A DNA stretch of 64,000 nucleotides from an uncultured Veillonellaceae bacterium. GTDB lineage: Bacteria; Bacillota; Negativicutes; Veillonellales; Veillonellaceae. The stretch covers positions 1 to 64,000 of the forward strand of contig CAMBIX010000009.1 in NCBI GenBank assembly GCA_945867815.1, written 5' to 3'. The translations under genes were made by a program, and so were the position numbers. The notes below the pieces were generated by a model that was given only the letters and a program-made list of their open reading frames with translations, was not told where the DNA came from and did no database searches. This document shows, in pieces, positions 1 through 64,000 of the stretch; position 1 is the first letter of the stretch; the number at the start of each line of letters is the position of its first letter.

Positions 1-161
1 TGCTTGATGCTTGATGCTTGATGCTTGATGCTTGATGCTTGATGCTTGATGCTTGGTGCTTGATGCTTGGTGCTTGGTGCTTGGTGCTTGATGCGTAATG
101 AGTGATGAGTGGTGAGTAATGAGCAATGAATAATGAGTAATAAGCAATGTGTGATGATGAT
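1..161. repeat. Degenerate heptanucleotide tandem repeat
   Basis: About 23 consecutive 7-bp units read without a gap. The first seven are exact TGCTTGA. They then drift through TGCTTGG to TGAGTGA, TGAGTAA and TGAGCAA while keeping the 7-bp register, until phase is lost near 161. The array may extend left of the window. Seven is not a multiple of three and the frames contain TGA and TAA, so it is not coding. Confidence 0.9.
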
Positions 162-357
162 GGTTGGAGTAGAGAGGGAGAGAGCAGAAGGGCAGATAAA
201 ATAGTATAGTAAAAGTAAGACGCGTTAATAAGAGATAATAAAGTATAAGTAAAATAGTAGTAAGATGCACTAATAGATATAAAGTATACATTTTTAGTAT
301 TAATATGAGAAAAATAGCGTATTTCATAGCTGGTATGATTATTTGTTATACATCAAT

Positions 358-395
358 AAAGCCTTTAGTTATTGGACTATTAGCTTAAAGGCTTT
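358..395. terminator. Inverted repeat, possible terminator of an upstream gene
   Basis: A 10-bp stem (AAAGCCTTTA at 358-367, TAAAGGCTTT at 386-395) encloses an 18-nt loop. There is no long T run after it, so terminator activity is uncertain. The stretch 162-655 has no other coding feature that I can support. Confidence 0.45.
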
Positions 396-472
396 GTTGA
401 GAAAATTATGATTTACTAGTAAGTATGCAGATTTGATAAGAAAGAATACCTACAAAAAGGCCTTGCCTCTAT

Positions 473-500
473 TTAACTCACTTAGTGCCTGTGCTATAAT
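473..500 (+). promoter_or_regulatory. Candidate promoter of the Ldh2-type dehydrogenase
   Basis: An extended -10 element TGCTATAAT ends at 500. A weak -35-like TTAACT lies at 473-478 with a 16-bp spacer. It would give a leader of about 150 nt before the ATG at 656, long enough to carry regulation, but I see no recognised riboswitch there. Confidence 0.5.
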
Positions 501-655
501 GTAGCTGTTCATAAAGGATAGCAACACGAGATGAACAGAGGGTACAACCAGTCAACAGCATCCCTGAATGGATTAATGATAATACTGACTATTCGTTGTA
601 AAAGTTCATCGAGTTGTGATATTCAGGTATATGTTTAAAGGAAAGAGGTTCCAAC

Positions 656-1792
656 ATGGCAGAAGGAAATATCGTAAAATTCTCTTATGAAACTCTTAAC
701 AATCTTTGCATGGACGCATTCGAAAAATTCGGTTTTGACAGAAAACAAGCTGAAATTATTACGGATGTATTGTTGACTTCCGACTTGTACGGTATCCAAT
801 CCCATGGTATGCAACGTATGGTTCGTTACTACAAAGGGATTCAAAAAGGTACAATGAAGGTTGACTCCAAACCAGAAATCGTATTTGAAACACCAGTATC
901 CGCTATCGTTGATGGTCATGATGGCATGGGCCAGTTGAATGGTCATTTCTCCATGGAATTAGCTATTAAAAAAGCTAAAGAAACTGGCGTTGGTATCGTA
1001 TCTTGCCGTAATTCCAACCACTATGGTATTGCTGGTTACTATGCACAGATGGCATCTAAACAAGGTTGCCTAGGTTTCTCCTGCACAAACAGTGAAGCTA
1101 TCATGGTTCCAACATTTGGTCGTAAAGCAATGATTGGTTCTAACCCTCAAGCTTGGGCTTTGCCTGCTGATCCATATCCATTCTTCTTCGACTGCTCTAC
1201 AACAGTTGTAACTCGTGGTAAATTGGAAATGTACAATAAGATGGGTAAACCGTTACCGGATGGCTGGGCTTTGAACAAAGATGGTAATCCGTCCAATGAT
1301 GCAGCTGATGTATTGGCTAATATTTCAGCTCATATCGGTGGCGGTATCATGCCTTTAGGTGGCAACACAGAAACATTAGGTTCCCATAAAGGTTATGGTA
1401 ACGGCATGATTGCTGAAATCTTTGCTTCTATCTTGTCCGGCGGCATGACTTCCAACAAGACGATGAAAGATGGTAAATCCGGTATCTGCCATGGCTTTAT
1501 GGCTATTAACTTGGATTGCTTCGGTGGTGCAGATAAAGTAAGTGCTCATTTATCTCAGTACTTAAAAGAATTGCGTGAAGCTCCAAAAGCTGAAGGTCAT
1601 GACCACATCTATACTCATGGTGAAAAAGAAGTTGTTGCTGTAGCTCGTATTAAGAAGGAAGGTATTCCTGTAATTGATAAGACTATGACAGAAGTTAAAG
1701 ACCTTTGCGATTACTTAGGTATGGACTTCAAGAAATACTTTGGCGACTATGAACCACCTAAAGCTGGTAACATGTTTACTGGTAACTACTAA
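656..1792 (+). CDS. Ldh2/MDH2-family malate/L-lactate dehydrogenase
   Basis: A 378-residue NAD(P)-dependent 2-hydroxyacid dehydrogenase of the Ldh2 (malate/L-lactate/ureidoglycolate) family, which is unrelated to classical Rossmann LDH/MDH. Visible family motifs are SHG at residues 49-51 and NHYG at 121-124, the latter holding the presumed catalytic His. Length is about right for the family. The ATG follows a GAAAGAGG ribosome binding site. It stands alone between a promoter near 500 and a strong terminator at 1855-1893, directly upstream of the lactate permease, which suggests a role in lactate/malate conversion. Substrate cannot be told from sequence. A lactate-malate transhydrogenase known biochemically from Veillonella is one candidate activity (inference). 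Confidence 0.85.
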   Translation: MAEGNIVKFSYETLNNLCMDAFEKFGFDRKQAEIITDVLLTSDLYGIQSHGMQRMVRYYKGIQKGTMKVDSKPEIVFETPVSAIVDGHDGMGQLNGHFSMELAIKKAKETGVGIVSCRNSNHYGIAGYYAQMASKQGCLGFSCTNSEAIMVPTFGRKAMIGSNPQAWALPADPYPFFFDCSTTVVTRGKLEMYNKMGKPLPDGWALNKDGNPSNDAADVLANISAHIGGGIMPLGGNTETLGSHKGYGNGMIAEIFASILSGGMTSNKTMKDGKSGICHGFMAINLDCFGGADKVSAHLSQYLKELREAPKAEGHDHIYTHGEKEVVAVARIKKEGIPVIDKTMTEVKDLCDYLGMDFKKYFGDYEPPKAGNMFTGNY

Positions 1793-1854
1793 TACCCTAA
1801 CTGCATAGAGAGATAGAGTATTAGCCCCTATTAGGTTCTAATGTAATGAAATGT

Positions 1855-1893
1855 AAGGGTGAAATAGATCCGTTTATTTCACCCTTTCTTTCT
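1855..1893 (+). terminator. Rho-independent terminator after the dehydrogenase
   Basis: A perfect 12-bp stem (1855-1866 with 1875-1886), an 8-nt loop and a T-rich tail. Confidence 0.85.
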
Positions 1894-2021
1894 ATCTACC
1901 TATTATCAATAAAAAATAATAAAAGAGAATTATATATTTTTTTACTGTTTTATATTACTTTTTCTGCTAAAACTTGTTAATCAATGTGAAGCGGTAAGTA
2001 GTAGGAGAGGATGATTTCCCC

Positions 2022-3650
2022 ATGGGAGTAGTGACCCTGATCTTAGCTATATTACCAATCTTATGGTTGATTGTAGCTTTAAGTGTACTTAAAATGGCTG
2101 CATGGAAGGCTTGTTCCATTGCTGCTGTATTGTCATTTGTTATTGCTATTTGCCCACCGTATAGTAAAGAGCCATTCTTGATGTTTACTGGTGGTTTGGA
2201 AGGTGTAGCCTTAGCTGTATGGCCTATCTTATTGGTTATTACGGCGGCTATCTTTACTTATAACTTGGTTGTTCATACAAAAGCTATGGATACCATTAAG
2301 ATTATGTTGTCTTCCGTAACGGCTGATAAACGTGTCTTAGCCTTGTTATTGGCTTGGGGCTTTGGTGCATTCATGGAAGGTATGGCTGGGTTTGGTACAG
2401 CCGTAGCTATTCCAGCAGCTATGATGGTAGCTGTAGGTTTTAATCCATTGAAATCCATTTTGGCTTGTTTAGTTGCTAACTCAGTACCAACGACCTTCGG
2501 TTCGATTGGGATTCCAACAACGACGTTGGCAACCTTGACGGGTTTAAATCCTGTAGAATTAGGTACTTTTATTTCTGCGCAATTATTTATTCTAAATGTA
2601 ATCGCTCCATTCTTTGTTGTTGGTATTATTGGAGGTGGTTTCAAAGCCTTAAAAGGTGTATTTGGGGTAACCTTATTATCTGGCTTGGCTTTGGCTGTTC
2701 CAGAATTGCTTATTAATAAGTTTGTTGGTCCAGAATTATCCGTTATTATCAGTTCGGTAGTTATTATGGGTGTTATTATCCTTATGTCTAAGGTAGCTCC
2801 TAATACGGATCCTGACTATCATGTAGATATTCAAGCTGAAAAAGTATCGGCTAAAGATGGTTTGATTGCAGCTGTACCATTCATTTTGATTTTCATATTC
2901 TTATTGGGTACGTCTAAATTAGTGCCAGCTATTTATGGACCTTTGTCTGCTATTAAGACGAGCGTTCAGATTTATATGGGCGCAGGTGCTAAACCATATA
3001 CATTTGTATGGATTGCTACACCAGGCATTATGATTTTCTTATCCGCTTTCATCGGTGGTGCTATTCAGAAGAGTGGCTTTGGTGAAATGTGTGGTGTATT
3101 AGGTCGTACATTTACTGGTTTGAAATTTACGTATATTACAATTATCGGTGTTGTTGTAACGGCTAAATTAATGACATACAGTGGTATGACTGGCGATATT
3201 GCTGAAGCTTTAGTTGCTGCAACAGGTACCTTATATCCACTATTTGCTCCAGTTATTGCTTCTGTTGGGGCTTTCATTACAGGGTCTGGTACTAATACAA
3301 ATGTATTGTTTGGCCCATTGCAGGTTGCGTCCGGTCATTCCTTAGATCCGATAAACAGCGATTTGTCTTTCTGGTTGGCAGGTATTAATTCCGGTGCTTC
3401 TGGTACAGGGAAAATGTTATCCCCACAGAGTATCGCTATCGCTATTGGTGCCGTAGGACCAGCTATTGCTAGTTACTGTAAAGAAGCTGGTATTAGCAAG
3501 GAAAAAGAAGAAGAAATGTTGGAATCTATCCATGCTAACAAGATTATGGGTGGGGTATTTAAATACTTCGTTATTTTCTTGGTAATTGGTGGTTTGATTT
3601 CTTACTTCGGACAGGCTATTATTCCAGAATTGAAGGCATTTCTTCTCTAA
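2022..3650 (+). CDS. lctP: L-lactate permease (LctP/LldP family)
   Basis: A 542-residue, highly hydrophobic inner-membrane protein with at least 12 predicted membrane segments, matching the lactate permease family in length and in the glycine-rich GAFMEGMAGFGTAVAIP segment near residue 120. The family imports L-lactate (and glycolate) with protons. The ATG at 2022 follows a GGAGAGG motif. It has its own terminator (3692-3736). Neighbouring Ldh2-type dehydrogenase and the LarA racemase further on fit growth on lactate of either stereoisomer. Confidence 0.9.
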   Translation: MGVVTLILAILPILWLIVALSVLKMAAWKACSIAAVLSFVIAICPPYSKEPFLMFTGGLEGVALAVWPILLVITAAIFTYNLVVHTKAMDTIKIMLSSVTADKRVLALLLAWGFGAFMEGMAGFGTAVAIPAAMMVAVGFNPLKSILACLVANSVPTTFGSIGIPTTTLATLTGLNPVELGTFISAQLFILNVIAPFFVVGIIGGGFKALKGVFGVTLLSGLALAVPELLINKFVGPELSVIISSVVIMGVIILMSKVAPNTDPDYHVDIQAEKVSAKDGLIAAVPFILIFIFLLGTSKLVPAIYGPLSAIKTSVQIYMGAGAKPYTFVWIATPGIMIFLSAFIGGAIQKSGFGEMCGVLGRTFTGLKFTYITIIGVVVTAKLMTYSGMTGDIAEALVAATGTLYPLFAPVIASVGAFITGSGTNTNVLFGPLQVASGHSLDPINSDLSFWLAGINSGASGTGKMLSPQSIAIAIGAVGPAIASYCKEAGISKEKEEEMLESIHANKIMGGVFKYFVIFLVIGGLISYFGQAIIPELKAFLL

Positions 3651-3691
3651 TTAGGAATTGATAGTTAAAATATAAGATAATAGGTAAAAGT

Positions 3692-3736
3692 AAAGAGGCT
3701 ATGCGCTTAGTAGGGAGAAGCGTATAGTCTCTTTTG
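3692..3736 (+). terminator. Rho-independent terminator after lctP
   Basis: A 17-bp stem (3692-3708 with 3718-3734) with few mismatches, a 9-nt loop and a following TTTT. Confidence 0.85.
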
Positions 3737-3773
3737 CACTTACTTTAGTTCTATGAAGTAAATTGTCAGGAAA

Positions 3774-4085
3774 CGGAAGCGCCTAATAATCTTCCGAGAC
3801 TCTATACTTTGTAAGTCGCTCGTAAGAAACATTAGGCGCTTCGTGATTTAATGCCATAGAGTTTATGTGTAACGCAGGGTATGGAAGCGTCTAATAATCT
3901 TTCGGGACTCCGTTCTCCGCTTCGTTCCGCAAGTCGCCCTCAGGAAACATTAGACGTTTCGTGATTTAGTACTATAGCGTTTAGGTATAGCGCAGGGCAT
4001 GAAAGCACCTGAAGATTTTGTAAGGCCCTGTTTTGTGCTTTGCTTCAGAAATTGTTTTTAGGAAACGTTAGATGTTTTTAGTAGG
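3774..4085. repeat. Three tandem intergenic hairpin repeats (type 1)
   Basis: Three copies of one element lie head to tail: 3774-3850, 3882-3968 and a decayed copy at 3999-4085. Each begins with GGAAGCG-like sequence and ends CTTCGTGATTTA. The outer arms pair (for example 3776-3787 with 3831-3842) around a core resembling GACTCCGTTCT...CGCAAGTCG. Related pairs occur at 5653-5875, 26164-26372 and 33156-33358. I found no ORF inside. Confidence 0.8.
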
Positions 4086-4091
4086 GATAAA

Positions 4092-4132
4092 TAAAGAGAG
4101 GCACCTCTGAATAACAGAGGTGCCTCTCTTTA
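4092..4132. terminator. Bidirectional terminator between lctP and brnQ
   Basis: A perfect 18-bp stem (4092-4109 with 4115-4132) and a 5-nt loop, A-rich on one side and T-rich on the other. It can end transcripts from both converging directions. Confidence 0.85.
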
Positions 4133-4161
4133 TAGATTTAATCTAATGTAATGTATATCGT

Positions 4162-5508
4162 TTATGCTTCTATCTTACCAAAGGTATTTTTCTTTGGGGT
4201 GGCTGCTTTGTAGAAGATACCAATGATATAACCGATAAGGCCGAATACAATCCAGTCCATGGATACGGTATGAAGAGGAACGTAGTTAGCAAAGAAGGAG
4301 CTAATCGTTCCTAAAGAGATTTTAGCTGTTTCTAGGCCACTAACAAGAGCCGGAATTACAGTTAGGCCCATAGTCCAAGCATAAACGCATTGACGGTTTT
4401 GGAAGATAGGGCCTACAAAGGCTAGAATAATTAATACGATGGTTAATGGGTATAGAAACATCAAAATAGGAATAGCTGCTACAATGATTGTTTTTAAGCC
4501 CCAGAGACCAACAAAGAAGGAAATAACGGTAAATAAGATGGCATATTTTTTGTAGGATAGGCCACCAAAGGTTTTTTGAAAGTAAGTAGCACAGGAAGTT
4601 ACTAGGCCAACAGAGGTAGTTAGGCAGGCTAACAATACGATAACGGCTAGGATAATAGCACCTGCATTACCAAAGAGGATTTTAGCACTTTCGGCTAATA
4701 CAGGGGCGCCTGTGTCAAGGATACCAATACTTTGGACGCTAGTAGCACCAAGGTTGGCGATGAAGATGTAAACCAGACCTAAGCAAATCATAGTGATGAT
4801 ACTGGCTTTACCCATAGAGGATAGAATCGCTTTTTTAGTATTAGCACCTGTTAGTACAGAGAATTGTACAATGATAACACCAAATACGATGGAAGCTAAG
4901 GCATCCATTGTATTATAGCCATCTAGGAAGCCCATAGTGATGGCATCACTATCTGTTGTACCGAAGGGGGCAACTGGTGGCATATAGGTGCCAAGTGGGG
5001 TAATGAAGGATTTTACGATTAAAGCCACAATAGCTAATAGAAGTAAAGGTGTTAAAAGTTTGCCGATACGGTCTAATAGTTTTTGTGGGTTAATAGATAG
5101 CCATAGGGTAATCGCAAAGAAAATAAGAAGGAAAATGGTTAAGGTCGTTTGTGTTGGATCACCTAAGAACGGTTTAATAGCGATTTCATAGGATACTGTA
5201 CCTGTACGTGGTAGAGCAAAAGCAGGCCCGATAGACAGATAAAGAAGTACTGTATAGATAAGGCCGTAAGCTGGATGGACACGACTGGCCAGTTCCTGTG
5301 CATCACGGCAGCCAGAAACACCCAAGGCCATAACGCCTAGAATTGGCAAACCGACACCGGTAATAACGAAGCCAAGGATAGCCCACCAAACTTGTGTGCC
5401 GGCGTGCTGTCCAAGGGAAGCGGGGAAGATAAGATTGCCTGCGCCAAAGAAAAGGGCGAAGAGCATAAGCCCTATAGCCACATAGGCGTGGTTGGATGTT
5501 TTTGACAT
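4162..5508 (-). CDS. brnQ: Branched-chain amino acid:cation symporter BrnQ
   Basis: A 448-residue LIVCS-family permease that takes up leucine, isoleucine and valine with Na+ or H+. The N-terminal signature is visible (GLMLFALFFGAGNLIFPASLG, residues about 13-33), with about 12 membrane segments. The start is supported by AAAGGAGCC ahead of the ATG at 5508. It is monocistronic and convergent with lctP. A short inverted repeat of AAAAAAGTT/AACTTTTTT type lies upstream (about 5551-5588) and could be an operator. Uptake here complements the ilv biosynthetic genes further right. Confidence 0.92.
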   Translation of the reverse strand: MSKTSNHAYVAIGLMLFALFFGAGNLIFPASLGQHAGTQVWWAILGFVITGVGLPILGVMALGVSGCRDAQELASRVHPAYGLIYTVLLYLSIGPAFALPRTGTVSYEIAIKPFLGDPTQTTLTIFLLIFFAITLWLSINPQKLLDRIGKLLTPLLLLAIVALIVKSFITPLGTYMPPVAPFGTTDSDAITMGFLDGYNTMDALASIVFGVIIVQFSVLTGANTKKAILSSMGKASIITMICLGLVYIFIANLGATSVQSIGILDTGAPVLAESAKILFGNAGAIILAVIVLLACLTTSVGLVTSCATYFQKTFGGLSYKKYAILFTVISFFVGLWGLKTIIVAAIPILMFLYPLTIVLIILAFVGPIFQNRQCVYAWTMGLTVIPALVSGLETAKISLGTISSFFANYVPLHTVSMDWIVFGLIGYIIGIFYKAATPKKNTFGKIEA

Positions 5509-5652
5509 AATAGGCTCCTTTCAAAAAAGAATATTTGTTTATACCTGGTAAACAAATAAAAAAGTTAATATGCACAGTATAAACTTTTTTGTGTATAAAT
5601 TCAATATAAAATAGTGAATAGAGGGGAGAAATGTTTTTTAAGACAAGACAGA

Positions 5653-5875
5653 ACGGCGTCGGGTTATCCCTTCAAGACTCCGTTCTTACGCAAGTCGTTT
5701 GAAGGGATAAGCCGACGCCTCCAAAGAAGTTAAAGGTAATGGATTATACGTGGAGCTGCCCATATAAATAATGCCAGCCTTCAACTGAGTGTCTTATGTA
5801 GTTATTATGGAAGTCGATTACACAAGTTGTTTGAAGGGAAATGGTTAAGCTGACGCCTTCAAAGAAGTTAAAGTT
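5653..5875. repeat. Pair of intergenic hairpin repeats (arm variant)
   Basis: The first copy (5653-5735) has a long stem, 5655-5675 against 5699-5719, around the type 1 core GACTCCGTTCT...CGCAAGTCG. The second (about 5770-5875) is decayed on its left side but repeats the right side, including GACGCC-TC-AAAGAAGTTAAAG. The outer arms differ from the copies at 3774 while the core is shared. Confidence 0.7.
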
Positions 5876-5888
5876 AGTGTATATAAAA

Positions 5889-7877
5889 TTAAGCTTTACG
5901 GATAGAGACTTTTACGTCATAGAAAGTGCTGCCTAGGCCTCTGTCAGTGAAACGAGCCGCTGTGAGGGCATTGATGCCAGTATTTTTATCGGAAGAGTAA
6001 CGTTGCCACCAAACTCCGTAGGAAACAAGAGTACCCTGTTGAACACGGTCGGAAAGGGTGATAGGAAAGGAGACTTCTCCTCGTTCGTTATAGGCAATGA
6101 CAGTGTCGTCATTTTTTAGACCTTCTTTTTGAGCGTCAAGTGGATTTATATAGAGCCGCATGAACGGTTCTTTATAGTCTCGTTCGTTAAAGGAGGAGTC
6201 CAAGAGGCGAGCGTCTGGGGGATTAATAAAGTAATAGTCAGCCTTGTCACCATGGGCTGGAAAATAATGAGGGATGTGGTCTTCATCTCTAGTTGAAATG
6301 AGTTCAATTTTACCCGAAGGGGTGCCAAACTGCATTTTGTAATCATCGGGTAAGGTAGCTTCTACAGGTTGGCCTTGTCGCAGGGCTTCTTTTTGTTCTT
6401 CCGTTAGTGACGAGTTGGCAAGAATATCTTCAATTAGGTCGCGTGCTGTTTTGTCGAAGATAGGATGATTTACGCCCATAGCTTTGGCTAGCATCCGCAT
6501 AACTTGCCAGTTGGATTTACTTTCTCCTACTGGTGGAATGACAGCATAACCTATGCCAAAGGTATAGTGGCCGTAGGCGTTATAGATGTCATCTTGCTCT
6601 AGGGACGACGTTGCGGGCAAGATAATGTCAGCATACTTACAAGTATCTGTGAAAAAGCGTTCATGCACAACCGTAAACAAATCATCCCGTAATAGACCTT
6701 TGCGAACGACATTTTGATCAGGGGACGTGATGGCTGGGTTAGAGGAGTAAATATAGAGGCCATGAAGCGCTTTGTCTCCGGTTTCGTTAAGGGCTGGTCC
6801 CAATTTAATCATAGGAATTTGCCGTGTTTGTTTAGTGCGGAACCGCTCCCAAGTCAGAGTGGTGCCTAGAATGGCGCTACCAGATATGCTGGCAAGAAAG
6901 CCGCCGCCTGGTTTTGCATAGGCTCCGACAAGAGCGGGAAGAGCTGCTACACAGCGTACCATCATGGCACCATTGCCGTAGCGAGTTATACCGCTACCCA
7001 TTCGAATAAAGGGAGCGTTAGCCTGGCCATAAGTATGAGCTAGCTCAATGATTTCGTCAGCAGCGATACCAGTAATGTTAGCCACATATTCTGGCGTATA
7101 GGTGTCGATGACAGCTGTTTTTAACATGTCATAGCCAATAGTGTATTTTTGAATGAAATCCTTATCGATAAGATTTTCTTTTATAAGAATATATAAGATA
7201 CCTAAGGCTAGGGCGCCATCTGTGCCAGATCTTATTAAGGTGACCTTGTCGGCATAGTCACAAGTCTTGCTGCGGTGGGTTTCAATAACCCAGAGTTTAG
7301 CTCCGTTTTTCTTGGCAGCCTGCCAGTCATGCATAATGTGGAGATTGGTACAAAGGGCATTCAGCCCCCAAAAGATAACGAAATCACTGTCTTTCATTTC
7401 TTGCGGCTTAATGGCTTTAGTCGAGCCCATTACTTCCTGCCAGCCATATTTTTTGGCGGGTGAGCAAATGCCTCGGTCCTGTTGAGAAGCACCTAATAAG
7501 GCGAAAAGAGGGTTGGCTGCAGGACTGCCAATGAGTCCCATAGTGCCAGCATAGGAATAGGAGTAGAGGCTTTCACTGCCATAGGTGTCTATACAGTGCG
7601 TGAACTCCTTAGCAATAGCCTTAATGGCTTGGTCCCAGGAGATAGGCTCGAATTGGCCGCTGCCTTTAGGGCCAGTTCGTTTTAAAGGTTTTTTTAGGCG
7701 CAGAGGAGAATGAACGGTTTGTTCATAGTGAGCCATTTTTTGGCAGAGGGTGCCCCTCGTGAAAGGGTGGTTAGGATTGCCTTTGACGGATATAACGGTT
7801 CCATTTTCCTCGGTGACGAGGAGACCGCATGCATCGGGGCAGTCATAAGGGCAGACAGATGTATGGGTTGTTGACAT
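5889..7877 (-). CDS. Molybdopterin oxidoreductase (DMSO reductase superfamily)
   Basis: A 662-residue protein with an N-terminal [4Fe-4S] motif C9-x3-C13-x3-C17-x27-C45, then the Mo-bis-MGD domains and a C-terminal dinucleotide-binding domain (last ~110 residues). No Tat or Sec signal is present, so it is probably cytoplasmic. The likely Mo ligand region is RGICSPAKK around C138/S139; I cannot decide the ligand. The start at 7877 follows an AAGGTG motif. No FeS or membrane partner subunit is adjacent, unlike most respiratory members. The substrate is unknown; this branch of COG0243 has many uncharacterised members. Confidence 0.85.
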   Translation of the reverse strand: MSTTHTSVCPYDCPDACGLLVTEENGTVISVKGNPNHPFTRGTLCQKMAHYEQTVHSPLRLKKPLKRTGPKGSGQFEPISWDQAIKAIAKEFTHCIDTYGSESLYSYSYAGTMGLIGSPAANPLFALLGASQQDRGICSPAKKYGWQEVMGSTKAIKPQEMKDSDFVIFWGLNALCTNLHIMHDWQAAKKNGAKLWVIETHRSKTCDYADKVTLIRSGTDGALALGILYILIKENLIDKDFIQKYTIGYDMLKTAVIDTYTPEYVANITGIAADEIIELAHTYGQANAPFIRMGSGITRYGNGAMMVRCVAALPALVGAYAKPGGGFLASISGSAILGTTLTWERFRTKQTRQIPMIKLGPALNETGDKALHGLYIYSSNPAITSPDQNVVRKGLLRDDLFTVVHERFFTDTCKYADIILPATSSLEQDDIYNAYGHYTFGIGYAVIPPVGESKSNWQVMRMLAKAMGVNHPIFDKTARDLIEDILANSSLTEEQKEALRQGQPVEATLPDDYKMQFGTPSGKIELISTRDEDHIPHYFPAHGDKADYYFINPPDARLLDSSFNERDYKEPFMRLYINPLDAQKEGLKNDDTVIAYNERGEVSFPITLSDRVQQGTLVSYGVWWQRYSSDKNTGINALTAARFTDRGLGSTFYDVKVSIRKA

Positions 7878-8043
7878 AAAATCACCTTACCTTTACAAAA
7901 TTAACAAATGCATTTATAGATTATAGTTATTGTAGCATGATTTTATAAAATACAAGATGGTATAGACACAGGCACGCGTATATTTATGTAGGAAAAGCTG
8001 CTGCTATTAGTCTTTGTTTTTGTAAAAAGAAGAAGAACTGTCT

Positions 8044-8072
8044 TTGCAGAGGTTTGTGCTTTCTCGTATAAT
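8044..8072 (+). promoter_or_regulatory. Candidate promoter of the APC permease
   Basis: TTGCAG (8044-8049), a 17-bp spacer and TATAAT (8067-8072). The resulting leader of about 200 nt contains a 7-bp stem AACCGCT/AGCGGTT (8197-8203 with 8222-8228) just before the gene, which may be regulatory. Confidence 0.6.
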
Positions 8073-8277
8073 AGTATATATATGACCTGTGATTGGTGAA
8101 AGCTTTTGCATAGAGTTTGTAGGATGTGTTAGATTTATCATTGTTATGTATATACAAATAGACTGCATAAGAAAGCTTTGACTAAAAGAAATCAGGAACC
8201 GCTGGTAAATCGACAGGAATGAGCGGTTAACAATGATAAATGAGCAGCATAGTAGTGTAGTAGGAGGAGTTTATTGT

Positions 8278-9660
8278 ATGAGTTTATGGCGGCGTAAAGA
8301 GCTGGCGGATTTAACGGTGCTGGCGCAGGGTCATAAGTTGAATCGGGCCTTAGGAGCTATGGATATTACCATGTTAGGCCTAGGTGTTATTATTGGGACA
8401 GGTATATTTGTGTTAACAGGTATAGGGGCGGCTAGGTATGCAGGGCCAGGCTTAATGTTATCCTTTGTCTTAGCGGCTATTACCTGTACTTTCGTTTGTT
8501 TAGCCTATTCTGAATTAGTATCGCTGATTCCTGTATCGGGTAGTGCTTATACCTATACGTATGCATCCTTAGGTGAATTTTTTGGCTGGTGGGTCGGCTG
8601 GGGGCTTATCTTAGAATATTCTGTAGGCGCTAGTGCCGTAGCCGGTGGATGGTCGGCTTACCTAGTGGGCATCTTGCAATCGGCCGGTATTAATCTGCCT
8701 AAGGCTTTGACAACGGTACCAGCGGATGGGGGCATTGTTAATTTGCCGGCTTTATTAGTCACCCTGGTTGTAACAGGTTTATTAGTGGTTGGTGTTAAGG
8801 AAAGTGCCCGTGTTAATCGGATTCTAGTCTTTGTGAAGATTATTACTATTTTTATTTTCTTGTTCTTAGCAGGGCCACATGTGGAGGCTTCTAATTGGCA
8901 GCCTTTCTTGCCTTTTGGTTGGCATGGAGTAGCGGCAGGAACAGCTATTTTATTCTTTGCTTACCTAGGCGTTGATTCACTAGCTACGGCGGCTGAAGAA
9001 ACGAAGAATCCACGCCGGGATATGCCTTTAGGCATTATTGCCTCTTTGGTTATTTGTACCATTTTATATATTGCCGTTAGTGTGGTTATGACAGGTGCTG
9101 TACCCTATACGGAATTAAATACGGCGGCACCAGCTTCGTTTGTTCTTGAAAAAATAGGATTACGTATGGGCTCGGCTATTGTTGGTACTGGAGCCATTTG
9201 TGGCTTGTCGACGGTATTAATGGTTATGATTTACGCGCAGACGAGAGCTTTTTTTGCTATTAGTCGTGATGGGTTATTGCCAGAAAAATTATGTCATGTA
9301 CACCATCGCTTCCACACACCTTATATTGCCACTTTGATTGTTGGCATTGGTGTGGCCGTTATTTCTGGATTTACTCCTATTTATATTGTAGCTGAGATGT
9401 GTAGTGCAGGTACACTGTTTGCCTTTATTTGCTCCTGTTTTGGCGTTATGGTTCTTCGCCGTGTATATCCGAATGTAAAGCGCCCATTTAAGTGCCCAGC
9501 TATCTATTTAGTAGCCCCTGCAGGCATTGTCTTTTGCGCTTTTGTATTTTCACAATTGTCTTGGCATACGCTCGTTTTATTTGCTTCATGGAGCGTTTTG
9601 GGGTTGTTAGGTTATGCTTTTTATGGGCGTAAGCATAGTCACTTGATTAAGAAGCAGTAA
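8278..9660 (+). CDS. APC-superfamily amino acid permease (YfnA/CAT-like)
   Basis: A 460-residue inner-membrane permease with about 12 segments. The first carries the APC signature GLGVIIGTGIFVLTG near residue 35. The closest remembered relatives are YfnA-like and cationic amino acid transporters. An ATG at 8233 extends the frame, but the ATG at 8278 has an ideal AGGAGGAG eleven bases upstream and yields the family's usual length, so it is preferred. Substrate is not predictable. A terminator follows at 9710. Confidence 0.85.
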   Translation: MSLWRRKELADLTVLAQGHKLNRALGAMDITMLGLGVIIGTGIFVLTGIGAARYAGPGLMLSFVLAAITCTFVCLAYSELVSLIPVSGSAYTYTYASLGEFFGWWVGWGLILEYSVGASAVAGGWSAYLVGILQSAGINLPKALTTVPADGGIVNLPALLVTLVVTGLLVVGVKESARVNRILVFVKIITIFIFLFLAGPHVEASNWQPFLPFGWHGVAAGTAILFFAYLGVDSLATAAEETKNPRRDMPLGIIASLVICTILYIAVSVVMTGAVPYTELNTAAPASFVLEKIGLRMGSAIVGTGAICGLSTVLMVMIYAQTRAFFAISRDGLLPEKLCHVHHRFHTPYIATLIVGIGVAVISGFTPIYIVAEMCSAGTLFAFICSCFGVMVLRRVYPNVKRPFKCPAIYLVAPAGIVFCAFVFSQLSWHTLVLFASWSVLGLLGYAFYGRKHSHLIKKQ

Positions 9661-9709
9661 TCAAGTGGTTAAAATACATAGATGGAGTTGTTAATTTAAT
9701 AGTATAAAG

Positions 9710-9757
9710 AAGCAGGTAGTTTTCTATTTTGTTAGATAGAGGCTATCTGCTTTTTTG
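9710..9757 (+). terminator. Rho-independent terminator after the APC permease
   Basis: The stem AGCAGGTAG (9711-9719) pairs with CTATCTGCT (9743-9751) and is followed by TTTTTT. Confidence 0.75.
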
Positions 9758-9798
9758 TTTATAGGAGGGTTAGGCAAAAGAGAAACTTAAAAATAAAG

Positions 9799-9827
9799 TT
9801 GCTTTTTTGAGTCGAGACGTGTATAAT
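9799..9827 (+). promoter_or_regulatory. Candidate ilv operon promoter
   Basis: TTGCTT (9799-9804), a 17-bp spacer and TATAAT (9822-9827). Transcription would begin near 9834, about 50 nt before the leader peptide and about 275 nt before ilvD. Confidence 0.65.
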
Positions 9828-9886
9828 ACAAACCATCAAATACAGAAAGACGTTTATCTATTTACAGTGGAAAGGAGAGAACGGCT

Positions 9887-10033
9887 ATGTTATTATTGTT
9901 GGCATTGATTATAATTATTAGCTTAATTAGCTTATACGTCGTGGTCATTACCAACAAACAATATAACAGAACCGCCTTGCCAGTACCGATTGTTTATTAT
10001 AGTCATTGCTATAGTGATAATTGGTTTATATAG
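9887..10033 (+). CDS. ilv operon leader peptide (attenuation)
   Basis: A 48-codon ORF with a good AAAGGAGAG site. Of residues 2-21, sixteen are Leu, Ile or Val (runs of LLLL, IIII and VVV), exactly the end products of the downstream ilvD-ilvB-ilvN-ilvC genes. It sits between a good promoter and a terminator that immediately precedes ilvD. This is the classic arrangement in which ribosome stalling at regulatory codons decides termination. It could instead be a one-helix membrane peptide, but position, composition and the following terminator favour a leader. Confidence 0.8.
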   Translation: MLLLLALIIIISLISLYVVVITNKQYNRTALPVPIVYYSHCYSDNWFI

Positions 10034-10052
10034 AGAGACAGTAGAAAGTGAT

Positions 10053-10086
10053 AAAAAAGACGGTTCGTTACGAACCGTCTTTTTTA
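10053..10086 (+). terminator. ilv attenuator terminator
   Basis: The stem CGGTTCG (10061-10067), loop TTA, CGAACCG (10071-10077) is extended by A6GA/TCT6 flanks and ends in T residues, 25 bp before the ilvD start. GAACCG at 9969-9974, inside the leader peptide, is complementary to the terminator's 5' arm (CGGTTC, 10061-10066) and could form part of an antiterminator. Confidence 0.85.
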
Positions 10087-10110
10087 TTAATTAATTAGGA
10101 GAGTGAGAGT

Positions 10111-11781
10111 ATGTTACGCAGCGATAATATTGAAAAGGGAGTAGCTAGAGCGCCCCATCGGTCTTTGTTAAGAGCCTTAGGCTTTATTGATGAAGAAATG
10201 GGTAAACCGGTCATTGGCATTGCTAATTCCTTTAGTGAAGTGATACCAGGACACATGCATTTGCGGCAGTTAGTGCAATCTGTAAAAGATGGTATTCGCG
10301 AAGCGGGTGGGGTGCCGATGGAATTTAATACCATTGGTGTGTGTGATGGTATTGCAATGAACCACATAGGTATGAAATATTCACTGGTTACACGTAATAT
10401 TGTGGCTGATTCTATTGAAGCGGTGGCTATGGCTACACAGTTTGATGGTCTCGTTTTTATTCCTAATTGTGATAAAGTTGTGCCAGGTATGTTGATTGCT
10501 GCGGCTCGTTTGAATTTACCGTCTGTTTTTATTAGTGGCGGAGCTATGTTAGCTGGTCGTCATAAGGGTAAGAAGATTGGCCTTAGTGATGTGTTTGAAG
10601 CGGTAGGCAAAGTGGAAGCGGGCCTTATGGATCAAGAAGAGCTTAAGCAAGTGGAAAAAGCTGCTTGTCCGACCTGTGGTTCTTGTTCTGGTATGTATAC
10701 AGCTAATACAATGAATTGTTTGACGGAAGCGTTAGGTATGGCTTTACCAGGAAATGGTACTATTCCTGCTGTCTATTCGGAACGAAGCCGCTTAGCTAAG
10801 GCGGCAGGTTATCAGATTCTTGATGTAGTGAAGGCGAATCTTAGACCAAAGGATATTTTGACGAAAGAAGCCTTTGAAAATGCAGTTTCTGTGGATATGG
10901 CTCTAGGCGGTTCAACGAATACAGCCTTGCACTTACCAGCGATTGCTCATGAAGCCGGTGTTAGTCTTACCTTAGACGATTTTAATCGAATTGCGGAAGA
11001 AGTACCGCAGATATCTAAATTATCTCCATCAGGGAAATACTTTATTGAAGACTTACATGAGGCTGGTGGCATAGGGGCTATTCTTAACCGGTTACAGGAA
11101 AAAGGACATTTGCATGAAAATGCCAAAAGTATTACCTTGCATACCCTAGGTCAGTTAGCTTCTCTAGGGCAGGTAAATGATACGGATGTGATTCATCCTT
11201 GGTCAGAACCGGTATATCCGACAGGAGGAATTGCCGTTCTAAAGGGGAATTTGGCACCAGAGGGTTCTGTTGTAAAAGCTGGTGCTGTGGATAAGGCTAT
11301 GTTAGTCCATTCAGGTCCAGCTAAAGTTTTCAATAGTGAAGAAGAAGCAGAAACGGCTATTACGAGTGGTCAAATTGTAGCTGGCGATGTGGTTGTTATT
11401 CGTTATGAAGGGCCTAAGGGTGGTCCAGGTATGCGTGAAATGTTAACACCAACAGCTACGATTACAGGTATGGGACTTGGTGATAAGGTGGCGCTTATTA
11501 CAGATGGTCGTTTCTCAGGGGCTACGCGTGGGGCATCCATTGGGCACGTGTCACCGGAAGCGGCTTCTGGCGGACCGATTGGACTTATTCAAAATGGGGA
11601 TATCATTGATATCGATATACCCAATCGATTGTTGCAAGTTCGTTTGAGCCCAGATGAATTGGAGAAACGACGGCAACAACAAAAGCCATATAAACAGAAA
11701 GTAAGTGGTTATTTACGTAAATATGCTTTGCACGTATCTTCAGCAGCGCAAGGGGCTGTTGAAGTTTTTGATGAAGAATAA
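10111..11781 (+). CDS. ilvD: Dihydroxy-acid dehydratase IlvD
   Basis: A 556-residue enzyme that dehydrates 2,3-dihydroxy-isovalerate and -methylvalerate to the 2-keto acids, the common step of valine and isoleucine synthesis. Fe-S ligand candidates are C120 (in NCDKVVPGM) and the CPTCGSC segment at 186-192. The segment [17 protein letters not shown] near residue 37 has no Cys, as in oxygen-labile [4Fe-4S] types, which suits an anaerobe. The ATG follows AGGAGAG. It is the first gene of the attenuated ilv operon. Confidence 0.97.
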
Positions 11782-11830
11782 ATCAATGTAGAGTTATAAA
11801 GCAGGGAATTTGGAGAAAGGAGAGACTGTG

Positions 11831-13552
11831 ATGAGTGAGGCCATGATTAATGGAGCCCGTATTGTATTAGAGACTTTACATCGCATCGGGATACGGGATG
11901 TTTTTGGTTATCCTGGTGGCGCTGTTATTCCTATATATAATCAATTATATGATTATGACCAATTAAATCATTATTTTGCGCGGCATGAACAGGGGGCAGC
12001 TCATGAGGCAGATGGTTACGCTCGTTCGTCGGGTACCTGTGGCGTTTGTTTAGCTACCTCAGGCCCTGGGGCGACAAACCTAGTGACAGGCATTATGACG
12101 GCTCATATGGACTCCATTCCTTTACTGGCCATTACGGGACAGGTAGGACTAGCAGGGATTGGTAAGGATTCTTTTCAAGAAGCTGATATTACAGGGATAA
12201 CATTGCCTATTACTAAGAATAACTATTTAGTAAAAGATGTACGAGATTTACCTCGTATTATTAGGGAGGCTCATTATATCGCCACAACAGGCCGACCAGG
12301 CCCCGTACTTATTGATATACCTAATGATATCCAACGTCGTGAAATGACTATAACCGAGTATGACCAATTGATGGAAGAGCCCTTTCACCTAGAAGGGTAT
12401 GAGCCAAATTATAAGGGGCATCCTAAGCAGATAAAAAAGGCGGTACAGGCTATTAAAGCAGCTAAGCGACCATTAATTATTGCGGGTGCTGGCGTGTTAA
12501 AAGGAAGGGCATGTAAAGAGTTACGCGTATTTGCAGAGAACCAGCAAATTCCAGTGGCTAATACGCTCTTAGGACTAGGTACTTTTCCAACGACAAGTCC
12601 TATTTCCTTAGGCATGTTAGGCATGCATGGCACGGTGTATGCTAATTTTGCTACCGATAAGGCGGACTTAGTTATTGCTTGTGGGACTCGATTTGATGAT
12701 CGCATTGCCGGTGTACCTAATGAATTTTGTAAGCATGCTAAAATCATTCATATTGATATTGATCCTGCTGAAATTGGCAAAAATAAGGAAATAGAAATTC
12801 CGATTGTAGGCGATATTAAAAATGTACTGTCGCACTTTAATGAAAAGTTGCAACCTCAACGTCATGATGATTGGTTAGAACAGATTCGTCAGTGGAAGGA
12901 AGCGTATCCGATCCAGTATGAACCAACGAGTGATAGTACATTAAAACCACAGAAGGTATTGCAGGAAATTAATACCATAGTCAAGGGACAGGCTATTATC
13001 GTTACAGACGTAGGTCAGCATCAAATGTGGGCAGCCCAGTATTTTGATTATACAGAGCCCAATACGTTAGTCACATCTGGTGGCGCCGGGACTATGGGGT
13101 TTGGCCTTCCTGCTGCTATTGGTGCGCAAGTGGGGGCTCCTAATAAGAAGGTTATTCTTATTGTTGGTGATGGGGGCTTCCAAATGACAGCGGAAGAATT
13201 GATGATGCTAAAACAGTATCACTTGCCAGTTAAGGTTGTTATTTTGGACAATGCTTACTTAGGTATGGTTAGACAGTGGCAGGAATTATTTAACAATCAT
13301 CGTTATTCATCAGTTGGTTTAGAAGTTAATCCGGATTTTGTTAAGTTAGCCGAGGCTTATGGAGTGACAGGTTGTCGTCTTACAACAAAGGAAGAATTGA
13401 GAAGTCAATTGCGGGATCTAATACTTTCTGATGAACCAGTGGTTATTGATTGCCAGGTAACAAGGGAAGAAAATGTATTGCCAATGATTCCAGCTGGCAA
13501 GTCTGTAGCCGATATGATTGGTCTAAGGGGGGTGCTGGCAGATGGCGAGTAA
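11831..13552 (+). CDS. ilvB: Acetolactate synthase large subunit
   Basis: A 573-residue thiamine-diphosphate enzyme that makes acetolactate or acetohydroxybutyrate from pyruvate. The N-terminal PYR domain contains the catalytic glutamate region (HEQGAAHEADGYAR), and the C-terminal TPP motif is GDGGFQMTAEEL...N around residues 440-470. A TTG at 11810 could extend it, but the ATG at 11831 lies about 8 bp after AAAGGAGA and is preferred. It overlaps ilvN by 11 bp, indicating translational coupling. Confidence 0.95.
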   Translation: MSEAMINGARIVLETLHRIGIRDVFGYPGGAVIPIYNQLYDYDQLNHYFARHEQGAAHEADGYARSSGTCGVCLATSGPGATNLVTGIMTAHMDSIPLLAITGQVGLAGIGKDSFQEADITGITLPITKNNYLVKDVRDLPRIIREAHYIATTGRPGPVLIDIPNDIQRREMTITEYDQLMEEPFHLEGYEPNYKGHPKQIKKAVQAIKAAKRPLIIAGAGVLKGRACKELRVFAENQQIPVANTLLGLGTFPTTSPISLGMLGMHGTVYANFATDKADLVIACGTRFDDRIAGVPNEFCKHAKIIHIDIDPAEIGKNKEIEIPIVGDIKNVLSHFNEKLQPQRHDDWLEQIRQWKEAYPIQYEPTSDSTLKPQKVLQEINTIVKGQAIIVTDVGQHQMWAAQYFDYTEPNTLVTSGGAGTMGFGLPAAIGAQVGAPNKKVILIVGDGGFQMTAEELMMLKQYHLPVKVVILDNAYLGMVRQWQELFNNHRYSSVGLEVNPDFVKLAEAYGVTGCRLTTKEELRSQLRDLILSDEPVVIDCQVTREENVLPMIPAGKSVADMIGLRGVLADGE

Positions 13553-14033
13553 AGAACATGAAATCTTAGTCATTGCTAAAAATACACCTGGTATTGGGGC
13601 GCGTGTTTTATCATTGTTTAATCGACGAGGGTTTTCTGTTATTAAAATGACCTCTGGGAAAACGGTACAGCCTGGTTATGCGCGTTTAACCTTGACGGTT
13701 GATGCGGATGACCAAACTTTAGATCAAATTCAGAAGCAAATTTATAAGCTCATTGATGTGGTGAAAGTAAAGGTCTTTCCAGAACAAGATGTGGTACGGC
13801 GGGAACTTATGCTGATTAAGGTGAAGGCTGATGCACAGACGCGGTCACAGATTGCGCAGATTACAGATATTTATCGGGGAAATATTTTAGATGTAGGATC
13901 AGAATCGCTCATTATTGAGCTGACAGGTGATACAGAAAAACTACAAGGCTTTATCAAAATTATGCGTGATTATGGTATTTTAGAAATTGCTAAAACCGGT
14001 ATTACGGCTATGAGTCGTGGTGAACGCATGTAA
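13542..14033 (+). CDS. ilvN: Acetolactate synthase small (regulatory) subunit
   Basis: A 163-residue subunit with an N-terminal ACT domain (about residues 5-78), which in the family binds valine for feedback inhibition, followed by the conserved C-terminal domain. The start lies within the end of ilvB (11-bp overlap), as is usual for coupled large/small subunits. Confidence 0.95.
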   Translation: MASKEHEILVIAKNTPGIGARVLSLFNRRGFSVIKMTSGKTVQPGYARLTLTVDADDQTLDQIQKQIYKLIDVVKVKVFPEQDVVRRELMLIKVKADAQTRSQIAQITDIYRGNILDVGSESLIIELTGDTEKLQGFIKIMRDYGILEIAKTGITAMSRGERM

Positions 14034-14080
14034 AGAGAAAAAGAGAGTAGAGACAATTTATATAAGAAAGAGGGATGCAC

Positions 14081-14893
14081 ATGAGTGAATGGGTAGAAGA
14101 ACCGATACAAGGAGAAATTCTCTATTATGACAAGGTAACTTTTGTGCGGGGTGGTCGGCAAATTTTACGTGGTGTTAATTGGCAAATTAAGAATGGCCAA
14201 CGATGGGCCCTCCTAGGACGCAATGGGGCAGGTAAATCCACCTTATTAAGTATGATTCCTGCCTATACGTTTCCTACACGAGGCACTATGAGAGTTCTAG
14301 GGTATACATTTGGTAAGTATGCTTGGAAAAACATTAAGGAACGGGTTGGTTTTGTTAGCTCTTCTTTGGCGGCTTTTGCTGGTACTCTTGCTAGTGAGCC
14401 TTTGTGGAAGGTTGTGTTGTCAGGCGAGGGAAATACCATTGGTATCTATCAAGAAATGACAGAAGAGGCTAAGGCCAAGGCCTTAGCTATAGTTCATGCC
14501 TTTCACCTTGATTATGTGGCAGAGGCTGAATTTGGTAGGCTATCTACAGGAGAGCAACGGCGAACTTTGTTAGCCCGGGCCTTTATGGCGGAACCAGATT
14601 TACTTATCTTTGATGAACCTTGTAATGGCCTTGATGTACCGGCAAGAGAAGAATTTTTACGGACTGTTGAGGAACAATCAGAGCAAGGAGACTTACCGCC
14701 TTTTGTTTATGTAACACATACTATTGAAGAAATTGTACCAGCGGTTACCCATGTGGCCATGTTAAAAGATGGTCAGATTATGGCTGCTGGTCCTAAGAAA
14801 GACTTATTAACTGACAAATATTTAACAGATTTATATGATTGGCCCGTGCATGTATTATGGGAAAATAATCGACCTTGGTTAATCGTAAAATGA
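14081..14893 (+). CDS. Stand-alone ABC transporter ATP-binding protein
   Basis: A 270-residue ATPase with Walker A GRNGAGKST (about residue 45), signature LSTGEQRR and Walker B LLIFDEPCNGLD. It resembles the ModF/YlmA-like group of single ATPases. The ATG at 14081 is chosen over 14075 because GAGGG at 14070-14074 abuts the latter. It lies between ilvN and ilvC in the same direction with short gaps, so it is likely co-transcribed. No permease or binding protein is nearby, so its partner and substrate are unknown. Confidence 0.85.
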   Translation: MSEWVEEPIQGEILYYDKVTFVRGGRQILRGVNWQIKNGQRWALLGRNGAGKSTLLSMIPAYTFPTRGTMRVLGYTFGKYAWKNIKERVGFVSSSLAAFAGTLASEPLWKVVLSGEGNTIGIYQEMTEEAKAKALAIVHAFHLDYVAEAEFGRLSTGEQRRTLLARAFMAEPDLLIFDEPCNGLDVPAREEFLRTVEEQSEQGDLPPFVYVTHTIEEIVPAVTHVAMLKDGQIMAAGPKKDLLTDKYLTDLYDWPVHVLWENNRPWLIVK

Positions 14894-14955
14894 TGTTGAA
14901 TTTTGTATATATTTTTTTACTAATGTGTATCTTATAAAAGGTGCAGAGAGATTAG

Positions 14956-15981
<1,026 letters not shown>

Positions 15982-15993
15982 GTATAATGTTGG

Positions 15994-16340
15994 CAAAAAG
16001 CCTATAGATAGTCCTTATATCGTTAGAAGCCTCTATATCTTCTCTCGGGGGCTGGTTACCTTCGGTAAAGGCTCCCTGTGAGAAATATAGAGGCTTTGTA
16101 ATGTCTTTGTAGGAGTAGTTAGTATAGGCTTTTTGCTATTTATCCTTATATGGGGAGAGAAAATTAGTGTGATTTGGGAGCTAGAGTGGTAGTGTGTTTT
16201 ATGATAAATAGTTGGTCACCTTCGGCGAAGGCTCTCTACGAGAAGAATAGATGCTTCTTGATTTTGTGCTAGAAGTGAAGGTCTTATGTTTTTTTATGTG
16301 CATCTATTCAGGGCTTTTTAACATTTATCCTTATATGGGG
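15994..16340. repeat. Two ~185-nt tandem hairpin units (type 2 core)
   Basis: Copy 1 has an outer stem AAAAAGCCTATA (15995-16006) with its complement at 16123-16134, and an inner stem AAGCCTCTATAT/ATATAGAGGCTT around GGTTACCTTCGGTAAAGGC. Copy 2 carries GGTCACCTTCGGCGAAGGC and a separate stem 16245-16254 with 16300-16309. Both end with an identical ATTTATCCTTATATGGGG (16138-16155 and 16323-16340), 185 bp apart. The first copy probably also terminates ilvC transcripts. Confidence 0.75.
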
Positions 16341-16725
16341 GAGAGAAAGAGTAGGGTGATTTAAGACTTGCGAGTGTCTTTTGCGTAAATACATTTTTCT
16401 TTATGCTGGAATATAGAAACATTGTTGTGTATACATTATAAAAAGTAGTGTTTTGCGCAAACAATAGTGATACAATGAAGACATAAAGTGGTTTTGTTTA
16501 TTGAGAGCCTATATAAGTTAATATGTTATTGTATAGCAAGGATAGACAAATGCAGCTATTGGTGAGGTTATGGTTGTTCATTTGTGCAGGCGTCTGTGAG
16601 AAAAGGGCAATCGGGGTATGGCTATTTTTGCTTTTGATTAGATAAGGTGTTTTCTTAGCATAGTTCAATGGTATGTATGGTTTGTTAATTTAAATAGTTG
16701 TTATTTTTGAAAGAAGTGGGAATGT
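16341..16725. other. Gene-free stretch upstream of ilvA
   Basis: AT-rich sequence without a supported ORF. It presumably holds the ilvA promoter, but no candidate with good -35/-10 spacing stands out. No T-box motif is visible. Confidence 0.4.
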
Positions 16726-17949
16726 ATGCGTAAGTTGTATAATTTTATGGAAGCACGGGAGCGGTTGAGTACGGTAGCGAGGAAGACGGAATTGATTCCG
16801 AGTAGTGTGTTTTCTGAACGGTGCGATAATGAAGTATATATAAAAGCCGAAAATTTACAGCATACAGGTTCCTTTAAGGTGCGTGGCGCTTATAATAAGA
16901 TGGCTAAGCTGACAGAAGAGGAAAAGAAGCGCGGCGTTATTACATCATCAGCTGGTAATCATGCGCAGGGGGTTGCTTTGGCAGCGCAACGGTTGGGTAT
17001 TAAGGCAGTTATTGTTATGCCTAAGCACACACCTGTTATTAAGGTAGAAGCGACGAAAAAGTTTGGTGCAGAAATTGTACTCGCTGGTGAAATCTATGAT
17101 GAAGCTTATGCTAAGGCAGTAGAGTTGCAAAAGGAACATGGTTATACCTTTGTGCATCCTTTTGATGATGAAGATGTTATTGAAGGGCAGGGGACGATTG
17201 CCCTAGATATTATGGAAGATTTGCCAGATGTAGATATTATGTTGGTGCCAATTGGTGGCGGCGGTCTTGTATCAGGTATAGCAGCGGCTGCTAAGCAGAA
17301 GAATCCTATGGTTAAGATTATTGGTGTCGAACCGGAAGGGGCCGCTTGTATGAAAGCCGCTTTAGCGCATGGCGGACCTATTCCGTTGGATGTAGTAAAT
17401 ACGATTGCTGATGGTACAGCAGTACGTACGGCTGGTAAGATTACTTATGAATATGTAAAACAATTTGTTGATGAAATTATCACCGTTTCTGACTATGAAT
17501 TGATGGAAGCTTTTCTTTTACTTGTTGAAAAGCATAAGTTGGTTGGTGAAAATGCAGGGATTTTATCGTTAGCTGGCTTACAGAAATTAAAAGAACATGG
17601 TAAAAAGGTCGTTTCTGTACTGAGTGGCGGTAACATTGATGTGTTGACTATAGCGGCTATGATTAATAAGGGGTTAGTTGTTCGTGATCGTATTTGTACC
17701 TTTGCTATTAATTTGCCAGATAAACCGGGACAGTTGATGAAGGTGGCCCGCATTTTAGGTGAACAGAATGCCAATGTCATTAAATTAGATCATAACCAAT
17801 TTAAAAATTTAAATCGTTTCTCTGAAGTGGAATTGTTTGTTACGATAGAAACAAATGGTAAAGAACATGTACAACGCGTTATTGATGCACTTCATAAAGA
17901 AGGTTTACAAGTGCAACGGGTGAACACACCAGAAGATGCGATTGGATAA
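16726..17949 (+). CDS. ilvA: Threonine dehydratase (IlvA, ACT-domain form)
   Basis: A 407-residue PLP enzyme that deaminates threonine to 2-oxobutyrate, the isoleucine precursor. The PLP lysine is K51 in GSFKVRGAY and the phosphate-binding glycine loop is PIGGGGLVSG near residue 175. A C-terminal ACT domain (about 325-400) is present, as in the ~400-residue class. The ATG follows a GAAAGAAGTGGG site. It lies just beyond the ilv cluster but has its own upstream region and terminator, so it is probably a separate unit. Confidence 0.93.
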   Translation: MRKLYNFMEARERLSTVARKTELIPSSVFSERCDNEVYIKAENLQHTGSFKVRGAYNKMAKLTEEEKKRGVITSSAGNHAQGVALAAQRLGIKAVIVMPKHTPVIKVEATKKFGAEIVLAGEIYDEAYAKAVELQKEHGYTFVHPFDDEDVIEGQGTIALDIMEDLPDVDIMLVPIGGGGLVSGIAAAAKQKNPMVKIIGVEPEGAACMKAALAHGGPIPLDVVNTIADGTAVRTAGKITYEYVKQFVDEIITVSDYELMEAFLLLVEKHKLVGENAGILSLAGLQKLKEHGKKVVSVLSGGNIDVLTIAAMINKGLVVRDRICTFAINLPDKPGQLMKVARILGEQNANVIKLDHNQFKNLNRFSEVELFVTIETNGKEHVQRVIDALHKEGLQVQRVNTPEDAIG

Positions 17950-17979
17950 AATATAAATGCATTTATAGTAGTTTAGATT

Positions 17980-18037
17980 GACGCTTACAACTTTGTATTC
18001 CTAGGATAAAGAACACAGGGTGTAAGCGTTTTATTTT
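17980..18037 (+). terminator. Rho-independent terminator after ilvA
   Basis: The stem ACGCTTAC (17981-17988) pairs with GTAAGCGT (18022-18029) and is followed by TTTATTTTT. Confidence 0.75.
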
Positions 18038-18167
18038 TATGAAAATCGATAGTGCATAAAAAAACAAATAAACTTATAAAAGCAGACAGATTTTTATTGT
18101 TTAATTAATTAAAAGGTACTATAATCAACTTGTTATTATCGGTATAGATATGAAGAGGTTGAATCCT

Positions 18168-19718
18168 ATGGACGAAGAGAAGTACATCGAAGAAGAAGAG
18201 GTAGAAGAAAAAGAAGCGAAGGGGACGCTCGCCAAAAAGATTACATTAATGGGTTTGATTTTGATGATTTTTTCTTCCATTTTTGGATGGAATAATTCAT
18301 TAACGGCCTTTTATCAAATGGGGTATTCAAGTATTCTTTGGTACTTGTTTGCAGCGGTATTCTTTTTTATTCCAGCAGCCTTAATGTTTGCTGAATATGG
18401 GGCTTCTTTCAAGGCGGCTAAGGGCGGTATATTTTCTTGGCTGCGTGGATCAATTGGTGAGAAATTAGCCTTTATTGGTACGTTTATTTGGCTATCCGCT
18501 TGGGTTGTGTGGCTAGTCTCCTCAAGTCAGTATTTTTTGGTAGCTTTATCGACTATGCTATTTGGGCATGATACAACAGCAGCTTGGCATTTGTTTGGTT
18601 TGTCATCAGATATGACCTTGGCTATCTTGGAAGTGGCTTTCTTAACTTTAGTTACTTTCATCTCTGTACACGGGGTAGATCGGATTGTTAAGGTAACATC
18701 GGTAGCGGGCTTTTTTACCTTGGGAATTCCTGTAGCCTTCACAATTGTGTCTTTAGTTATCTTGTTTATGCACCATGGCGTATTAGCAGAACCCTTTACG
18801 GTGACCAATCTAGTTATTTCGCCAAATCCTAATTTTATGACATCGATAGCTGTTGTTTCCTTTATCGTGTATGCCTTGTTTGCCTATGGTGGTATGGAAA
18901 CAATGTCGGGGGTTATTGATAATGTAGATAATCCATCGAAGACCTTCCCGCGTGGCGTTTTGATGGGCGCTGGCATTATGATGGTCTTGTATGTGTTAGT
19001 TATTTTTATTTGCGGGATTTCTACGAATTGGGCGGCTGTTCTTGGCAATGATAATGTTAATCTAGCCAATGTAGAATATGTTGTTATTAATAATCTGGGC
19101 CTAGAGATAGGTAAAGGCTTAGGCCTTAGTCTAGCTGCATCAGAGCTATTGGGGCGGATATTCTCCCATATTACTGCTTTTTGTGATGTGTTTGGCGGTA
19201 TTGGCGCGGCGTTTGTTATGAGTTATTCCCCTATAAAATCTTTTGTTGGAGGGTGTGACTCTCGTGTCTTGCCTAAAAAATTAACGGCTTTAAATAAGCA
19301 TGGCATGCCTGCTTTTGCTATGTGGTGTCAGGTTATTTTTGTATCTGTGATTATTTTGTTTATTGCTAGTGGTGGCGCAGCAGCTGATGAATTCTACACG
19401 ATTTTAATGGATATGATGAATGTTGGCTCATCAACACCGTACTTGTTCTTAATAGGGGCTTTCCCATTCTTTAAGATGAAAAAGGATTTAGATCGGCCTT
19501 TCGTTTTTTATAAAAATATGACGGTTACTTGGCTCGTATCAGGAATCGTTTGGTTGGTTGTAGCTGTAGGAATTATCTTTACGATTATTGAACCAATTTG
19601 GACAGGGGATTATATGACGTCCTTCTGGACGGCGTTTGGTCCTGTATTCTTTGGACTTGTGGCGTGGGGCTTCTATACGTGGAAGGAACATACACATGTG
19701 CTAGATGAAGAGAAATAA
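18168..19718 (+). CDS. APC-family transporter, YjeM-like
   Basis: A 516-residue permease of the glutamate/GABA-antiporter branch of the APC superfamily. It has an acidic N-terminal tail, then about 12 segments beginning ITLMGLILMIFSSIFGWNN, and resembles E. coli YjeM. The ATG at 18168 is preferred over 18150 because a GAAGAGG site lies at the right distance only for the later start. Substrate unknown. Two strong hairpins follow. Confidence 0.8.
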   Translation: MDEEKYIEEEEVEEKEAKGTLAKKITLMGLILMIFSSIFGWNNSLTAFYQMGYSSILWYLFAAVFFFIPAALMFAEYGASFKAAKGGIFSWLRGSIGEKLAFIGTFIWLSAWVVWLVSSSQYFLVALSTMLFGHDTTAAWHLFGLSSDMTLAILEVAFLTLVTFISVHGVDRIVKVTSVAGFFTLGIPVAFTIVSLVILFMHHGVLAEPFTVTNLVISPNPNFMTSIAVVSFIVYALFAYGGMETMSGVIDNVDNPSKTFPRGVLMGAGIMMVLYVLVIFICGISTNWAAVLGNDNVNLANVEYVVINNLGLEIGKGLGLSLAASELLGRIFSHITAFCDVFGGIGAAFVMSYSPIKSFVGGCDSRVLPKKLTALNKHGMPAFAMWCQVIFVSVIILFIASGGAAADEFYTILMDMMNVGSSTPYLFLIGAFPFFKMKKDLDRPFVFYKNMTVTWLVSGIVWLVVAVGIIFTIIEPIWTGDYMTSFWTAFGPVFFGLVAWGFYTWKEHTHVLDEEK

Positions 19719-19742
19719 ACATAAACGCATATACATGTTAAG

Positions 19743-19815
19743 AATAAGCTTTTGTTTCCCTTGCGAGCAGCTGATGCTAACGCAAGGCTCTTTAACGGGA
19801 AACAAAAGCTTATTT
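19743..19815 (+). terminator. Nested hairpin terminator after the YjeM-like gene
   Basis: The outer 18-bp stem (19743-19760 with 19798-19815) contains an inner stem CCTTGCG/CGCAAGG (19759-19765 with 19781-19787). A T-rich tail follows. The size and two-level architecture match the other intergenic hairpins. Confidence 0.8.
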
Positions 19816-19840
19816 TAATTATTATGAGCTAAATAGGGGG

Positions 19841-19912
19841 AGCATCTATTATTCCCTTGGGAGCGGGTCACCTTCGGCGAAGGATTCCTACGAGAAAATA
19901 GATGCTTTTTTA
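19841..19912. repeat. Intergenic hairpin repeat (type 2 core)
   Basis: Perfect outer arms AGCATCTATT (19841-19850) and AATAGATGCT (19897-19906) enclose GGTCACCTTCGGCGAAGG, the same core as at 16213-16231. A run of Ts follows the right arm, so it can act as a terminator. Confidence 0.75.
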
Positions 19913-20023
19913 TTATGCGCTTTAAAGAACAGTGAATGTTTTCTAGAATGTGTGAATATGCTCATATATAGTTAGATAAGTGATGTGGGGCGTGCTTTCA
20001 CGTATAAGGAGGAAAATAAAAAT

Positions 20024-20077
20024 ATGCTTAAAGGCTTACCTGGGATTTCGCTTTTTATGTATAATGATTGTATATAG
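20024..20077 (+). CDS. Possible 17-codon small ORF
   Basis: ATG at 20024 follows a very good AAGGAGG; the stop is at 20075-20077. The same stretch contains TTACCT-18-TATAAT (20036-20065), which could be the promoter of the next gene. The ORF may therefore be chance, or a leader peptide. No similarity recognised. Confidence 0.25.
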   Translation: MLKGLPGISLFMYNDCI

Positions 20078-20120
20078 ACAGTAATTGCTTGGTTTGTTTG
20101 ATGAATAGTATAGGTGGTTT

Positions 20121-20378
20121 ATGACACAGGAAATAGTTATTGGTGGTTTATATCGGCACTTTAAGGGCATGTTTTATTATGTAGTCGATGTAGCGACGCA
20201 TTCGGAGACGGGTGAGTCTTATGTGGTGTATCGGCAGTTATACGGAGAACGGAAGACTTATATACGACCGTATGACATGTTTGCTAGTGAAGTGGATCAT
20301 AGGAAGTATCCGCAAGTAAAGCAGGTATATCGGTTCCAGTTAATGGATGGAAAAGAAGAAGGGGCACCCTTATACTAG
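20121..20378 (+). CDS. DUF1653 domain protein
   Basis: An 85-residue protein that is essentially one DUF1653 domain (visible pattern GLYRHFKG-YYVV-A-HSETGE-YVVYRQLYG...RP-DMF). Function unknown. It ends 9 bp before the HAD gene and is likely co-transcribed with it. Confidence 0.8.
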   Translation: MTQEIVIGGLYRHFKGMFYYVVDVATHSETGESYVVYRQLYGERKTYIRPYDMFASEVDHRKYPQVKQVYRFQLMDGKEEGAPLY

Positions 20379-20387
20379 GAGGTTAGC

Positions 20388-21161
20388 GTGGAACAGCATT
20401 GTTTTTTCTTTGATATAGATAATACGTTGGCTACTTGGCCAGATGGGGTTATTTCAGATAGTACGATGGACACCTTGGAACGATTACGTCGGAAGGGACA
20501 CTTCGTGGCACTGGCTACGGGACGTTTGCAGGTTGATGCTTTGCGCTTTGCTAAGCGGGCAGAGACACCTGATTTTATAGCTGATGGCGGGTTGAGTATT
20601 ACGCGAGGTTGGGAAATTAAGTCTATGGAAGGCTTAGATCATAAGGCATGTATTGATTATATTGCGCAGTTAGAGCTTAAGCATATTGAGTGGGCTGTTA
20701 CGTATGATAATACATTAAGACGATTTACGCCTTATGAGGGCGTTTTAGATTGGGCGCCTTCTTGGGATGTTTTTAAGACAATTCATGATAAGAAGATAGA
20801 TTATAGAGAATTTCCTGATTTTTACAAATTGTATGTTTTTATTACGCCCGAAGAAGAAAAGAGGAAAGACTTTCAGTTTTTAACAGACCAATATATTCGT
20901 TATGGAGATAATTGTATTTTATATGAACCGATGGACAAGGCTCGTGGTGTACGTCATATGCTAACGGTGTATGGTATGCCCACCGAACGAGCTGTTGTTT
21001 TTGGTGATGGTTACAATGATTTGTCTATGTTTAGTTCGGATTGGATGAATATTGCTATGGGAAATGCTAGAGAGGCCTTAAAAAAGGAAGCTGATTATGT
21101 GACGGCTGATTGCGATAAAGATGGGATTTATTTAGCTTGTCGACATTTTGGATGGATATAG
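20388..21161 (+). CDS. Cof-type HAD-IIB family hydrolase
   Basis: A 257-residue phosphatase-like protein. Motif I is DIDNT with nucleophile D9 and acid/base D11; motif IV is GDGYND near residue 205; a IIB cap lies between. The start is GTG at 20388 after an AGGAGG site. Family members dephosphorylate sugar phosphates and cofactors; the substrate is unknown. Confidence 0.85.
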   Translation: MEQHCFFFDIDNTLATWPDGVISDSTMDTLERLRRKGHFVALATGRLQVDALRFAKRAETPDFIADGGLSITRGWEIKSMEGLDHKACIDYIAQLELKHIEWAVTYDNTLRRFTPYEGVLDWAPSWDVFKTIHDKKIDYREFPDFYKLYVFITPEEEKRKDFQFLTDQYIRYGDNCILYEPMDKARGVRHMLTVYGMPTERAVVFGDGYNDLSMFSSDWMNIAMGNAREALKKEADYVTADCDKDGIYLACRHFGWI

Positions 21162-21228
21162 GTTGTTATTTGTTGTTTTACAATAACAAGTAGGGAGGAA
21201 GATTCATCTAGTCAACCTCTTAAATAAA

Positions 21229-21275
21229 TGCTATAATGAATTAGCGTAAACCGCTCACTTGTGAGCGGTTTTATC
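21229..21275 (+). promoter_or_regulatory. Promoter with a hairpin at the transcript 5' end
   Basis: An extended -10 element TGCTATAAT (21229-21237) predicts a start near 21244. A perfect 10-bp stem (AACCGCTCAC 21249-21258, GTGAGCGGTT 21261-21270) followed by TTTTATCTTTTT comes next, and then the cyclophilin RBS. It could terminate the HAD transcript or attenuate the cyclophilin gene. Confidence 0.55.
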
Positions 21276-21298
21276 TTTTTGCGTAGGAGAAGATATAG

Positions 21299-21973
21299 AT
21301 GAAACAGTTGCGATGGATAGTTACAATTATGTTGGCATTAGCCGTAGTAATAGTGCCATTTAGTTTTTCTCAAGTAGGGGCAGCTTGGCAGATGCATTTA
21401 GCTGATACGAATACAGCTCAGCCAGTGCCGGATCAGTATGCGACGATTACGACGACGGCTGGTGTTATCAAGGTGCGTCTATATGGTACACAGGTGCCTA
21501 TTACGGTGCGGAATTTTGATAAATTAGCTGAATCTGGTTATTATAATGGTTTAACCTTCCATCGTGTTATAAAAGGATTTATGATTCAAGGCGGCGATAA
21601 TGGCAAGGGTGGTCCTGGATATCATATTCCTGATGAAATTCGTAAGAATTTAAACTTTGACAGTGCAGGGTATTTAGCTATGGCTAATGCAGGACCTAAT
21701 ACAGGCAATGCACAGTTCTTTATTACCGTAGAGCCAACACCTTGGCTTAATGGTAAACATACTATTTTTGGGACTGTTGTTAGCGGCATGGATGTGGTTA
21801 AGAAAATTAATGCCGTACAGACGGATAGCGTTGACCGCCCAGTGCAGCCAATTACGATTGAATCCATTACGATTACGCCTATTAAGTATGGTTCGGTACC
21901 AGAACATACTAATACGGTGGAACCGGAAGGTGGCTGGGATGTAGGCCATAATTTCCAGTTGTGGAATAAATAA
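21299..21973 (+). CDS. Exported cyclophilin-type peptidyl-prolyl isomerase
   Basis: A 224-residue protein with an N-terminal signal or anchor segment (residues about 6-28), then a cyclophilin domain (about 45-195) containing FHRVIKGFMIQGGD with the catalytic Arg and NAGPNTGNAQFFIT. It would fold proteins in the periplasm of a diderm cell. The ATG follows a GTAGGAGAA site. Confidence 0.9.
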   Translation: MKQLRWIVTIMLALAVVIVPFSFSQVGAAWQMHLADTNTAQPVPDQYATITTTAGVIKVRLYGTQVPITVRNFDKLAESGYYNGLTFHRVIKGFMIQGGDNGKGGPGYHIPDEIRKNLNFDSAGYLAMANAGPNTGNAQFFITVEPTPWLNGKHTIFGTVVSGMDVVKKINAVQTDSVDRPVQPITIESITITPIKYGSVPEHTNTVEPEGGWDVGHNFQLWNK

Positions 21974-22004
21974 TAGTTAGTCTAGGATAGTCGTTATAGT
22001 ATAT

Positions 22005-22322
22005 ATGGATAGAGATAGTAGCATGGATACAGATTCAGGAAAAGCCTATACATATATGGTGCAGTGTGCAGATGGTTCTTTTTATACGGGATGGACATTT
22101 GACTTAGCGGCTCGTGTGGAAGCCCATAATGGTTTGCGGCCAGGAGGCGCCAAGTATACAAGATGCCGGCGACCGGTTAAGTTAGTGTGGTATACGGCAT
22201 TTGACCGCAAACAGGATGCGCAGTCCATGGAATATCAGGTAAAACAAATGGTTAGAGACCAAAAGGTAGCTTTAATAAAGGCTTTTCAAGAAAATCATAC
22301 AGAAGATGGAGGTAAGCAATGA
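22005..22322 (+). CDS. GIY-YIG nuclease-domain protein (UPF0213/YhbQ-like)
   Basis: A 105-residue single-domain protein: YMVQCADGSFYTGWTFDLAARVEAHN carries the GIY-YIG variant and the conserved Arg. Start choice is uncertain (22005 or the ATG at 22023); neither has a strong RBS. It overlaps the next gene by 4 bp (ATGA). Biological role of the family is unclear. Confidence 0.8.
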   Translation: MDRDSSMDTDSGKAYTYMVQCADGSFYTGWTFDLAARVEAHNGLRPGGAKYTRCRRPVKLVWYTAFDRKQDAQSMEYQVKQMVRDQKVALIKAFQENHTEDGGKQ

Positions 22323-22753
22323 AACGAGTGGTTATCTCTGTTAAAAGCACCCAGCGGGATAAACTTGGCCATGATGAGGTTGTAGAATTGGTGTCTATGG
22401 GTCGTTATTATGAACGGCGTGGTATTCAGTATATTATTTATGAGGAAACAGAGGTAACCGGTCTTGAAGGGGTGCGGACAACCATTAAGGTAAGCCCTAA
22501 GTCCGTTATTTTAATTCGTCATGGCAAGGTCAATATGAAGCACGTGTATGAAATGGATAAGATACACGAAAGTCTATATAGGACTCCCTTTGGGGATTTA
22601 GATATGCTAGTAAAAACACATGAATTAAGTTCAAATATTGTTGATGGTGTAGGCCATGTACATTTAGGTTATGATATATCGATTGCTGGGGATTGGACCT
22701 ATTACAACCAGTTAGATATTACCTTGAAGGAGGATACAACACATGGAAATTAA
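22319..22753 (+). CDS. DUF1934 (YwiB-like) protein
   Basis: A 144-residue protein of the DUF1934/calycin-like family, commonly encoded next to argS in Firmicutes, as here (it overlaps argS by 11 bp). Function unknown. Translation is coupled to the genes on both sides. Confidence 0.8.
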   Translation: MKRVVISVKSTQRDKLGHDEVVELVSMGRYYERRGIQYIIYEETEVTGLEGVRTTIKVSPKSVILIRHGKVNMKHVYEMDKIHESLYRTPFGDLDMLVKTHELSSNIVDGVGHVHLGYDISIAGDWTYYNQLDITLKEDTTHGN

Positions 22754-24404
22754 AGATATCTTAAAACAAGATATTGAAAGAGCTATACAAGGCGCTGTGG
22801 CAGCTGGGGAATTACCAGATGGGACCTATCCAGCCGTTGTTTTAGAAGTGCCACCACAAAAAGAATTTGGGGATTTTTCTACTAATATTGCCATGCAGTC
22901 CGCTCGTGTAGCTCATAAGAGTCCTCGTGATATTGCTCAGGCTATTTTGAAGCATATAAGTCAAGACCATATTACGAAAACGGATGTAGCTGGTGCTGGT
23001 TTTATTAACTTTTTTGTAAAATCAGACGTTATTTATGATACTTTGCGGCAAGCCTTGGCAGCTGGCGAAGCGTATGGTCAAAAAGCGGAACGTCCTGATG
23101 ATTACATTCAGGTAGAATATGTTAGTGCTAATCCAACAGGTCTTTTGCATGTAGGTCATGGCCGGGGCGCGGCTTATGGTAGTGCTTTGGTTAACTTGTT
23201 GCGGGCTGATGGATATAAGGTAGATGCTGAGTACTATATTAATGATGCAGGTAAGCAGATTGATAATATGGCCTTGTCTGTTAATGCACGGTATATGGAA
23301 TTATTGGGTAAACCCTCTGAGTTCCCAGAAAATGGCTATCATGGACAGGATATTATTGATACGGCCCAGGCCTTAATTGATTGGAAAGGTGATTTCTTCT
23401 TAAGTCTGCCAGAAACAGAACGGATTCCTTTCTTTAAGGAATATGCTTTATGTGAAAAGTTAGACGGCCTTCGTAAGACCTTAAATCGTTTTAATGTACA
23501 TTTTGATACGTGGTTTAGTGAACGATCTTTACATAAAGGCAAAATTCAAGCAGCTATTAAGCAGTTACAGGCTGATGGTAAAATTTATGAAAAAGATGGG
23601 GCTTTATGGTTAAAGTCCACAGAATGTGGGGACGATAAGGATCGTGTAGTTGTTCGTGATAATGGGGAAGGCACGTATTTAGCAGCTGATATTGCTTACC
23701 ATAGAGATAAATGTGATCGTGGATTTAAGGAAATCATTGATATTTGGGGCGCAGACCATCATGGGTATGTAGCTCGCGTTAAGGCCGCTTTACAATTGTT
23801 GGGCTATGATCCAGACAAGATGACTGTTTTATTATTGCAAATGGTAGCCTTGTTCCGTGATGGGGAATTGGTTAAGATGTCTAAGCGGACTGGTGAAAGT
23901 GTTACTTTAGATGAATTATTAGATGAAGTGGGTGTTGATGCGGCTCGTTACTTCTTCTTGATGCGATCCTTAGATAGTCAGCTTGATTTTGATATTAATT
24001 TAGCCGCATCTAAGTCTAACGATAATCCCGTCTATTATATTCAATATGCGCATGCTCGTATTCATAGTATTTTTAATCAAGTAAAAGAAGCTGGCGTGAC
24101 TCTAGGAGATTGGAGTCAGGTAGATTTTACCCCATTAACGACAGAACGAGAACTAGAATTGATTAAAAAGATTGGCGAATACCCAGAAGAAATTTCTGTG
24201 GCGGCAGCTCATCGGGCGCCTCATCGGATTGCACGGTATCTGTATGAGTTAGCTGGCTTGTTCCATTCATTCTATAAACAGGGGCGTATTATTGGTGTGG
24301 AATCCAATTTACAGCAAGCTCGCTTAGGCTTAATTACTGCTGTAGGGCTTGTCCTTCGGAGTGGGTTAGGTATACTAGGTATTTCAGCACCAGATAAAAT
24401 GTAG
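22743..24404 (+). CDS. argS: Arginyl-tRNA synthetase
   Basis: A 553-residue class I synthetase. The HIGH motif appears as HVGHG near residue 137 and the KMSKS motif as KMSKR near residue 380. N-terminal Add1 and C-terminal DALR anticodon-binding domains are present. The start follows AAGGAGGATACA within the end of the DUF1934 gene. Confidence 0.96.
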   Translation: MEIKDILKQDIERAIQGAVAAGELPDGTYPAVVLEVPPQKEFGDFSTNIAMQSARVAHKSPRDIAQAILKHISQDHITKTDVAGAGFINFFVKSDVIYDTLRQALAAGEAYGQKAERPDDYIQVEYVSANPTGLLHVGHGRGAAYGSALVNLLRADGYKVDAEYYINDAGKQIDNMALSVNARYMELLGKPSEFPENGYHGQDIIDTAQALIDWKGDFFLSLPETERIPFFKEYALCEKLDGLRKTLNRFNVHFDTWFSERSLHKGKIQAAIKQLQADGKIYEKDGALWLKSTECGDDKDRVVVRDNGEGTYLAADIAYHRDKCDRGFKEIIDIWGADHHGYVARVKAALQLLGYDPDKMTVLLLQMVALFRDGELVKMSKRTGESVTLDELLDEVGVDAARYFFLMRSLDSQLDFDINLAASKSNDNPVYYIQYAHARIHSIFNQVKEAGVTLGDWSQVDFTPLTTERELELIKKIGEYPEEISVAAAHRAPHRIARYLYELAGLFHSFYKQGRIIGVESNLQQARLGLITAVGLVLRSGLGILGISAPDKM

Positions 24405-24483
24405 CTGAAGTAGCCCTTCATATCTTGAGTAAAATTTTATATAATACATATATGTGTGTATAAGTTCGTACCTGGGAGGCATC

Positions 24484-26100
24484 ATGGCAACTAAGTATAT
24501 TTTTGTAACAGGCGGCGTCGTATCATCATTAGGTAAAGGGATTACGGCGGCTTCATTAGGCCGATTATTGAAAAATCGTGGTTTTAAAGTAACGATTCAG
24601 AAATTTGATCCATATATTAATATTGACCCAGGTACGATGAGTCCTTATCAGCATGGGGAAGTGTTTGTTACTGATGATGGTGCCGAAACGGACTTAGACT
24701 TAGGCCATTATGAACGCTTTATCGATATTAATCTTGGTAAAAGTTCCAATGTAACAGCTGGTAAGGTGTATTGGTCTGTTATTAATAAGGAACGTAAAGG
24801 GGATTATTTAGGCAGCACGGTACAGGTTATTCCTCATATTACTAATGAAATTAAACAAAATGTATATCGCGTAGGTAAAGAAGATAATGCTGATGTTGTA
24901 ATTACTGAAATTGGCGGTACCGTAGGGGATATTGAAAGCCTTCCTTTCTTAGAAGCCATTCGCCAGGTCAAAAAAGAAGTGGGGCGTGATGATGTATTAT
25001 ACATCCATGTTACCCTTGTACCATACATTAATGCAGCTGGTGAGTTAAAGACAAAACCGACCCAACATAGTGTAAAAGAATTACGTAGTATTGGGATTCA
25101 GCCAGATATTATTGTTTGTCGTACAGAAAAGATGATTTCTGATGAAATGAAAGAAAAATTGGCTTTATTCTGTGATATTGATCCAGATGCGGTTATTGAA
25201 AATCAAACTTGCAGTACGATTTATGAAGTGCCTTTGATGATGCAAGATGAAGGCTTAGACAGTATTGTAGTTAATAAATTGAATTTACCAGATCGTCCAG
25301 CAGACATGGAAGACTGGAAGAAGATGGTTCATAAAATTTTGAATCCAAAGAAGGAAGTTACTGTAGCCTTAGTTGGTAAGTATGTAGCTTTACATGATGC
25401 GTATTTAAGCGTAGTAGAAGCCTTGAGCCATGCTGGGGTAGCTGATGAAACTAAGGTTAATATTAAATGGGTAGATTCAGAAGAAGTGGAAGCACCAGGA
25501 ATCAAGGTCGAAGATATTTATAAGGATGTAGACGGAATTATTGTCCCAGGGGGCTTTGGCTATCGCGGCGTTGAAGGCAAGATTAAGACGATTCAATATG
25601 CGCGTGAAAATAAGGTGCCTTATTTTGGTTTGTGCTTAGGTATGCAGACAGCGGTTATGGAATTTGCTCGCCACGTAGCTGGTCTTGAAGGGGCTAATTC
25701 AACAGAATTTGATGCAGAAACTAAATATCCGGTTATTGATTTGATGGCTGATCAGGTGGATGTAGATAAAAAGGGTGGTACTATGCGTCTAGGTTTATAT
25801 CCATGCAAGACAGCAACAGGTACTAAGGTTTGTGAAGCTTATAATGAAGATTTGATTTATGAACGTCATCGTCATCGTTATGAATTTAATAATGAGTTCC
25901 GTCAACGTTTGACAGATGCGGGCTTAGTGATTAGCGGGACATCACCAGATGAGCGTCTAGTTGAATGTATTGAGGTACCAGATCATCCTTGGTTTGTAGG
26001 GGTACAGTTTCATCCGGAATTGAAATCTCGTCCAACGAATCCGCATCCATTGTTCAAGGGCTTTATTGATGCGGTTATTAAGGCTAAAAAAGTAAAATAG
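24484..26100 (+). CDS. pyrG: CTP synthase
   Basis: A 538-residue enzyme that aminates UTP to CTP. The N-terminal synthetase domain starts with the P-loop [17 protein letters not shown]; the C-terminal glutaminase domain has the nucleophile Cys in FGLCLGMQ and His/Glu in [10 protein letters not shown]. The ATG at 24484 (GGGAGGC site) is chosen over the upstream-extended ATG at 24454, since synthases begin M[10 protein letters not shown]. Confidence 0.97.
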
Positions 26101-26115
26101 AATAAAACTATCTAT

Positions 26116-26150
26116 AAGAAGTGGTCGATTAAATGGCCGCTTCTTTTTTT
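26116..26150 (+). terminator. Rho-independent terminator after pyrG
   Basis: The stem AAGAAGTGGTC (26116-26126) pairs, with G-U pairs, to GGCCGCTTCTT (26135-26145), followed by a T run. Confidence 0.8.
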
Positions 26151-26163
26151 GCTTTGTACAGGG

Positions 26164-26372
26164 AACGGAAGCACCTAATGGTCTTCAAAAGCTCCGTCCT
26201 CTGCTACGCTCCGCAAGACGCTTTGAAGAGACATTAGGTACTTCGTGATTTAAAGCTTCTAATGAATAAGTATAGGCACAGTGTACGGAAGCATTTAATG
26301 GTCTTCAAAAGCTTCGTTCTTCGCTATGCTCTGCAAGTCGTTTTGAAGAGACAATAGGTGCTTCTTGATTTA
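26164..26372. repeat. Pair of type 1 intergenic hairpin repeats
   Basis: Two 89-nt copies (26164-26252 and 26284-26372) lie 120 bp apart. The first has 12-nt arms GAAGCACCTAAT (26168-26179) and ATTAGGTACTTC (26233-26244), around a core with GCTCCGTCCTCTGCTACGCT. Both end CTT(C)-TGATTTA. Confidence 0.85.
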
Positions 26373-26446
26373 TGGTTTCTATTATATCGTTATGATACTT
26401 GGTGATACAGTGGTTTGAATATTTTCTTGTTACTCCTATTAATACT

Positions 26447-26483
26447 TTTACAGTTGACAGTTGTCCACTGTAAAGAGTAATAT
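26447..26483 (+). promoter_or_regulatory. ilvE promoter with palindromic operator
   Basis: TTGACA (26454-26459), an 18-bp spacer and TAATAT (26478-26483). A perfect 8-bp inverted repeat TTTACAGT (26447-26454) and ACTGTAAA (26467-26474) straddles the -35 box, as an operator would. Confidence 0.6.
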
Positions 26484-26535
26484 ATTAGATATTAATATAC
26501 TTTATTAGAGAGAATATAGATGGGAGTGACCAAAA

Positions 26536-27558
26536 ATGGCAAAAGACTTGGATTGGGGTAATATTGGGTTTGAATATCGAAAGACAGATAAACGGTATGT
26601 GTCTAATTATAAAGATGGCAAGTGGGATGATGGCGTTTTAACGACGGATAATAAGGTTATTATTTCTGAAGATGCTGGCGTTCTCCATTATGCACAGGAA
26701 TGTTTTGAAGGATTAAAGGCGTATACAACGAAAGAGGGACATATTGTTATATTCCGTCCAGATTTGAATGCAGAACGCATGTATAATACGGCAAAACGAT
26801 TAGAGATGCCATCGTTTCCTAAAGACCGTTTTGTAGAGGCTGTAAAACAGGTGGTAGAAGCCAATATTGACTGGGTGCCACCTTATGGTAGTGGTGCTAC
26901 CTTGTATATTCGTCCAGTTATGTTTGCCACTGGGGAGGTTATTGGTGTTAAGCCAGCGGATGAATATCAGTTCCGTATTTTTGCAACGCCAGTAGGTCCC
27001 TATTATAAGGGCGGCGCTAAGCCAATCGCTATTAAGATTAGTGATTTTGACCGTGCAGCGCCTCGTGGGACAGGCCATATCAAGGCGGGCTTGAATTATG
27101 CTATGAGTTTACATGCTAATGTGACAGCTCATGCGGAAGGCTTTGCAGAAAATTTATATTTGGATCCAGCTACGCGGACAAAGGTAGAAGAAGCGGGTGG
27201 CGCTAATATTATCTTTGTTGATAAGGATGGCAACTTAGTTATTCCTAAATCAGATAGTATTTTGCCATCTGTTACTCGTCGGTCCATTGCTTATGTAGCC
27301 CAACATTATTTACATTTGAAAGTAACGGAACGAGAAGTATTATTTAGCGAGGTACCTCATTTTGCTGAAGCCGGCTTATGTGGTACAGCTGCTGTTATTT
27401 CACCAATTGGGTTAATTAATGACCATGGTAAGGAAATTACTTTCTCTAATGGGATGGAAAAGGCCGGCCCTGTTATTAGTAAGTTATACCAGACTTTGAC
27501 AGATATTCAGATGGGTAATATAGAAGCACCAGAAGGTTGGATTTATAGAATTAAATAG
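26536..27558 (+). CDS. ilvE: Branched-chain amino acid aminotransferase
   Basis: A 340-residue fold-type IV PLP aminotransferase catalysing the last step of Leu/Ile/Val synthesis. The PLP lysine is in GTGHIKAGLNYA (near residue 182), and the family motif LCGTAAVISP follows near 285. Separated from the ilv operon by about 10 kb, it has its own promoter with an operator-like palindrome. Confidence 0.93.
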   Translation: MAKDLDWGNIGFEYRKTDKRYVSNYKDGKWDDGVLTTDNKVIISEDAGVLHYAQECFEGLKAYTTKEGHIVIFRPDLNAERMYNTAKRLEMPSFPKDRFVEAVKQVVEANIDWVPPYGSGATLYIRPVMFATGEVIGVKPADEYQFRIFATPVGPYYKGGAKPIAIKISDFDRAAPRGTGHIKAGLNYAMSLHANVTAHAEGFAENLYLDPATRTKVEEAGGANIIFVDKDGNLVIPKSDSILPSVTRRSIAYVAQHYLHLKVTEREVLFSEVPHFAEAGLCGTAAVISPIGLINDHGKEITFSNGMEKAGPVISKLYQTLTDIQMGNIEAPEGWIYRIK

Positions 27559-27669
27559 TAGGCACAGCAGGTATGGATAGAAAAAATTAGATAAACAGTA
27601 GAAAATAGGCTATAATGTAAGAATATTGTAGTGAGAGGTATCAAACATATTGTAAGAGGAGTTATTAGA

Positions 27670-28017
27670 ATGGAACTTTCATATGCGCGATTAGCTGCTA
27701 TTTTCAAGGCCTTATCGGATGAAACAAGATTGCATATTATAGATATGTTGTCTTGTAACGAGTTATGTGCCTGTGATATTTTATCTAGTTTTGATTTATC
27801 TCAATCAACTTTGAGTTATCATATGAAAATCTTATTAGATGCGGGTGTGGTAAAGTCTAAGCGAAATGGTTTGTGGACTATGTATTCTATTAATGAAGAG
27901 ACGTTTCAGGAAATCTTAAGTGTAATTCCTGATTTATATCAGCATAAAAAAGAATGCATTTGTGCACAGATTAAATATTGTCGTATAGAGGACAAAGAGA
28001 AAACGGAGTTTCTATGA
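27670..28017 (+). CDS. ArsR/SmtB-family transcriptional regulator
   Basis: A 115-residue winged-helix repressor. The ELCACDIL segment resembles the ELCVCDL As(III)-binding Cys pair of ArsR, and further Cys residues lie near the C-terminus (ECICAQIKYC). The ATG at 27670 follows AAGAGGAG; the longer GTG-started frame (27631) is less likely. A promoter with TATAAT at 27611 precedes it. It overlaps the dinB start by 4 bp (ATGA), so it would regulate an operon with dinB and larA. No arsenic transporter is adjacent. Confidence 0.85.
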   Translation: MELSYARLAAIFKALSDETRLHIIDMLSCNELCACDILSSFDLSQSTLSYHMKILLDAGVVKSKRNGLWTMYSINEETFQEILSVIPDLYQHKKECICAQIKYCRIEDKEKTEFL

Positions 28018-30515
28018 GACGTTGGATTATGCATGTGGATATGGATGCCTTTTTCGCGTCTGTAGAACAGCATGATTTTCCAGAATATAAAGGCCGCCCA
28101 GTTATTGTAGGCGGCCTTTCTGCTAGGGGCGTTGTAGCAACAGCTTCTTATGAGGCACGTGCTTACGGGGTGCATTCCGCTATGAGCATGGCTAAGGCTA
28201 AGCGCTTATGTCCTAATGGTATTTATCTGTGGCCTAGATTTGAACGTTATCAGGAGGTGTCACGGCAGGTTCATGAAGTGATGGAGGCTTATTCTCCTTA
28301 CATTGAACCCATTTCCTTGGATGAAGCCTTTTTGGATATTACGGCCTTAACGGGTCGCTATAGTGGACCTTATGCTTTAGGGCGTGAGTTTAAGGAAAAA
28401 GTTTTAGCTAAAACAGATTTAATCATTTCTGTGGGTCTAGCGCCCAATAAGTTTTTAGCAAAACTCGCGTCAGATTGGAAAAAACCAGATGGCTTAGTTG
28501 TTATTCCTTATGGTAAAGAGGCAGAGATGATTGCTCCTCTGCCTGTCAAGCGCTTATGGGGCGTAGGTAAGCAGACAGAGAAGCGATTGAAAGAGGCTGG
28601 CTTTTACACTATTGGAGATATAGCAAAACTTACAAATGCTACAGCCTTGCAAACGATTTGCGGTAAATGGGCGGAGCGCTTATATCTCATGGCTAAGGGG
28701 ATTGATGAGCGGCCTATTGAATATGAACGCACCTTGCAGTCGGTCGGTAATGAAGAGACTTATGAAGAAGACCTAGATGATGAAGAGGTTATTGATGGGG
28801 AGTGGCATTATTTTGCTCACCGCGTAGGAAAACGACTGCGACGAAAGGGGCTTAAGGGCCATACCGTGACGATTAAGATTCGTTATAATGATTTTTCTAC
28901 CTTCACTAGGCAAAAGCAGATTGATTACCCAACAGATGAGGAAGAAACTATCTATGAAGCGATCCAGCAATTGTATCAAAAGGTACATCGCATAAAGCCT
29001 GTACGATTACTAGGGGTGACGGTGAGTGGCTTTGATAAGACGCTTGTACAGGAATCTTTGTTTTCTCATGAAGAGGAACGGCATCAGTTAACAGAAACGA
29101 TAGATCAGTTAGAACATCGCTTTGGCGATAATATTGTGATGAGAGGGTCCTTGTGGCAGCGTAATCGGCTGCAACGACGACCGACGAGACGAAGAGAGTT
29201 ACAAAAGGGAGAGATAGATATGAAAACATTTACACTAGCTTGTGGGCATGGCAGCCAAACAGTACAGATACCAGAAAAACAGATTATTGATGTAGTAGAA
29301 GGTAAAGAGTATCCGTCTTTACAAGACATAAAGCAAGCTGTTTTGGACGTATTAGATCATCCAACGGCTTCGAAACCTTTGCGGGAGATTGTAAAAGCGG
29401 GTGAAACAGTATGCGTTGTCGTATCAGACATCACACGGGCGTGGATTCGTTATGATCTATTTTTACCAGTTTTGTTGGATTATTTAAATGCTCTGGGTGT
29501 TAAAGATAAGGATATTACCTTATTAGTTGCGTATGGTTCGCATCGCTTACAGACAGGGGTAGAAAATGTTAAAGAATTTGGTCAAGAGGTAGTCAATCGT
29601 GTAGCGATTAAATCAAGCAGTGCTATTAATAAAGATTGTAATTATGTGCATATAGGCGAAACGTCTCATGGTGTACCGATTGAGTTAAACGAAGTCGCTC
29701 TTAAGGCAGACCGTTTAATTTTGACAGGTGGTATTGTTTTTCACTTGATTGCAGGTTTTGGCGGTGGTCGTAAGGCGGTTATGCCAGGTATTTCTTCTTA
29801 TGAAGCTATACAGAAGAATCACTGCTTATGTTTAACAGAAGAAGTGGGCGGCGGTTGTCGACCAGAAATCGTTAGTGGTAATATTACGACCAATCGTATG
29901 CATGATGACCAAATGGAACATGCCTTAGCGGCTAAGCCTGATTTTTTAATCAATGTGGTGGCTAATGCGGAAGGCAAACCGGCAGCCTTTGTTGGAGGCG
30001 ATTTAAAAGAAGCGTGGTTAAAGGGGACACAGCTAGTTAAAGCTATGTATGAAGTACCGATTCAGAAACAGGCGGATTGCGTTGTTGCTTCAGCTGGTGG
30101 TTTTCCTATGGATATAAATTTATATCAAGGTGTTAAAACCCAAGATAATGCCGTTAAAGCGTGTCGTGATGGGGGCGTCGTTATTTTACTTATGGATTTA
30201 GAGGATATCGAAGAACCAGGCGATTTTGTCGGTTGGTTTGCTCATCCTAGCGTTTATGACCATGAAGTGGCCTTACGTAAGGCCTTTACGGTACCGGGGT
30301 TTGCTTCTTTCTTGATGCGTACTTACTTTGAAAAGAAGCATCATATTTTAGTAACGAATAAGAAAAATCTTCCATTGGATAAGAAGTTTGGCGTTGAAAT
30401 GGTAGATAGTTTAGATAAGGCTATGAGTCGAGCTAAAGAAATTCTAGGACGAAATGATTTTTCGATTACAGTTATGCCGGAGGCAAGTCATACTTTGCCA
30501 GTGGTAAAAAAATAA
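28014..30515 (+). CDS. dinB: DNA polymerase IV (DinB) frame fused in-frame to LarA
   Basis: One open frame of 833 codons. Residues 1-~390 are a Y-family polymerase with HVDMDAFFASVEQ near the N-terminus and SLDEAFLDIT near residue 100, ending where DinB normally ends (HRFGDNIVMRGSLW). Then comes a basic stretch (RNRLQRRPTRRRELQKGEID) and, without any stop, LarA from residue 403. The start is ATG 28014 after GGAG, coupled to arsR. A 1-nt shift near the junction would give stop codons (TAG, TGA) immediately, so loss of an ancestral stop by an indel, or a sequencing indel, are alternatives to a true fusion. A polymerase-racemase fusion is not an architecture I know. Confidence 0.7.
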   Translation: MRRWIMHVDMDAFFASVEQHDFPEYKGRPVIVGGLSARGVVATASYEARAYGVHSAMSMAKAKRLCPNGIYLWPRFERYQEVSRQVHEVMEAYSPYIEPISLDEAFLDITALTGRYSGPYALGREFKEKVLAKTDLIISVGLAPNKFLAKLASDWKKPDGLVVIPYGKEAEMIAPLPVKRLWGVGKQTEKRLKEAGFYTIGDIAKLTNATALQTICGKWAERLYLMAKGIDERPIEYERTLQSVGNEETYEEDLDDEEVIDGEWHYFAHRVGKRLRRKGLKGHTVTIKIRYNDFSTFTRQKQIDYPTDEEETIYEAIQQLYQKVHRIKPVRLLGVTVSGFDKTLVQESLFSHEEERHQLTETIDQLEHRFGDNIVMRGSLWQRNRLQRRPTRRRELQKGEIDMKTFTLACGHGSQTVQIPEKQIIDVVEGKEYPSLQDIKQAVLDVLDHPTASKPLREIVKAGETVCVVVSDITRAWIRYDLFLPVLLDYLNALGVKDKDITLLVAYGSHRLQTGVENVKEFGQEVVNRVAIKSSSAINKDCNYVHIGETSHGVPIELNEVALKADRLILTGGIVFHLIAGFGGGRKAVMPGISSYEAIQKNHCLCLTEEVGGGCRPEIVSGNITTNRMHDDQMEHALAAKPDFLINVVANAEGKPAAFVGGDLKEAWLKGTQLVKAMYEVPIQKQADCVVASAGGFPMDINLYQGVKTQDNAVKACRDGGVVILLMDLEDIEEPGDFVGWFAHPSVYDHEVALRKAFTVPGFASFLMRTYFEKKHHILVTNKKNLPLDKKFGVEMVDSLDKAMSRAKEILGRNDFSITVMPEASHTLPVVKK
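29220..30515 (+). CDS. larA: LarA-family nickel-pincer lactate racemase
   Basis: A 431-residue product if translated from its own ATG at 29220, which has a AAAGGGAGAG site. Catalytic residues known in Lactiplantibacillus LarA are present one position later: H108, H175, K185 (in GGGRKAVMPG, the residue that carries the nickel-pincer cofactor) and H201. LarA interconverts D- and L-lactate; the cofactor needs LarB, LarC and LarE, none of which is in this window. In the current sequence it is also the C-terminal half of the DinB frame. Because the family includes other 2-hydroxyacid racemases, lactate is likely but not proven. Confidence 0.85.
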   Translation: MKTFTLACGHGSQTVQIPEKQIIDVVEGKEYPSLQDIKQAVLDVLDHPTASKPLREIVKAGETVCVVVSDITRAWIRYDLFLPVLLDYLNALGVKDKDITLLVAYGSHRLQTGVENVKEFGQEVVNRVAIKSSSAINKDCNYVHIGETSHGVPIELNEVALKADRLILTGGIVFHLIAGFGGGRKAVMPGISSYEAIQKNHCLCLTEEVGGGCRPEIVSGNITTNRMHDDQMEHALAAKPDFLINVVANAEGKPAAFVGGDLKEAWLKGTQLVKAMYEVPIQKQADCVVASAGGFPMDINLYQGVKTQDNAVKACRDGGVVILLMDLEDIEEPGDFVGWFAHPSVYDHEVALRKAFTVPGFASFLMRTYFEKKHHILVTNKKNLPLDKKFGVEMVDSLDKAMSRAKEILGRNDFSITVMPEASHTLPVVKK

Positions 30516-30646
30516 ATGAGTTCTATAAGGTAGCAGGTAACTTTATAAGGATCTATAAAAGCCGTATCTATATAAAGCTGTATTCCTTAGAGCGTAAGTA
30601 AAGTTGGCTTGCTTGAGAGTTAAGTTATTTAGAGAGGGAGATATGT

Positions 30647-31834
30647 ATGAGTTTTTCATTGCCGGCCCATGCCGTATTGAAGGGGCCTAATTTTATTAGA
30701 GAAGTTTTTGAACGAGGCGCGGGAATTCCTGGTTTTATTAGTTTCGGTATTGGCAATCCAGCGCCAGAAGCGATTCCCGTTAAGGACATTCAGGCGGCTT
30801 TTGATGCGGTAGTTCATGACAAGCCTATGGAGCTTTTACAATATGGACCCATGATGGGGGATGATCATCTAAGAGAACAAACTTTACAGCGTTTGCTTAC
30901 TAAGCGGCATATGCCTAAAGAGGGGCAGGCTTTGTTGCTTTCTATTGGGGCAGGACAAGATTTGGGTTTAGTACCTAGAACGGTTTGCCAAGCTGGTGAT
31001 GAAGTCTATATGGATGCGTATACGTTTACGAGTGCTATTAATGCGGTACGTAATGTGGGTGCAGTACCGGTAAGCATTGCGATGGACCAAGATGGGATGA
31101 TACCAGAGGATTTAGAAAAAGCGGCGCAATCAGGTAAGGGAAAATATATCTATTTGATTCCTAATTTTCAAAATCCAACAGGAATTACAATGTCTTTAGA
31201 ACGGCGTCAGGCTATTTATGAGATTGCTTCTGAGTATGATTTGTTTATTTATGAAGATGATCCTTATGGAGAAATCCGATTTACTGCGGATGAAGTGCCT
31301 ACTTTTAAATCCTTTGATAAGGAAAATCGCGTTCTTTATGCGGGCTCTTATTCTAAGACCTTGTCGGCAGGGCTACGAGTTGGTTTTTTATATGGGCCTG
31401 CTGAAGTTATTGGGGCTATTCAAGTTTTGAAAAATAATTGTGATGGGCAGATGCCTTTGGTAACACAGCGCGTTGTATCTCATTTGTTAGACACGATTGA
31501 TTATGATAAACAGATTGCTAAGGTAGCTCGTGTCTACCAAGAGAAATGGAAGGTTATGAAGGATACGTATGATCAGTATGGCAGTTCTAAAGTGACCTTT
31601 ACGAATCCGACAGGCGGCATGTTTGTCTGGATGACTATGCCAGATGGGGTAGATAGTAAGGCCTTTTTCGAAGATTGTATGCAACATAAGGTGGGGATAG
31701 TGCCTGGAGCGGCCTTCGCTACGGATGGATCTTTAACGAGTCAATCCTTTCGCTTGAGTTATACCTTCCCTGATCTAGAAAGCATTCGTACGGGAATGGA
31801 AGTTGTGGCTAAATTGACGAGGGCTTACTGCTAG
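30647..31834 (+). CDS. PLP-dependent aminotransferase (LysN/2-aminoadipate type)
   Basis: A 395-residue fold-type I aminotransferase of the MocR-related/LysN group without a GntR DNA-binding domain. The PLP lysine is in GSYSKTLSAGLRVGF (near residue 240), and NPTG is in NFQNPTGIT. A role in aromatic, branched-chain or 2-aminoadipate transamination is possible; it cannot be fixed from sequence. A terminator follows at 31949. Confidence 0.85.
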   Translation: MSFSLPAHAVLKGPNFIREVFERGAGIPGFISFGIGNPAPEAIPVKDIQAAFDAVVHDKPMELLQYGPMMGDDHLREQTLQRLLTKRHMPKEGQALLLSIGAGQDLGLVPRTVCQAGDEVYMDAYTFTSAINAVRNVGAVPVSIAMDQDGMIPEDLEKAAQSGKGKYIYLIPNFQNPTGITMSLERRQAIYEIASEYDLFIYEDDPYGEIRFTADEVPTFKSFDKENRVLYAGSYSKTLSAGLRVGFLYGPAEVIGAIQVLKNNCDGQMPLVTQRVVSHLLDTIDYDKQIAKVARVYQEKWKVMKDTYDQYGSSKVTFTNPTGGMFVWMTMPDGVDSKAFFEDCMQHKVGIVPGAAFATDGSLTSQSFRLSYTFPDLESIRTGMEVVAKLTRAYC

Positions 31835-31948
31835 TTTGCGATTCTAAGTGATTGCTTATTAAGGTATTGCTTTTCCTAGTCATAGAGAAAATGAATATTA
31901 CGGTTTATAGATTATAAGGGCTGTCTTTTGCCCTATAGGCCTAGATTA

Positions 31949-31990
31949 CAAAAGAGGTAGAATCCTAATGGATTCTACCTCTTTTGTATA
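31949..31990 (+). terminator. Rho-independent terminator after the aminotransferase
   Basis: A perfect 17-bp stem (31949-31965 with 31970-31986) with a 4-nt loop, T-rich on the 3' arm. Confidence 0.85.
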
Positions 31991-32358
31991 GAGAAATTCT
32001 TAATTAGCTTACTGGGTAAATGAGCTTTAGTTTTGTGGTTTGACATTTTATAAGCTTATGACTGCAGGAGTATAAAATACATGTTAAAATAAAAACAGAT
32101 TAAGACGTGAGGATATTCGTTTTTATTTTTATAGCTGTGGAGATAAATGAAGATGAAGCGAATTACCTACAGGCTTTGGTTATTTATAAAAGGAATGAGC
32201 GGCTTATTGGTCTAATTTATATAGAAAGACTTGTATAGTTAGCATTTTCATTTGTAGGTAGAAAAGAAATGGCTAGGCTGTAACTTGGGTGTAGCTGTTT
32301 ATAAGATGAGTGACTTAGGTAGAGAGTAATAAAAAGTTGTATGGCGAGGAGTGATAGT
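31991..32358. other. Gene-poor stretch before the Lys-tailed gene
   Basis: Contains only a 22-codon ORF at 32147-32215 with a weak GTGGAG site. No confident promoter was found; a TTGACA at 32040 lacks a suitably spaced -10. Confidence 0.3.
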
Positions 32359-33135
32359 ATGCATAATGAACATGGATTAATTGAACAACAAGTTATTGAT
32401 TCGGTACGGCGGGCTTTACGCCGTAAGTATGAACAAGATGGACAGATTTGTGCGTCTTTAGAAGAATTAGGCCAAGATGCGCAGATTCCACCGGAAACAG
32501 TACCGCTGACTTTGGCTGCTTATGGAGAAGCACAAAAACGGCGGCAGTATGTGGCTTTATTAGATAGCCTGTGGCAAGAAATTGCGGACATACAAGAGGT
32601 TATGGAAGGCCTACATGTGTATGCAACCTTAGAAGATCAAGTGGAACGCAGTGAACAATGGGCGGATGCGATTGATTATGATACGGTATGGCTTAATGAA
32701 GTCCAATCTAAGGAGTATCAGAAACGTTTTCCACAGGTTTTGCATGAAGCGACAGTTAATGGATTGGCTACGCAAGAAAAAGAAGAAGCGGATACAGAAC
32801 AGGTCAATACAGAAGATGTATCGGCACCAGTACAAAATGGTAGTAAGATGATAGCTAAGGCTCATCAACAGATTGCTAAGGCCTTGTCTGAATCGGAATT
32901 ATTAACGCAGCAGTTAGGTAAGACGGCTGGACAGGCTGATACATCTGTAAGTGATGAAGGGGATGCGGATAAAGAAGAACTGGCTGTTGATCAGGTAGAG
33001 ATGCAGGATAGAGAGTTTGGCGGAGGTAAAAAGAAAGGAAAGAAGGGGAAAAAGGCTAAAAAAGATAAAAAAGCGGCAAAGAATAAAGCATCTAAGAATA
33101 AGAAGGCTAAGAAAAAGAAAAAGAAAAAGCGATAG
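32359..33135 (+). CDS. Hypothetical protein with a lysine-rich C-terminal tail
   Basis: 258 residues from the ATG at 32359 (AGGAG site); an ATG at 32341 is possible. Residues 1-~150 are predicted mostly helical and acidic. A low-complexity acidic/glutamine linker follows, then a tail of about 40 residues made almost only of Lys, Ala, Gly and Asn, reminiscent of histone H1-like bacterial tails that bind nucleic acids. I do not recognise the N-terminal domain. A hairpin repeat pair lies downstream. Confidence 0.7.
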   Translation: MHNEHGLIEQQVIDSVRRALRRKYEQDGQICASLEELGQDAQIPPETVPLTLAAYGEAQKRRQYVALLDSLWQEIADIQEVMEGLHVYATLEDQVERSEQWADAIDYDTVWLNEVQSKEYQKRFPQVLHEATVNGLATQEKEEADTEQVNTEDVSAPVQNGSKMIAKAHQQIAKALSESELLTQQLGKTAGQADTSVSDEGDADKEELAVDQVEMQDREFGGGKKKGKKGKKAKKDKKAAKNKASKNKKAKKKKKKKR

Positions 33136-33155
33136 GTAATAGGAGGTTCTCAGAG

Positions 33156-33358
33156 AACGGAAGCACCTAATGATCTTACGAAGCTCCGTCTTTCGCTACG
33201 CTCGAAAGTCGTTCGTAAGAAACATTAGGTGCTTCGTGACTTAGAGCCATATGGGTATAGCAAGGATATAATGGAAGTATGCTGATAGATTTATGAGGCT
33301 TCATTCTTCGCTACGCTTGAAAGACGTTTGTAAGAGACATTAAGCGCTTCGTGACTTG
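33156..33358. repeat. Pair of type 1 intergenic hairpin repeats
   Basis: Copy 1 (33156-33243) has perfect 12-nt arms GAAGCACCTAAT (33160-33171) and ATTAGGTGCTTC (33224-33235), and core GCTCCGTCTTTCGCTACGCT. Copy 2 (33270-33358) has a decayed left arm but keeps the core and the right end CGCTTCGTGACTT. Confidence 0.85.
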
Positions 33359-33396
33359 GAGCTATATGGTTAGTGGTATTTTAAATAGGGATTAAG

Positions 33397-35004
33397 ATGT
33401 TGTTGCAGGAACAGAAAGGGCGTATGCCTTTTTTTAAGAGATTACGGCAGAATAGCCAAATGAATGAAATTGATAGTACGCTGATTATTCGCATGTCGGT
33501 GATTGGTGTGTTAGTAGGAGCCGTGGCTGGTTTTTTCGGGGCGACTTTCCGCTACTGGATTATGGCAGGTGAGGATTATCGTCATATCATTATGAATCAG
33601 TTGACGCCTTTGACTTTAGGAATTTGGCTAGTTGCTATGGTGGTTTTTGGGTGGGCTTGTGCCCGCCTTTTGAAATGGGCTCCTTTATCTGGTGGTTCAG
33701 GGATTCCACAGATTGAAGGGGAAATGCTAGGCGTTATGAATGATACGAAGCCTCATCGAACTTTGATTTCTAAATATATTGGTGGTGTATTGAATGGTAT
33801 TTGTGGTTTTTCGGTAGGTCGCGAAGGCCCATCTGTACAGTTAGGGGGCGCGGCAGGAAAAATCATTTCCTATTTATTGCATTCACCTAGGCAGGAGCAA
33901 CGCTTACTTATGTCGGCAGGAGCGGCCGCTGGTTTGACGGCGGCTTTTAGTGCGCCGGTGTCAGGCGCTATTTTTGCTTTTGAAGAGGTTCATAAAAGCT
34001 TTTATCCCTTGCTAGTTATTCCAACTTTTACGGCGACAATTGCCTCTAATTTTGTAACTAGTACGATCTTCGGATTGCAACCATCTTTAGGTTTTACTGT
34101 GGTGGATGGTTTGCCCCTTCACTATTTTTATCAGTTGATTGGTGTTGGTCTTATTTCGGGAGTAGTTGGCGTCGCCTTTAATAAATCGATTTTACTTTTT
34201 AAACGCTTGTTTTCTTACTTACCTATGGGACTGAATGGTAAAATCATAATGACCTTCTTAGTGGTGACCTTGATTGGCCTTGATTCACAGCTTTTATTAG
34301 GCGGAGGTAATTCTTTAGTTGGAGAGCTAGCGTATGGTCATTATGCCTTATGGATTTTGTTAGGCATTGTTGTTGGTAAAATTTTACTTACTGCCTTTTG
34401 CTTTGGCAGTGGTATACAAGGCGGTATTTTTCTCCCTATGTTAGTTATTGGAGCGTCTGTAGGGGCGTTTACGCATGGCCTTTTCCACGAGTTTGGTTTA
34501 GTAACTAATGTATATCAGGCTAATATTGTTATTTGTGCTATGAGTGGTGTGTTAGCGGCAGCTATGCGTACTCCTTTGTTAGCCATTATGTTAGTATTAG
34601 AAATGACAAATAGTTTCTTCAGTATTTATCAGGTAGGTACTGTGGCAATTGTTGCTTATTTGGTAGCTGATTTAATGAAGGAACCACCGGTATATGATTC
34701 CTTGTTAGGCCTTATGATAAAACCACGCAGTGAAATAGAAATGGAACAGACTTTTTTCCAATGCCATTTGCCAGTAGTTAGTCCCTTGGTAGGGAAGGCA
34801 TTACAGGATATTGTTATGCCTAAAAGTGCTAGCTTAGTAAGTATTTCCAGACAGGGACAGCATATAGTGCCGCAATCGCAGACGGTTTTAGAAGCTGGTG
34901 ATGATTTATATGTTACCTGTCAGACAGGACAGTTAAAAGAAGCTAAAGAGTTTTTTCAAAAGGAGTCAGTAAGGGAACATGAAGAAGAAAAAGATAAATC
35001 GTAA
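33397..35004 (+). CDS. ClC-type chloride channel/antiporter with RCK_C domain
   Basis: A 535-residue membrane protein. Three ClC selectivity motifs are visible: GSGIPQIEG (near 110), GREGPSVQLG (near 147) and GIQGGIFLPMLVIGA (near 345). A soluble C-terminal TrkA_C/RCK_C-like domain occupies about 455-530. Such proteins exchange Cl- (or other anions) for H+. The start at 33397 has a weak site. It overlaps the next gene by 26 bp. Confidence 0.9.
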   Translation: MLLQEQKGRMPFFKRLRQNSQMNEIDSTLIIRMSVIGVLVGAVAGFFGATFRYWIMAGEDYRHIIMNQLTPLTLGIWLVAMVVFGWACARLLKWAPLSGGSGIPQIEGEMLGVMNDTKPHRTLISKYIGGVLNGICGFSVGREGPSVQLGGAAGKIISYLLHSPRQEQRLLMSAGAAAGLTAAFSAPVSGAIFAFEEVHKSFYPLLVIPTFTATIASNFVTSTIFGLQPSLGFTVVDGLPLHYFYQLIGVGLISGVVGVAFNKSILLFKRLFSYLPMGLNGKIIMTFLVVTLIGLDSQLLLGGGNSLVGELAYGHYALWILLGIVVGKILLTAFCFGSGIQGGIFLPMLVIGASVGAFTHGLFHEFGLVTNVYQANIVICAMSGVLAAAMRTPLLAIMLVLEMTNSFFSIYQVGTVAIVAYLVADLMKEPPVYDSLLGLMIKPRSEIEMEQTFFQCHLPVVSPLVGKALQDIVMPKSASLVSISRQGQHIVPQSQTVLEAGDDLYVTCQTGQLKEAKEFFQKESVREHEEEKDKS

Positions 35005-35470
35005 GAAAAAGGTGCAAGTACCGCAAAAACATGGATTAGGGAAAGCTGTCGAATGGGTGCTTGTCCTTTGCTATGCAGCTATCGCTGTCTTGTTTTATCA
35101 ACAGGGACCAGATGAATTGGTTGGTTGTATCTTAATTGGCAGCTTTATTGTGAGCGCCTTATACATTTATATTTATAAGGGACAGGCTGCAACTAATCGG
35201 GCTATTGATACAGCTTGTCGTTTTTGTATTAGTTATATGATTACCATGGTAGCCCTATTTTTCTATGTATTAGCTATGCTTAGAGCACAGCAACTAACCT
35301 CGACAACTGTTGTTTTTGTCTTAATTGGATCTGTTGTTGTCTTTTACTGTATCTATACATCAACCAAGGGTTTAATGCAACGATTTGCAGTCCTTAAAGA
35401 CGAGTCAAAAAAGGTAAAGGATGAAGCAAAGAAAGGTCTTTCTGAGACAGGAAATGGAGAGTCTAAATAA
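34979..35470 (+). CDS. Small integral membrane protein, unknown
   Basis: A 163-residue protein: a basic N-terminal tail, four predicted membrane segments between about residues 25 and 125, and a charged Lys/Glu-rich C-terminus. It starts inside the ClC gene (26-bp overlap), so it is translationally coupled and may act with that channel. I do not recognise a family. Confidence 0.7.
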   Translation: MKKKKINRKKKVQVPQKHGLGKAVEWVLVLCYAAIAVLFYQQGPDELVGCILIGSFIVSALYIYIYKGQAATNRAIDTACRFCISYMITMVALFFYVLAMLRAQQLTSTTVVFVLIGSVVVFYCIYTSTKGLMQRFAVLKDESKKVKDEAKKGLSETGNGESK

Positions 35471-35565
35471 ATTGCTAGATATATAGCCCACCCTTTCTTG
35501 TTATTTGATAAACTGAATACTTAAAATACGGCGTGTTAGGTGCAACAGGCTAAAAAGGGGAAAGT

Positions 35566-35637
35566 AAAAAATGATGCCTACATCTCATAAGGAGCCTTAG
35601 ATAGTGTTAGCTCCTGAGATGTAGGCATCATTTTTTA
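35566..35637. terminator. Bidirectional terminator between ClC operon and narK
   Basis: A near-perfect stem of about 21 bp (35566-35586 with 35616-35636) with an inner GGAGC/GCTCC pairing, flanked by A and T runs. It serves both converging genes. Confidence 0.85.
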
Positions 35638-35657
35638 TATATATGTGTTTTTAATTA

Positions 35658-36986
35658 TTAGCACTTAATGCCGCTATTCTTACGTGAATAGAAGAACCAT
35701 GTGAACAAGATTGTTACAAAGGTAAAGGCAATTAAGATATAAAAGGCTGGTGCGACGTTATTATAAGACGCATAAGCCCAACCAAATAATTTTGGAATAA
35801 AGAAGGCACCGTAAGCACCAACAGCGCCAGTAAAGCCAGTGATTAAGGATGCTTGTGCTTTATCTGAATAGATATGAGGCATCATACGGAAGGAAGCGCC
35901 TGTTTCAAAACCTGTCATTAAGAATAAGAACAAGAAAGAACCGAAGAACAAGGCAAAGTTGTGAATATCGATACCCCACAATACACCAATGCCACCGAAG
36001 AACATGCCGATAAGAGACCAGAAGGTTACAATAGACCCATTGTCGATTTTATCAGAAATCCAGCCGCCAACAGGGCGAATGCCAGCGCCGATAAACGGTC
36101 CAATAAAGGCGGCAAAAGCGAAGGATACTTCAGGAAATTCTTTGTTAACAAGTAAGCTTAATGCGGCAGAGTAACCAATGAAGGCACCGAAACCACATGT
36201 ATAGATGAGGCTTAAGATCCAAGTATGTTTATTGCTGAACATGGAGAATAGACCTTTAGCACTTTGCCGTTTAATTGGTAGGTTGTCCATGTATTTTAAG
36301 ATTAAACCAAGAATGATGATGGTTGGAATAATCCAAATATATACAGCGTTTTGTAAAAACCAGAGTTTACCATTAGAGGCTGTTTCTGGGCCGCCGAAGA
36401 GAGGGGCGAACAAAGCGGTGCCAATAACAAAAGGAGCTACAAAGTAAACGACGGATACACCTAGGTTACCGATGCCGGCGTTGATACCAAGAGCCGTACC
36501 TCGTTTATTCATAGGGAAGAAAGAGCCGATATTAGCTACTGACGAAGAGAAGTTAGAGCCAGCTAAGCCAATGAGGGCTAAATAAATGCAGAATACAGAG
36601 TAAGGGGTAGCTGGATCTTTAATAGCCGCTCCTAAACCAAATAATGGAATTAATAGGATAGCTGTGCAAAAGAAGGTCCAGTTTTTACCACCAAAGATAG
36701 AGGGCATGTAGGTGTATAAGAAACGGAAGGTGGCACCAAATAAGCCAGGGAAAGCAGCTAAAGTAAATAATTGGTCAACTGTGAAATGGAAACCAATGCT
36801 GTTAAGATGCGCTGCGATAGTAGCCCATAAAACCCAAATACAGAAAGACAATGTTAATGCAATGGTAGAGACGGTTAAGTTCTGGTTGGCAATTTTTTTA
36901 CCATATTTGTTCCAGAAGACTTCATTGTCTGGCTGCCAGTTGGCAAGGATTTCCTTGCGGGATGAATAATTCATTTCCTTATCCAT
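35658..36986 (-). CDS. narK: Nitrate/nitrite MFS transporter NarK
   Basis: A 442-residue major facilitator with 12 segments. The nitrate-signature-like glycine motifs GINAGIGNLGVSV and GFTGAVGAYGAFFIPKLFG are visible. It imports nitrate and/or exports nitrite for NarGHI. A longer frame to 37100 exists, but the ATG at 36986 follows AAAGGAG and is chosen. It is divergent from the Crp/Fnr-like regulator, with a CRP-like palindrome at -41.5 of its likely promoter. Confidence 0.92.
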   Translation of the reverse strand: MDKEMNYSSRKEILANWQPDNEVFWNKYGKKIANQNLTVSTIALTLSFCIWVLWATIAAHLNSIGFHFTVDQLFTLAAFPGLFGATFRFLYTYMPSIFGGKNWTFFCTAILLIPLFGLGAAIKDPATPYSVFCIYLALIGLAGSNFSSSVANIGSFFPMNKRGTALGINAGIGNLGVSVVYFVAPFVIGTALFAPLFGGPETASNGKLWFLQNAVYIWIIPTIIILGLILKYMDNLPIKRQSAKGLFSMFSNKHTWILSLIYTCGFGAFIGYSAALSLLVNKEFPEVSFAFAAFIGPFIGAGIRPVGGWISDKIDNGSIVTFWSLIGMFFGGIGVLWGIDIHNFALFFGSFLFLFLMTGFETGASFRMMPHIYSDKAQASLITGFTGAVGAYGAFFIPKLFGWAYASYNNVAPAFYILIAFTFVTILFTWFFYSRKNSGIKC

Positions 36987-37058
36987 AAGAACAACTCCTT
37001 TGTTGGGGCTCATAAATAAAAATAATAGACACGTGCCCCATATAATAAATTCGTGAGT

Positions 37059-37101
37059 AGTATAGCGATAAAAGCAACAAAAATCTGTGATGAGTATCAC
37101 C
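37059..37101 (-). promoter_or_regulatory. narK promoter with CRP/FNR-like class II site
   Basis: On the minus strand a -10 TATACT (37064-37059) predicts a start at 37052. The palindrome TGTGA-N6-TCAC (37086-37100; GTGAT-GAGT-ATCAC) is centred at 37093.5, exactly 41.5 bp upstream, the standard class II activator position. No good -35 hexamer is present, as expected for an activated promoter. Confidence 0.75.
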
Positions 37102-37230
37102 TATTGCTTACAAATAAATGAAAAAAGAGTAAAAAGGGTATACTAAATTCTCATAATAGGCATAAAAATGATGAAAAATATGTTAAAATATGTTACATAT
37201 GCAACATTTTTTTTTAAGAACGGGTACGTA

Positions 37231-37920
37231 ATGATTGAGGTGAAACTGGTGAAAGTAACATTTGAGGATGTAAAAGACTTAGACTTATTTGAAGACGTAA
37301 CAGCAGAGCAGTTTCAAGAATTTATGCGCAAGACGGGTAGTTATGGCAAGACCTATAAAAAGGGCAGCTATATTTCTTTGTCAGAAGATGAAGTGCGCTC
37401 TATTAGCCTGATTTTAGAAGGTACCGTACATATGGAAAGTGAAGATGTGTGGGGCAACAAAACGATTTTGTTATTTCTTAGAAAGAATCAACTCTTCGGG
37501 GAATCCTTTGCGGTGCGGTCAGATGCCGTGTCGGTTGTTAATTTTTATGCGGCTACGGATGTACGCAGCTTGTGTATTCCGTTTAAAGAGTTAAGCCGCT
37601 TGTCTAGTTTTAAAGAACTGATGCAGACTAAATTTATGGAAAACTTAATGAGTATGCTGGCCGACAAGAATGTGCGATTGATGCAGAAATTAATCATTTT
37701 ATCCAAACGGTCACTAAGAGAAAAGTTGCTTACTTATTTTTGGATGGAATCGAAACGACGGGGGACTAAGAAGTTTGAGATTCCTATTGGCCGTGTTGGC
37801 TTAGGCGAATTTCTCTGCGCTGACCGCAGCGCCTTAACAAGAGAATTGAGCCGTATGCGTAAAGAGGGCCTAATTGATTACGAAAAGAATACTTTTGAAC
37901 TCTTGCGAGATGAGTGGTAA
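37231..37920 (+). CDS. Crp/Fnr-family regulator of nitrate respiration
   Basis: 229 residues from ATG 37231; a GTG at 37249 has a better GAGGTGA site, and an ATG at 37168 is also open. A cyclic-nucleotide-type beta barrel (about 10-120), a dimer helix and a C-terminal winged helix with recognition segment CADRSALTRELSRM are seen. The N-terminal Cys cluster of FNR is absent, so it does not sense oxygen through an FNR-type [4Fe-4S]. Lying between narK and narGHJI, both with matching palindromes, it is the likely activator; the signal (nitrate, NO or haem-bound ligand) is unknown. Confidence 0.85.
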   Translation: MIEVKLVKVTFEDVKDLDLFEDVTAEQFQEFMRKTGSYGKTYKKGSYISLSEDEVRSISLILEGTVHMESEDVWGNKTILLFLRKNQLFGESFAVRSDAVSVVNFYAATDVRSLCIPFKELSRLSSFKELMQTKFMENLMSMLADKNVRLMQKLIILSKRSLREKLLTYFWMESKRRGTKKFEIPIGRVGLGEFLCADRSALTRELSRMRKEGLIDYEKNTFELLRDEW

Positions 37921-37982
37921 AAGGCTGTACGTATAGAGTTAGTAGAAAAGTGAGAGAGCTTTGAGAAAAAACTATCGCTTTA

Positions 37983-38034
37983 TGTGACAAGTGTCACTAA
38001 GCATTTGAGAATCTGTTAGTATTCTGAGAATACT
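37983..38034 (+). promoter_or_regulatory. narG promoter with CRP/FNR-like class II site
   Basis: The palindrome GTGAC-AAGT-GTCAC (37984-37997) is centred at 37990.5. The -10 TATTCT (38020-38025) predicts a start at 38032, again -41.5. A second perfect inverted repeat AGTATTC-TGA-GAATACT (38018-38034) overlaps the -10 and start, a possible site for another regulator. Confidence 0.75.
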
Positions 38035-38049
38035 AAGGAGGAGCAAGTC

Positions 38050-41000
38050 ATGAAGTCATTATTTCAGAAGTATAAGTATATGTCTCCGAAAGAACACTCT
38101 GCAGATGGCCGTGTAAACACCTATAAGGGTGGCCGTGAATGGGAATCTATGTATCGTGAACGGTGGTCATATGACAAAGTTGTTCATTCTACCCATGGGG
38201 TTAACTGTACGGGCTCTTGTTGCTGGAATGTTTTTGTCAAGAATGGCATTGTTACTTGGGAAAATCAAAGTCATTCTTACCCATCAACGGGTCCAGATAT
38301 GCCCGATTTTGAACCACGTGGATGCCCGCGTGGCGCGTCTTTTTCCTGGTATTTGTATAGTCCACTTCGCATTAAGTATCCTTACGTGCGCGGTGAATTA
38401 GCTAAGTTGTGGCGGGAAGCTAAGAAAAAGGCACCTAATGCCTTAGAAGCTTGGAAATCCATTGCTAGTGATCCAAAAAAGATGAAATCCTATAAGGAAG
38501 CCCGTGGCATGGGTGGCTTTGTACGATCCACTTGGGATGAAGCCTCTGAAATCGTAGCCGCTTCTATGCTGTATACGGCGCAGAAATATGGACCGGACCG
38601 TAACTGTGGTTTCTCTCCCATCCCAGCTAAATCTATGCTTAGCTATGCAGCAGGGGCACGCTTTTTAAATTTAATGGGTGGCTTCTGCTTAAGTTTCTAT
38701 GACTGGTATGCTGATTTACCGCCAGCTAGTCCACAAGTGTGGGGGGAACAGACAGACGTACCAGAAAGTAGCGACTGGTATAATGCAGGTTATATTATGA
38801 CTTGGGGCTCTAATGTGCCACAGACACGTACGCCAGATGCGCATTTCTTGGCTGAAGTACGTTATAAGGGGACCAAGGTGGTTTCTGTATCACCAGACTA
38901 TGCAGAATCGACAACCTTTGCTGATACTTGGTTAAATGTAAAAGCAGGTTCTGATGCAGCCTTAGCTATGGCTATGGGGCATGTCATCTTAAAAGAATAT
39001 TACGTAGACAAACAGACACCGTTCTTTACAGATTACGTAAAACAATACACAGACTTTCCATTCCTTGTTACTTTGGAAGAAAAAGACGGTCATTATGAGC
39101 CAGGTCGTTTCTTGACAGGTGCTGATATGGGCCGAACGGATAAGCACTGTGAATTTAAGTTCTATATGATGGATGAAGCAACGAATAAACCAGTTGTACC
39201 AAACGGCACTATGGGGCATCGTTGGTCCGAAAAAGGCAAATGGAACTTACAGAACATTAACAGTGATACAGGCCATCGTTTTGAACCGCTATTGTCCTTA
39301 ATTAATAGTGCAGATGATGTGGTAACAGCGGCCTTCCCATTCTTTGGACATTTAGATGGAGATAAGAAGGTCTTAGAACGCAATATTCCAGTACGGGCTA
39401 TTACCTTGGCTAATGGGCAGCGTATTTATGTAACAACGGTCTTTGATTTAGTTATGGCAAACTATGGTATTGATCGAGGCCTTGGCGGTGAAGCGGCTGC
39501 TTCTTATGAAGATGATATTCCGTTTACTCCAGCTTGGCAGGAAAAATACACGGGTGTGAAGTCGGACATCGTGATTCATACAGCTCGTGAATTTGCCGAT
39601 AATGCTATTGAAACAGACGGTCGGTCTATGATTATCATGGGGGCTGGTATTAATCACTGGTACCATGCGGATATTATTTATCGTACAGTTTTGAACTTAG
39701 TTCTTTTCTGTGGTTGTGAAGGTCGTAATGGCGGCGGCTGGGCTCATTATGTAGGACAGGAAAAATTGCGTCCAGCCGAAGGTTGGAATGCGGTTATGAC
39801 AGCAAAAGACTGGAATCCAGCACCTCGCTTGCAGCAGTCGACGTCCTTCTTCTATTTTGCAACAGACCAGTGGCGTTCCGATGCAATCGATACGAAAGAT
39901 TTAGTATCACCATTAGTCGAACCACGCTATCGCCATTCCGCAGACTATAATGTTTTAGCGGCACGACTTGGTTGGCTGCCCTCCTATCCGACATTTAATA
40001 AGAGTGGACAGCAGATTCGTGATGAAGCAGAAAAAGCGGGCTGTAAGGATTTTGATGCGGTGAAGCAGTTTGCTGTTAATCAGCTTAAGACGGGGGATAT
40101 GAAGTTTGCCTTAGAAGATCCAGATGCACCGGAAAATTTCCCGCGTAACTTAATTGTTTGGCGATCTAATTTGATTACTAACTCCTCCAAGGGGCATGAA
40201 TATTTCTTAAAATACTTGTTAGGTACTAAGAATGGTCTTTTTGAAGAAGAACAATCGCCAGTAACGCCAACAGAATTAAAATTGCGAGATGAACCAATTG
40301 GTAAGTTGGACTTACTTGTCGATTTAGATTTCCGTATGGCTGGGTCCGCTTTGTACTCGGATGTGGTACTTCCAACAGCTACTTGGTATGAAAAGAATGA
40401 CTTGTCTTCTACGGATATGCATCCATTTATTCATACTTTTAATCCAGCCGTTAGCCCAGGATGGGAATCGCGTACTGACTGGGAAATATTTAAAACTTTA
40501 GGTAAGGCCGTATCTCGCATTGCCAAAGAAGCTAATTTGCCAGTTTATAAGGATATGGTAGCGGTACCACTAGGCCATGATTCGGAACAGGAAACGGCAC
40601 AGCCATTTGGGCAGATTCACGATTGGAAGAAGGGCGAATGTGAACCAATACCAGGTAAGACGATGCCACAGTTGGTCGAAGTTAACCGTGACTATACGAA
40701 GATTTATGAAAAACAGATTTCTTTAGGACCAAATTTAGAACATGGTCGCTTAGGTGCCCATGGCATTTCCTTTGATGTATCTGACCAGTACGAAGAATTG
40801 AAACATCGTAATGGCATCATTGAGGATAAGAAACAAATTGGTTATGGTCGTCCGTCTATTGCCAAGGATACGCAGGCTTGTGAAGCGGTATTAACTTTGT
40901 CTTCGGCAAGTAATGGGGCGGTGGCTCAAAAGGCTTGGGAAAATGCAGTGGAAGCAACGGGTATGCCGGAATTAAAAGATGGCTTAGCCGGTCGTCAAGG

Positions 41001-41730
41001 AGACCGTATTACCTTAGATGATGCTATCATTCAACCGCGCCGCAGCTTGGGAACGCCAATCTTTACTGGCAATGGTAAGGATGGTCGCCGCTATACGCCA
41101 TTTACCAATAATATTGAGTATTTAGTGCCATTCCGTACGGTGACAGGCCGTCAGTCCTTCTATCTGGACCATGAAATGATGCGGGAATGGGGCGAACAAT
41201 TGCCAACCTATAAACCATTATTGGATTATGCACCGCTCAATGACAATCACTTCTCTGATGGGTCACCAGAAATTACCCTTAAATTCTTAACACCGCATAG
41301 TAAGTGGTCTATTCATAGTATGTATTTTGATTCCTTGCAGATGTTAACTCTCTTCCGTGGGGGCCAGACCGTTTGGATTAATGAAGATGATGCGGCTGAA
41401 ATCAATGTGAAGGATAATGATTTCATGGAAATTTACAATCGTAACGGTGTTGTTGCAGCGCGGGCCGTTGTTACACCGCGTATTCCACGTGGCTCTGTTT
41501 ACATGTATCATTCGCAGGATCGTCACATTAACGTACCAGGAACGAAACTATCTAAGACGCGTGGTGGTACCCATAATACGCCAACCCATATTCATGTAAA
41601 ACCAACCCATATGATTGGTGGGTATGGTCAGTTGAGTTATGGATTTAACTACTATGGACCAACGGGTAACCAACGTGATATTTTTGTTGTCGTTCGTAAG
41701 ATGAAGGAGGTTGATTGGCTTGAAGATTAA
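38050..41730 (+). CDS. narG: Respiratory nitrate reductase alpha subunit NarG
   Basis: A 1226-residue catalytic subunit (E. coli 1247) that reduces nitrate to nitrite at Mo-bis-MGD on the cytoplasmic side. FS0 ligands H49, C53, C57 and C92 are in the E. coli positions (THGVNCTGSCCWN, PRGCPRG), and the Mo ligand is D222 in FYDWYADLPPASP. It is the first gene of narGHJI, which is compact with overlapping coding regions. AAGGAGGAG precedes the ATG. Confidence 0.97.
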   Translation: MKSLFQKYKYMSPKEHSADGRVNTYKGGREWESMYRERWSYDKVVHSTHGVNCTGSCCWNVFVKNGIVTWENQSHSYPSTGPDMPDFEPRGCPRGASFSWYLYSPLRIKYPYVRGELAKLWREAKKKAPNALEAWKSIASDPKKMKSYKEARGMGGFVRSTWDEASEIVAASMLYTAQKYGPDRNCGFSPIPAKSMLSYAAGARFLNLMGGFCLSFYDWYADLPPASPQVWGEQTDVPESSDWYNAGYIMTWGSNVPQTRTPDAHFLAEVRYKGTKVVSVSPDYAESTTFADTWLNVKAGSDAALAMAMGHVILKEYYVDKQTPFFTDYVKQYTDFPFLVTLEEKDGHYEPGRFLTGADMGRTDKHCEFKFYMMDEATNKPVVPNGTMGHRWSEKGKWNLQNINSDTGHRFEPLLSLINSADDVVTAAFPFFGHLDGDKKVLERNIPVRAITLANGQRIYVTTVFDLVMANYGIDRGLGGEAAASYEDDIPFTPAWQEKYTGVKSDIVIHTAREFADNAIETDGRSMIIMGAGINHWYHADIIYRTVLNLVLFCGCEGRNGGGWAHYVGQEKLRPAEGWNAVMTAKDWNPAPRLQQSTSFFYFATDQWRSDAIDTKDLVSPLVEPRYRHSADYNVLAARLGWLPSYPTFNKSGQQIRDEAEKAGCKDFDAVKQFAVNQLKTGDMKFALEDPDAPENFPRNLIVWRSNLITNSSKGHEYFLKYLLGTKNGLFEEEQSPVTPTELKLRDEPIGKLDLLVDLDFRMAGSALYSDVVLPTATWYEKNDLSSTDMHPFIHTFNPAVSPGWESRTDWEIFKTLGKAVSRIAKEANLPVYKDMVAVPLGHDSEQETAQPFGQIHDWKKGECEPIPGKTMPQLVEVNRDYTKIYEKQISLGPNLEHGRLGAHGISFDVSDQYEELKHRNGIIEDKKQIGYGRPSIAKDTQACEAVLTLSSASNGAVAQKAWENAVEATGMPELKDGLAGRQGDRITLDDAIIQPRRSLGTPIFTGNGKDGRRYTPFTNNIEYLVPFRTVTGRQSFYLDHEMMREWGEQLPTYKPLLDYAPLNDNHFSDGSPEITLKFLTPHSKWSIHSMYFDSLQMLTLFRGGQTVWINEDDAAEINVKDNDFMEIYNRNGVVAARAVVTPRIPRGSVYMYHSQDRHINVPGTKLSKTRGGTHNTPTHIHVKPTHMIGGYGQLSYGFNYYGPTGNQRDIFVVVRKMKEVDWLED

Positions 41731-43147
41731 AGCACAAGTCTCAATGGCTCTCAATTTGGATAAGTGTATCGGATGCCACACCTGCTCCATTACATGTAAA
41801 AATGCATGGACTAAGCGTCGTGGTGCGGAATACATGTATTTTAATAACGTAGAAACCCGCCCAGGCGTAGGCTATCCTAAACACTGGGAAGATCAAAATA
41901 AATGGAAGGGCGGTTGGGTTCTTAATAATGGTAAGTTAGAACTAGCTACCGGTTCCAAGACAACGCGGTTGGCTAAATTGTTCTACCATCCGCAGCAACC
42001 AGAGTTAAAGGATTATTTTGAACCTTGGACGTATGACTATGAAACCTTGATTCATTCCAAACGTAAAAATCATCAACCCGTAGCGCGCCCTCGTTCTTTG
42101 GTAACTAATGAACGAATGGAAGTGACTTGGGGTCCTAACTGGGATGATGATTTGGCTGGTGGCGATTCTGCTCGCAGTGATGAAAACTTTAAGAAGATGG
42201 AAGAAGAAATTACGATGGATTTTCACGACATCTTTATGAAGTATTTGCCACGTTTGTGTAATCACTGCTTAAATCCAGCTTGCGTAGGAGCTTGTCCATC
42301 AGGGGCTATTTACAAGCGTGATGAAGATGGGGTTGTTCTAGTATCTCAGGATATTTGTCGTGGCTGGCGTCACTGCATTCCGTCTTGCCCTTATAAGAAA
42401 GTATTTTATAACTGGGAAACGAACAAGGCAGAAAAGTGTATCTTCTGTTATCCTCGAGTAGAAAATGGCTTGCCAACGATTTGCTCCGAAACCTGTGTAG
42501 GCCGGATTCGCTATATGGGCGTTCTCTTTTACGATATGGATAAAGTTGATGAAGTAACACATACAGAAAATCCACAAGACATTTATGGAAAGATGCTGGA
42601 TGTATTACTTGATCCGAACGACCCAGCCGTTGTAGAAGAGGCCAAGAAACAAGGTATTCCTGATCAATGGATAGCCGCTGCTCAGGACTCACCTGTGTAT
42701 CGTTTGGTTAAGGAATGGCAGATTGCCTTACCTTTACATGCAGAATATCGGACGGTTCCTATGGTATGGTACATTCCGCCAATGAGTCCAATTCTTCGCC
42801 GTATGGAGGCACAGACGGAATTCCCAGATACGCTATCAATGCGTATTCCAATTGCTTATATGGCTCAATTGCTCTCGGCTGGTAATGAAGATGTCATTCG
42901 TCGTATTCTTCGTAAGTTGTTGGATGTTCGTGGCTATATGCGTTTACGTGAAACGAAGAAATCGACAGCACAGTATGATACGATTTATGGTGAAAATACC
43001 TTGTACGATATGTTCCGCCTTTTAAGTATCGCTAAGTACAGAGATCGTTTCAATATTCCAACAGGTAATAATGTAAGTCGTGAGGATAAAGAAGTCTTGC
43101 AAGGAGCAGATGGCTTTCCAGGTTGTGAAGGGGGATGCTTTCAGTGA
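41720..43147 (+). CDS. narH: Respiratory nitrate reductase beta subunit NarH
   Basis: 475 residues from TTG 41720, which gives the canonical N-terminus MKIKAQVSMALNLDKCIGC. The nearest SD, AAGGAGG at 41704-41710, is 9 bp upstream, while a TTG at 41711 would touch it. Four Fe-S clusters: first Cys group C16, C19, C22, C26; the [3Fe-4S] site is marked by CRGWRHCIPSCP. It passes electrons from NarI haem to NarG. It overlaps narG by 11 bp. Confidence 0.95.
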   Translation: MKIKAQVSMALNLDKCIGCHTCSITCKNAWTKRRGAEYMYFNNVETRPGVGYPKHWEDQNKWKGGWVLNNGKLELATGSKTTRLAKLFYHPQQPELKDYFEPWTYDYETLIHSKRKNHQPVARPRSLVTNERMEVTWGPNWDDDLAGGDSARSDENFKKMEEEITMDFHDIFMKYLPRLCNHCLNPACVGACPSGAIYKRDEDGVVLVSQDICRGWRHCIPSCPYKKVFYNWETNKAEKCIFCYPRVENGLPTICSETCVGRIRYMGVLFYDMDKVDEVTHTENPQDIYGKMLDVLLDPNDPAVVEEAKKQGIPDQWIAAAQDSPVYRLVKEWQIALPLHAEYRTVPMVWYIPPMSPILRRMEAQTEFPDTLSMRIPIAYMAQLLSAGNEDVIRRILRKLLDVRGYMRLRETKKSTAQYDTIYGENTLYDMFRLLSIAKYRDRFNIPTGNNVSREDKEVLQGADGFPGCEGGCFQ

Positions 43148-43668
43148 GTGAAGAATCCTTACTCCTTCATATATGTGCTTATTTATTGAGTTATCCGGAT
43201 GCGGAGTGGCAGTCCTATTTACCCGCAGTAAAGGACGAATTACAGAAGGTAAAACAGACGCAGCTGAAAGAAACGTTGTCCGATGTGATTGCCTATATTG
43301 AAGGGGAAGACCCTGCTGAGTATGAAGATGAATTTGTTCGTGTCTTTGATTTTAGTGGCAATACGCATTTGTATTTGGCTGCTTATAATCGATCTAATGA
43401 AGGACAACAGGCAGATCAGCTCTTAGCTTATAAGCAGTTTTTCTTAGATAATGGGTTTGACGTAGAAAAAGAACTGCCTGATTATTTGCCAGCTGTTTTA
43501 GAATTAGCAGCGACCGTATCACCAGAAGAACGGAAACGCATTTTGGATTATGCTAAGGATAAACTGGAAATTTTGCGACAGCGTTTAATTGATGCCAAGC
43601 AGGTGCAGGCCTTTATATTGGATGCCATCTTGAGTGTGGCAGGTAGAGAGGAGCGTGAAAGTGTATGA
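43144..43668 (+). CDS. narJ: Nitrate reductase assembly chaperone NarJ
   Basis: A TorD-superfamily chaperone of 174 residues that inserts the Mo cofactor and holds apo-NarGH before membrane attachment. A GTG at 43144 overlaps the narH stop as GTGA and lies 8 bp after AAGGGGGA; an ATG at 43135 abuts that site. It also overlaps narI by 4 bp. The family motif region YEDEFVRVFDFSGNTHLYLAAY is clear. Confidence 0.9.
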   Translation: MSEESLLLHICAYLLSYPDAEWQSYLPAVKDELQKVKQTQLKETLSDVIAYIEGEDPAEYEDEFVRVFDFSGNTHLYLAAYNRSNEGQQADQLLAYKQFFLDNGFDVEKELPDYLPAVLELAATVSPEERKRILDYAKDKLEILRQRLIDAKQVQAFILDAILSVAGREERESV

Positions 43669-44336
43669 GTGATTTCGTATGGGGCGGTCTTCCCTATATT
43701 GCCTTTACCTTTTTGATTGTAGGGACGATTGTTAGGTATGTAGTGTCGGAACGGAATTGGACAACGAAGTCCAGTGAGTTTTTAGATAAAAAGCATGCTA
43801 AGTGGGGCGAACCAATTTTTCATTTTGCACTTTTATGTGTTATTGGCGGTCACGTTATGGGTATCTTGATTCCACAGATTGTAACGGAATCTTTGGGTAT
43901 GTCAGAAACTCAGTACCATGATATGGCTCTTATGGCTGGGGCACCAGCCGGTATCCTCTTGGTATTAGCTTTCTTTTATTTGATGTGGCGGCGGTTCTTA
44001 TCTGGTTCGGCTGCCTATTTGAAAGCGAATACGTCTACAATGGATAAGTGGTTATATTTCTTCTTAGGGATTACGATTCTAACGGGGATTACAGGGACCT
44101 TATCTAATGCCGATGGAGCTTTTAATTATCGTCTCTTTATCGGCCCTTGGTTCCGTGGACTTTTATATTTTGATCCACAACCAGGTTTGATGTTACATAT
44201 CCCACTTATTTTTAAGATTCACATGCTCTCGTGGATGACGGTGGCTATCTTGTTCCCCTTTACTCGCTTGGTGCATTGTTTGAGTATTCCCTTCCGTTAT
44301 TTGTGGCGGGCGCCTATAGTATACCGTAAGCGTTAG
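43665..44336 (+). CDS. narI: Respiratory nitrate reductase gamma subunit NarI
   Basis: A 223-residue membrane cytochrome b with five segments that oxidises quinol. Haem ligands are expected among the His residues in FHFALLCVIGGHVMG (segment 2) and FKIHMLSWM...TRLVHCLSIP (segment 5). It is the last gene of the operon; a nested terminator follows at 44396. Confidence 0.95.
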   Translation: MSDFVWGGLPYIAFTFLIVGTIVRYVVSERNWTTKSSEFLDKKHAKWGEPIFHFALLCVIGGHVMGILIPQIVTESLGMSETQYHDMALMAGAPAGILLVLAFFYLMWRRFLSGSAAYLKANTSTMDKWLYFFLGITILTGITGTLSNADGAFNYRLFIGPWFRGLLYFDPQPGLMLHIPLIFKIHMLSWMTVAILFPFTRLVHCLSIPFRYLWRAPIVYRKR

Positions 44337-44395
44337 GGTTTACACTTTTGCATATTATGATTTATATACCGTATAGATAGTAATAGATATGCTGG

Positions 44396-44452
44396 GAGGC
44401 ACTCCTTATAAATCGCGTATGTACGCGGTTTGTGAGTGGTGTCTCTTTTTTT
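44396..44452 (+). terminator. Nested hairpin terminator after narI
   Basis: The inner stem ATAAATCGCG/CGCGGTTTGT (44409-44418 with 44424-44433) and outer stem GAGGCACTC with GAGTGGTGTCTC are followed by TTTTTTT. Confidence 0.8.
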
Positions 44453-44564
44453 GTGCTATTTGTAGTGGAGAGGGTTAGGCGAAGGTGTTTATCTTGAAAA
44501 ATAAAAGTTAATTGCGACAGAATTTCAATTACTTGCGGTTATATTACATATATGGGAGCAGGGT

Positions 44565-44800
44565 ATGGAAGTACTCTGTACATTCTCTCGAGAGATGGTT
44601 ACTTGCGGTGAAGGCATTCTATGAGAAGTGCAGAGCACTTCGTGACATAAAGCTTCTAACAATAGAAGAAGGGGCTCCGTAGTATGACACGCAAGGACTT
44701 TGCAAGAGTGTAATTGATGGAAGCACTCTGTACATTCGCTCGAAAGATGGTCACCTGCGGTGAAGGCACTCTGTGATAAGCACAGAGTGCTTTGTGGTAT
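44565..44800. repeat. Pair of intergenic hairpin repeats (type 2-like core)
   Basis: Copy 1 (44565-44650) and copy 2 (44717-44800) lie 152 bp apart. Copy 2 has perfect arms AGCACTCTGT (44722-44731) and ACAGAGTGCT (44782-44791). Both cores read GGTTACTTGCGGTGAAGGC or GGTCACCTGCGGTGAAGGC, a variant of the core at 16213 and 19866. Confidence 0.8.
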
Positions 44801-44900
44801 AAAGTATCTGATAATGGTAATGGAGTGGCATGATAGAATGCTTAACATTGTGTAAATGATAACTTTATTCAATGGCGCAAAACCTTTGCCTAAACGGTAT

Positions 44901-44933
44901 AGCACATATTTGAAGACGGTGAGAATATGTGCT
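44901..44933. promoter_or_regulatory. Inverted repeat upstream of the fumarase operon
   Basis: Perfect 9-bp arms AGCACATAT (44901-44909) and ATATGTGCT (44925-44933), 15 bp apart, about 60 bp before the fumarase start. This is a plausible operator or leader hairpin. Confidence 0.4.
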
Positions 44934-44993
44934 ACTATTTAAGCATGAAATATCTCATTATGGTATGAGGTAGTGTATTGAGGAGGGATTATT

Positions 44994-45836
44994 TTGCGTA
45001 CAATTAATGTTAAGGACATTACAGAAACAGTTGCGCAGTTGTGCAAAGATGCCGCTTACTATTTACCAAAAGATGTGTATGAAGCATTGAAAAAAGGTAG
45101 ACAAACGGAAGAATCTCCAGTAGGTTGCGTTGTATTAGACCAAATCATTAAGAATGCAGAAATCGCACGCGATGAAGATCGTCCATATTGCCAAGATACT
45201 GGTATGACAATCGTATTCGTTGAAGTTGGCCAAGACGTACATTTAGAAGGCGGCGACTTAGAAGAAGCTATTAACGCCGGCGTTGCTAAAGGTTACGTAG
45301 AAGGTTACTTACGTAAATCCGTCGTTGCTGAACCATTGTTCAACCGTAAGAATACGCAGAACAATACACCAGCTATTATCTACACTAAGATTGTTCCTGG
45401 CGACAAAGTTAAAATCGACGTTGAATTAAAAGGCTTCGGTAGTGAAAACAAATCTGACGTAGCTATGTTGGTACCAGCTGATGGTGTTGAAGGTGTTAAA
45501 AAGGCTGTTATGGAAATCATTGAACATGCAGGTCCTAACCCTTGCCCTCCAATGGTAGTTGGTATTGGTATCGGTGGTACGATGGATAAAGCTGCTTACA
45601 TGTCTAAGGTTGCTTTGCTTCGTCCATTAGAAGAACGCAATGCTATGCCTGAATATGCAAAATTAGAAGAAGAATTATTAGAAATGATTAATAAAACGGG
45701 TGTTGGTCCGCAATTAGGTGGTACTACAACAGCATTAGCTGTAAACATCGAATGGGGCCCGACTCATATTGCCGGTCTTCCTGTTGCAGTAACTATCTGC
45801 TGCCATGCATGCCGTCATGCAGAAAAAGTATTGTAA
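44994..45836 (+). CDS. Class I fumarate hydratase, alpha subunit
   Basis: A 280-residue N-terminal half of a two-subunit, [4Fe-4S] class I fumarase (TtdA/FumA-like) that interconverts malate and fumarate. Cluster Cys candidates are in RPYCQDTG (near 64) and near the C-terminus. The start is TTG at 44994, about 6 bp after GAGGAGGG. L-tartrate dehydratase is the main alternative, but the lactate/malate/fumarate gene content favours fumarase. The beta subunit follows 21 bp later. Confidence 0.9.
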   Translation: MRTINVKDITETVAQLCKDAAYYLPKDVYEALKKGRQTEESPVGCVVLDQIIKNAEIARDEDRPYCQDTGMTIVFVEVGQDVHLEGGDLEEAINAGVAKGYVEGYLRKSVVAEPLFNRKNTQNNTPAIIYTKIVPGDKVKIDVELKGFGSENKSDVAMLVPADGVEGVKKAVMEIIEHAGPNPCPPMVVGIGIGGTMDKAAYMSKVALLRPLEERNAMPEYAKLEEELLEMINKTGVGPQLGGTTTALAVNIEWGPTHIAGLPVAVTICCHACRHAEKVL

Positions 45837-45857
45837 TTTATAGGGAGGATATGTACA

Positions 45858-46421
45858 ATGGCTGAAGCAAAAACAATTCGCATTACAACTCCGTTTACGG
45901 AAGAAGTATCCAGAACATTAAAAGCTGGCGACAGCGTATTGATTACTGGTAAAATTTATAGTGCTCGTGATGCTGCTCATAAAGTTATGACTGAAGCATT
46001 AGCTCGTGGTGAAAAATTACCTATCGATTGGCACGACAAAATGGTTTATTATTTAGGACCTACACCAGCTAAACCTGGTGACCCAATCGGTTCTGCTGGC
46101 CCTACTACATCCGGTCGTATGGATGCTTACACACCAACAATGTTGGATCAGGGCATCAAAGGTATGATTGGTAAAGGCTCCCGTTCTAAAGAAGTTGTTG
46201 ATTCCATGAAGAAAAATGGTGTAACATACTTCGCTGCCGTTGGTGGTGCCGCTGCTTTAATTGCTAAATCCATTAAGGCTTACAAAGTATTGGCTTATGA
46301 AGATTTAGGACCAGAAGCTTTGGCAGAATTGACAGTAGAAGACTTCCCAGCTATTGTAGTTATCGATAGTGAAGGTAACAACTTCTATGAAATCGGTGAA
46401 AAACCATATCGTAAATTATAA
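45858..46421 (+). CDS. Class I fumarate hydratase, beta subunit
   Basis: A 187-residue C-terminal (swivelling) subunit. Substrate-binding motifs GPTTSGRMD and GKGSRSKEVVDSM are visible. It pairs with the upstream alpha subunit; GGGAGG precedes the ATG. The terminator at 46489 ends the operon. Confidence 0.92.
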   Translation: MAEAKTIRITTPFTEEVSRTLKAGDSVLITGKIYSARDAAHKVMTEALARGEKLPIDWHDKMVYYLGPTPAKPGDPIGSAGPTTSGRMDAYTPTMLDQGIKGMIGKGSRSKEVVDSMKKNGVTYFAAVGGAAALIAKSIKAYKVLAYEDLGPEALAELTVEDFPAIVVIDSEGNNFYEIGEKPYRKL

Positions 46422-46488
46422 TTTGCGATAACCAAGTGACTATTGAGGGATAGTCTTACGGTGGGTAAACACAATTAGGTATACAATA

Positions 46489-46523
46489 AAAAGGCGTATT
46501 GCTTAGCAGTACGCCTTTTGTGT
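46489..46523 (+). terminator. Rho-independent terminator after fumarase
   Basis: A 10-bp stem AAAAGGCGTA (46489-46498) with TACGCCTTTT (46510-46519). Confidence 0.8.
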
Positions 46524-46825
46524 TATGAAAAGTTTATACTTATTTCATTAATTATTCATGGGATAAGTGTATAAAGAATAGGTAAATTGTCATAGAGACT
46601 CTTATAGATTTTAATGCTATTGGATTTTGTAAGCTGCCTGATAAAAGGTAAGCTTGCTAATAGTAAGACGGTAAGAGTGGAGGATATGGCAGTAATAGAT
46701 ATTAGATATACTTTTAACTGAAAATGACTAAGAAAAATTGCTGTTCACTTAGTACTTATATTGATGAGGTATATTAGGTATAAGAAATTATACAAGTTGC
46801 CGCATTATTGATAAGACGAGCAGAA

Positions 46826-46854
46826 TTGATAAATCTCTTAATTTTTAGTATAAT
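46826..46854 (+). promoter_or_regulatory. Promoter of the OmpA-like gene
   Basis: TTGATA (46826-46831), a 17-bp spacer and TATAAT (46849-46854): the best consensus match in the window, fitting a highly expressed envelope protein. The leader is about 125 nt. The rest of 46524-46985 shows no gene. Confidence 0.75.
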
Positions 46855-46985
46855 AAAAGTATATTTGATGACAATATGTTTGCCCATTAGCAGATGCTAC
46901 ATTCCCTGACTGGACATGAAACAGTAGTTGCTCATGCAGTCAATGTATTAGAGTGTAGGTTGTATAGAGATAGGAGTTGTTAGTA

Positions 46986-48107
46986 ATGAAATTAACAAAA
47001 GTTGCAGTTATGGCTGCTTTGGCAGCAACAGTAACAGGTGCTGCTTTTGCTACACCACAGACACAGTTCAAACAGGGTCAGTTCCAGATTGATGCTGGTG
47101 CGTATTTTCCCAAGGCTGATGCAGGTACTGCAAAATTTATTGATGGTAATAACATTAATAGTGGTACTTTTGATACGAAATCTAAGGCTAACTTTACCGG
47201 TGGTTTGACTTATGGTATTACCGATCGTTTAGGTATTCAGTATCAGTATACGGGATTAAAGACAAAGTCTAAGGATGACGTTGGTAAAACTACGGGTCAG
47301 ATGAATGAAGCTAATTTGATTTATTCCTTGAATAAAAACTTCGCTGTTTATGGTGGTTGGGCTGGCATTAAAAATAAGATATCTTCCGACGATTCTTATG
47401 ATAAGACAAATAATATCGCTCAAGCCGGTTTGATTGCTAAGGCTCCTATCGGTCATGTTGTAGAAGTATTCGGTAAAGCCGGTATTGGTACGAAAAATAC
47501 TACTACTTGGGAAGCCGGCTTAGGTGCTAAGATTACTCCGGATTTAGATATTGCCGGTGGGTATCGCTATATCAATACTAAATTATGGGACAAAGGTGAT
47601 CATTGGGATGACTCCTCCGTAAGATTTGCTGAGGATAAGAATATTTCCTACAAAGGTTGGTTCACAACTTTATCCTATCGTTTCGGTGGTCACAGTGAAG
47701 CCGCTCCGGCTCCAGTAGCTGTTAAACAGCCAGCTTACGTTCCAGCTCCAGCTGTAGCACAGGAAAAGAAAGACTACTATGTAGATAGTATTCATTTCGC
47801 AACTAATTCCTATGTTCCATTACCTTCCCAGACTCCAAACTTGGACTTAATGGTTAACACAGCTAAAGAATATCCTAATGATACAATGATTCTTGTTGGT
47901 AACACAGATAACGTTGGTTCTCCAGCATACAACGAAACATTGTCTAAAGAACGTGTTGAAAACGTATACAACTACGCTATTAATCATGGTATCCCTGCTT
48001 CTCAGTTACAGGCTACTTATCGTGGTGAAAACGATCCTGCAGAAACAAATGCAACAGCAGCAGGCCGTGCAGCTAACCGTCGTGTAGACGTTTGGGTTAA
48101 CCGTTAA
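46986..48107 (+). CDS. OmpA-like outer-membrane protein
   Basis: 373 residues from ATG 46986 (TAGGAG at a 9-bp distance). The signal peptide MKLTKVAVMAALAATVTGAAFA is followed by an N-terminal beta-barrel (about 30-235), a Pro/Ala-rich linker and a C-terminal OmpA peptidoglycan-binding domain (about 255-373) with GNTDNVGSPAYNETLSKERV and AANRRVDVWV. It tethers the outer membrane to the wall and is evidence for a diderm host. Confidence 0.92.
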   Translation: MKLTKVAVMAALAATVTGAAFATPQTQFKQGQFQIDAGAYFPKADAGTAKFIDGNNINSGTFDTKSKANFTGGLTYGITDRLGIQYQYTGLKTKSKDDVGKTTGQMNEANLIYSLNKNFAVYGGWAGIKNKISSDDSYDKTNNIAQAGLIAKAPIGHVVEVFGKAGIGTKNTTTWEAGLGAKITPDLDIAGGYRYINTKLWDKGDHWDDSSVRFAEDKNISYKGWFTTLSYRFGGHSEAAPAPVAVKQPAYVPAPAVAQEKKDYYVDSIHFATNSYVPLPSQTPNLDLMVNTAKEYPNDTMILVGNTDNVGSPAYNETLSKERVENVYNYAINHGIPASQLQATYRGENDPAETNATAAGRAANRRVDVWVNR

Positions 48108-48125
48108 TCGTAGTACAATATAAAT

Positions 48126-48158
48126 AAAAAAGACGCTCCTAGGGGCGTCTTTTTTATT
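48126..48158 (+). terminator. Terminator after the OmpA-like gene
   Basis: A6-GACGC stem with GCGTC-T6 and a short CCTAGG-containing loop. Confidence 0.85.
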
Positions 48159-48302
48159 TATATTGTACCTTTGTGTGGATTTGGAACAGATTTCTATTTA
48201 ACGGCGTTATATAGAATTTGTTTGGACCTCATATAGGATAGGTGGATAAATAGTTTTATAAGAAGTTAAGAGGAAAGGATCAGCAGGATATTCCAATTTA
48301 AG

Positions 48303-48527
48303 AAACGGACATACTCCCTGATGTGGCCTCTATCGAAGATGACCAGTCACGAAGGGAGCATGTCCGTTTCAGTTTGTTTAAGGATGGGGATGTTTCATGA
48401 GCAACCTTTAAGAGAGTAAGTAAAACATCTTAGTGAGATGATGCATCATATCTATTTAAGAAAAGGATATACTCCACGAATGGCCTTTAACGAATGTTAA
48501 ACAGCCTTGAGTGGAGTGTGCCCTTTT
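48303..48527. repeat. Pair of long intergenic hairpins (third arm type)
   Basis: Copy 1 pairs 48303-48320 with 48354-48371; copy 2 pairs 48461-48477 with 48511-48527. Both begin AAGAAA-GGA-ATACTCC and contain GGCCT plus CGAA in the loop, so they are related to each other. The second lies just past the 3' end of the minus-strand gene and may terminate it. Confidence 0.75.
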
Positions 48528-48531
48528 TGTC

Positions 48532-49008
48532 TTACTTCTTATTGAATGAATAATCTAATGTCTGAGCTTTTCCTGTTTGAGCCACAATCTTATCAAATAA
48601 GGTATATAAGAAGCCTTTATCTTGTTTTAAGAACTCTTGTGTTACATCTTGGCCCGTGCTGGTAATGACGCTTTTTACGAGAACTTTTTGATAGGTGTTA
48701 TTATGAACAAAAACATAGGTTACATTAGCCTGCTGAATATTAGCTAGGCTGCCAGAAACGGTATTACCGCTAGCTGTGTAGTAAATCGTGCAGCCGCCTT
48801 CAGCTTTGTCACCGTAAACATTTAAGTAGCAGCTACTTGGATCCATATAGTAAACGGTGGAGCCGTCGACACCAACAGCTGGGTATTGGTTATTTAGCAT
48901 AAGGCTAGATGTAGTCGGTACCATATAGGCACTAGCTAAGGCTGGTGCCCCTAAACTAAGGGTTGCTGCCGCTGTAAAGAGAAGGGCTGATTTTTTTAGA
49001 TTCATCAT
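48532..49008 (-). CDS. Secreted protein of unknown function
   Basis: A 158-residue protein with a clear signal peptide (LKKSALLFTAAATLSLGAPALASA) and a small mature part rich in Tyr, Thr and Asn with two Cys (C64 and C76 approximately), which could form a disulphide in the periplasm. AGGAGG lies 8 bp before the first ATG. No family recognised. Confidence 0.7.
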   Translation of the reverse strand: MMNLKKSALLFTAAATLSLGAPALASAYMVPTTSSLMLNNQYPAVGVDGSTVYYMDPSSCYLNVYGDKAEGGCTIYYTASGNTVSGSLANIQQANVTYVFVHNNTYQKVLVKSVITSTGQDVTQEFLKQDKGFLYTLFDKIVAQTGKAQTLDYSFNKK

Positions 49009-49210
49009 AGGTATAGCCTCCTAGAGGATATAAATATAGGATTTAATTATAAAATGCATTTAACTACCCCTATTGTACAATAGATTGATAGGATAGGGAA
49101 TAGAGGGTGATGATTAATGCTTGACTAAGCAGGGTTGGTTAAGTAAGATAGAGCAGTAAGTACGAAGTAGTAAGGCTAGGGTCAGGAAACGACCAGATAG
49201 GAGGTGCGTG

Positions 49211-50170
49211 ATGCTTACTGTATATAAACATACAGAAGATGGAATGGTATCTGATACAACAGTAGCAGATGCAACAAAAGGCTCATGGATTAATCTGGTG
49301 AACCCTGACCCCGATGAGTTGGCCTTGATTAATATTATGACAGAGATTCCTACGGACGTATTAAAGACGGCGCTAGATATGGAAGAACGCTCTCATATTG
49401 AAACAGAAGATAATTATATCTTTGTTGTTATTAATATTCCTGCTCTTCGTGGAACAGATACATATGATACGGTGCCACTGGGTATCTTTGTTACGCCGGA
49501 CTTTTTTATTACTATTTGCCTAGAAGAATCCGAAGTTTTGTACCCCTTCCTGCATAATCAGGTAACGACTTTTTATACTTATAAGAAAACGCGGTTTTTG
49601 TTTCAGATTATGTACCGGACGGCGACGCTCTTCTTGCGGTATTTGCAGCAAATTAATCGGCGGACTGATGATATAGAGATTCAGTTGCGGCATACCACAA
49701 AGAATAAGGACTTTTTCCAGCTCTTAGAGTTACAGAAGTCGATGACGTATTTTACGTCAGCTTTGCGGACGAATGGTACGGTTATGGAACGGCTATTACG
49801 CTTGCGTAATCATGAAGATATTCGTCATTTGCTTAAGATGTATGAAGAGGACGAAGACCTGTTGGAAGACGTAACCATTGAAAATAAGCAGGCTATTGAA
49901 ATGGTTGAAATGTATTCTAATATTTTGATGAATATGATGAATGCTTTTACGTCGATTATTTCTAATAACTTAAATATGGTTATGAAGTTATTGGCAGCTG
50001 TAACGATTTTATTGGCGGTGCCAACGGCTATTTTCAGTTTGTGGGGCGTCAATGTACCAGTACCATTTGCCGACAAGGATTTAGGCTTTGTTAGTGTCGT
50101 GGTAACGGCCTTAGTAGCAACCCTAGTAGCTGGCTTTTGGCTGTGGAAGAATGATTTCTTTGATATGTAG
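49211..50170 (+). CDS. CorA-family divalent cation transporter
   Basis: 319 residues: a long soluble N-terminal domain, then two C-terminal membrane helices. The GMN signature appears as WGVN (in FSLWGVNVPVPF, near residue 280), a variant seen in CorA-like proteins outside the classic Mg2+ channels. The ATG at 49211 is preferred over the GTG at 49208 because AGGAGGT is 5 bp upstream. Mg2+, Co2+ or Zn2+ transport is possible. Confidence 0.85.
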   Translation: MLTVYKHTEDGMVSDTTVADATKGSWINLVNPDPDELALINIMTEIPTDVLKTALDMEERSHIETEDNYIFVVINIPALRGTDTYDTVPLGIFVTPDFFITICLEESEVLYPFLHNQVTTFYTYKKTRFLFQIMYRTATLFLRYLQQINRRTDDIEIQLRHTTKNKDFFQLLELQKSMTYFTSALRTNGTVMERLLRLRNHEDIRHLLKMYEEDEDLLEDVTIENKQAIEMVEMYSNILMNMMNAFTSIISNNLNMVMKLLAAVTILLAVPTAIFSLWGVNVPVPFADKDLGFVSVVVTALVATLVAGFWLWKNDFFDM

Positions 50171-50232
50171 AACTCTTTTGTGAAAGGGAGATTTGACAAG
50201 AGTTCTAGTGCTTTGTTATTATAATAAGGCAT

Positions 50233-50321
<89 letters not shown>

Positions 50322-50341
50322 CAAATATGCTTATATCTGTA

Positions 50342-50481
50342 AATGTTGGATAATGTTTATAGAAGTTGAAAAGCTAGATAAAATAAGAAAATTTAATAAA
50401 AATAAGGTGTAAAAATGTTGGATGATGTTTACGGTTGTTTGAAGGAAATGCCCCTAAATTGCCCCTAATATTTTGCCCCTA
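50342..50481. repeat. Putative integrase arm sites next to attL
   Basis: Two direct repeat sets: AATGTTGGATRATGTTTA at 50342-50359 and 50414-50431 (one mismatch), and three TGCCCCTA octamers at 50449, 50460 and 50474. Short repeated sites beside a tRNA attachment site are what arm-type integrase or excisionase binding sites look like. Confidence 0.55.
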
Positions 50482-50488
50482 TTCTATA

Positions 50489-50530
50489 AAAATAAGGATA
50501 CTACCTTTAGAAGAGTATCCTTATTTTTAT
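50489..50530. terminator. Hairpin terminator at the prophage left end
   Basis: The stem AAAAATAAGGATAC (50489-50502) pairs with GTATCCTTATTTTT (50514-50527). It could stop transcription crossing the host-phage junction in either direction. Confidence 0.75.
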
Positions 50531-50600
50531 GCTGTTATAATTGTATTACTAATAAAGGATGTTGTATAATATTGATAAAGTATATTGTGAGGTGAGGCAT

Positions 50601-51053
50601 ATGAGAAACGCAGAGTATATAGCAAAATGGTTTTTGGATAGAAATGCAATAGATCGTGCTGAAAATGTTGATGTAGAAGGCATCTCAAATTTAAAGTTAC
50701 AAAAGTTGTTATATTATGCCTATGGTTGTTATCTTGCTCTATATGGGGAAAAGTTATTTTCAGATAAGTTGTTAGCATGGAAACATGGCCCAGTCGTTGA
50801 ATCCATTTATCATATGTATAAAGATAATGGCTCTAGTTCTATTCCTGCGACACCTTTGGATGAAGCTTTAGAGGTTACGGAAAATGAAAAGGTTGTATTA
50901 GAATGGGTTTATAATGAATTTGGACAATATACAGCATGGGCTTTACGTAATATGACGCATGAAGAAGAGCCATGGAAAAAAACTGAACAAAGTGAAGTAA
51001 TCCAAGATGCATTAATTAAAACGTATTTTTTAGAGCATTATGTCACAGCATAA
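50601..51053 (+). CDS. Panacea (DUF4065) domain protein, probable antitoxin
   Basis: 150 residues from ATG 50601 (GAGGTGAGG site). The DUF4065 pattern LKLQKLLYYAYG and AWKHGPVVESIY is clear. Panacea proteins neutralise diverse toxins encoded next to them (PanA/PanT systems) and are common in prophages. The following gene overlaps by 14 bp, as in toxin-antitoxin pairs. Confidence 0.8.
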   Translation: MRNAEYIAKWFLDRNAIDRAENVDVEGISNLKLQKLLYYAYGCYLALYGEKLFSDKLLAWKHGPVVESIYHMYKDNGSSSIPATPLDEALEVTENEKVVLEWVYNEFGQYTAWALRNMTHEEEPWKKTEQSEVIQDALIKTYFLEHYVTA

Positions 51054-51498
51054 ACTAAAGTCTAATAAAAAGCTTAAGAAATTAAACTTAGATGAGCAAC
51101 GTAAGTGTCCCATAGAGAATGGAAAAATTATTTTGTCATTTAGGCATGTAACTACTAATAAGAAGTATAATTTCGAATGCTTTAAAAAATCAGACGCTCG
51201 CAAAAATTTAGATGCAAGAAAAGCATTAGATAAATTATTTTCAGAGATTACTAATATAGAATGGGTAGAATCAATTCGTAGAGGGAAATATAGATTTGGC
51301 GGTTGTGAAAAATTACTGAAATATCAGATTGCAGATATAAATATTCCTAATATGAAGGTTACAGATGATATACCAGTTTATATATTTAGATTTGGTAATC
51401 AAGATGAGTATAGAGTGTGTGGAATTAAAGGTGAAGGATGTCATGTATTATATATAGTGGCATATGATTTCGATTTTAGTTTATATAAGCATGAGTAG
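51040..51498 (+). CDS. Unknown protein overlapping the Panacea gene, candidate toxin
   Basis: 152 residues: a basic N-terminus (KLKSNKKLKKL), and a C-terminal half with alternating strands ending YRVCGIKGEGCHVLYIVAYDFD. This faintly resembles the beta core of RelE/HigB-like toxins; the resemblance is by eye only. It starts inside the Panacea gene and a strong terminator follows, so the two form a closed two-gene unit. No family assigned. Confidence 0.5.
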   Translation: MSQHKLKSNKKLKKLNLDEQRKCPIENGKIILSFRHVTTNKKYNFECFKKSDARKNLDARKALDKLFSEITNIEWVESIRRGKYRFGGCEKLLKYQIADINIPNMKVTDDIPVYIFRFGNQDEYRVCGIKGEGCHVLYIVAYDFDFSLYKHE

Positions 51499-51499
51499 T

Positions 51500-51546
51500 A
51501 AAAAGCCACATAGATTGGAGTAAATCCTTTCCATGTGGCTTTTCTT
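51500..51546 (+). terminator. Terminator after the Panacea gene pair
   Basis: The stem AAAAAGCCACAT (51500-51511) pairs with ATGTGGCTTTT (51533-51543). Confidence 0.8.
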
Positions 51547-51554
51547 TATTTGTT

Positions 51555-52271
51555 AGATACAGACTTTCCAAGCAAGTATTAGTCCGTGAATCTAAGTTTG
51601 TAAGACGTGCGGTAATTAAATATATTGAACAATTAGAGAATCAACTTTCAGAGCAAAAGAATATAGAAGATGTACTCACATCTCTTAAACGATTAACCTA
51701 TAAAGGTCAGCCTGTTATTACCTTATTGTTGCTTGAACGATTAGTAGACATTAATCATACAACATTATTATATGATCTAAAACGGTATATCATTTCTTAT
51801 ACTCATTTGTATGGGCGTGCTTTACGGGAATTTAAAAGAGAAAATAGATATATGGACTCTTCTAGTAGCCTTGTTATATTGAATAAGGAGCAAGCCTTTA
51901 AACTTATGAGTGTAGGTGCTCGAGATGAGGATATTAAAGCAGCCTTATTGAATGGTTATTTTGAAGATATGTTAGCAGATAAAGAAGAGTGTTCTAATTT
52001 ACTTGATGTAATCGGTACCTTATGTTTATCTAGGGCATTGAGTTATATACCGGATAGAGATATCAAAAGCTTTGGGTCTCGAGCATTGGCAAAAGTATTA
52101 CTAGGCATGAATTTATGGCGTTTACCAGTAAATGACGAATATAATGTAAATACATTAGAAGGAGGACATAAAAGGGGTATACCTCAAAATGCTTGGTCAT
52201 TACTTAGACTTGGTAGATGTGTTAATCGAGTTGAATTAGATAAATGGACGCAAGAAATACTTTCTATGTAA
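51555..52271 (+). pseudogene. 5'-truncated gene, possibly antirepressor-like
   Basis: The open frame runs from about 51555 to 52271 without an ATG or a ribosome binding site in its first 57 codons; the first possible start, a TTG at 51726, has no SD. The conceptual product contains RLTYKGQPVIT, faintly like the beginning of ORF6N/KilA-N antirepressors. The preceding terminator lies in its missing 5' part. This suggests a remnant whose N-terminal portion was replaced by the Panacea cassette. Confidence 0.45.
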
Positions 52272-52329
52272 AAGATAATATTTATTGAGTTAGCAGAGCT
52301 ATAATAGAGAAAATCTATTGTGGCTCTGT

Positions 52330-53496
52330 TTATTTATTTGAAATGGCATTACCAATACTATTAATAGCACTAGATACCTCTTTTTGCATTTCATCCGTTA
52401 CATGGGTATAGATAGCAAGAGTAGTACGTGGGTCATTGTGGCCAACTCGTTCCATAATGGCTTTAAGAGGAACATTAGCTTCTGCAAGAAGACTGATATG
52501 AGTATGTCTAAAAGTATGAGTGCTTACAGGCTTGTGGAAGTGCGTGCGTTTAATGATTTTGTTTACAAAGTGTATATCATAAGGAAGACCACCATCAGTA
52601 ACAAATATGTAATCATTTTTAGCAACGTTGCTTTTCCAAAGTATGCGGGCTTTGTTGGCCAAGATAAAATGATTGATAATTCTATCGGCTCTAGCATCAA
52701 GAGAAACTTTACGAATGGAATAAGCATTTTTAGGGGATAATCTCATAGCACTGTTAGCTAAACTACCACGAGAGGAAAGGGTACCATTAACATCAATGAC
52801 TTTATTCTTGTTGTCATAGTCTTGTATGCGTAGGGCGACTAATTCGCCAAAGCGAAGACCTGTAAGGGTCTGAAATTCACATATCAGGGAAACAGGGGGA
52901 TTAATGTCATTAAGTTTGGACAATAACTCTTTTAGTTCAGCTTTAGTAAGAAATTTAGACCGATTTTTCTTAACTTGAGCCACAGACATAGATGGCTTAT
53001 GGAGTTGGATATTATCAAGAAAACGAATATCAGAAATGTAGCCCATACGATGGGCATATCGCAAGGTTTGGCGAATGAGTCCGAGTAATGCTTTGGCATA
53101 TACATATGATCTTGTCTTTTGAAACTCATCAAATGCTAGTTGGACAGTTGCTGTATTGAGCTTTGAGAGGGCAATATCCTCTTCTAGTAGCATTTTACGA
53201 ATGGCTTTTTGCATACTTACAAGACCGTAATGGGTAGAGTATTTTCTGAAAGCCTTACCAGATTCAATATATTCAGTCATGACATCCATAAAAACTTTAT
53301 TAGAACTAGCCCCTGTACTAGTAGCTAGTTCGATTTTCTTTTGTAATTCATACAGCGCATTCTTTTGTGCTTGCTTAGATTTAGTTGAATAGGTAACGGA
53401 AACTCTTTTTAATTTGCCTGTATAAGGGCATTTATACCGTTCAAAGAATTTATATTTTACTTGGCCAGATTTATAGGTAACGGTTTCCATCCACAT
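52330..53496 (-). CDS. int: Prophage tyrosine recombinase (integrase)
   Basis: A 388-residue integrase. N-terminal arm-binding domain, core-binding domain, and a catalytic domain with Arg in LTGLRFGEL, HTFRHTH (His-x-x-Arg), GHND and the Tyr nucleophile in AIYTHVT. It would integrate the element at the tRNA-Ser gene. The RBS AAGGAG (plus-strand 53508-53513) lies inside a predicted stem; see the adjacent switch feature. Confidence 0.95.
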   Translation of the reverse strand: MWMETVTYKSGQVKYKFFERYKCPYTGKLKRVSVTYSTKSKQAQKNALYELQKKIELATSTGASSNKVFMDVMTEYIESGKAFRKYSTHYGLVSMQKAIRKMLLEEDIALSKLNTATVQLAFDEFQKTRSYVYAKALLGLIRQTLRYAHRMGYISDIRFLDNIQLHKPSMSVAQVKKNRSKFLTKAELKELLSKLNDINPPVSLICEFQTLTGLRFGELVALRIQDYDNKNKVIDVNGTLSSRGSLANSAMRLSPKNAYSIRKVSLDARADRIINHFILANKARILWKSNVAKNDYIFVTDGGLPYDIHFVNKIIKRTHFHKPVSTHTFRHTHISLLAEANVPLKAIMERVGHNDPRTTLAIYTHVTDEMQKEVSSAINSIGNAISNK

Positions 53497-53503
53497 AAAA
53501 AAT

Positions 53504-53589
53504 CACGCTCCTTAGGTATAGCAAAGCTGACCTAGAGCGTGAACCATGATATAATCAATTTGCGAGATTGATGCGGTACCGCTCTAGGT
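53504..53589 (-). promoter_or_regulatory. Alternative-pairing segments over the integrase RBS
   Basis: Three related segments: A (53504-53517) includes the integrase SD on the minus strand; B (53530-53541) pairs with A over 12 bp with a 2-nt bulge; C (53580-53589) pairs with B over a perfect 10 bp. On the integrase mRNA, A-B pairing would hide the SD and B-C pairing would free it, but only if the transcript starts upstream of C. Folding is by eye. Confidence 0.5.
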
Positions 53590-53645
53590 ATTGTATTCAA
53601 TTCTTTCCCTCATCCTGTTGGCGCAGGGTGGGGGATTTTTTATTT
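53562..53645 (+). ncRNA. Predicted ~84-nt small RNA opposite the integrase leader
   Basis: A plus-strand promoter CTGACC-17-TATAAT (53527-53555) has an extended -10 (TGATATAAT), giving a start near 53562. A strong terminator follows: an 11-bp GC-rich stem (53607-53617 with 53624-53634, some G-U) and a T-rich tail. No ORF of note lies between. The RNA includes CCGCTCTAGGT (segment C), which can pair with the integrase SD region ACCTAAGGAGCG. Confidence 0.5.
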
Positions 53646-53664
53646 TATAGGATATATAGAAAAA

Positions 53665-53749
53665 GGGGCTATTTATTAGATAGCCCCAGATATAAAAATA
53701 GGGGCAATACCTTTCGATACTGCCCCCTTAAAAAGAGTCGAACTCTTTT
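53665..53749. terminator. Three hairpins between integrase leader and abi
   Basis: GGGGCTA/TAGCCCC (53665-53671 with 53681-53687), GGGGCA/TGCCCC (53701-53706 with 53721-53726), and near-palindromic AAAAAGAGT/ACTCTTTTT (53729-53749). The last can terminate the minus-strand abi operon. Confidence 0.6.
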
Positions 53750-53769
53750 TGCTCTGTGACAATATCTTA

Positions 53770-54729
53770 TTACACTGGGTACCAAATGTCAATTAATTTA
53801 GAAAGAATATTAAAGGTTTCTTGTATTAAATTATTATGCCTATATGTTCTATCACGATAAAAACGTTTTTTTAATTCCTGAAGTCTTGTGGATATATGTT
53901 GATGAACACCATGACTAGTAACTATTTCTTTGTGTGAATATAAAGTAGTGATTATCTCATAAGTAGTAATTCTATATAAATGCTTTTTGCGAGCATCTGC
54001 TGCGAAGCTTATAGGTGGCTGAGATAATACTCTTTGTATTTCCATATTTGGTCGTCTTTTCAATGGAGAATTAATATTGTTAATAAGGCAATTGTTATGG
54101 GCACAAGCATTTCGTAAATCTTTTACGGTCCACATTAGATATAATCGCCTAGTGAGTTCAGCATCATTTACTTTATCTGCACAGAATTTATAAAAGTGTA
54201 GGTATTGGCCAAATGATAGTATTTCTATAAATACCCATATAGGGCAATCTATTTGTGATGGATTAGATAGATATTTGTTATATAAATCACCGCAATATGT
54301 GCTATTACTGTTTTTAGAAAGGTCAGAAATTAGAATATTCAAACTATCTTTACTTAATTGATTAATATAATCTTTTACTATTTGTGAACCACTGGATTCA
54401 TGTTTTTGTATAGTTTTTAGTAAATGAACTTTAGAAAAATGTTCAATGCTAATTGCCATTTCTAATAAAATTGCTCGCAGTCTATTATCGATTATTGCGA
54501 GATCTACTAAATCGGCAAAATCTAAATGAACATAAAGGCCAGTACTTGGTTCTTTATGATAATTCTTTCTGAAAGCACGAAGTTTGAAATAGTTATTATT
54601 TTCCTCTAAATATTTAGTTGCTTGCGTTTTGCTAAAGTCATTAAATTGCACACCTTTACTTTCACAGTGTTTAACCTGTTCTTTAGCAGTTAAGAATACA
54701 TCGCTAGAAATAATATCACATCCTTTCAA
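53770..54729 (-). CDS. Abi_2-family abortive infection protein (HEPN)
   Basis: A 319-residue AbiD/AbiF-like protein. YLEENNNYFKLRAFRKNY (residues 40-57) is the family's N-terminal signature, and the HEPN RNase-type motif R-N-x-x-x-H is at R206-H211 (RNACAH). It lies in a minus-strand block between integrase and repressor, the usual prophage slot for genes that exclude other phages. It starts 3 bp after the upstream zinc-ribbon gene ends. Confidence 0.85.
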   Translation of the reverse strand: MKGCDIISSDVFLTAKEQVKHCESKGVQFNDFSKTQATKYLEENNNYFKLRAFRKNYHKEPSTGLYVHLDFADLVDLAIIDNRLRAILLEMAISIEHFSKVHLLKTIQKHESSGSQIVKDYINQLSKDSLNILISDLSKNSNSTYCGDLYNKYLSNPSQIDCPIWVFIEILSFGQYLHFYKFCADKVNDAELTRRLYLMWTVKDLRNACAHNNCLINNINSPLKRRPNMEIQRVLSQPPISFAADARKKHLYRITTYEIITTLYSHKEIVTSHGVHQHISTRLQELKKRFYRDRTYRHNNLIQETFNILSKLIDIWYPV

Positions 54730-54732
54730 GTA

Positions 54733-55086
54733 TTAGTGGATAGAGTGGGATGGTAAAGCATCGTTTAACTCTGATTCTTCTTTAACAAAAACATAATTAC
54801 CGCAATTTTTACACTCATAGATAGAAAGTTCATCATCTTCTAAAGTAGTATGCAATAGTAATTTAGAATTATGATCTTTATGGCAATTAGAACAATAGAA
54901 TTTTCCATTTTCCCAAATTAGCCCAGAATAGTATTTATTTAGAGTAGGGAAGGGTAATTCATATTCATCATTGTTGGTAAGTAAATCTACAATAATAGAA
55001 ATGGCTTGAATAGAAGCATCAGAGAAATTTTGATTTTTCATTGAATGTAATGCAGATAGAATTCTTTCTTTAGTAGAGTAACTCAT
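54733..55086 (-). CDS. Small zinc-ribbon protein
   Basis: 117 residues: a helical N-terminal half and a C-terminal ribbon with CSNCHKDH...ECKNCGNY (two CxxC pairs, near residues 69-72 and 93-96). Sits between the SHOCT and Abi genes with gaps under 10 bp, so it is part of the same transcript. Function unknown. Confidence 0.65.
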   Translation of the reverse strand: MSYSTKERILSALHSMKNQNFSDASIQAISIIVDLLTNNDEYELPFPTLNKYYSGLIWENGKFYCSNCHKDHNSKLLLHTTLEDDELSIYECKNCGNYVFVKEESELNDALPSHSIH

Positions 55087-55094
55087 ATTTTTTA

Positions 55095-55613
55095 TTATTG
55101 TTGTTCAAATAATTTACGAGCCTTTTCTTTATATTCTTCTTCAGAAATAATGCCATCAGCTTTTAAGGATTGTAATTGATCTAAAGTCATGGAAGGGATA
55201 GATGGTTTTTGAGTAGGTTCTTCACTAACAGTTTTTTCTGTTTTTTGATAAATAGCATATAACTCTTGATAGACTTTATTTTCACATTCAACAAGAATAG
55301 ATTCACCACTTTTACATTTGATGGCAACACATATCATTTTCTTTTTACCGCCCATAAATAAACCGGCCAATAAACCCACAGGGCCTAATGCAATAGCACC
55401 TAATGTAGACCAACCTGCTTTGGCTAATATTTTATGTTTGTTTTCTTCTGTAACTTCTTCTAATTCTATGATGTTATCATCAAGTTGAATGGAAGCAGAC
55501 TTAAAAGGGTTAAAAGTACCTTTTGGAAGCCATGTAAATTGATGAATATTTAACATAGAATTATATTTAGCATAATTAGGAATATCTCCACCGAGAACTT
55601 TACAAGTAGCCAT
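55095..55613 (-). CDS. SHOCT-domain protein
   Basis: 172 residues: an N-terminal PH-like region, a glycine-rich hydrophobic segment (ALGPVGLLAGLFMGGKKK, near 77-94), and a C-terminal SHOCT module (LDQLQSLKADGIISEEEYKEK). Such proteins occur in phages and may bind membranes or oligomerise. Same minus-strand block as abi. Confidence 0.7.
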   Translation of the reverse strand: MATCKVLGGDIPNYAKYNSMLNIHQFTWLPKGTFNPFKSASIQLDDNIIELEEVTEENKHKILAKAGWSTLGAIALGPVGLLAGLFMGGKKKMICVAIKCKSGESILVECENKVYQELYAIYQKTEKTVSEEPTQKPSIPSMTLDQLQSLKADGIISEEEYKEKARKLFEQQ

Positions 55614-55640
55614 AATAAAATAACCTCTTTCTGTAAAAAC

Positions 55641-56300
55641 TTAATAATCTCTGCGCACTTGAATAACTTTACCAATAATAGAAACAGGTAGATCCTCAAT
55701 ATCCTTATTAGAATAGAAGTGAGGGGGATACACAGAAACATTAAATCCAATTAGAGTGATGCCAGCATCGCTCTTTTTTATTTGTTTAACTGTGGCCTCG
55801 TCACCATTAACAAGGACGATAGCAATATCATTGTCATCTACATCAGATTGTTGGCGGACAATAACAACATCACCTTCAAAGAATTGAGGTTCCATACTAG
55901 CGCCTTTGATACGGAGAGCGAAGAAGTCACCAGTATCGGCTAATTTTTTAGGTATTTCTTCATAGCCAAGGATATCTTCAATAGCAGAGAGAGGTACACC
56001 AGCAATGACATAGCCAAGGACAGGGATTTGGACACCCTTAGGCTGGAAGTTGATAGCTGTGTCGGATGATTGTGTATCTTTATATTTATTTTCAATTAAA
56101 TCTGCTTTAGAAATTTTAAAATAATTGGCAAGCATTTCTATTTTATCTATACGAGGGTAGTTTGTTCCGTTTTCCCAGCTTGCAAAGGTTGTATAAGAAA
56201 CGGATAAAGCATTAGATATTTCTTTACGAGTTTTATTGTATAGATTCATATAATATTTTAAATTTTTCGAAAAAATTTCTTTATTTCCTAAGTCACTCAT
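55641..56300 (-). CDS. CI/LexA-like phage repressor (HTH + S24 peptidase)
   Basis: 219 residues from ATG 56300 (AAGGAG site); a longer frame to 56354 is unlikely. An N-terminal Cro/CI HTH is followed by an S24 self-cleaving domain: cleavage bond A100-G101 (YVIAGVPL), nucleophile S135 (GASMEP) and general base K172 (ATVKQI), 37 residues apart as in LexA. It maintains lysogeny and would be inactivated by RecA. Divergent from the Cro-like gene with operators between. Confidence 0.93.
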   Translation of the reverse strand: MSDLGNKEIFSKNLKYYMNLYNKTRKEISNALSVSYTTFASWENGTNYPRIDKIEMLANYFKISKADLIENKYKDTQSSDTAINFQPKGVQIPVLGYVIAGVPLSAIEDILGYEEIPKKLADTGDFFALRIKGASMEPQFFEGDVVIVRQQSDVDDNDIAIVLVNGDEATVKQIKKSDAGITLIGFNVSVYPPHFYSNKDIEDLPVSIIGKVIQVRRDY

Positions 56301-56328
56301 ATATATAATCTCCTTCTTGATTATCATA

Positions 56329-56345
56329 TTACATGCATACTGTAA
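56329..56345. promoter_or_regulatory. Repressor operator, variant copy
   Basis: TTACATGCATACTGTAA, 17 bp, shares the TTACA/TGTAA ends and one full half-site with the two perfect copies. It lies 29 bp before the repressor start, consistent with autoregulation. Confidence 0.55.
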
Positions 56346-56384
56346 AAAAATCAATGAAAAATAACTAAAATTACAGTTTTAATG

Positions 56385-56413
56385 TTGACATTACAGTTAA
56401 ACTGTAATAAGAT
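56385..56413 (+). promoter_or_regulatory. Early rightward promoter with operator in the spacer
   Basis: TTGACA (56385-56390) and TAAGAT (56408-56413) are separated by exactly 17 bp, and those 17 bp are the palindrome TTACAGTTAAACTGTAA (56391-56407). A bound repressor would block RNA polymerase directly. A further half-site TTACAGTT lies at 56371-56378. Confidence 0.8.
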
Positions 56414-56440
56414 ACAAACAAAGAGAAAGGAGGAATGCAA

Positions 56441-56650
56441 ATGGAAACAGTAGATGATTCTACAATTACATTGAAAGCGGCTAGGGTTAATAAAGGGCTT
56501 ACTCAAGAAAAAGCAGCAAAACTAATTGGTATTAGTGTATTTACATTAATCAATTACGAAGCAGGTAAAAGCTACCCAGATGTTACAATTATTAAAATGA
56601 TTGAAAAAGTTTATGGTATTCCTTACCATAAGCTAAATTTTTTAGTCTAA
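56441..56650 (+). CDS. Cro-like HTH protein
   Basis: 69 residues from ATG 56441; the ATG at 56435 abuts the AAAGGAGG site. HTH_3 fold: LTQEKAAKLIGISVFTLINYEAGKSYP. First gene of the rightward early transcript and likely the lytic-side counterpart of the CI-like repressor. Confidence 0.8.
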   Translation: METVDDSTITLKAARVNKGLTQEKAAKLIGISVFTLINYEAGKSYPDVTIIKMIEKVYGIPYHKLNFLV

Positions 56651-56652
56651 TA

Positions 56653-56669
56653 TTACAGTTTAACTGTAA
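56653..56669. promoter_or_regulatory. Repressor operator downstream of cro
   Basis: The perfect 17-bp palindrome TTACAGTTTAACTGTAA differs from the promoter operator by one central base. It may block elongation or control the next gene. Confidence 0.7.
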
Positions 56670-56721
56670 ATTGTGAATTGTAAAAGATTGGGTGGTGATG
56701 CGGAATGGGAGGAGTAAGCAT

Positions 56722-56967
56722 ATGGAAGACAAAAGAAAATCTTTATTACGGTTATTACAACAAGGAGACTTTAATCCAAAAGGTCCGAAGGCATATATAG
56801 AGTTAGAAGAACCGCCAGAAGTAGTAAAGGATATTATTACAAGAATAAAAAAAGAAGAAGGATTAAGATATGCAGATGCATATGGAATCCTTCTTCTAAC
56901 GAAAGAATATTTAGAATATGAAGCTAATTTTCTTTCTCCGATATTTTTAAAGAAAGAAGCTGAATAG
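56722..56967 (+). CDS. Phage early protein, unknown
   Basis: 81 residues from ATG 56722 (GGGAGGAG site, 7 bp). Highly charged and helical (MEDKRKSLLRLLQQGDF...), no recognised domain. Its last 44 bp overlap the end of the convergent minus-strand gene. Confidence 0.55.
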   Translation: MEDKRKSLLRLLQQGDFNPKGPKAYIELEEPPEVVKDIITRIKKEEGLRYADAYGILLLTKEYLEYEANFLSPIFLKKEAE

Positions 56968-57370
56968 GCTCATCTTTAGAAATGTTTAAAATTGGATAGT
57001 TTAATTCTAAATTTGGGAATTTAGGGTTGTACAGATGAGACGGCAATAAGTCTAATTTTTGGCTAATAGCTATGTCAGTAAGGTTGGAACATAAGAAATC
57101 AATTAGTGTTTCTGGTTCGGTAAATAATTTGCTAATAGAGTGGTCAAAAGAATGACTATTTACTGCAGTTTTTGCCATATTAAATAGTTTTTGCCAATCC
57201 AAGTAGTCGCTAGCGCTTGAATTAGTTAATTTAACAGAGTTGCATTCGATTAATTCGTCAAAAACCCTTATTAAAAATGTAATTTTATGATTGGACAAAA
57301 CAGATTCGTTCAATGATAAAAAAGTTAATTCCATTAATTGTAAATCTTTCAGATAAATTATTTTACTCAT
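56924..57370 (-). CDS. Cassette 1 minus-strand protein, unknown
   Basis: 148 residues from ATG 57370, 9 bp after AGAAAGGAGG; the frame upstream is not needed. Mostly helical, Leu/Ser/Asn-rich, no motif recognised. It is transcribed against the early operon from its own promoter module, one of three near-identical copies, which marks it as a moron-type accessory gene. Confidence 0.6.
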   Translation of the reverse strand: MSKIIYLKDLQLMELTFLSLNESVLSNHKITFLIRVFDELIECNSVKLTNSSASDYLDWQKLFNMAKTAVNSHSFDHSISKLFTEPETLIDFLCSNLTDIAISQKLDLLPSHLYNPKFPNLELNYPILNISKDEPIQLLSLKISEKEN

Positions 57371-57375
57371 AATAT

Positions 57376-57407
57376 GCACCTCCTTTCTAAAGACATTATA
57401 GCAAAGG
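57376..57407 (-). promoter_or_regulatory. Repeated minus-strand promoter/RBS module, copy 1
   Basis: Read on the minus strand: CCTTTGCTATAATG (extended -10 TGCTATAAT), a short leader, then AGAAAGGAGGTG. The same module recurs at 58201 and 58925. Confidence 0.75.
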
Positions 57408-57442
57408 GAGGGAGCAGACATGAATAAGAAGGGAGGATGCAG

Positions 57443-57490
57443 ATGGATAAAGCCCGTGAGAAAGTAGTAGTTATTCATCTGATTTGTTAG
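57443..57490 (+). CDS. 15-codon ORF coupled to the next gene
   Basis: ATG 57443 follows GGGAGGATGCAG; its TAG stop (57488-57490) directly touches the ATG of the membrane peptide at 57491. It may exist to deliver ribosomes to that gene, which lacks an RBS of its own. Confidence 0.35.
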   Translation: MDKAREKVVVIHLIC

Positions 57491-57658
57491 ATGAATTTGT
57501 CAAAAAAAATATTAACGATAGCAAGAAGAGCATTAATCACACTTTTCTTATATGGTCTTGGTTCACTTTTTTATGGGTTAACCATAAGTTCTATTTTGGC
57601 ATTTGGATTAGGTATTATAACAGGAATTTATATGGTTATTTCAAAAGAGTTGATGTAA
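57491..57658 (+). CDS. 55-residue small membrane protein
   Basis: A frame with a basic start (MNLSKKILTIARRA) and two hydrophobic stretches (LITLFLYGLGSLFYGLTI and ILAFGLGIITGIYMVI). The product is more protein-like than the overlapping frame beginning at 57484. It may be a small toxin, holin-like or superinfection protein; no family recognised. It overlaps the next minus-strand gene by 23 bp. Confidence 0.5.
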   Translation: MNLSKKILTIARRALITLFLYGLGSLFYGLTISSILAFGLGIITGIYMVISKELM

Positions 57659-58196
57659 TGAATGTTAATAATAGAGATTGAATATCTTCTTTGAATGTAA
57701 TTGCTATCAAAGAACATAACCAATAGATTGCTTGCAAAAGAATCATTAATAGCCTACTAGCAAAACTTGATTCATTTATTCCTAGATAGGATAAGAACTT
57801 TCTAGGAAGCCAAACAATTAAGTCAATCCAAAAGAGCGGATTAAATGTTTCTAAGACTTTAGTCTTATAAACCCCTTTGGATTCTGCAAACATTTCATAA
57901 GTGGCAGTTGCAAATGGGTGGTTACGATTCGGATAAGAAAATAGTGTACTGTGATTAGCCGTATAACCTTGACCTAGGCCTGTAGGTAATGTAAGAGCAA
58001 GGCCTTTATCAGGAGTAACAGAGAGCAATTTGGTTACTTCATATTTAGTCTGAAAAATATCTTCATCAGGGTAATTTGATTCAAGCCAAGCAAGGTAACA
58101 GGTCATTAATTTAGAACAACGGTAATACTTATAAGCATTAGATAAAATTCGAATTGCGCAGATGATTAAAAATGCAATTAGTAAATTTGTATACAT
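57636..58196 (-). CDS. Cassette 2 minus-strand membrane protein
   Basis: 186 residues with an N-terminal membrane anchor (LLIAFLIICAIRIL) and two more hydrophobic segments near the C-terminus (FASRLLMILLQAIYWLCSLIAI and beyond). No known domain. AGAAAGGAGGTGGTAAT precedes the ATG at 58196, driven by module copy 2. An envelope role such as superinfection exclusion would be typical for such a moron, but this is inference. Confidence 0.6.
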   Translation of the reverse strand: MYTNLLIAFLIICAIRILSNAYKYYRCSKLMTCYLAWLESNYPDEDIFQTKYEVTKLLSVTPDKGLALTLPTGLGQGYTANHSTLFSYPNRNHPFATATYEMFAESKGVYKTKVLETFNPLFWIDLIVWLPRKFLSYLGINESSFASRLLMILLQAIYWLCSLIAITFKEDIQSLLLTFITSTLLK

Positions 58197-58200
58197 ATTA

Positions 58201-58232
58201 CCACCTCCTTTCTATAAACAGTATAGCAAAGG
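58201..58232 (-). promoter_or_regulatory. Repeated minus-strand promoter/RBS module, copy 2
   Basis: On the minus strand: CCTTTGCTATACTG, then TTTATAGAAAGGAGGTGG. The repeat also extends rightward: GAAC/TAGGAAGGG-GG lies in both copies 1 and 2, so the whole divergent intergenic unit was duplicated. Confidence 0.75.
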
Positions 58233-58263
58233 CAGGGGGTAGATATGAACAGGAAGGGCGGTG

Positions 58264-58458
58264 ATGGAGATAGGAAAAAGGAAATGCCCCACATGTAATC
58301 AAGAAATTAGAGAAGGAAATTTCTGTGAAAGATGTGGAGCTAAATTAAAAGAGACATGTAATTGTTGGGTGTTACATAAACAATATAATTGTCATCAGAC
58401 TAAATGCCCAAGTAAAACGTTAATCATTAGTCTAGCTAAGGGAACAAGACACGTTTAA
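58264..58458 (+). CDS. Small zinc-ribbon protein
   Basis: 64 residues from ATG 58264, with a GGAAGGGCGG site only 3 bp before it; the GTG at 58261 is possible. CPTCNQ...CERCGAK and later CNCW...C give two or more CxxC zinc pairs. Converges with the DUF2321 gene (23-bp overlap). Confidence 0.5.
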   Translation: MEIGKRKCPTCNQEIREGNFCERCGAKLKETCNCWVLHKQYNCHQTKCPSKTLIISLAKGTRHV

Positions 58459-58918
58459 CTGATTCGGCACAAATTTCAACTAAAACATCTTTTACTCCAG
58501 CGGTAATTGTTGAACCAGCTTTCTTTAGAACTTTATTAATTCTAATAGTAGCAAGCTTCGTTTTGGGAGTTTCAGACAATATATCGGATATATTGTCACT
58601 AAATGTAGTTTTATCTGATTCAGTTAAATTATCAGTCTCGTTAATTATAGCAATAGCAGCATCTATTGCTAATTGAGTCCAAGGATATGGTTTACCACAG
58701 TAAGGACAAAATGCAGGGGCAGTCATGTCATAACCAGTTAAATCCAAGATACCTTGAACTTCATATTTACCATCAATTTGATGCTGACAATTTGGACAAG
58801 AAGAAATTGTTTTTTTACCGCATTTTGAGCAATAAGGTGTAGTAAATGATGAATTGTCAGCATTGGTAGTAATAACGTGGCCGTTTAAACAAATCAACGC
58901 AGGATGATGAAATCCCAT
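58436..58918 (-). CDS. DUF2321 zinc-ribbon protein
   Basis: 160 residues from ATG 58918. The N-terminal half is a set of ribbons with the family pattern HPALICLNGHVI, CSKCGKKT, CPNCQHQI and FCPYCGKPYPWT; the C-terminal half is helical. DUF2321 is often phage-borne or in defence-like contexts; its function is not known to me. Driven by module copy 3. Confidence 0.75.
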   Translation of the reverse strand: MGFHHPALICLNGHVITTNADNSSFTTPYCSKCGKKTISSCPNCQHQIDGKYEVQGILDLTGYDMTAPAFCPYCGKPYPWTQLAIDAAIAIINETDNLTESDKTTFSDNISDILSETPKTKLATIRINKVLKKAGSTITAGVKDVLVEICAESVKRVLFP

Positions 58919-58924
58919 TATAAT

Positions 58925-58956
58925 CACCTCCTTTCTATAAACAGTATAGCAAAGGA
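58925..58956 (-). promoter_or_regulatory. Repeated minus-strand promoter/RBS module, copy 3
   Basis: Identical to copy 2 over CCTTTGCTATACTG and AGAAAGGAGGTG (minus strand). Extended -10, no conserved -35. Confidence 0.75.
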
Positions 58957-59002
58957 GATTATAAAAATCAGAAAACAAGAATTGTATGTATAGGAGGCTT
59001 TC

Positions 59003-59236
59003 ATGAAAACAGAAATTAAGTACATAGAGATGCCTAGGCTATATGGAAAGGTATCAACCATAGCGAAAATATTCGACATGGATAGAACCACAGTATGGGC
59101 AAAATTGGAAGCAATGCGCATTGATGGTTGCTATGACGATGTAGTCATAGAAGAAGGGCCAAAGAATCGGCGCATTAATATAGCAAAGTTTGAAGCCTAT
59201 TTAAAAAGTAAACATTTAAAGTATTTAAGGGCATAA
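59003..59236 (+). CDS. Small HTH-like phage protein
   Basis: 77 residues; VSTIAKIFDMDRTTVWAKLEAMR looks like a helix-turn-helix, followed by a basic C-terminus. AGGAGG precedes the ATG. Possibly an excisionase- or regulator-like DNA-binding protein; no firm family. Confidence 0.6.
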   Translation: MKTEIKYIEMPRLYGKVSTIAKIFDMDRTTVWAKLEAMRIDGCYDDVVIEEGPKNRRINIAKFEAYLKSKHLKYLRA

Positions 59237-59239
59237 GAA

Positions 59240-59545
59240 ATGAAACGCATTAAGAATAAACAGAAAAAGTTTTATCCATGTAAGGTGATTGCATTAGTAG
59301 CATTATTACTTTTAGCAATTATGGGAACAGGATTTGCTATTAGCGATAATGATAAGCCACAATATGAAATCCGCTACGACTATGTTGTAAAAGAGGGCGA
59401 TACACTTTGGAGTATTGCAGAAAGCAATGTAAGCGAAGACGAGGATATAAGGGACTGGATTAGAAAAGTACAGGATATTAATGGGATTAATATCAATAAG
59501 AATCCATTACATGCAGGGCAAAATATCGTGATCTATAGGTATTAG
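59240..59545 (+). CDS. Membrane-anchored LysM protein
   Basis: 101 residues: a basic N-terminus, one membrane segment (VIALVALLLLAIMGTGFAI, about 15-33), then a LysM domain (YVVKEGDTLWSIAES...GQNIVIY, about 48-100) that binds peptidoglycan. Starts 3 bp after the previous stop. An envelope-located product in an early region is unexpected. Confidence 0.75.
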   Translation: MKRIKNKQKKFYPCKVIALVALLLLAIMGTGFAISDNDKPQYEIRYDYVVKEGDTLWSIAESNVSEDEDIRDWIRKVQDINGININKNPLHAGQNIVIYRY

Positions 59546-59553
59546 GGGAAGTC

Positions 59554-59745
59554 ATGGTAAAAGTCTGCAGGGTATGCAATGAAGAAAATAAAAAAAGCAC
59601 CGCTTACGTGCATTGTGCAAGAGTAAACGGTGCCATTATATGTGAAGAGCATTGCGATACATGTATTTATCAATACCTACATCAAGGCGATCTGAAGTGC
59701 ATGTATACAAGAAAAAGGCGCTCACAAAATAAGCGCCTTTTCTAG
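59554..59745 (+). CDS. Small Cys-rich phage protein
   Basis: 63 residues with CRVCNEE, CARVN...CEEHCDTC and a basic tail, suggesting zinc binding. GGGGAAG site. Its last codons form the 5' arm and loop of a terminator. Confidence 0.55.
   Translation: MVKVCRVCNEENKKSTAYVHCARVNGAIICEEHCDTCIYQYLHQGDLKCMYTRKRRSQNKRLF
59714..59745 (+). terminator. Terminator overlapping the 3' end of the Cys-rich gene
   Basis: The stem AAAGGCGCT (59714-59722) pairs with AGCGCCTTT (59732-59740), followed by TCTAGTTGTTT. It divides the early from the replication segment. 59746-59887 holds no gene. Confidence 0.65.
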
Positions 59746-59887
59746 TTGTTTCGTAAAATAAATTCCTAACTAATTATAACACGAAATGGCTAGAGGATAC
59801 AGTAATAATCAGTATTTAAGCTGATTATTTTTAACTTGATATAACGTATTAACAAATCGGACATTTCAGAAAGTGGAGTAATTAGGG

Positions 59888-60682
59888 ATGAGGAAGAGAA
59901 GAAAAATTATAGGTAAAACTATGGTAGAAGTAACGGACTATCATACAGCAAGAACCTATAGAAGGAATGGTCATAGAGTTAAGAGACAACAGCCTACTCC
60001 AGAAGCGGTTAAGAAAAATAATGAAAAAGCAGCAGAAGCACGTCTAAGAATGTTGATTGATATAAACTTTCAATCAAACGACTACTACTTAACGTTGACG
60101 TATAAAGAGCAACCAACGTGGGAGCAGGCAAAAAAGGATATGCAAAATTTTATAAAAAGATTACAGCGAGCATATCACAAACAAGGGAAGAAGTTGAAAT
60201 ATATCTATGTGGCAGAGGGCAAAACCCGCATTCATTTCCATATGATCATCAATGCAGATGTAGAGTTGTATGCAGAAGATTTTGGAAAGTTATGGAAACA
60301 TGGCATGCATAAGATGATGCTATTCAATGGACAAGCAGAAGATGCGTGTAGATTAGCACACTATTTCGTAAAAGAAAAAAGGGCAGCATGCTATGAGGAA
60401 AAGCAAGAAATATTTCATAGAAGATGGTCAAGCAGTAAAAATTTAGAAAAGCCAGTAGTAAAAACAGAAACACTAAAGGCAAGTGAATGGAGAGATTACA
60501 TTCAAGCACCTAATGGCTATTATGTAGAAACTGATTCAGTAGTAGAAGGTGTGAGTGATGAAGGGTATCCGTACAGGTTTTATAGATTAATCAAGATAGG
60601 AGAAAAAAATGCTAATGCTAATTATAGGAATGGTAATAGGTGGAACATTCGGAGTGTTAATAACTGCACTATGCGTAGCTAG
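59888..60682 (+). CDS. HUH-type rolling-circle replication protein (ORF2/G2P-like)
   Basis: 264 residues. Motif I-like YYLTLTYKE (67-74), HUH motif H116-F-H118 in RIHFHMII, and motif III Y159 in LAHYFVKEK with K162 nearby. This matches the single-Tyr Rep family also found in small ssDNA phages and plasmids. It lies in the replication module of a tailed-phage-like prophage. DUF3789 begins inside its 3' end. Confidence 0.75.
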   Translation: MRKRRKIIGKTMVEVTDYHTARTYRRNGHRVKRQQPTPEAVKKNNEKAAEARLRMLIDINFQSNDYYLTLTYKEQPTWEQAKKDMQNFIKRLQRAYHKQGKKLKYIYVAEGKTRIHFHMIINADVELYAEDFGKLWKHGMHKMMLFNGQAEDACRLAHYFVKEKRAACYEEKQEIFHRRWSSSKNLEKPVVKTETLKASEWRDYIQAPNGYYVETDSVVEGVSDEGYPYRFYRLIKIGEKNANANYRNGNRWNIRSVNNCTMRS

Positions 60683-60713
60683 TAAGAGAGGAGATAGGTA
60701 TCTTGACGAGTAA
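60609..60713 (+). CDS. DUF3789-like 34-residue membrane peptide
   Basis: ATG 60609 follows AGGAGAAAAAA. The product is one hydrophobic helix (MLMLIIGMVIGGTFGVLITA) and a charged tail ending RYLDE, typical of DUF3789 proteins of phages and conjugative elements. It overlaps the end of the Rep gene by 74 bp in another frame. Confidence 0.7.
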   Translation: MLMLIIGMVIGGTFGVLITALCVASKRGDRYLDE

Positions 60714-60744
60714 ATACAGTAGATTCATCAAGTAGGAGGTAATC

Positions 60745-61176
60745 ATGGAATAGATAGAACATGTAATAAATATTGTGGCAATGGCGGCAATGGTAATAAC
60801 AGCCATAGTCGTGAATTACAAGCTATACAAAATGGATAAGGGCGAAGATATCAAAACAGCAATCCAATATAGAACGACATTAGTTTTTACGGAAAACGAG
60901 ACGGAAAAAGAAATGTGTCAGAAAGCTATTGATGAAATTAATGGCTATAGGAAAGGTAATCAAGCAATCATTTTCGGTGACATGAAAATAACGAATGAAA
61001 TTATAGGAGATGATTGGAAAGAAAGTGAATTGACCGTTGATTTTACGATTGAAGAAATACACAAGAACGTAAAAGATGTGAAAGCAAAGTTAGCATTGAT
61101 TGCATTAGAAGTAGTAAAGAGGGAAGAGCAATACGGATGCAAACCGATAAATATGAAATGGTGGAGGTGTGAATAA
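60745..61176 (+). CDS. Phage protein with an amber codon at position 3
   Basis: A perfect AGGAGG precedes ATG-GAA-TAG at 60745-60753, and the same frame then continues open (IEHVINIVAMAAMVITAIVV...) to 61176. Either a nonsense mutation removed codon 3, or translation restarts at GTG 60775 or ATG 60781, giving about 133 residues with an N-terminal membrane helix and a soluble C-terminal part. Other genes here stop at TAG, so recoding is unlikely. The stop overlaps the dUTPase start (TAATG). Confidence 0.6.
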
Positions 61177-61604
61177 TGGAAACAATCAGAATTAAGAAGT
61201 GTAAACAAGTTAGATGGCCGAGTAGAGGAAGTGAACAGGCAGCCGCTTGGGACTTGTATATGCCAGAAGATGTAAAGGTCGAGCATATGGCATTAGGTAA
61301 AAAGGTAGAACTAGGGTTAAAGCTAGAAATACCAGAGGGTTATTATGTGAGAATTTTGCCACGCAGTAGCACAGGAAAGAACACAGGTATTCGCCTATCT
61401 AATTCAGAAGGAGTAATTGACTCAGACTACAGAGGAGAGATATGTGCTCTGATAGATAATTTGGGAGAAGATATTACATTGGACAAGGGGGAGAGATATT
61501 TCCAAATGATATTGGCCAAGAGAATTGATGCGGAGTTATTTAAAACTATGGAGCTAAGTACAACAGAACGTGGTGAAGGCGGTTTTGGCTCTAGTGGGAA
61601 GTAG
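61176..61604 (+). CDS. dut: dUTPase (Dut)
   Basis: A 142-residue trimeric dUTP diphosphatase. Motifs: AAAWDLYMP (1), PRSSTGKN (2), GVIDSDYRGEI (3), GERYFQMI (4) and glycine-rich RGEGGFGSSGK (5). It keeps uracil out of phage DNA. Translation coupled to the upstream gene. Confidence 0.93.
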   Translation: METIRIKKCKQVRWPSRGSEQAAAWDLYMPEDVKVEHMALGKKVELGLKLEIPEGYYVRILPRSSTGKNTGIRLSNSEGVIDSDYRGEICALIDNLGEDITLDKGERYFQMILAKRIDAELFKTMELSTTERGEGGFGSSGK

Positions 61605-61613
61605 GTGGAAATT

Positions 61614-61979
61614 ATGGAAACAAGATGCCAAGCATGTGGAAGTGTAATACAAGATCATCAAATTACCAATTATAAATATTGTGACAAATGCAAAGAGCGA
61701 TATGGTATTAAAGATACTAGTAATCGTGAAGAGCGACTAGAAAAAAACAGAGAGTATAAGAAAGTACAACCTGTATACACATATAACAGTACAGGTGAGA
61801 GAGTAGAACATAGTCTGCAGACTAATACGAAAGAACATATTAATTGGATAGGCAGTAAAATTCGTTATAAGACATGTGCAGTATGTGGAAAAGAATTTGA
61901 AAGTGCTAGTGGTGGGGCAAAATATTGCTCTGATACATGTAGAAAGCAAGCCGCAAAAGAAAGGAACGCAAAGAAATGA
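61614..61979 (+). CDS. Zinc-finger phage protein
   Basis: 121 residues from ATG 61614 (GTAGGTGG site; GTG 61605 is possible). The N-terminal ribbon CQACGS...YCDKCKERYG and C-terminal CAVCGKEF...KYCSDTCRKQAAK resemble short treble-clef fingers. Overlaps ssb by 4 bp. Confidence 0.65.
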   Translation: METRCQACGSVIQDHQITNYKYCDKCKERYGIKDTSNREERLEKNREYKKVQPVYTYNSTGERVEHSLQTNTKEHINWIGSKIRYKTCAVCGKEFESASGGAKYCSDTCRKQAAKERNAKK

Positions 61980-62347
61980 TAGATGTTAACCAAGTACACT
62001 TAGCTGGTCGATTAACAAAAGATGCAGAATTGAGATATACAAAGACAGGAAAGCCTGTATTAACATTTAGCATGGCCACGAATAAAAAGGTTGGGGAAGA
62101 GTACAGAGCAAGTTATCACAATGTAGTGGTATGGAATGATGCGGAAGAGTACGGAGCCTTGATGAAAGGAGACTATGTATTTGTAGATGGAGAATTAAGT
62201 ACACGATCCTATGAAGGGAAAGACGGCAAGAAGAGGTATATTAAAGAGGTAGTCGCATTTAATTTAGGAATTACCGCAAAGACAACTGGGAATGGTGCCA
62301 CTAATAGTAACTTTGATAGCTTTGGAGACGAAGATGTGCCATTTTAG
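61976..62347 (+). CDS. ssb: Single-stranded DNA-binding protein
   Basis: A 123-residue OB-fold protein (HLAGRLTKDAELRYTKTGKPVLTFSMATN...) with a short linker and the acidic tip DEDVPF that recruits replication proteins. Part of the phage replication module. Confidence 0.93.
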   Translation: MIDVNQVHLAGRLTKDAELRYTKTGKPVLTFSMATNKKVGEEYRASYHNVVVWNDAEEYGALMKGDYVFVDGELSTRSYEGKDGKKRYIKEVVAFNLGITAKTTGNGATNSNFDSFGDEDVPF

Positions 62348-62360
62348 GAGATAAGCAATA

Positions 62361-62999
62361 ATGACAGAGGAAAGAGATATACAAACGTATTCAGATAATA
62401 CGAGTTGGACTAATGTTGCATATATGACACCAGTAATGGTTAGAGATATGGACGGACAAAGTTGGGAAAGGGCTTATTTTGTAACAAAAGACAATGCAGA
62501 TAAAAAGGCACCATTTGCAGTCATAAGAGTAGAGCGGTTGAATTACATAAAGAATTGTTGGGAAACAGGCAATCAAAGTGACAGGCCTGTTTTGGAGTGG
62601 TTTAAACGATGTATGTTAGCAACGGAGGAGCATATGATTATAAATTTTGATGTACCATTAAATGCGAATCATCAAAATGCATTGATTAGAGCCAATGTAT
62701 TGATAGATGAGGAGATGCGAGAGCTTGGATTTACAGATTGTGTAGAAGATACATGGTATCTATGTAGGCGGGTAAGTGATGATATTACATTCAACGTATT
62801 CATTAGCAAGAGAACCGCAGCAGTAAAGATTGAAGTATTAGATGAAGACTTTTTACAACACTTTGATTATCAAGAACAAATCAGAAGAGGAAGAAATGAT
62901 AAATACATTGTAGCCATTCATGATAAAGTGCAAAATCACATGGCATGGTTAATGAGAAACAGAATAATTGAAGGCTATAGATTAGGAGATTACATCTAA
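62361..62999 (+). CDS. Phage hypothetical protein
   Basis: 212 residues, mixed alpha/beta, no recognised domain. Its stop overlaps the ATG of the next small gene (TAATG at 62998-63001). Confidence 0.6.
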   Translation: MTEERDIQTYSDNTSWTNVAYMTPVMVRDMDGQSWERAYFVTKDNADKKAPFAVIRVERLNYIKNCWETGNQSDRPVLEWFKRCMLATEEHMIINFDVPLNANHQNALIRANVLIDEEMRELGFTDCVEDTWYLCRRVSDDITFNVFISKRTAAVKIEVLDEDFLQHFDYQEQIRRGRNDKYIVAIHDKVQNHMAWLMRNRIIEGYRLGDYI

Positions 63000-63139
63000 T
63001 GCATATAAGCAAGGAAAAAGCAGATAAGATACAAGAACTTATCGATAATGGAACAGTTATGACATTGGGAACATTAGCGAAAGAATTAGGAGTTACGGTA
63101 GAAGAACTTATAGATGATGCGGAGGAAGAAGAATGTTAA
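62999..63139 (+). CDS. 46-residue HTH-like phage protein
   Basis: ATG 62999 overlaps the previous stop. TLGTLAKELGVTVEELIDDAEEE reads as a small helix-turn-helix with an acidic tail. Overlaps the next gene by 7 bp. Confidence 0.55.
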   Translation: MHISKEKADKIQELIDNGTVMTLGTLAKELGVTVEELIDDAEEEEC

Positions 63140-63375
63140 GAGCGGTAGGAAGCCTGTACAGTGAAGACTTACATATATTTGTGGAGCTATTAAATCGTGT
63201 GATCACATGCAAGGAAACCTGTACATTGGTAGTGCAGGGGATTAATGCGATTACTCCTAATCAAGACATCAAAGCAGAATATAATGGTATGGGCATTACA
63301 TTGTCTGTGCCAACAAGCTACACAGATACACAATTAGAAATAGCTTGTAAGGAATTAGCTAAAGCATACTACTAA
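63133..63375 (+). CDS. Phage hypothetical protein
   Basis: 80 residues with a GGAGGAAG site inside the preceding gene. No domain recognised. Confidence 0.55.
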   Translation: MLRAVGSLYSEDLHIFVELLNRVITCKETCTLVVQGINAITPNQDIKAEYNGMGITLSVPTSYTDTQLEIACKELAKAYY

Positions 63376-63399
63376 CATTTGTGGAAATATCATTACAGA

Positions 63400-63510
63400 A
63401 TGATAGAACAACAGCTTGATATAAGATTGCCAGAGCAATATGCCAATGCTATATGGGAATTATTTGTAGTGACGACAGGGAGAGATAACGATGAAAACAA
63501 AAGTAATTAA
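63400..63510 (+). CDS. 36-residue ORF
   Basis: ATG 63400, stop 63508-63510; overlaps the next small gene by 20 bp. There is no good SD, so support is limited to the tight packing of the operon. Confidence 0.35.
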   Translation: MIEQQLDIRLPEQYANAIWELFVVTTGRDNDENKSN

Positions 63511-63640
63511 AGCATATATTCGTAGACAAATTGCGAAGCATCAAGAGGATTATCAAAAGAGCACACGAGATGCTTATGAAGATGTATTGGCTTTTATTGA
63601 AGAAGCAGATGAAAAGCCCAACAAGATAGTGAATGAGTGA
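63491..63640 (+). CDS. 49-residue helical phage protein
   Basis: ATG 63491 follows GGAGAGATAAC. Charged, helical product (YIRRQIAKHQEDYQKSTRDAYEDVL). No family recognised. Confidence 0.55.
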   Translation: MKTKVIKAYIRRQIAKHQEDYQKSTRDAYEDVLAFIEEADEKPNKIVNE

Positions 63641-63654
63641 TAAAGGGAGGATAT

Positions 63655-64000
63655 ATGGGGGAATACAAACTAACAGAGCAAGAATGTAAGGATATATTGC
63701 GAAGAGTGCGGAAAGCACAGTTTGAGTTAAGAGCCAAAGAGGAAGAGCTAGAGCAATATAAGAGTGATTGTTACTCATTAAGTGCTACAGATTACAGCAA
63801 AGAAAAGCCAACAGGTGGCAAGACGACAGATACATCGGATATGATAGCTAGATTAATGCAACTACGTGATGCGGTTAATGAGCAATGGGATAAGCTTATT
63901 AACTTTCGACTAGAAGCAAATATCAGGATTAATAATATGCATGATCCAGCTAATAGAGCATTGCTAACACAACGATATATCTTGGCCAAGTCATGGAGAC
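63655..64000 (+). CDS. ArpU/sigma-like phage late regulator (partial)
   Basis: ATG 63655 follows AAGGGAGG; the frame is open to the window end (115 codons seen). A coiled-coil N-terminal part, then RLMQLRDAVNEQWDKLINFRLEANIRINNM and ALLTQRYILAKSWR, the start of a sigma-70 region 4-like HTH as in DUF1492/ArpU/RinA proteins. These switch on late genes before the packaging module. Confidence 0.65.
   Translation, partial: MGEYKLTEQECKDILRRVRKAQFELRAKEEELEQYKSDCYSLSATDYSKEKPTGGKTTDTSDMIARLMQLRDAVNEQWDKLINFRLEANIRINNMHDPANRALLTQRYILAKSWR

Follow-up and report, generated by a model that had tools for sequence, protein, structure and literature searches.

An open reading frame running from dinB into a LarAH10-type racemase gene in an uncultured Veillonellaceae bacterium, probably through lineage-specific loss of a stop codon

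The LarAH10 enzyme of Megasphaera elsdenii racemises phenyllactate and many hydrophobic 2-hydroxyacids (PMC7583248; PMC11770544), and when characterised it showed no racemisation of lactate (PMC11770544). Some bacterial genes are known to yield a second protein from a start codon inside their own frame, e.g. infB, cheA and clpB, where the products are forms of one protein (PMC11005335), and between neighbouring genes termination-reinitiation works efficiently only where they overlap or lie very close together (PMC10666635). No report of a fusion of DinB, the Y-family DNA polymerase IV, to a racemase was found in the open-licence literature. Here we consider a stretch of 64,000 nt (the window; contig CAMBIX010000009.1, assembly GCA_945867815.1) from an uncultured Veillonellaceae bacterium, in which one open frame of 833 codons on the forward strand (28014–30515) is free of stops from the dinB ATG to a TAA at 30513–30515. 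As an earlier note on this DNA had claimed, and as translation confirms, DinB and a LarA-type racemase both lie complete within the frame, and no stop divides them. Comparison with related genomes suggests that the dinB stop was probably lost in this lineage from an old operon, and that DinB would be produced fused to LarA, with LarA also made alone. The features of the locus are collected in Table 1.

Table 1. Annotated features of the arsR-dinB-larA locus in the window.
Feature	Positions	Strand	Basis or remark
Sigma-70-like promoter match TAGATA-17-TATAAT, candidate operon promoter 5' of arsR	27588..27616	+	10/12 positions; weak lead, the region holding no more matches than shuffled sequence
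arsR, ArsR/SmtB-family regulator with ELCACD metal-site motif	27670..28017	+	domain/profile matches; its TGA shares 4 nt with the dinB ATG
dinB, complete DNA polymerase IV, 402 codons up to the larA ATG, without its own stop	28014..29219	+	
QESLF codons, beta-clamp-binding-type motif, DinB residues 346–350	29049..29063	+	
Variable DinB tail NRLQRRPTRRRELQKGEID, potential linker to LarA	29163..29219	+	comparison with relatives
larA Shine-Dalgarno AAGGGAGAG	29205..29213	+	predicted duplex −8.6 kcal/mol
TAG, frame +1 stop	29215..29217	+	
larA, predicted LarAH10-type nickel-pincer-dependent 2-hydroxyacid racemase, 431 aa, own ATG	29220..30515	+	

The first half of the product has the palm, thumb and little-finger domains of a polymerase (Pfam IMS 8–154, IMS_HHH_1 180–231 and IMS_C 242–348) and is assigned to DinB / DNA polymerase IV by the criteria for that enzyme; its best solved structural relative is 7yll. 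It resembles DNA polymerase IV in its full length and in the catalytic residues D9, D103 and E104, all present, and differs in that the stop is absent and the C-terminus is extended by LarA. A search with PF00817 found no other Y-family polymerase in the genome, and a fused product would hence be the sole enzyme of the Pol IV type encoded there. It is very unlikely, in our judgement, that this sole polymerase exists only as a 94-kDa DinB-LarA chimera in which the two activities would be coupled physically and quantitatively, with benefit to the cell and under an ArsR-type sensor.

The second half carries Lar_N (411–608) and LarA_C (685–823), and residues 404–830 give a full-length match to the LarA family profile. 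The catalytic histidine, cofactor lysine and nickel-ligand histidine positions (H108, H175, K185 and H201 in LarA numbering) are all kept, as reported earlier. The label "lactate racemase" then given to the protein does not stand, since it scores 261 bits against a cut-off of 460 on the lactate racemase profile NF033504, and 564.4 bits against a cut-off of 540 on the NCBIfam LarAH10 equivalog NF052525, over positions 1–426 of 426. By these profiles the enzyme is a predicted LarAH10-type racemase of hydrophobic 2-hydroxyacids, not a lactate racemase. It shares with M. elsdenii LarAH10 the equivalog at full length and the catalytic His, Lys and nickel-ligand His, and differs from it in its possible N-terminal fusion to DinB. 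Profile matches place a branched-chain aminotransferase (26536–27558) and another aminotransferase (30647–31834) on either side of the locus, and these would suit 2-hydroxyacids derived from amino acids. The latter, MocR-like/class I, lies between larA and a conserved hypothetical gene at 32341–33135; in most sister-genus genomes that hypothetical gene comes straight after larA.

Genes for the NPN cofactor are found above cut-off elsewhere in the genome: LarB (contig C1:212888), LarC in parts (C4:80279 and C1:213531) and a LarE-type gene (C8:11413). The nickel-inserting LarC is split over two contigs, its N-terminal part standing alone at C4:80279–80950 and its C-terminal part beside LarB at C1:213531–213917. 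In Lactobacillus plantarum the two parts of LarC are adjacent and joined by frameshifting. Two further LarA homologues are present, at C12:39425–40711 (37% identical to the LarA of the window) and C3:164043–165029 (33%).

The locus was compared with 28 genomes of the family and with named records, and 61 genomes of the order were searched with a 150-residue junction probe. In all the Veillonella-type loci examined, dinB has an arsR gene in front of it. The arrangement arsR-dinB-larA occurs in V. montpellierensis and in seven sister-genus genomes (V. seminalis, V. ratti, V. magna, V. intestinalis, Veillonella sp. R32, KGMB01456 and G021), while no larA follows dinB in the V. parvula group or in the group of V. 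sp. CHU740/3310. The gene order and strand of the operon in V. montpellierensis and the sister genus are those of the window, with ArsR 78–83%, DinB 60–68% and LarA 55–61% identical; however, dinB has its own stop there and none in the window's genome. In the seven sister-genus genomes that stop is a TAA in the −1 frame, lying 14 nt into larA (ATGAAACATTTTAAA), and in V. montpellierensis dinB and larA are 74 nt apart. Aligning the junction with relatives, which the earlier note had proposed as a check, thus shows dinB and larA as separate genes at the same place. The note had also held that an operon of polymerase, ArsR sensor and LarA would be new, but eight other Veillonellaceae genomes carry it. 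What sets the window's lineage apart is the missing stop alone, the operon being shared by several of the family's lineages.

The regulator directly 5' of dinB is of the ArsR/SmtB type and is 73–83% identical across the Veillonella-type genomes examined; its motifs are ELCACD or ELCAAD and a conserved C-terminal ECICAQIKYCR. No paper on an arsR-dinB operon was found in the open-licence literature.

A single frame over the junction was found in one of the 61 genomes of the order, the window's own, its genus being represented by that one genome; the fusion was thus not seen to be kept in a second species. This bears on the possibility of a selected bifunctional protein, in which tethering the racemase to the polymerase would be useful, e.g. 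for co-localisation, dosage or stability. We give this little credence. The catalytic residues are all kept in both halves and the linkage of arsR, dinB and larA is old, which hints at a shared advantage, but the absence of the joined frame from the other genomes of the order speaks against it, as do a junction tail that is not conserved and the strong start of larA, which a fusion would not need. We are aware of no biochemical connection of 2-hydroxyacid racemisation to translesion synthesis.

How dinB came into the frame of larA can be read from its 3' end. The tail after the conserved LWxR of DinB (LWQR) differs in every group of relatives, running from 9 to more than 60 residues in the Veillonellaceae (about 60 in the V. 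parvula group), and because these tails vary so widely it is plausible that DinB tolerates a C-terminal extension past the clamp motif. The tail of the window's dinB is a net 23 nt longer than in the sister genus and consequently lies in the frame of larA. The excess consists of about 17 nt, aligned with uncertain placement at 29164–29180, and of 6 further nt before larA, both of which most sister-genus genomes lack. The sister-genus stop inside larA, TTTTAA, reads TTTACA here. Stops one frame away are present at the junction, as the earlier note had said: a TAA at 29162–29164 in frame +2, and the frame +1 TAG, the nearest out-of-frame stop ahead of larA.

These stops raise the question of an indel in sequencing or assembly, such that the true sequence would be one or two bases longer or shorter and dinB would end, e.g., at the frame +1 TAG. 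The tidy position of that TAG and an out-of-frame TGA overlapping the larA ATG are what ordinary coupled genes would show, and the junction has been seen in one genome of the genus. The likeness of the tail to those of relatives is similar in both readings, with p ~0.08 when the given frame is set against the V. parvula group (ERRKRSELKAEID and QRRPTRRRELQKGEID being the best pair) and p 0.11–0.16 for frame +1; that the latter matches the sister-genus tail no worse (p 0.11) is a point for an indel. We nevertheless regard an indel as unlikely. In a survey of 864 kb of the window's genome (stretches totalling 800 kb, plus the window) against 2.0 Mb of the sister-genus genome G021, no lone frameshift was found in 527–580 conserved genes, so that the assembly shows no elevated rate of them (none in about 527 conserved genes). 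With fewer than about 3 indels per 527 kb, and some 60 nt of free tail in each of 245 close gene pairs, fewer than about 0.05 artefacts of this kind would be expected, and for this reason real drift of the tail is likelier than an indel error. The difference in length is, moreover, 23 nt and not one base in a homopolymer.

In the same comparison with G021, dinB and larA were, among 538 reciprocal-best pairs, the one instance of two full-length genes sharing a frame, and the joined frame thereby exceeds chance. A second frame-merging match (pflB-type, C1:250826) is not a fusion, the gene being split in the comparison genome: in G021 the pyruvate formate-lyase-type gene lies in two overlapping frames (C1:1927532–1929980) and in the window's genome it is one gene. 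Two genes in the surveyed part look clearly broken, an AzlC-type gene with a nonsense codon and a C26-type peptidase with two lesions. The latter (C11:11042–11700), with its frame disrupted and its end truncated relative to the sister genus, is probably a pseudogene.

The start of larA has been retained. Both AAGGGAGAG, six nt 5' of the start codon, and the ATG itself lie where the earlier note had placed them. The predicted pairing with the 16S tail (Table 1) is stronger than that of 99.2% of internal in-frame ATGs (n = 3448) and of 70% of first ATGs, and the ribosome site is not sequestered by folding (z 0.11). Loss of larA's own start signals, as in a selected fusion, was thus not observed. 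Because this strong, unfolded Shine-Dalgarno has been kept, LarA is very probably still made alone from its own start. The arrangement would be like that of infB, cheA and clpB, in which a shorter protein is made from a further start within the one frame, with the difference that the downstream product here comes from what was a separate gene ancestrally. The overlapping stop of the sister genus would permit termination-reinitiation; in the window's genome this coupling would be lost and replaced by read-through and direct initiation.

Release of DinB by ribosomal frameshifting near the junction was also considered and seems extremely improbable. An in-phase X_XXY_YYZ heptamer, A_AAG_GGA, lies at 29204–29210, just 5' of a purine stretch resembling a Shine-Dalgarno, but such heptamers occur in phase at 0.56% of codons, so that roughly one tail in nine of this length would contain one. 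The heptamer belongs to the ribosome site itself, and a −1 shift would meet no stop until more than 20 codons into larA. Programmed −1 frameshifting was rejected, the heptamer being expected by chance.

Loss of the dinB stop in an old operon remains the explanation that we prefer. In the ancestral arsR-dinB-larA operon dinB would have ended at or just inside larA, and its unconstrained 3' end would then have changed in length, by the net 23 nt described above, and entered the frame of larA free of stops. As nothing stops ribosomes leaving dinB, those finishing it would go on into larA and every DinB would be a DinB-tail-LarA fusion, while those loading at the internal site would yield free LarA. 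The two enzymes would work independently, and the fusion would be tolerated because the C-terminal tail of DinB is dispensable; it is probably neutral. The earlier note had proposed either a fusion with LarA also made alone or a lost stop or indel; the separate genes of relatives and the strong internal start favour the former through a lost stop, and the indel has lost ground. An accidental fusion, not a new machine with two functions, is most likely.

Automatic annotation would call the 833-residue product a bifunctional "polymerase-racemase", and the locus is a warning in this respect. The fusion itself is of modest interest unless shown to be the sole form of DinB and consequential, and the family-wide pairing of an ArsR-type sensor with a translesion polymerase may deserve more attention. 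With a gap, a 14-nt overlap and an in-frame state all found within one bacterial family, the locus would offer a snapshot of operon neighbours becoming one frame, in which two unrelated genes merge and the downstream one retains a start of its own.

Follow-up and report, generated by a model that had tools for sequence, protein, structure and literature searches.

A predicted antisense-RNA-controlled attenuator upstream of mobile-element integrase genes, with the anatomy of the pT181 repC leader

Control of a recombinase by antisense RNA is familiar from the transposons IS10 (RNA-OUT) and IS200, whose transposases are held down at the level of translation by occlusion of the ribosome-binding site. 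The terminator hairpin of plasmid pT181 has an AGGAG in its 3' half, at a distance of 12 nt from the start of repC (PMC5435934). For prophage integrases, an RNA-seq report on Streptococcus pyogenes describes antisense sRNAs (SR034, SR071, SR086, and SR106) upstream of four prophage integrases and suggests that they silence the integrase in lysogeny (PMC6431027). A further case is the tvrR attenuator, in which a hairpin with a short U-tract limits transcription of a pneumococcal recombinase from the upstream operon, and deletion of which raised expression more than 40-fold (PMC6265443); unlike the element described here, tvrR works without an antisense RNA and is modulated by a toxin-antitoxin homologue (PMC6265443).

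During our analysis of a 64,000-nucleotide stretch of DNA from an uncultured Veillonellaceae bacterium (GenBank assembly GCA_945867815.1, contig CAMBIX010000009.1, positions 1 to 64,000 of the forward strand; hereafter "the window") we examined the leader of a tyrosine integrase gene (Table 1). A preliminary description of this DNA had proposed that three segments, A, B, and C, form a switch in which the integrase Shine-Dalgarno sequence (SD) lies within A and B pairs with either A or C, with a small RNA encoded on the opposite strand. The core of this interpretation was right, and several of its details were wrong or unproven. The three segments are present with the SD inside A, 11 nt upstream of the integrase ATG, and both folding and covariation back the mutually exclusive B:A and B:C pairings. 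The B:A stem is 13 bp rather than 12 bp long, with a 2-nt bulge (-19.6 kcal/mol, z -4.5, equalled by 0 of 200 shuffles), and B and C form a perfect 10-bp inverted repeat, as had been claimed (equalled by 0 of 300 shuffles of C). The sequence signals for the opposite-strand extended -10 promoter and terminator, bounding a predicted RNA of ~84 nt over segment C, are also present.

Table 1. Features of the integrase leader and its surroundings; positions are those of the window.
Feature	Position	Strand	Basis or remark
Tyrosine integrase gene (regulated gene, 388 aa)	52330..53496	-	PF00589, E = 1.3e-21; ATG at 53496-53494
U-tract ATTTTTT, separating the B:A stem from the start codon	53497..53503	-	Sequence
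Segment A, ACCTAAGGAGCGTG, 3' arm of the hairpin, carrying SD AGGAG (53512-53508)	53517-53504	-	Sequence, fold; covaries with B
Antisense promoter CTGACC-17-TATAAT, extended -10 TGA	53527..53555	+	Sequence; TGn kept in relatives
Segment B, partner of A (OFF) or C (ON)	53530..53542; C-pairing part 53530-53539	-	Sequence, fold, covariation
Predicted antisense small RNA, ~84 nt (81-84)	53562..53645	+	5' stem-loop whose loop holds the C complement, followed by a hairpin of terminator type; fold z -6.6
Segment C, ACCTAGAGCG, partner of B, overlain by the antisense RNA	53580..53589	-	Sequence, covariation
Rho-independent terminator of the antisense RNA, hairpin 53606-53635 then T6	53606..53645	+	GUUGGCGC-type conserved loop; stem covaries
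Pair of terminator-like hairpins separating the Abi_2 gene from the element	53665..53727	-	Sequence
Candidate promoter for the integrase leader, TTGACA-17-TAAGAT	53764..53792	-	Consensus match only

Judging from sequence and anatomy, we consider it probable that this element is an antisense-RNA-controlled attenuator placed before the integrase gene and built like the repC attenuator of pT181. Sense transcripts arriving from upstream would carry C, then B, then A. If C is free, B would pair with it upon emerging, so that no B:A hairpin would form, the SD would stay open, and RNA polymerase would pass (integrase ON). A short antisense RNA, whose own promoter lies between B and C, would pair with C, and B would then pair with A and bury the SD (integrase OFF), with the B:A stem and the U-tract probably terminating transcription just before the start codon. 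What the sequences themselves show is the set of parts and its conservation, the covariation of C with B and of A with B, the U-tract, and an RNA predicted to form two hairpins; expression of the antisense RNA, the direction of its effect, the choice between termination and translation, and a role in timing are our inference.

The likeness to pT181 RNAI/repC (and to RNAIII of pIP501 and pAMbeta1) lies in a leader with a pre-emptor, a middle arm, and an AGGAG-bearing terminator arm, and extends in pT181 to an antisense RNA over the pre-emptor and a hairpin immediately before the start codon (PMC5435934). In our element the predicted antisense RNA lies opposite the leader and has its own promoter and terminator, the pre-emptor C pairs with B, the 5' arm of the final hairpin, and this hairpin is by its anatomy terminator-like, upstream of the start codon, and carries the SD in its 3' arm. 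The element differs from pT181, to which it is likened by anatomy, in that it would control integrases and serine recombinases of integrated elements instead of a plasmid Rep protein. Since the genes downstream encode recombinases or, rarely, a D5/DUF5906 helicase, and no plasmid initiator, we call its predicted working pT181-like and do not file it as a member of that group. With IS10 RNA-OUT and IS200 it would share a recombinase kept off by an antisense RNA together with occlusion of the ribosome-binding site; those systems are without a C:B pre-emptor. With the S. pyogenes sRNAs it would share an antisense RNA placed in the intergenic space that precedes int; the accessible part of that report describes no A/B/C switch for them (PMC6431027).

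A DNA search of the host genome found three more related sites upstream of other integrases, two of them complete (L003 and L004) and one decayed (L002, G000:C5:126178), where an integrase fragment with the A/B hairpin alone is left; a family-level search found further loci in seven more genomes. A covariance model built from 14 elements (R1) had matches in 18 of the order's 61 genomes; a second model (R2) had them in 43 of the class's 380 genomes and in 2 genomes outside the class, from other families of the phylum. Viral contigs in IMG/VR also bear the element; BlastN searches with it gave no match in phage or plasmid collections, and protein-pattern searches with the window integrase returned no viral contigs, only distant genome loci. 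Lacto-int, int-alpA, and STAXI are likewise RNA candidates near integrase genes, and the region matched no Rfam family at a credible score (the matches, at E-values of 0.4-5, are attributable to chance, with none above the gathering threshold). We extracted 67 elements and used the 63 with intact layout, which form 37 clusters at 80% identity. Towards the recombinase, their conserved order opens with the antisense terminator, consisting of an A-run and a GC-rich hairpin, and continues through C, the antisense -10, B, and the SD-bearing A to a T-run and finally the start codon. The downstream proteins (n = 44) comprised 29 tyrosine integrases, 13 serine recombinases, and 2 D5/DUF5906 helicases; in L046 (1501-1629), L053 (1501-1623), and L051 the antisense/leader layout precedes a D5/DUF5906 primase-helicase gene, and C:B pairing is not obvious there. 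Decayed leaders with the terminator and C alone left were seen at L044 (350-441) and L040 (677-769), beside or away from intact elements. Because the switch recurs before many unrelated integrases, it is probably a shared means by which mobile elements keep the integrase off once established.

The pairing scheme is carried by covariation, conserved with the three-segment arrangement in dozens of loci. A, B, and C diverge greatly between loci, yet within a locus they are complementary as C:B and as B:A, never as C:A. The C:B duplex averaged -16.1 kcal/mol within its own locus against -9.5 kcal/mol when swapped between loci (sd 0.5; none of 20,000 permutations as good), and the A:B duplex -15.1 against -9.5 kcal/mol, i.e., an excess stability of 6.6 and 5.6 kcal/mol, respectively. 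The C:B excess persisted in the 21 loci without a common B-core 6-mer (8.5 vs 5.3, 0 of 20,000), where A:B was likewise high; C:A complementarity was not raised within loci in the swapped-locus test, either overall or in these 21 unrelated loci. Column-wise, C:B covariation was 0.325 against 0.193 for shuffled (sd 0.023) and at most 0.157 for slid columns, and that of the B:A and terminator stems was 0.488 against 0.169 shuffled and at most 0.072 slid, the latter in an alignment fitted to the structure being tested. A clear C:B helix was missing in a few elements (L073 and L088, p ~0.4; L016, L067, and L095, p 0.06-0.08).

The SD lies inside the switch, as the preliminary description held in proposing control of translation, and what separates it from the start codon suggests transcription termination besides. 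Of the 8 nt that lead up to the start codon, at least 5 are T in 59 of the 63 elements but in only 6% of 101 control genes, and the mean number of T in those positions is 6.1 for the representatives and 2.2 for the control genes. With this U-tract directly behind the B:A stem, the hairpin has the look of both a lid on the SD and a transcription terminator; the U-tract could instead serve translation initiation. We regard as unlikely a switch that works on translation only, in which B:A hides the SD, B:C in long transcripts frees it, and the small RNA represses mainly through an anti-SD loop acting in trans. Such a switch would fit the position of the SD within A in the elements and the resemblance of antisense C to the complement of A (own locus -14.4 vs swapped -11.7 kcal/mol), but the U-tract speaks against it, and the excess in that comparison is 2.7 kcal/mol, much weaker than the C:B relation. 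Moreover, L074, L079, and L081 have a C:B helix (CATGATTCGC) that is separate from the SD helix (CCTCC/GGAGG), and their antisense C lacks complementarity to the SD. The trans interaction between small RNA and SD that had been proposed may occur in loci whose antisense C is similar to the complement of A, and it is not a conserved theme; the sequences point to C, rather than the SD, as the conserved target for antisense pairing.

A translation-only switch would also have a counterpart in seven Streptococcus and Lactococcus phages (L104, L106, L108, L109, L110, L112, and L113), in which a gap of ~120-140 nt before int holds an extended -10 (TGnTAAAAT) for an antisense RNA of two hairpins, together with an SD hairpin that is weak and has no U-tract behind it. 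The best R2 match among the Streptococcus and Lactococcus phages searched had an E-value of 0.028, and their leaders are apparently a parallel system. In equilibrium folding of our elements, masking C lowered the mean predicted unpaired value of the SD from 0.27 to 0.12 (a decrease in 20 loci, an increase in 4), which on average lends modest support to the direction proposed for the attenuator; for the window's own element covering C made no change (0.26 vs 0.28). The OFF hairpin dominated most loci at equilibrium even without the antisense RNA. With OFF dominant and the window's own element unaffected by covering C, the ON state of the attenuator would need co-transcriptional folding.

The antisense RNA is itself a consistent prediction across the relatives. 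When the -10 was picked by its hexamer alone, a TGn lay upstream of it in 56 of the 63 elements (5.7 expected), and the predicted RNAs of all 37 representatives were strongly stable, each with z -3.4 or lower (mean -5.4), nearly all of them folding into a 5' stem-loop followed by a terminator hairpin. The loop of this hairpin is kept in most relatives (GUUGGCGC, GUUGCAGC, GUUGCCGC, and GUUGGUAGC), a degree of conservation not usual in terminators, and it may be a recognition site. We give little credence to the idea that this RNA acts in trans on other integrases or element copies, as an immunity or incompatibility factor, and not on its own gene. An RNA is diffusible, and genomes may hold several copies with different C segments (the host genome has three full and one decayed); however, perfect complementarity in cis is always present, and some co-resident copies have an identical C (L038 and L068 of G055). 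For the same reason of shared C segments, we rejected sequence divergence as a general incompatibility signal.

We also considered that A, B, and C might be DNA operators of a repressor controlling the antisense and integrase promoters, given that B sits within the spacer of the antisense promoter and inverted copies flank that promoter. This we judge very improbable, and we rejected it: the segments are wholly different between loci while covarying within each, C and A are not directly related, and A coincides with the SD. In addition, a DNA inverted repeat would show no strand bias of the kind seen in interior non-Watson-Crick pairs of C:B, which favored G·U over A·C on the sense strand (26:12, compared with 227:342 in swapped loci; p = 0.001; 15:8, p = 0.018, in the representatives alone); this points to RNA pairing. 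This comparison was a second analysis chosen after a whole-duplex comparison had failed, and should be weighed accordingly; whole-duplex energies by strand did not favor the sense strand (better in 11, worse in 26), a result that we think is dominated by flanks outside the core helix. That the repeats are arm-type or accessory integrase-binding sites of an attP region, as their position adjoining int might suggest, is scarcely credible and was likewise rejected, as the same element serves unrelated tyrosine and serine recombinases and D5 helicases and has the anatomy of a hairpin, U-tract, and promoter. In the host genome, no second copy of the 3' end of tRNA-Ser (50233), searched as an attachment-site candidate, was found.

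As for the supply of sense transcripts, the attenuator would depend on transcription from upstream, and a same-strand open frame ends at most 60 nt upstream of the element in 38 of 60 loci, consistent with the read-through that had been supposed. At the window, simple prophage read-through is less likely than in the relatives, since two hairpin terminators (53727-53665) follow the adjoining upstream gene. This gene (53770-54729, on the integrase strand) is an Abi_2 (PF07751) gene of phage-resistance type. The promoter-like site and two hairpins in the direction of int that precede the element here (53665-53792) are unlike what is seen in most relatives. The short, silent integrase transcripts starting between C and B that had been postulated are unsupported, as no promoter for them was shown. 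A conserved sense promoter was not found among the elements, a -10 upstream of C being weakly above shuffles (19% vs 7% at a score of at least 5).

Antisense-controlled attenuation is itself already known; what is new, and widespread, is its predicted use on the recombinases of mobile elements. In the openly accessible papers searched we found no antisense attenuator described upstream of integrases. The dozens of divergent predicted attenuators form a natural library and could serve as orthogonal RNA switches. A mobile element needs its integrase on arrival and must keep it off afterwards, which lambda achieves with CII and retroregulation; to our knowledge, the corresponding answer is not known for most Gram-positive-type prophages and serine-integrase elements. 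As the antisense RNA would accumulate only after entry and expression of the element, the integrase would be made on arrival and shut down once the element is established. We suggest tentatively, with slightly less than even confidence, that the element is an undescribed, transferable antisense-attenuator module serving many unrelated mobile elements throughout a class as a timer of their arrival, such that recombinase or element replication genes would fire on entry and then be locked off by termination and SD occlusion as their own antisense RNA accumulates. One RNA module before both recombinase families, with covarying parts and a predicted antisense RNA, would offer a concrete and easily testable answer to how integrase timing is set.
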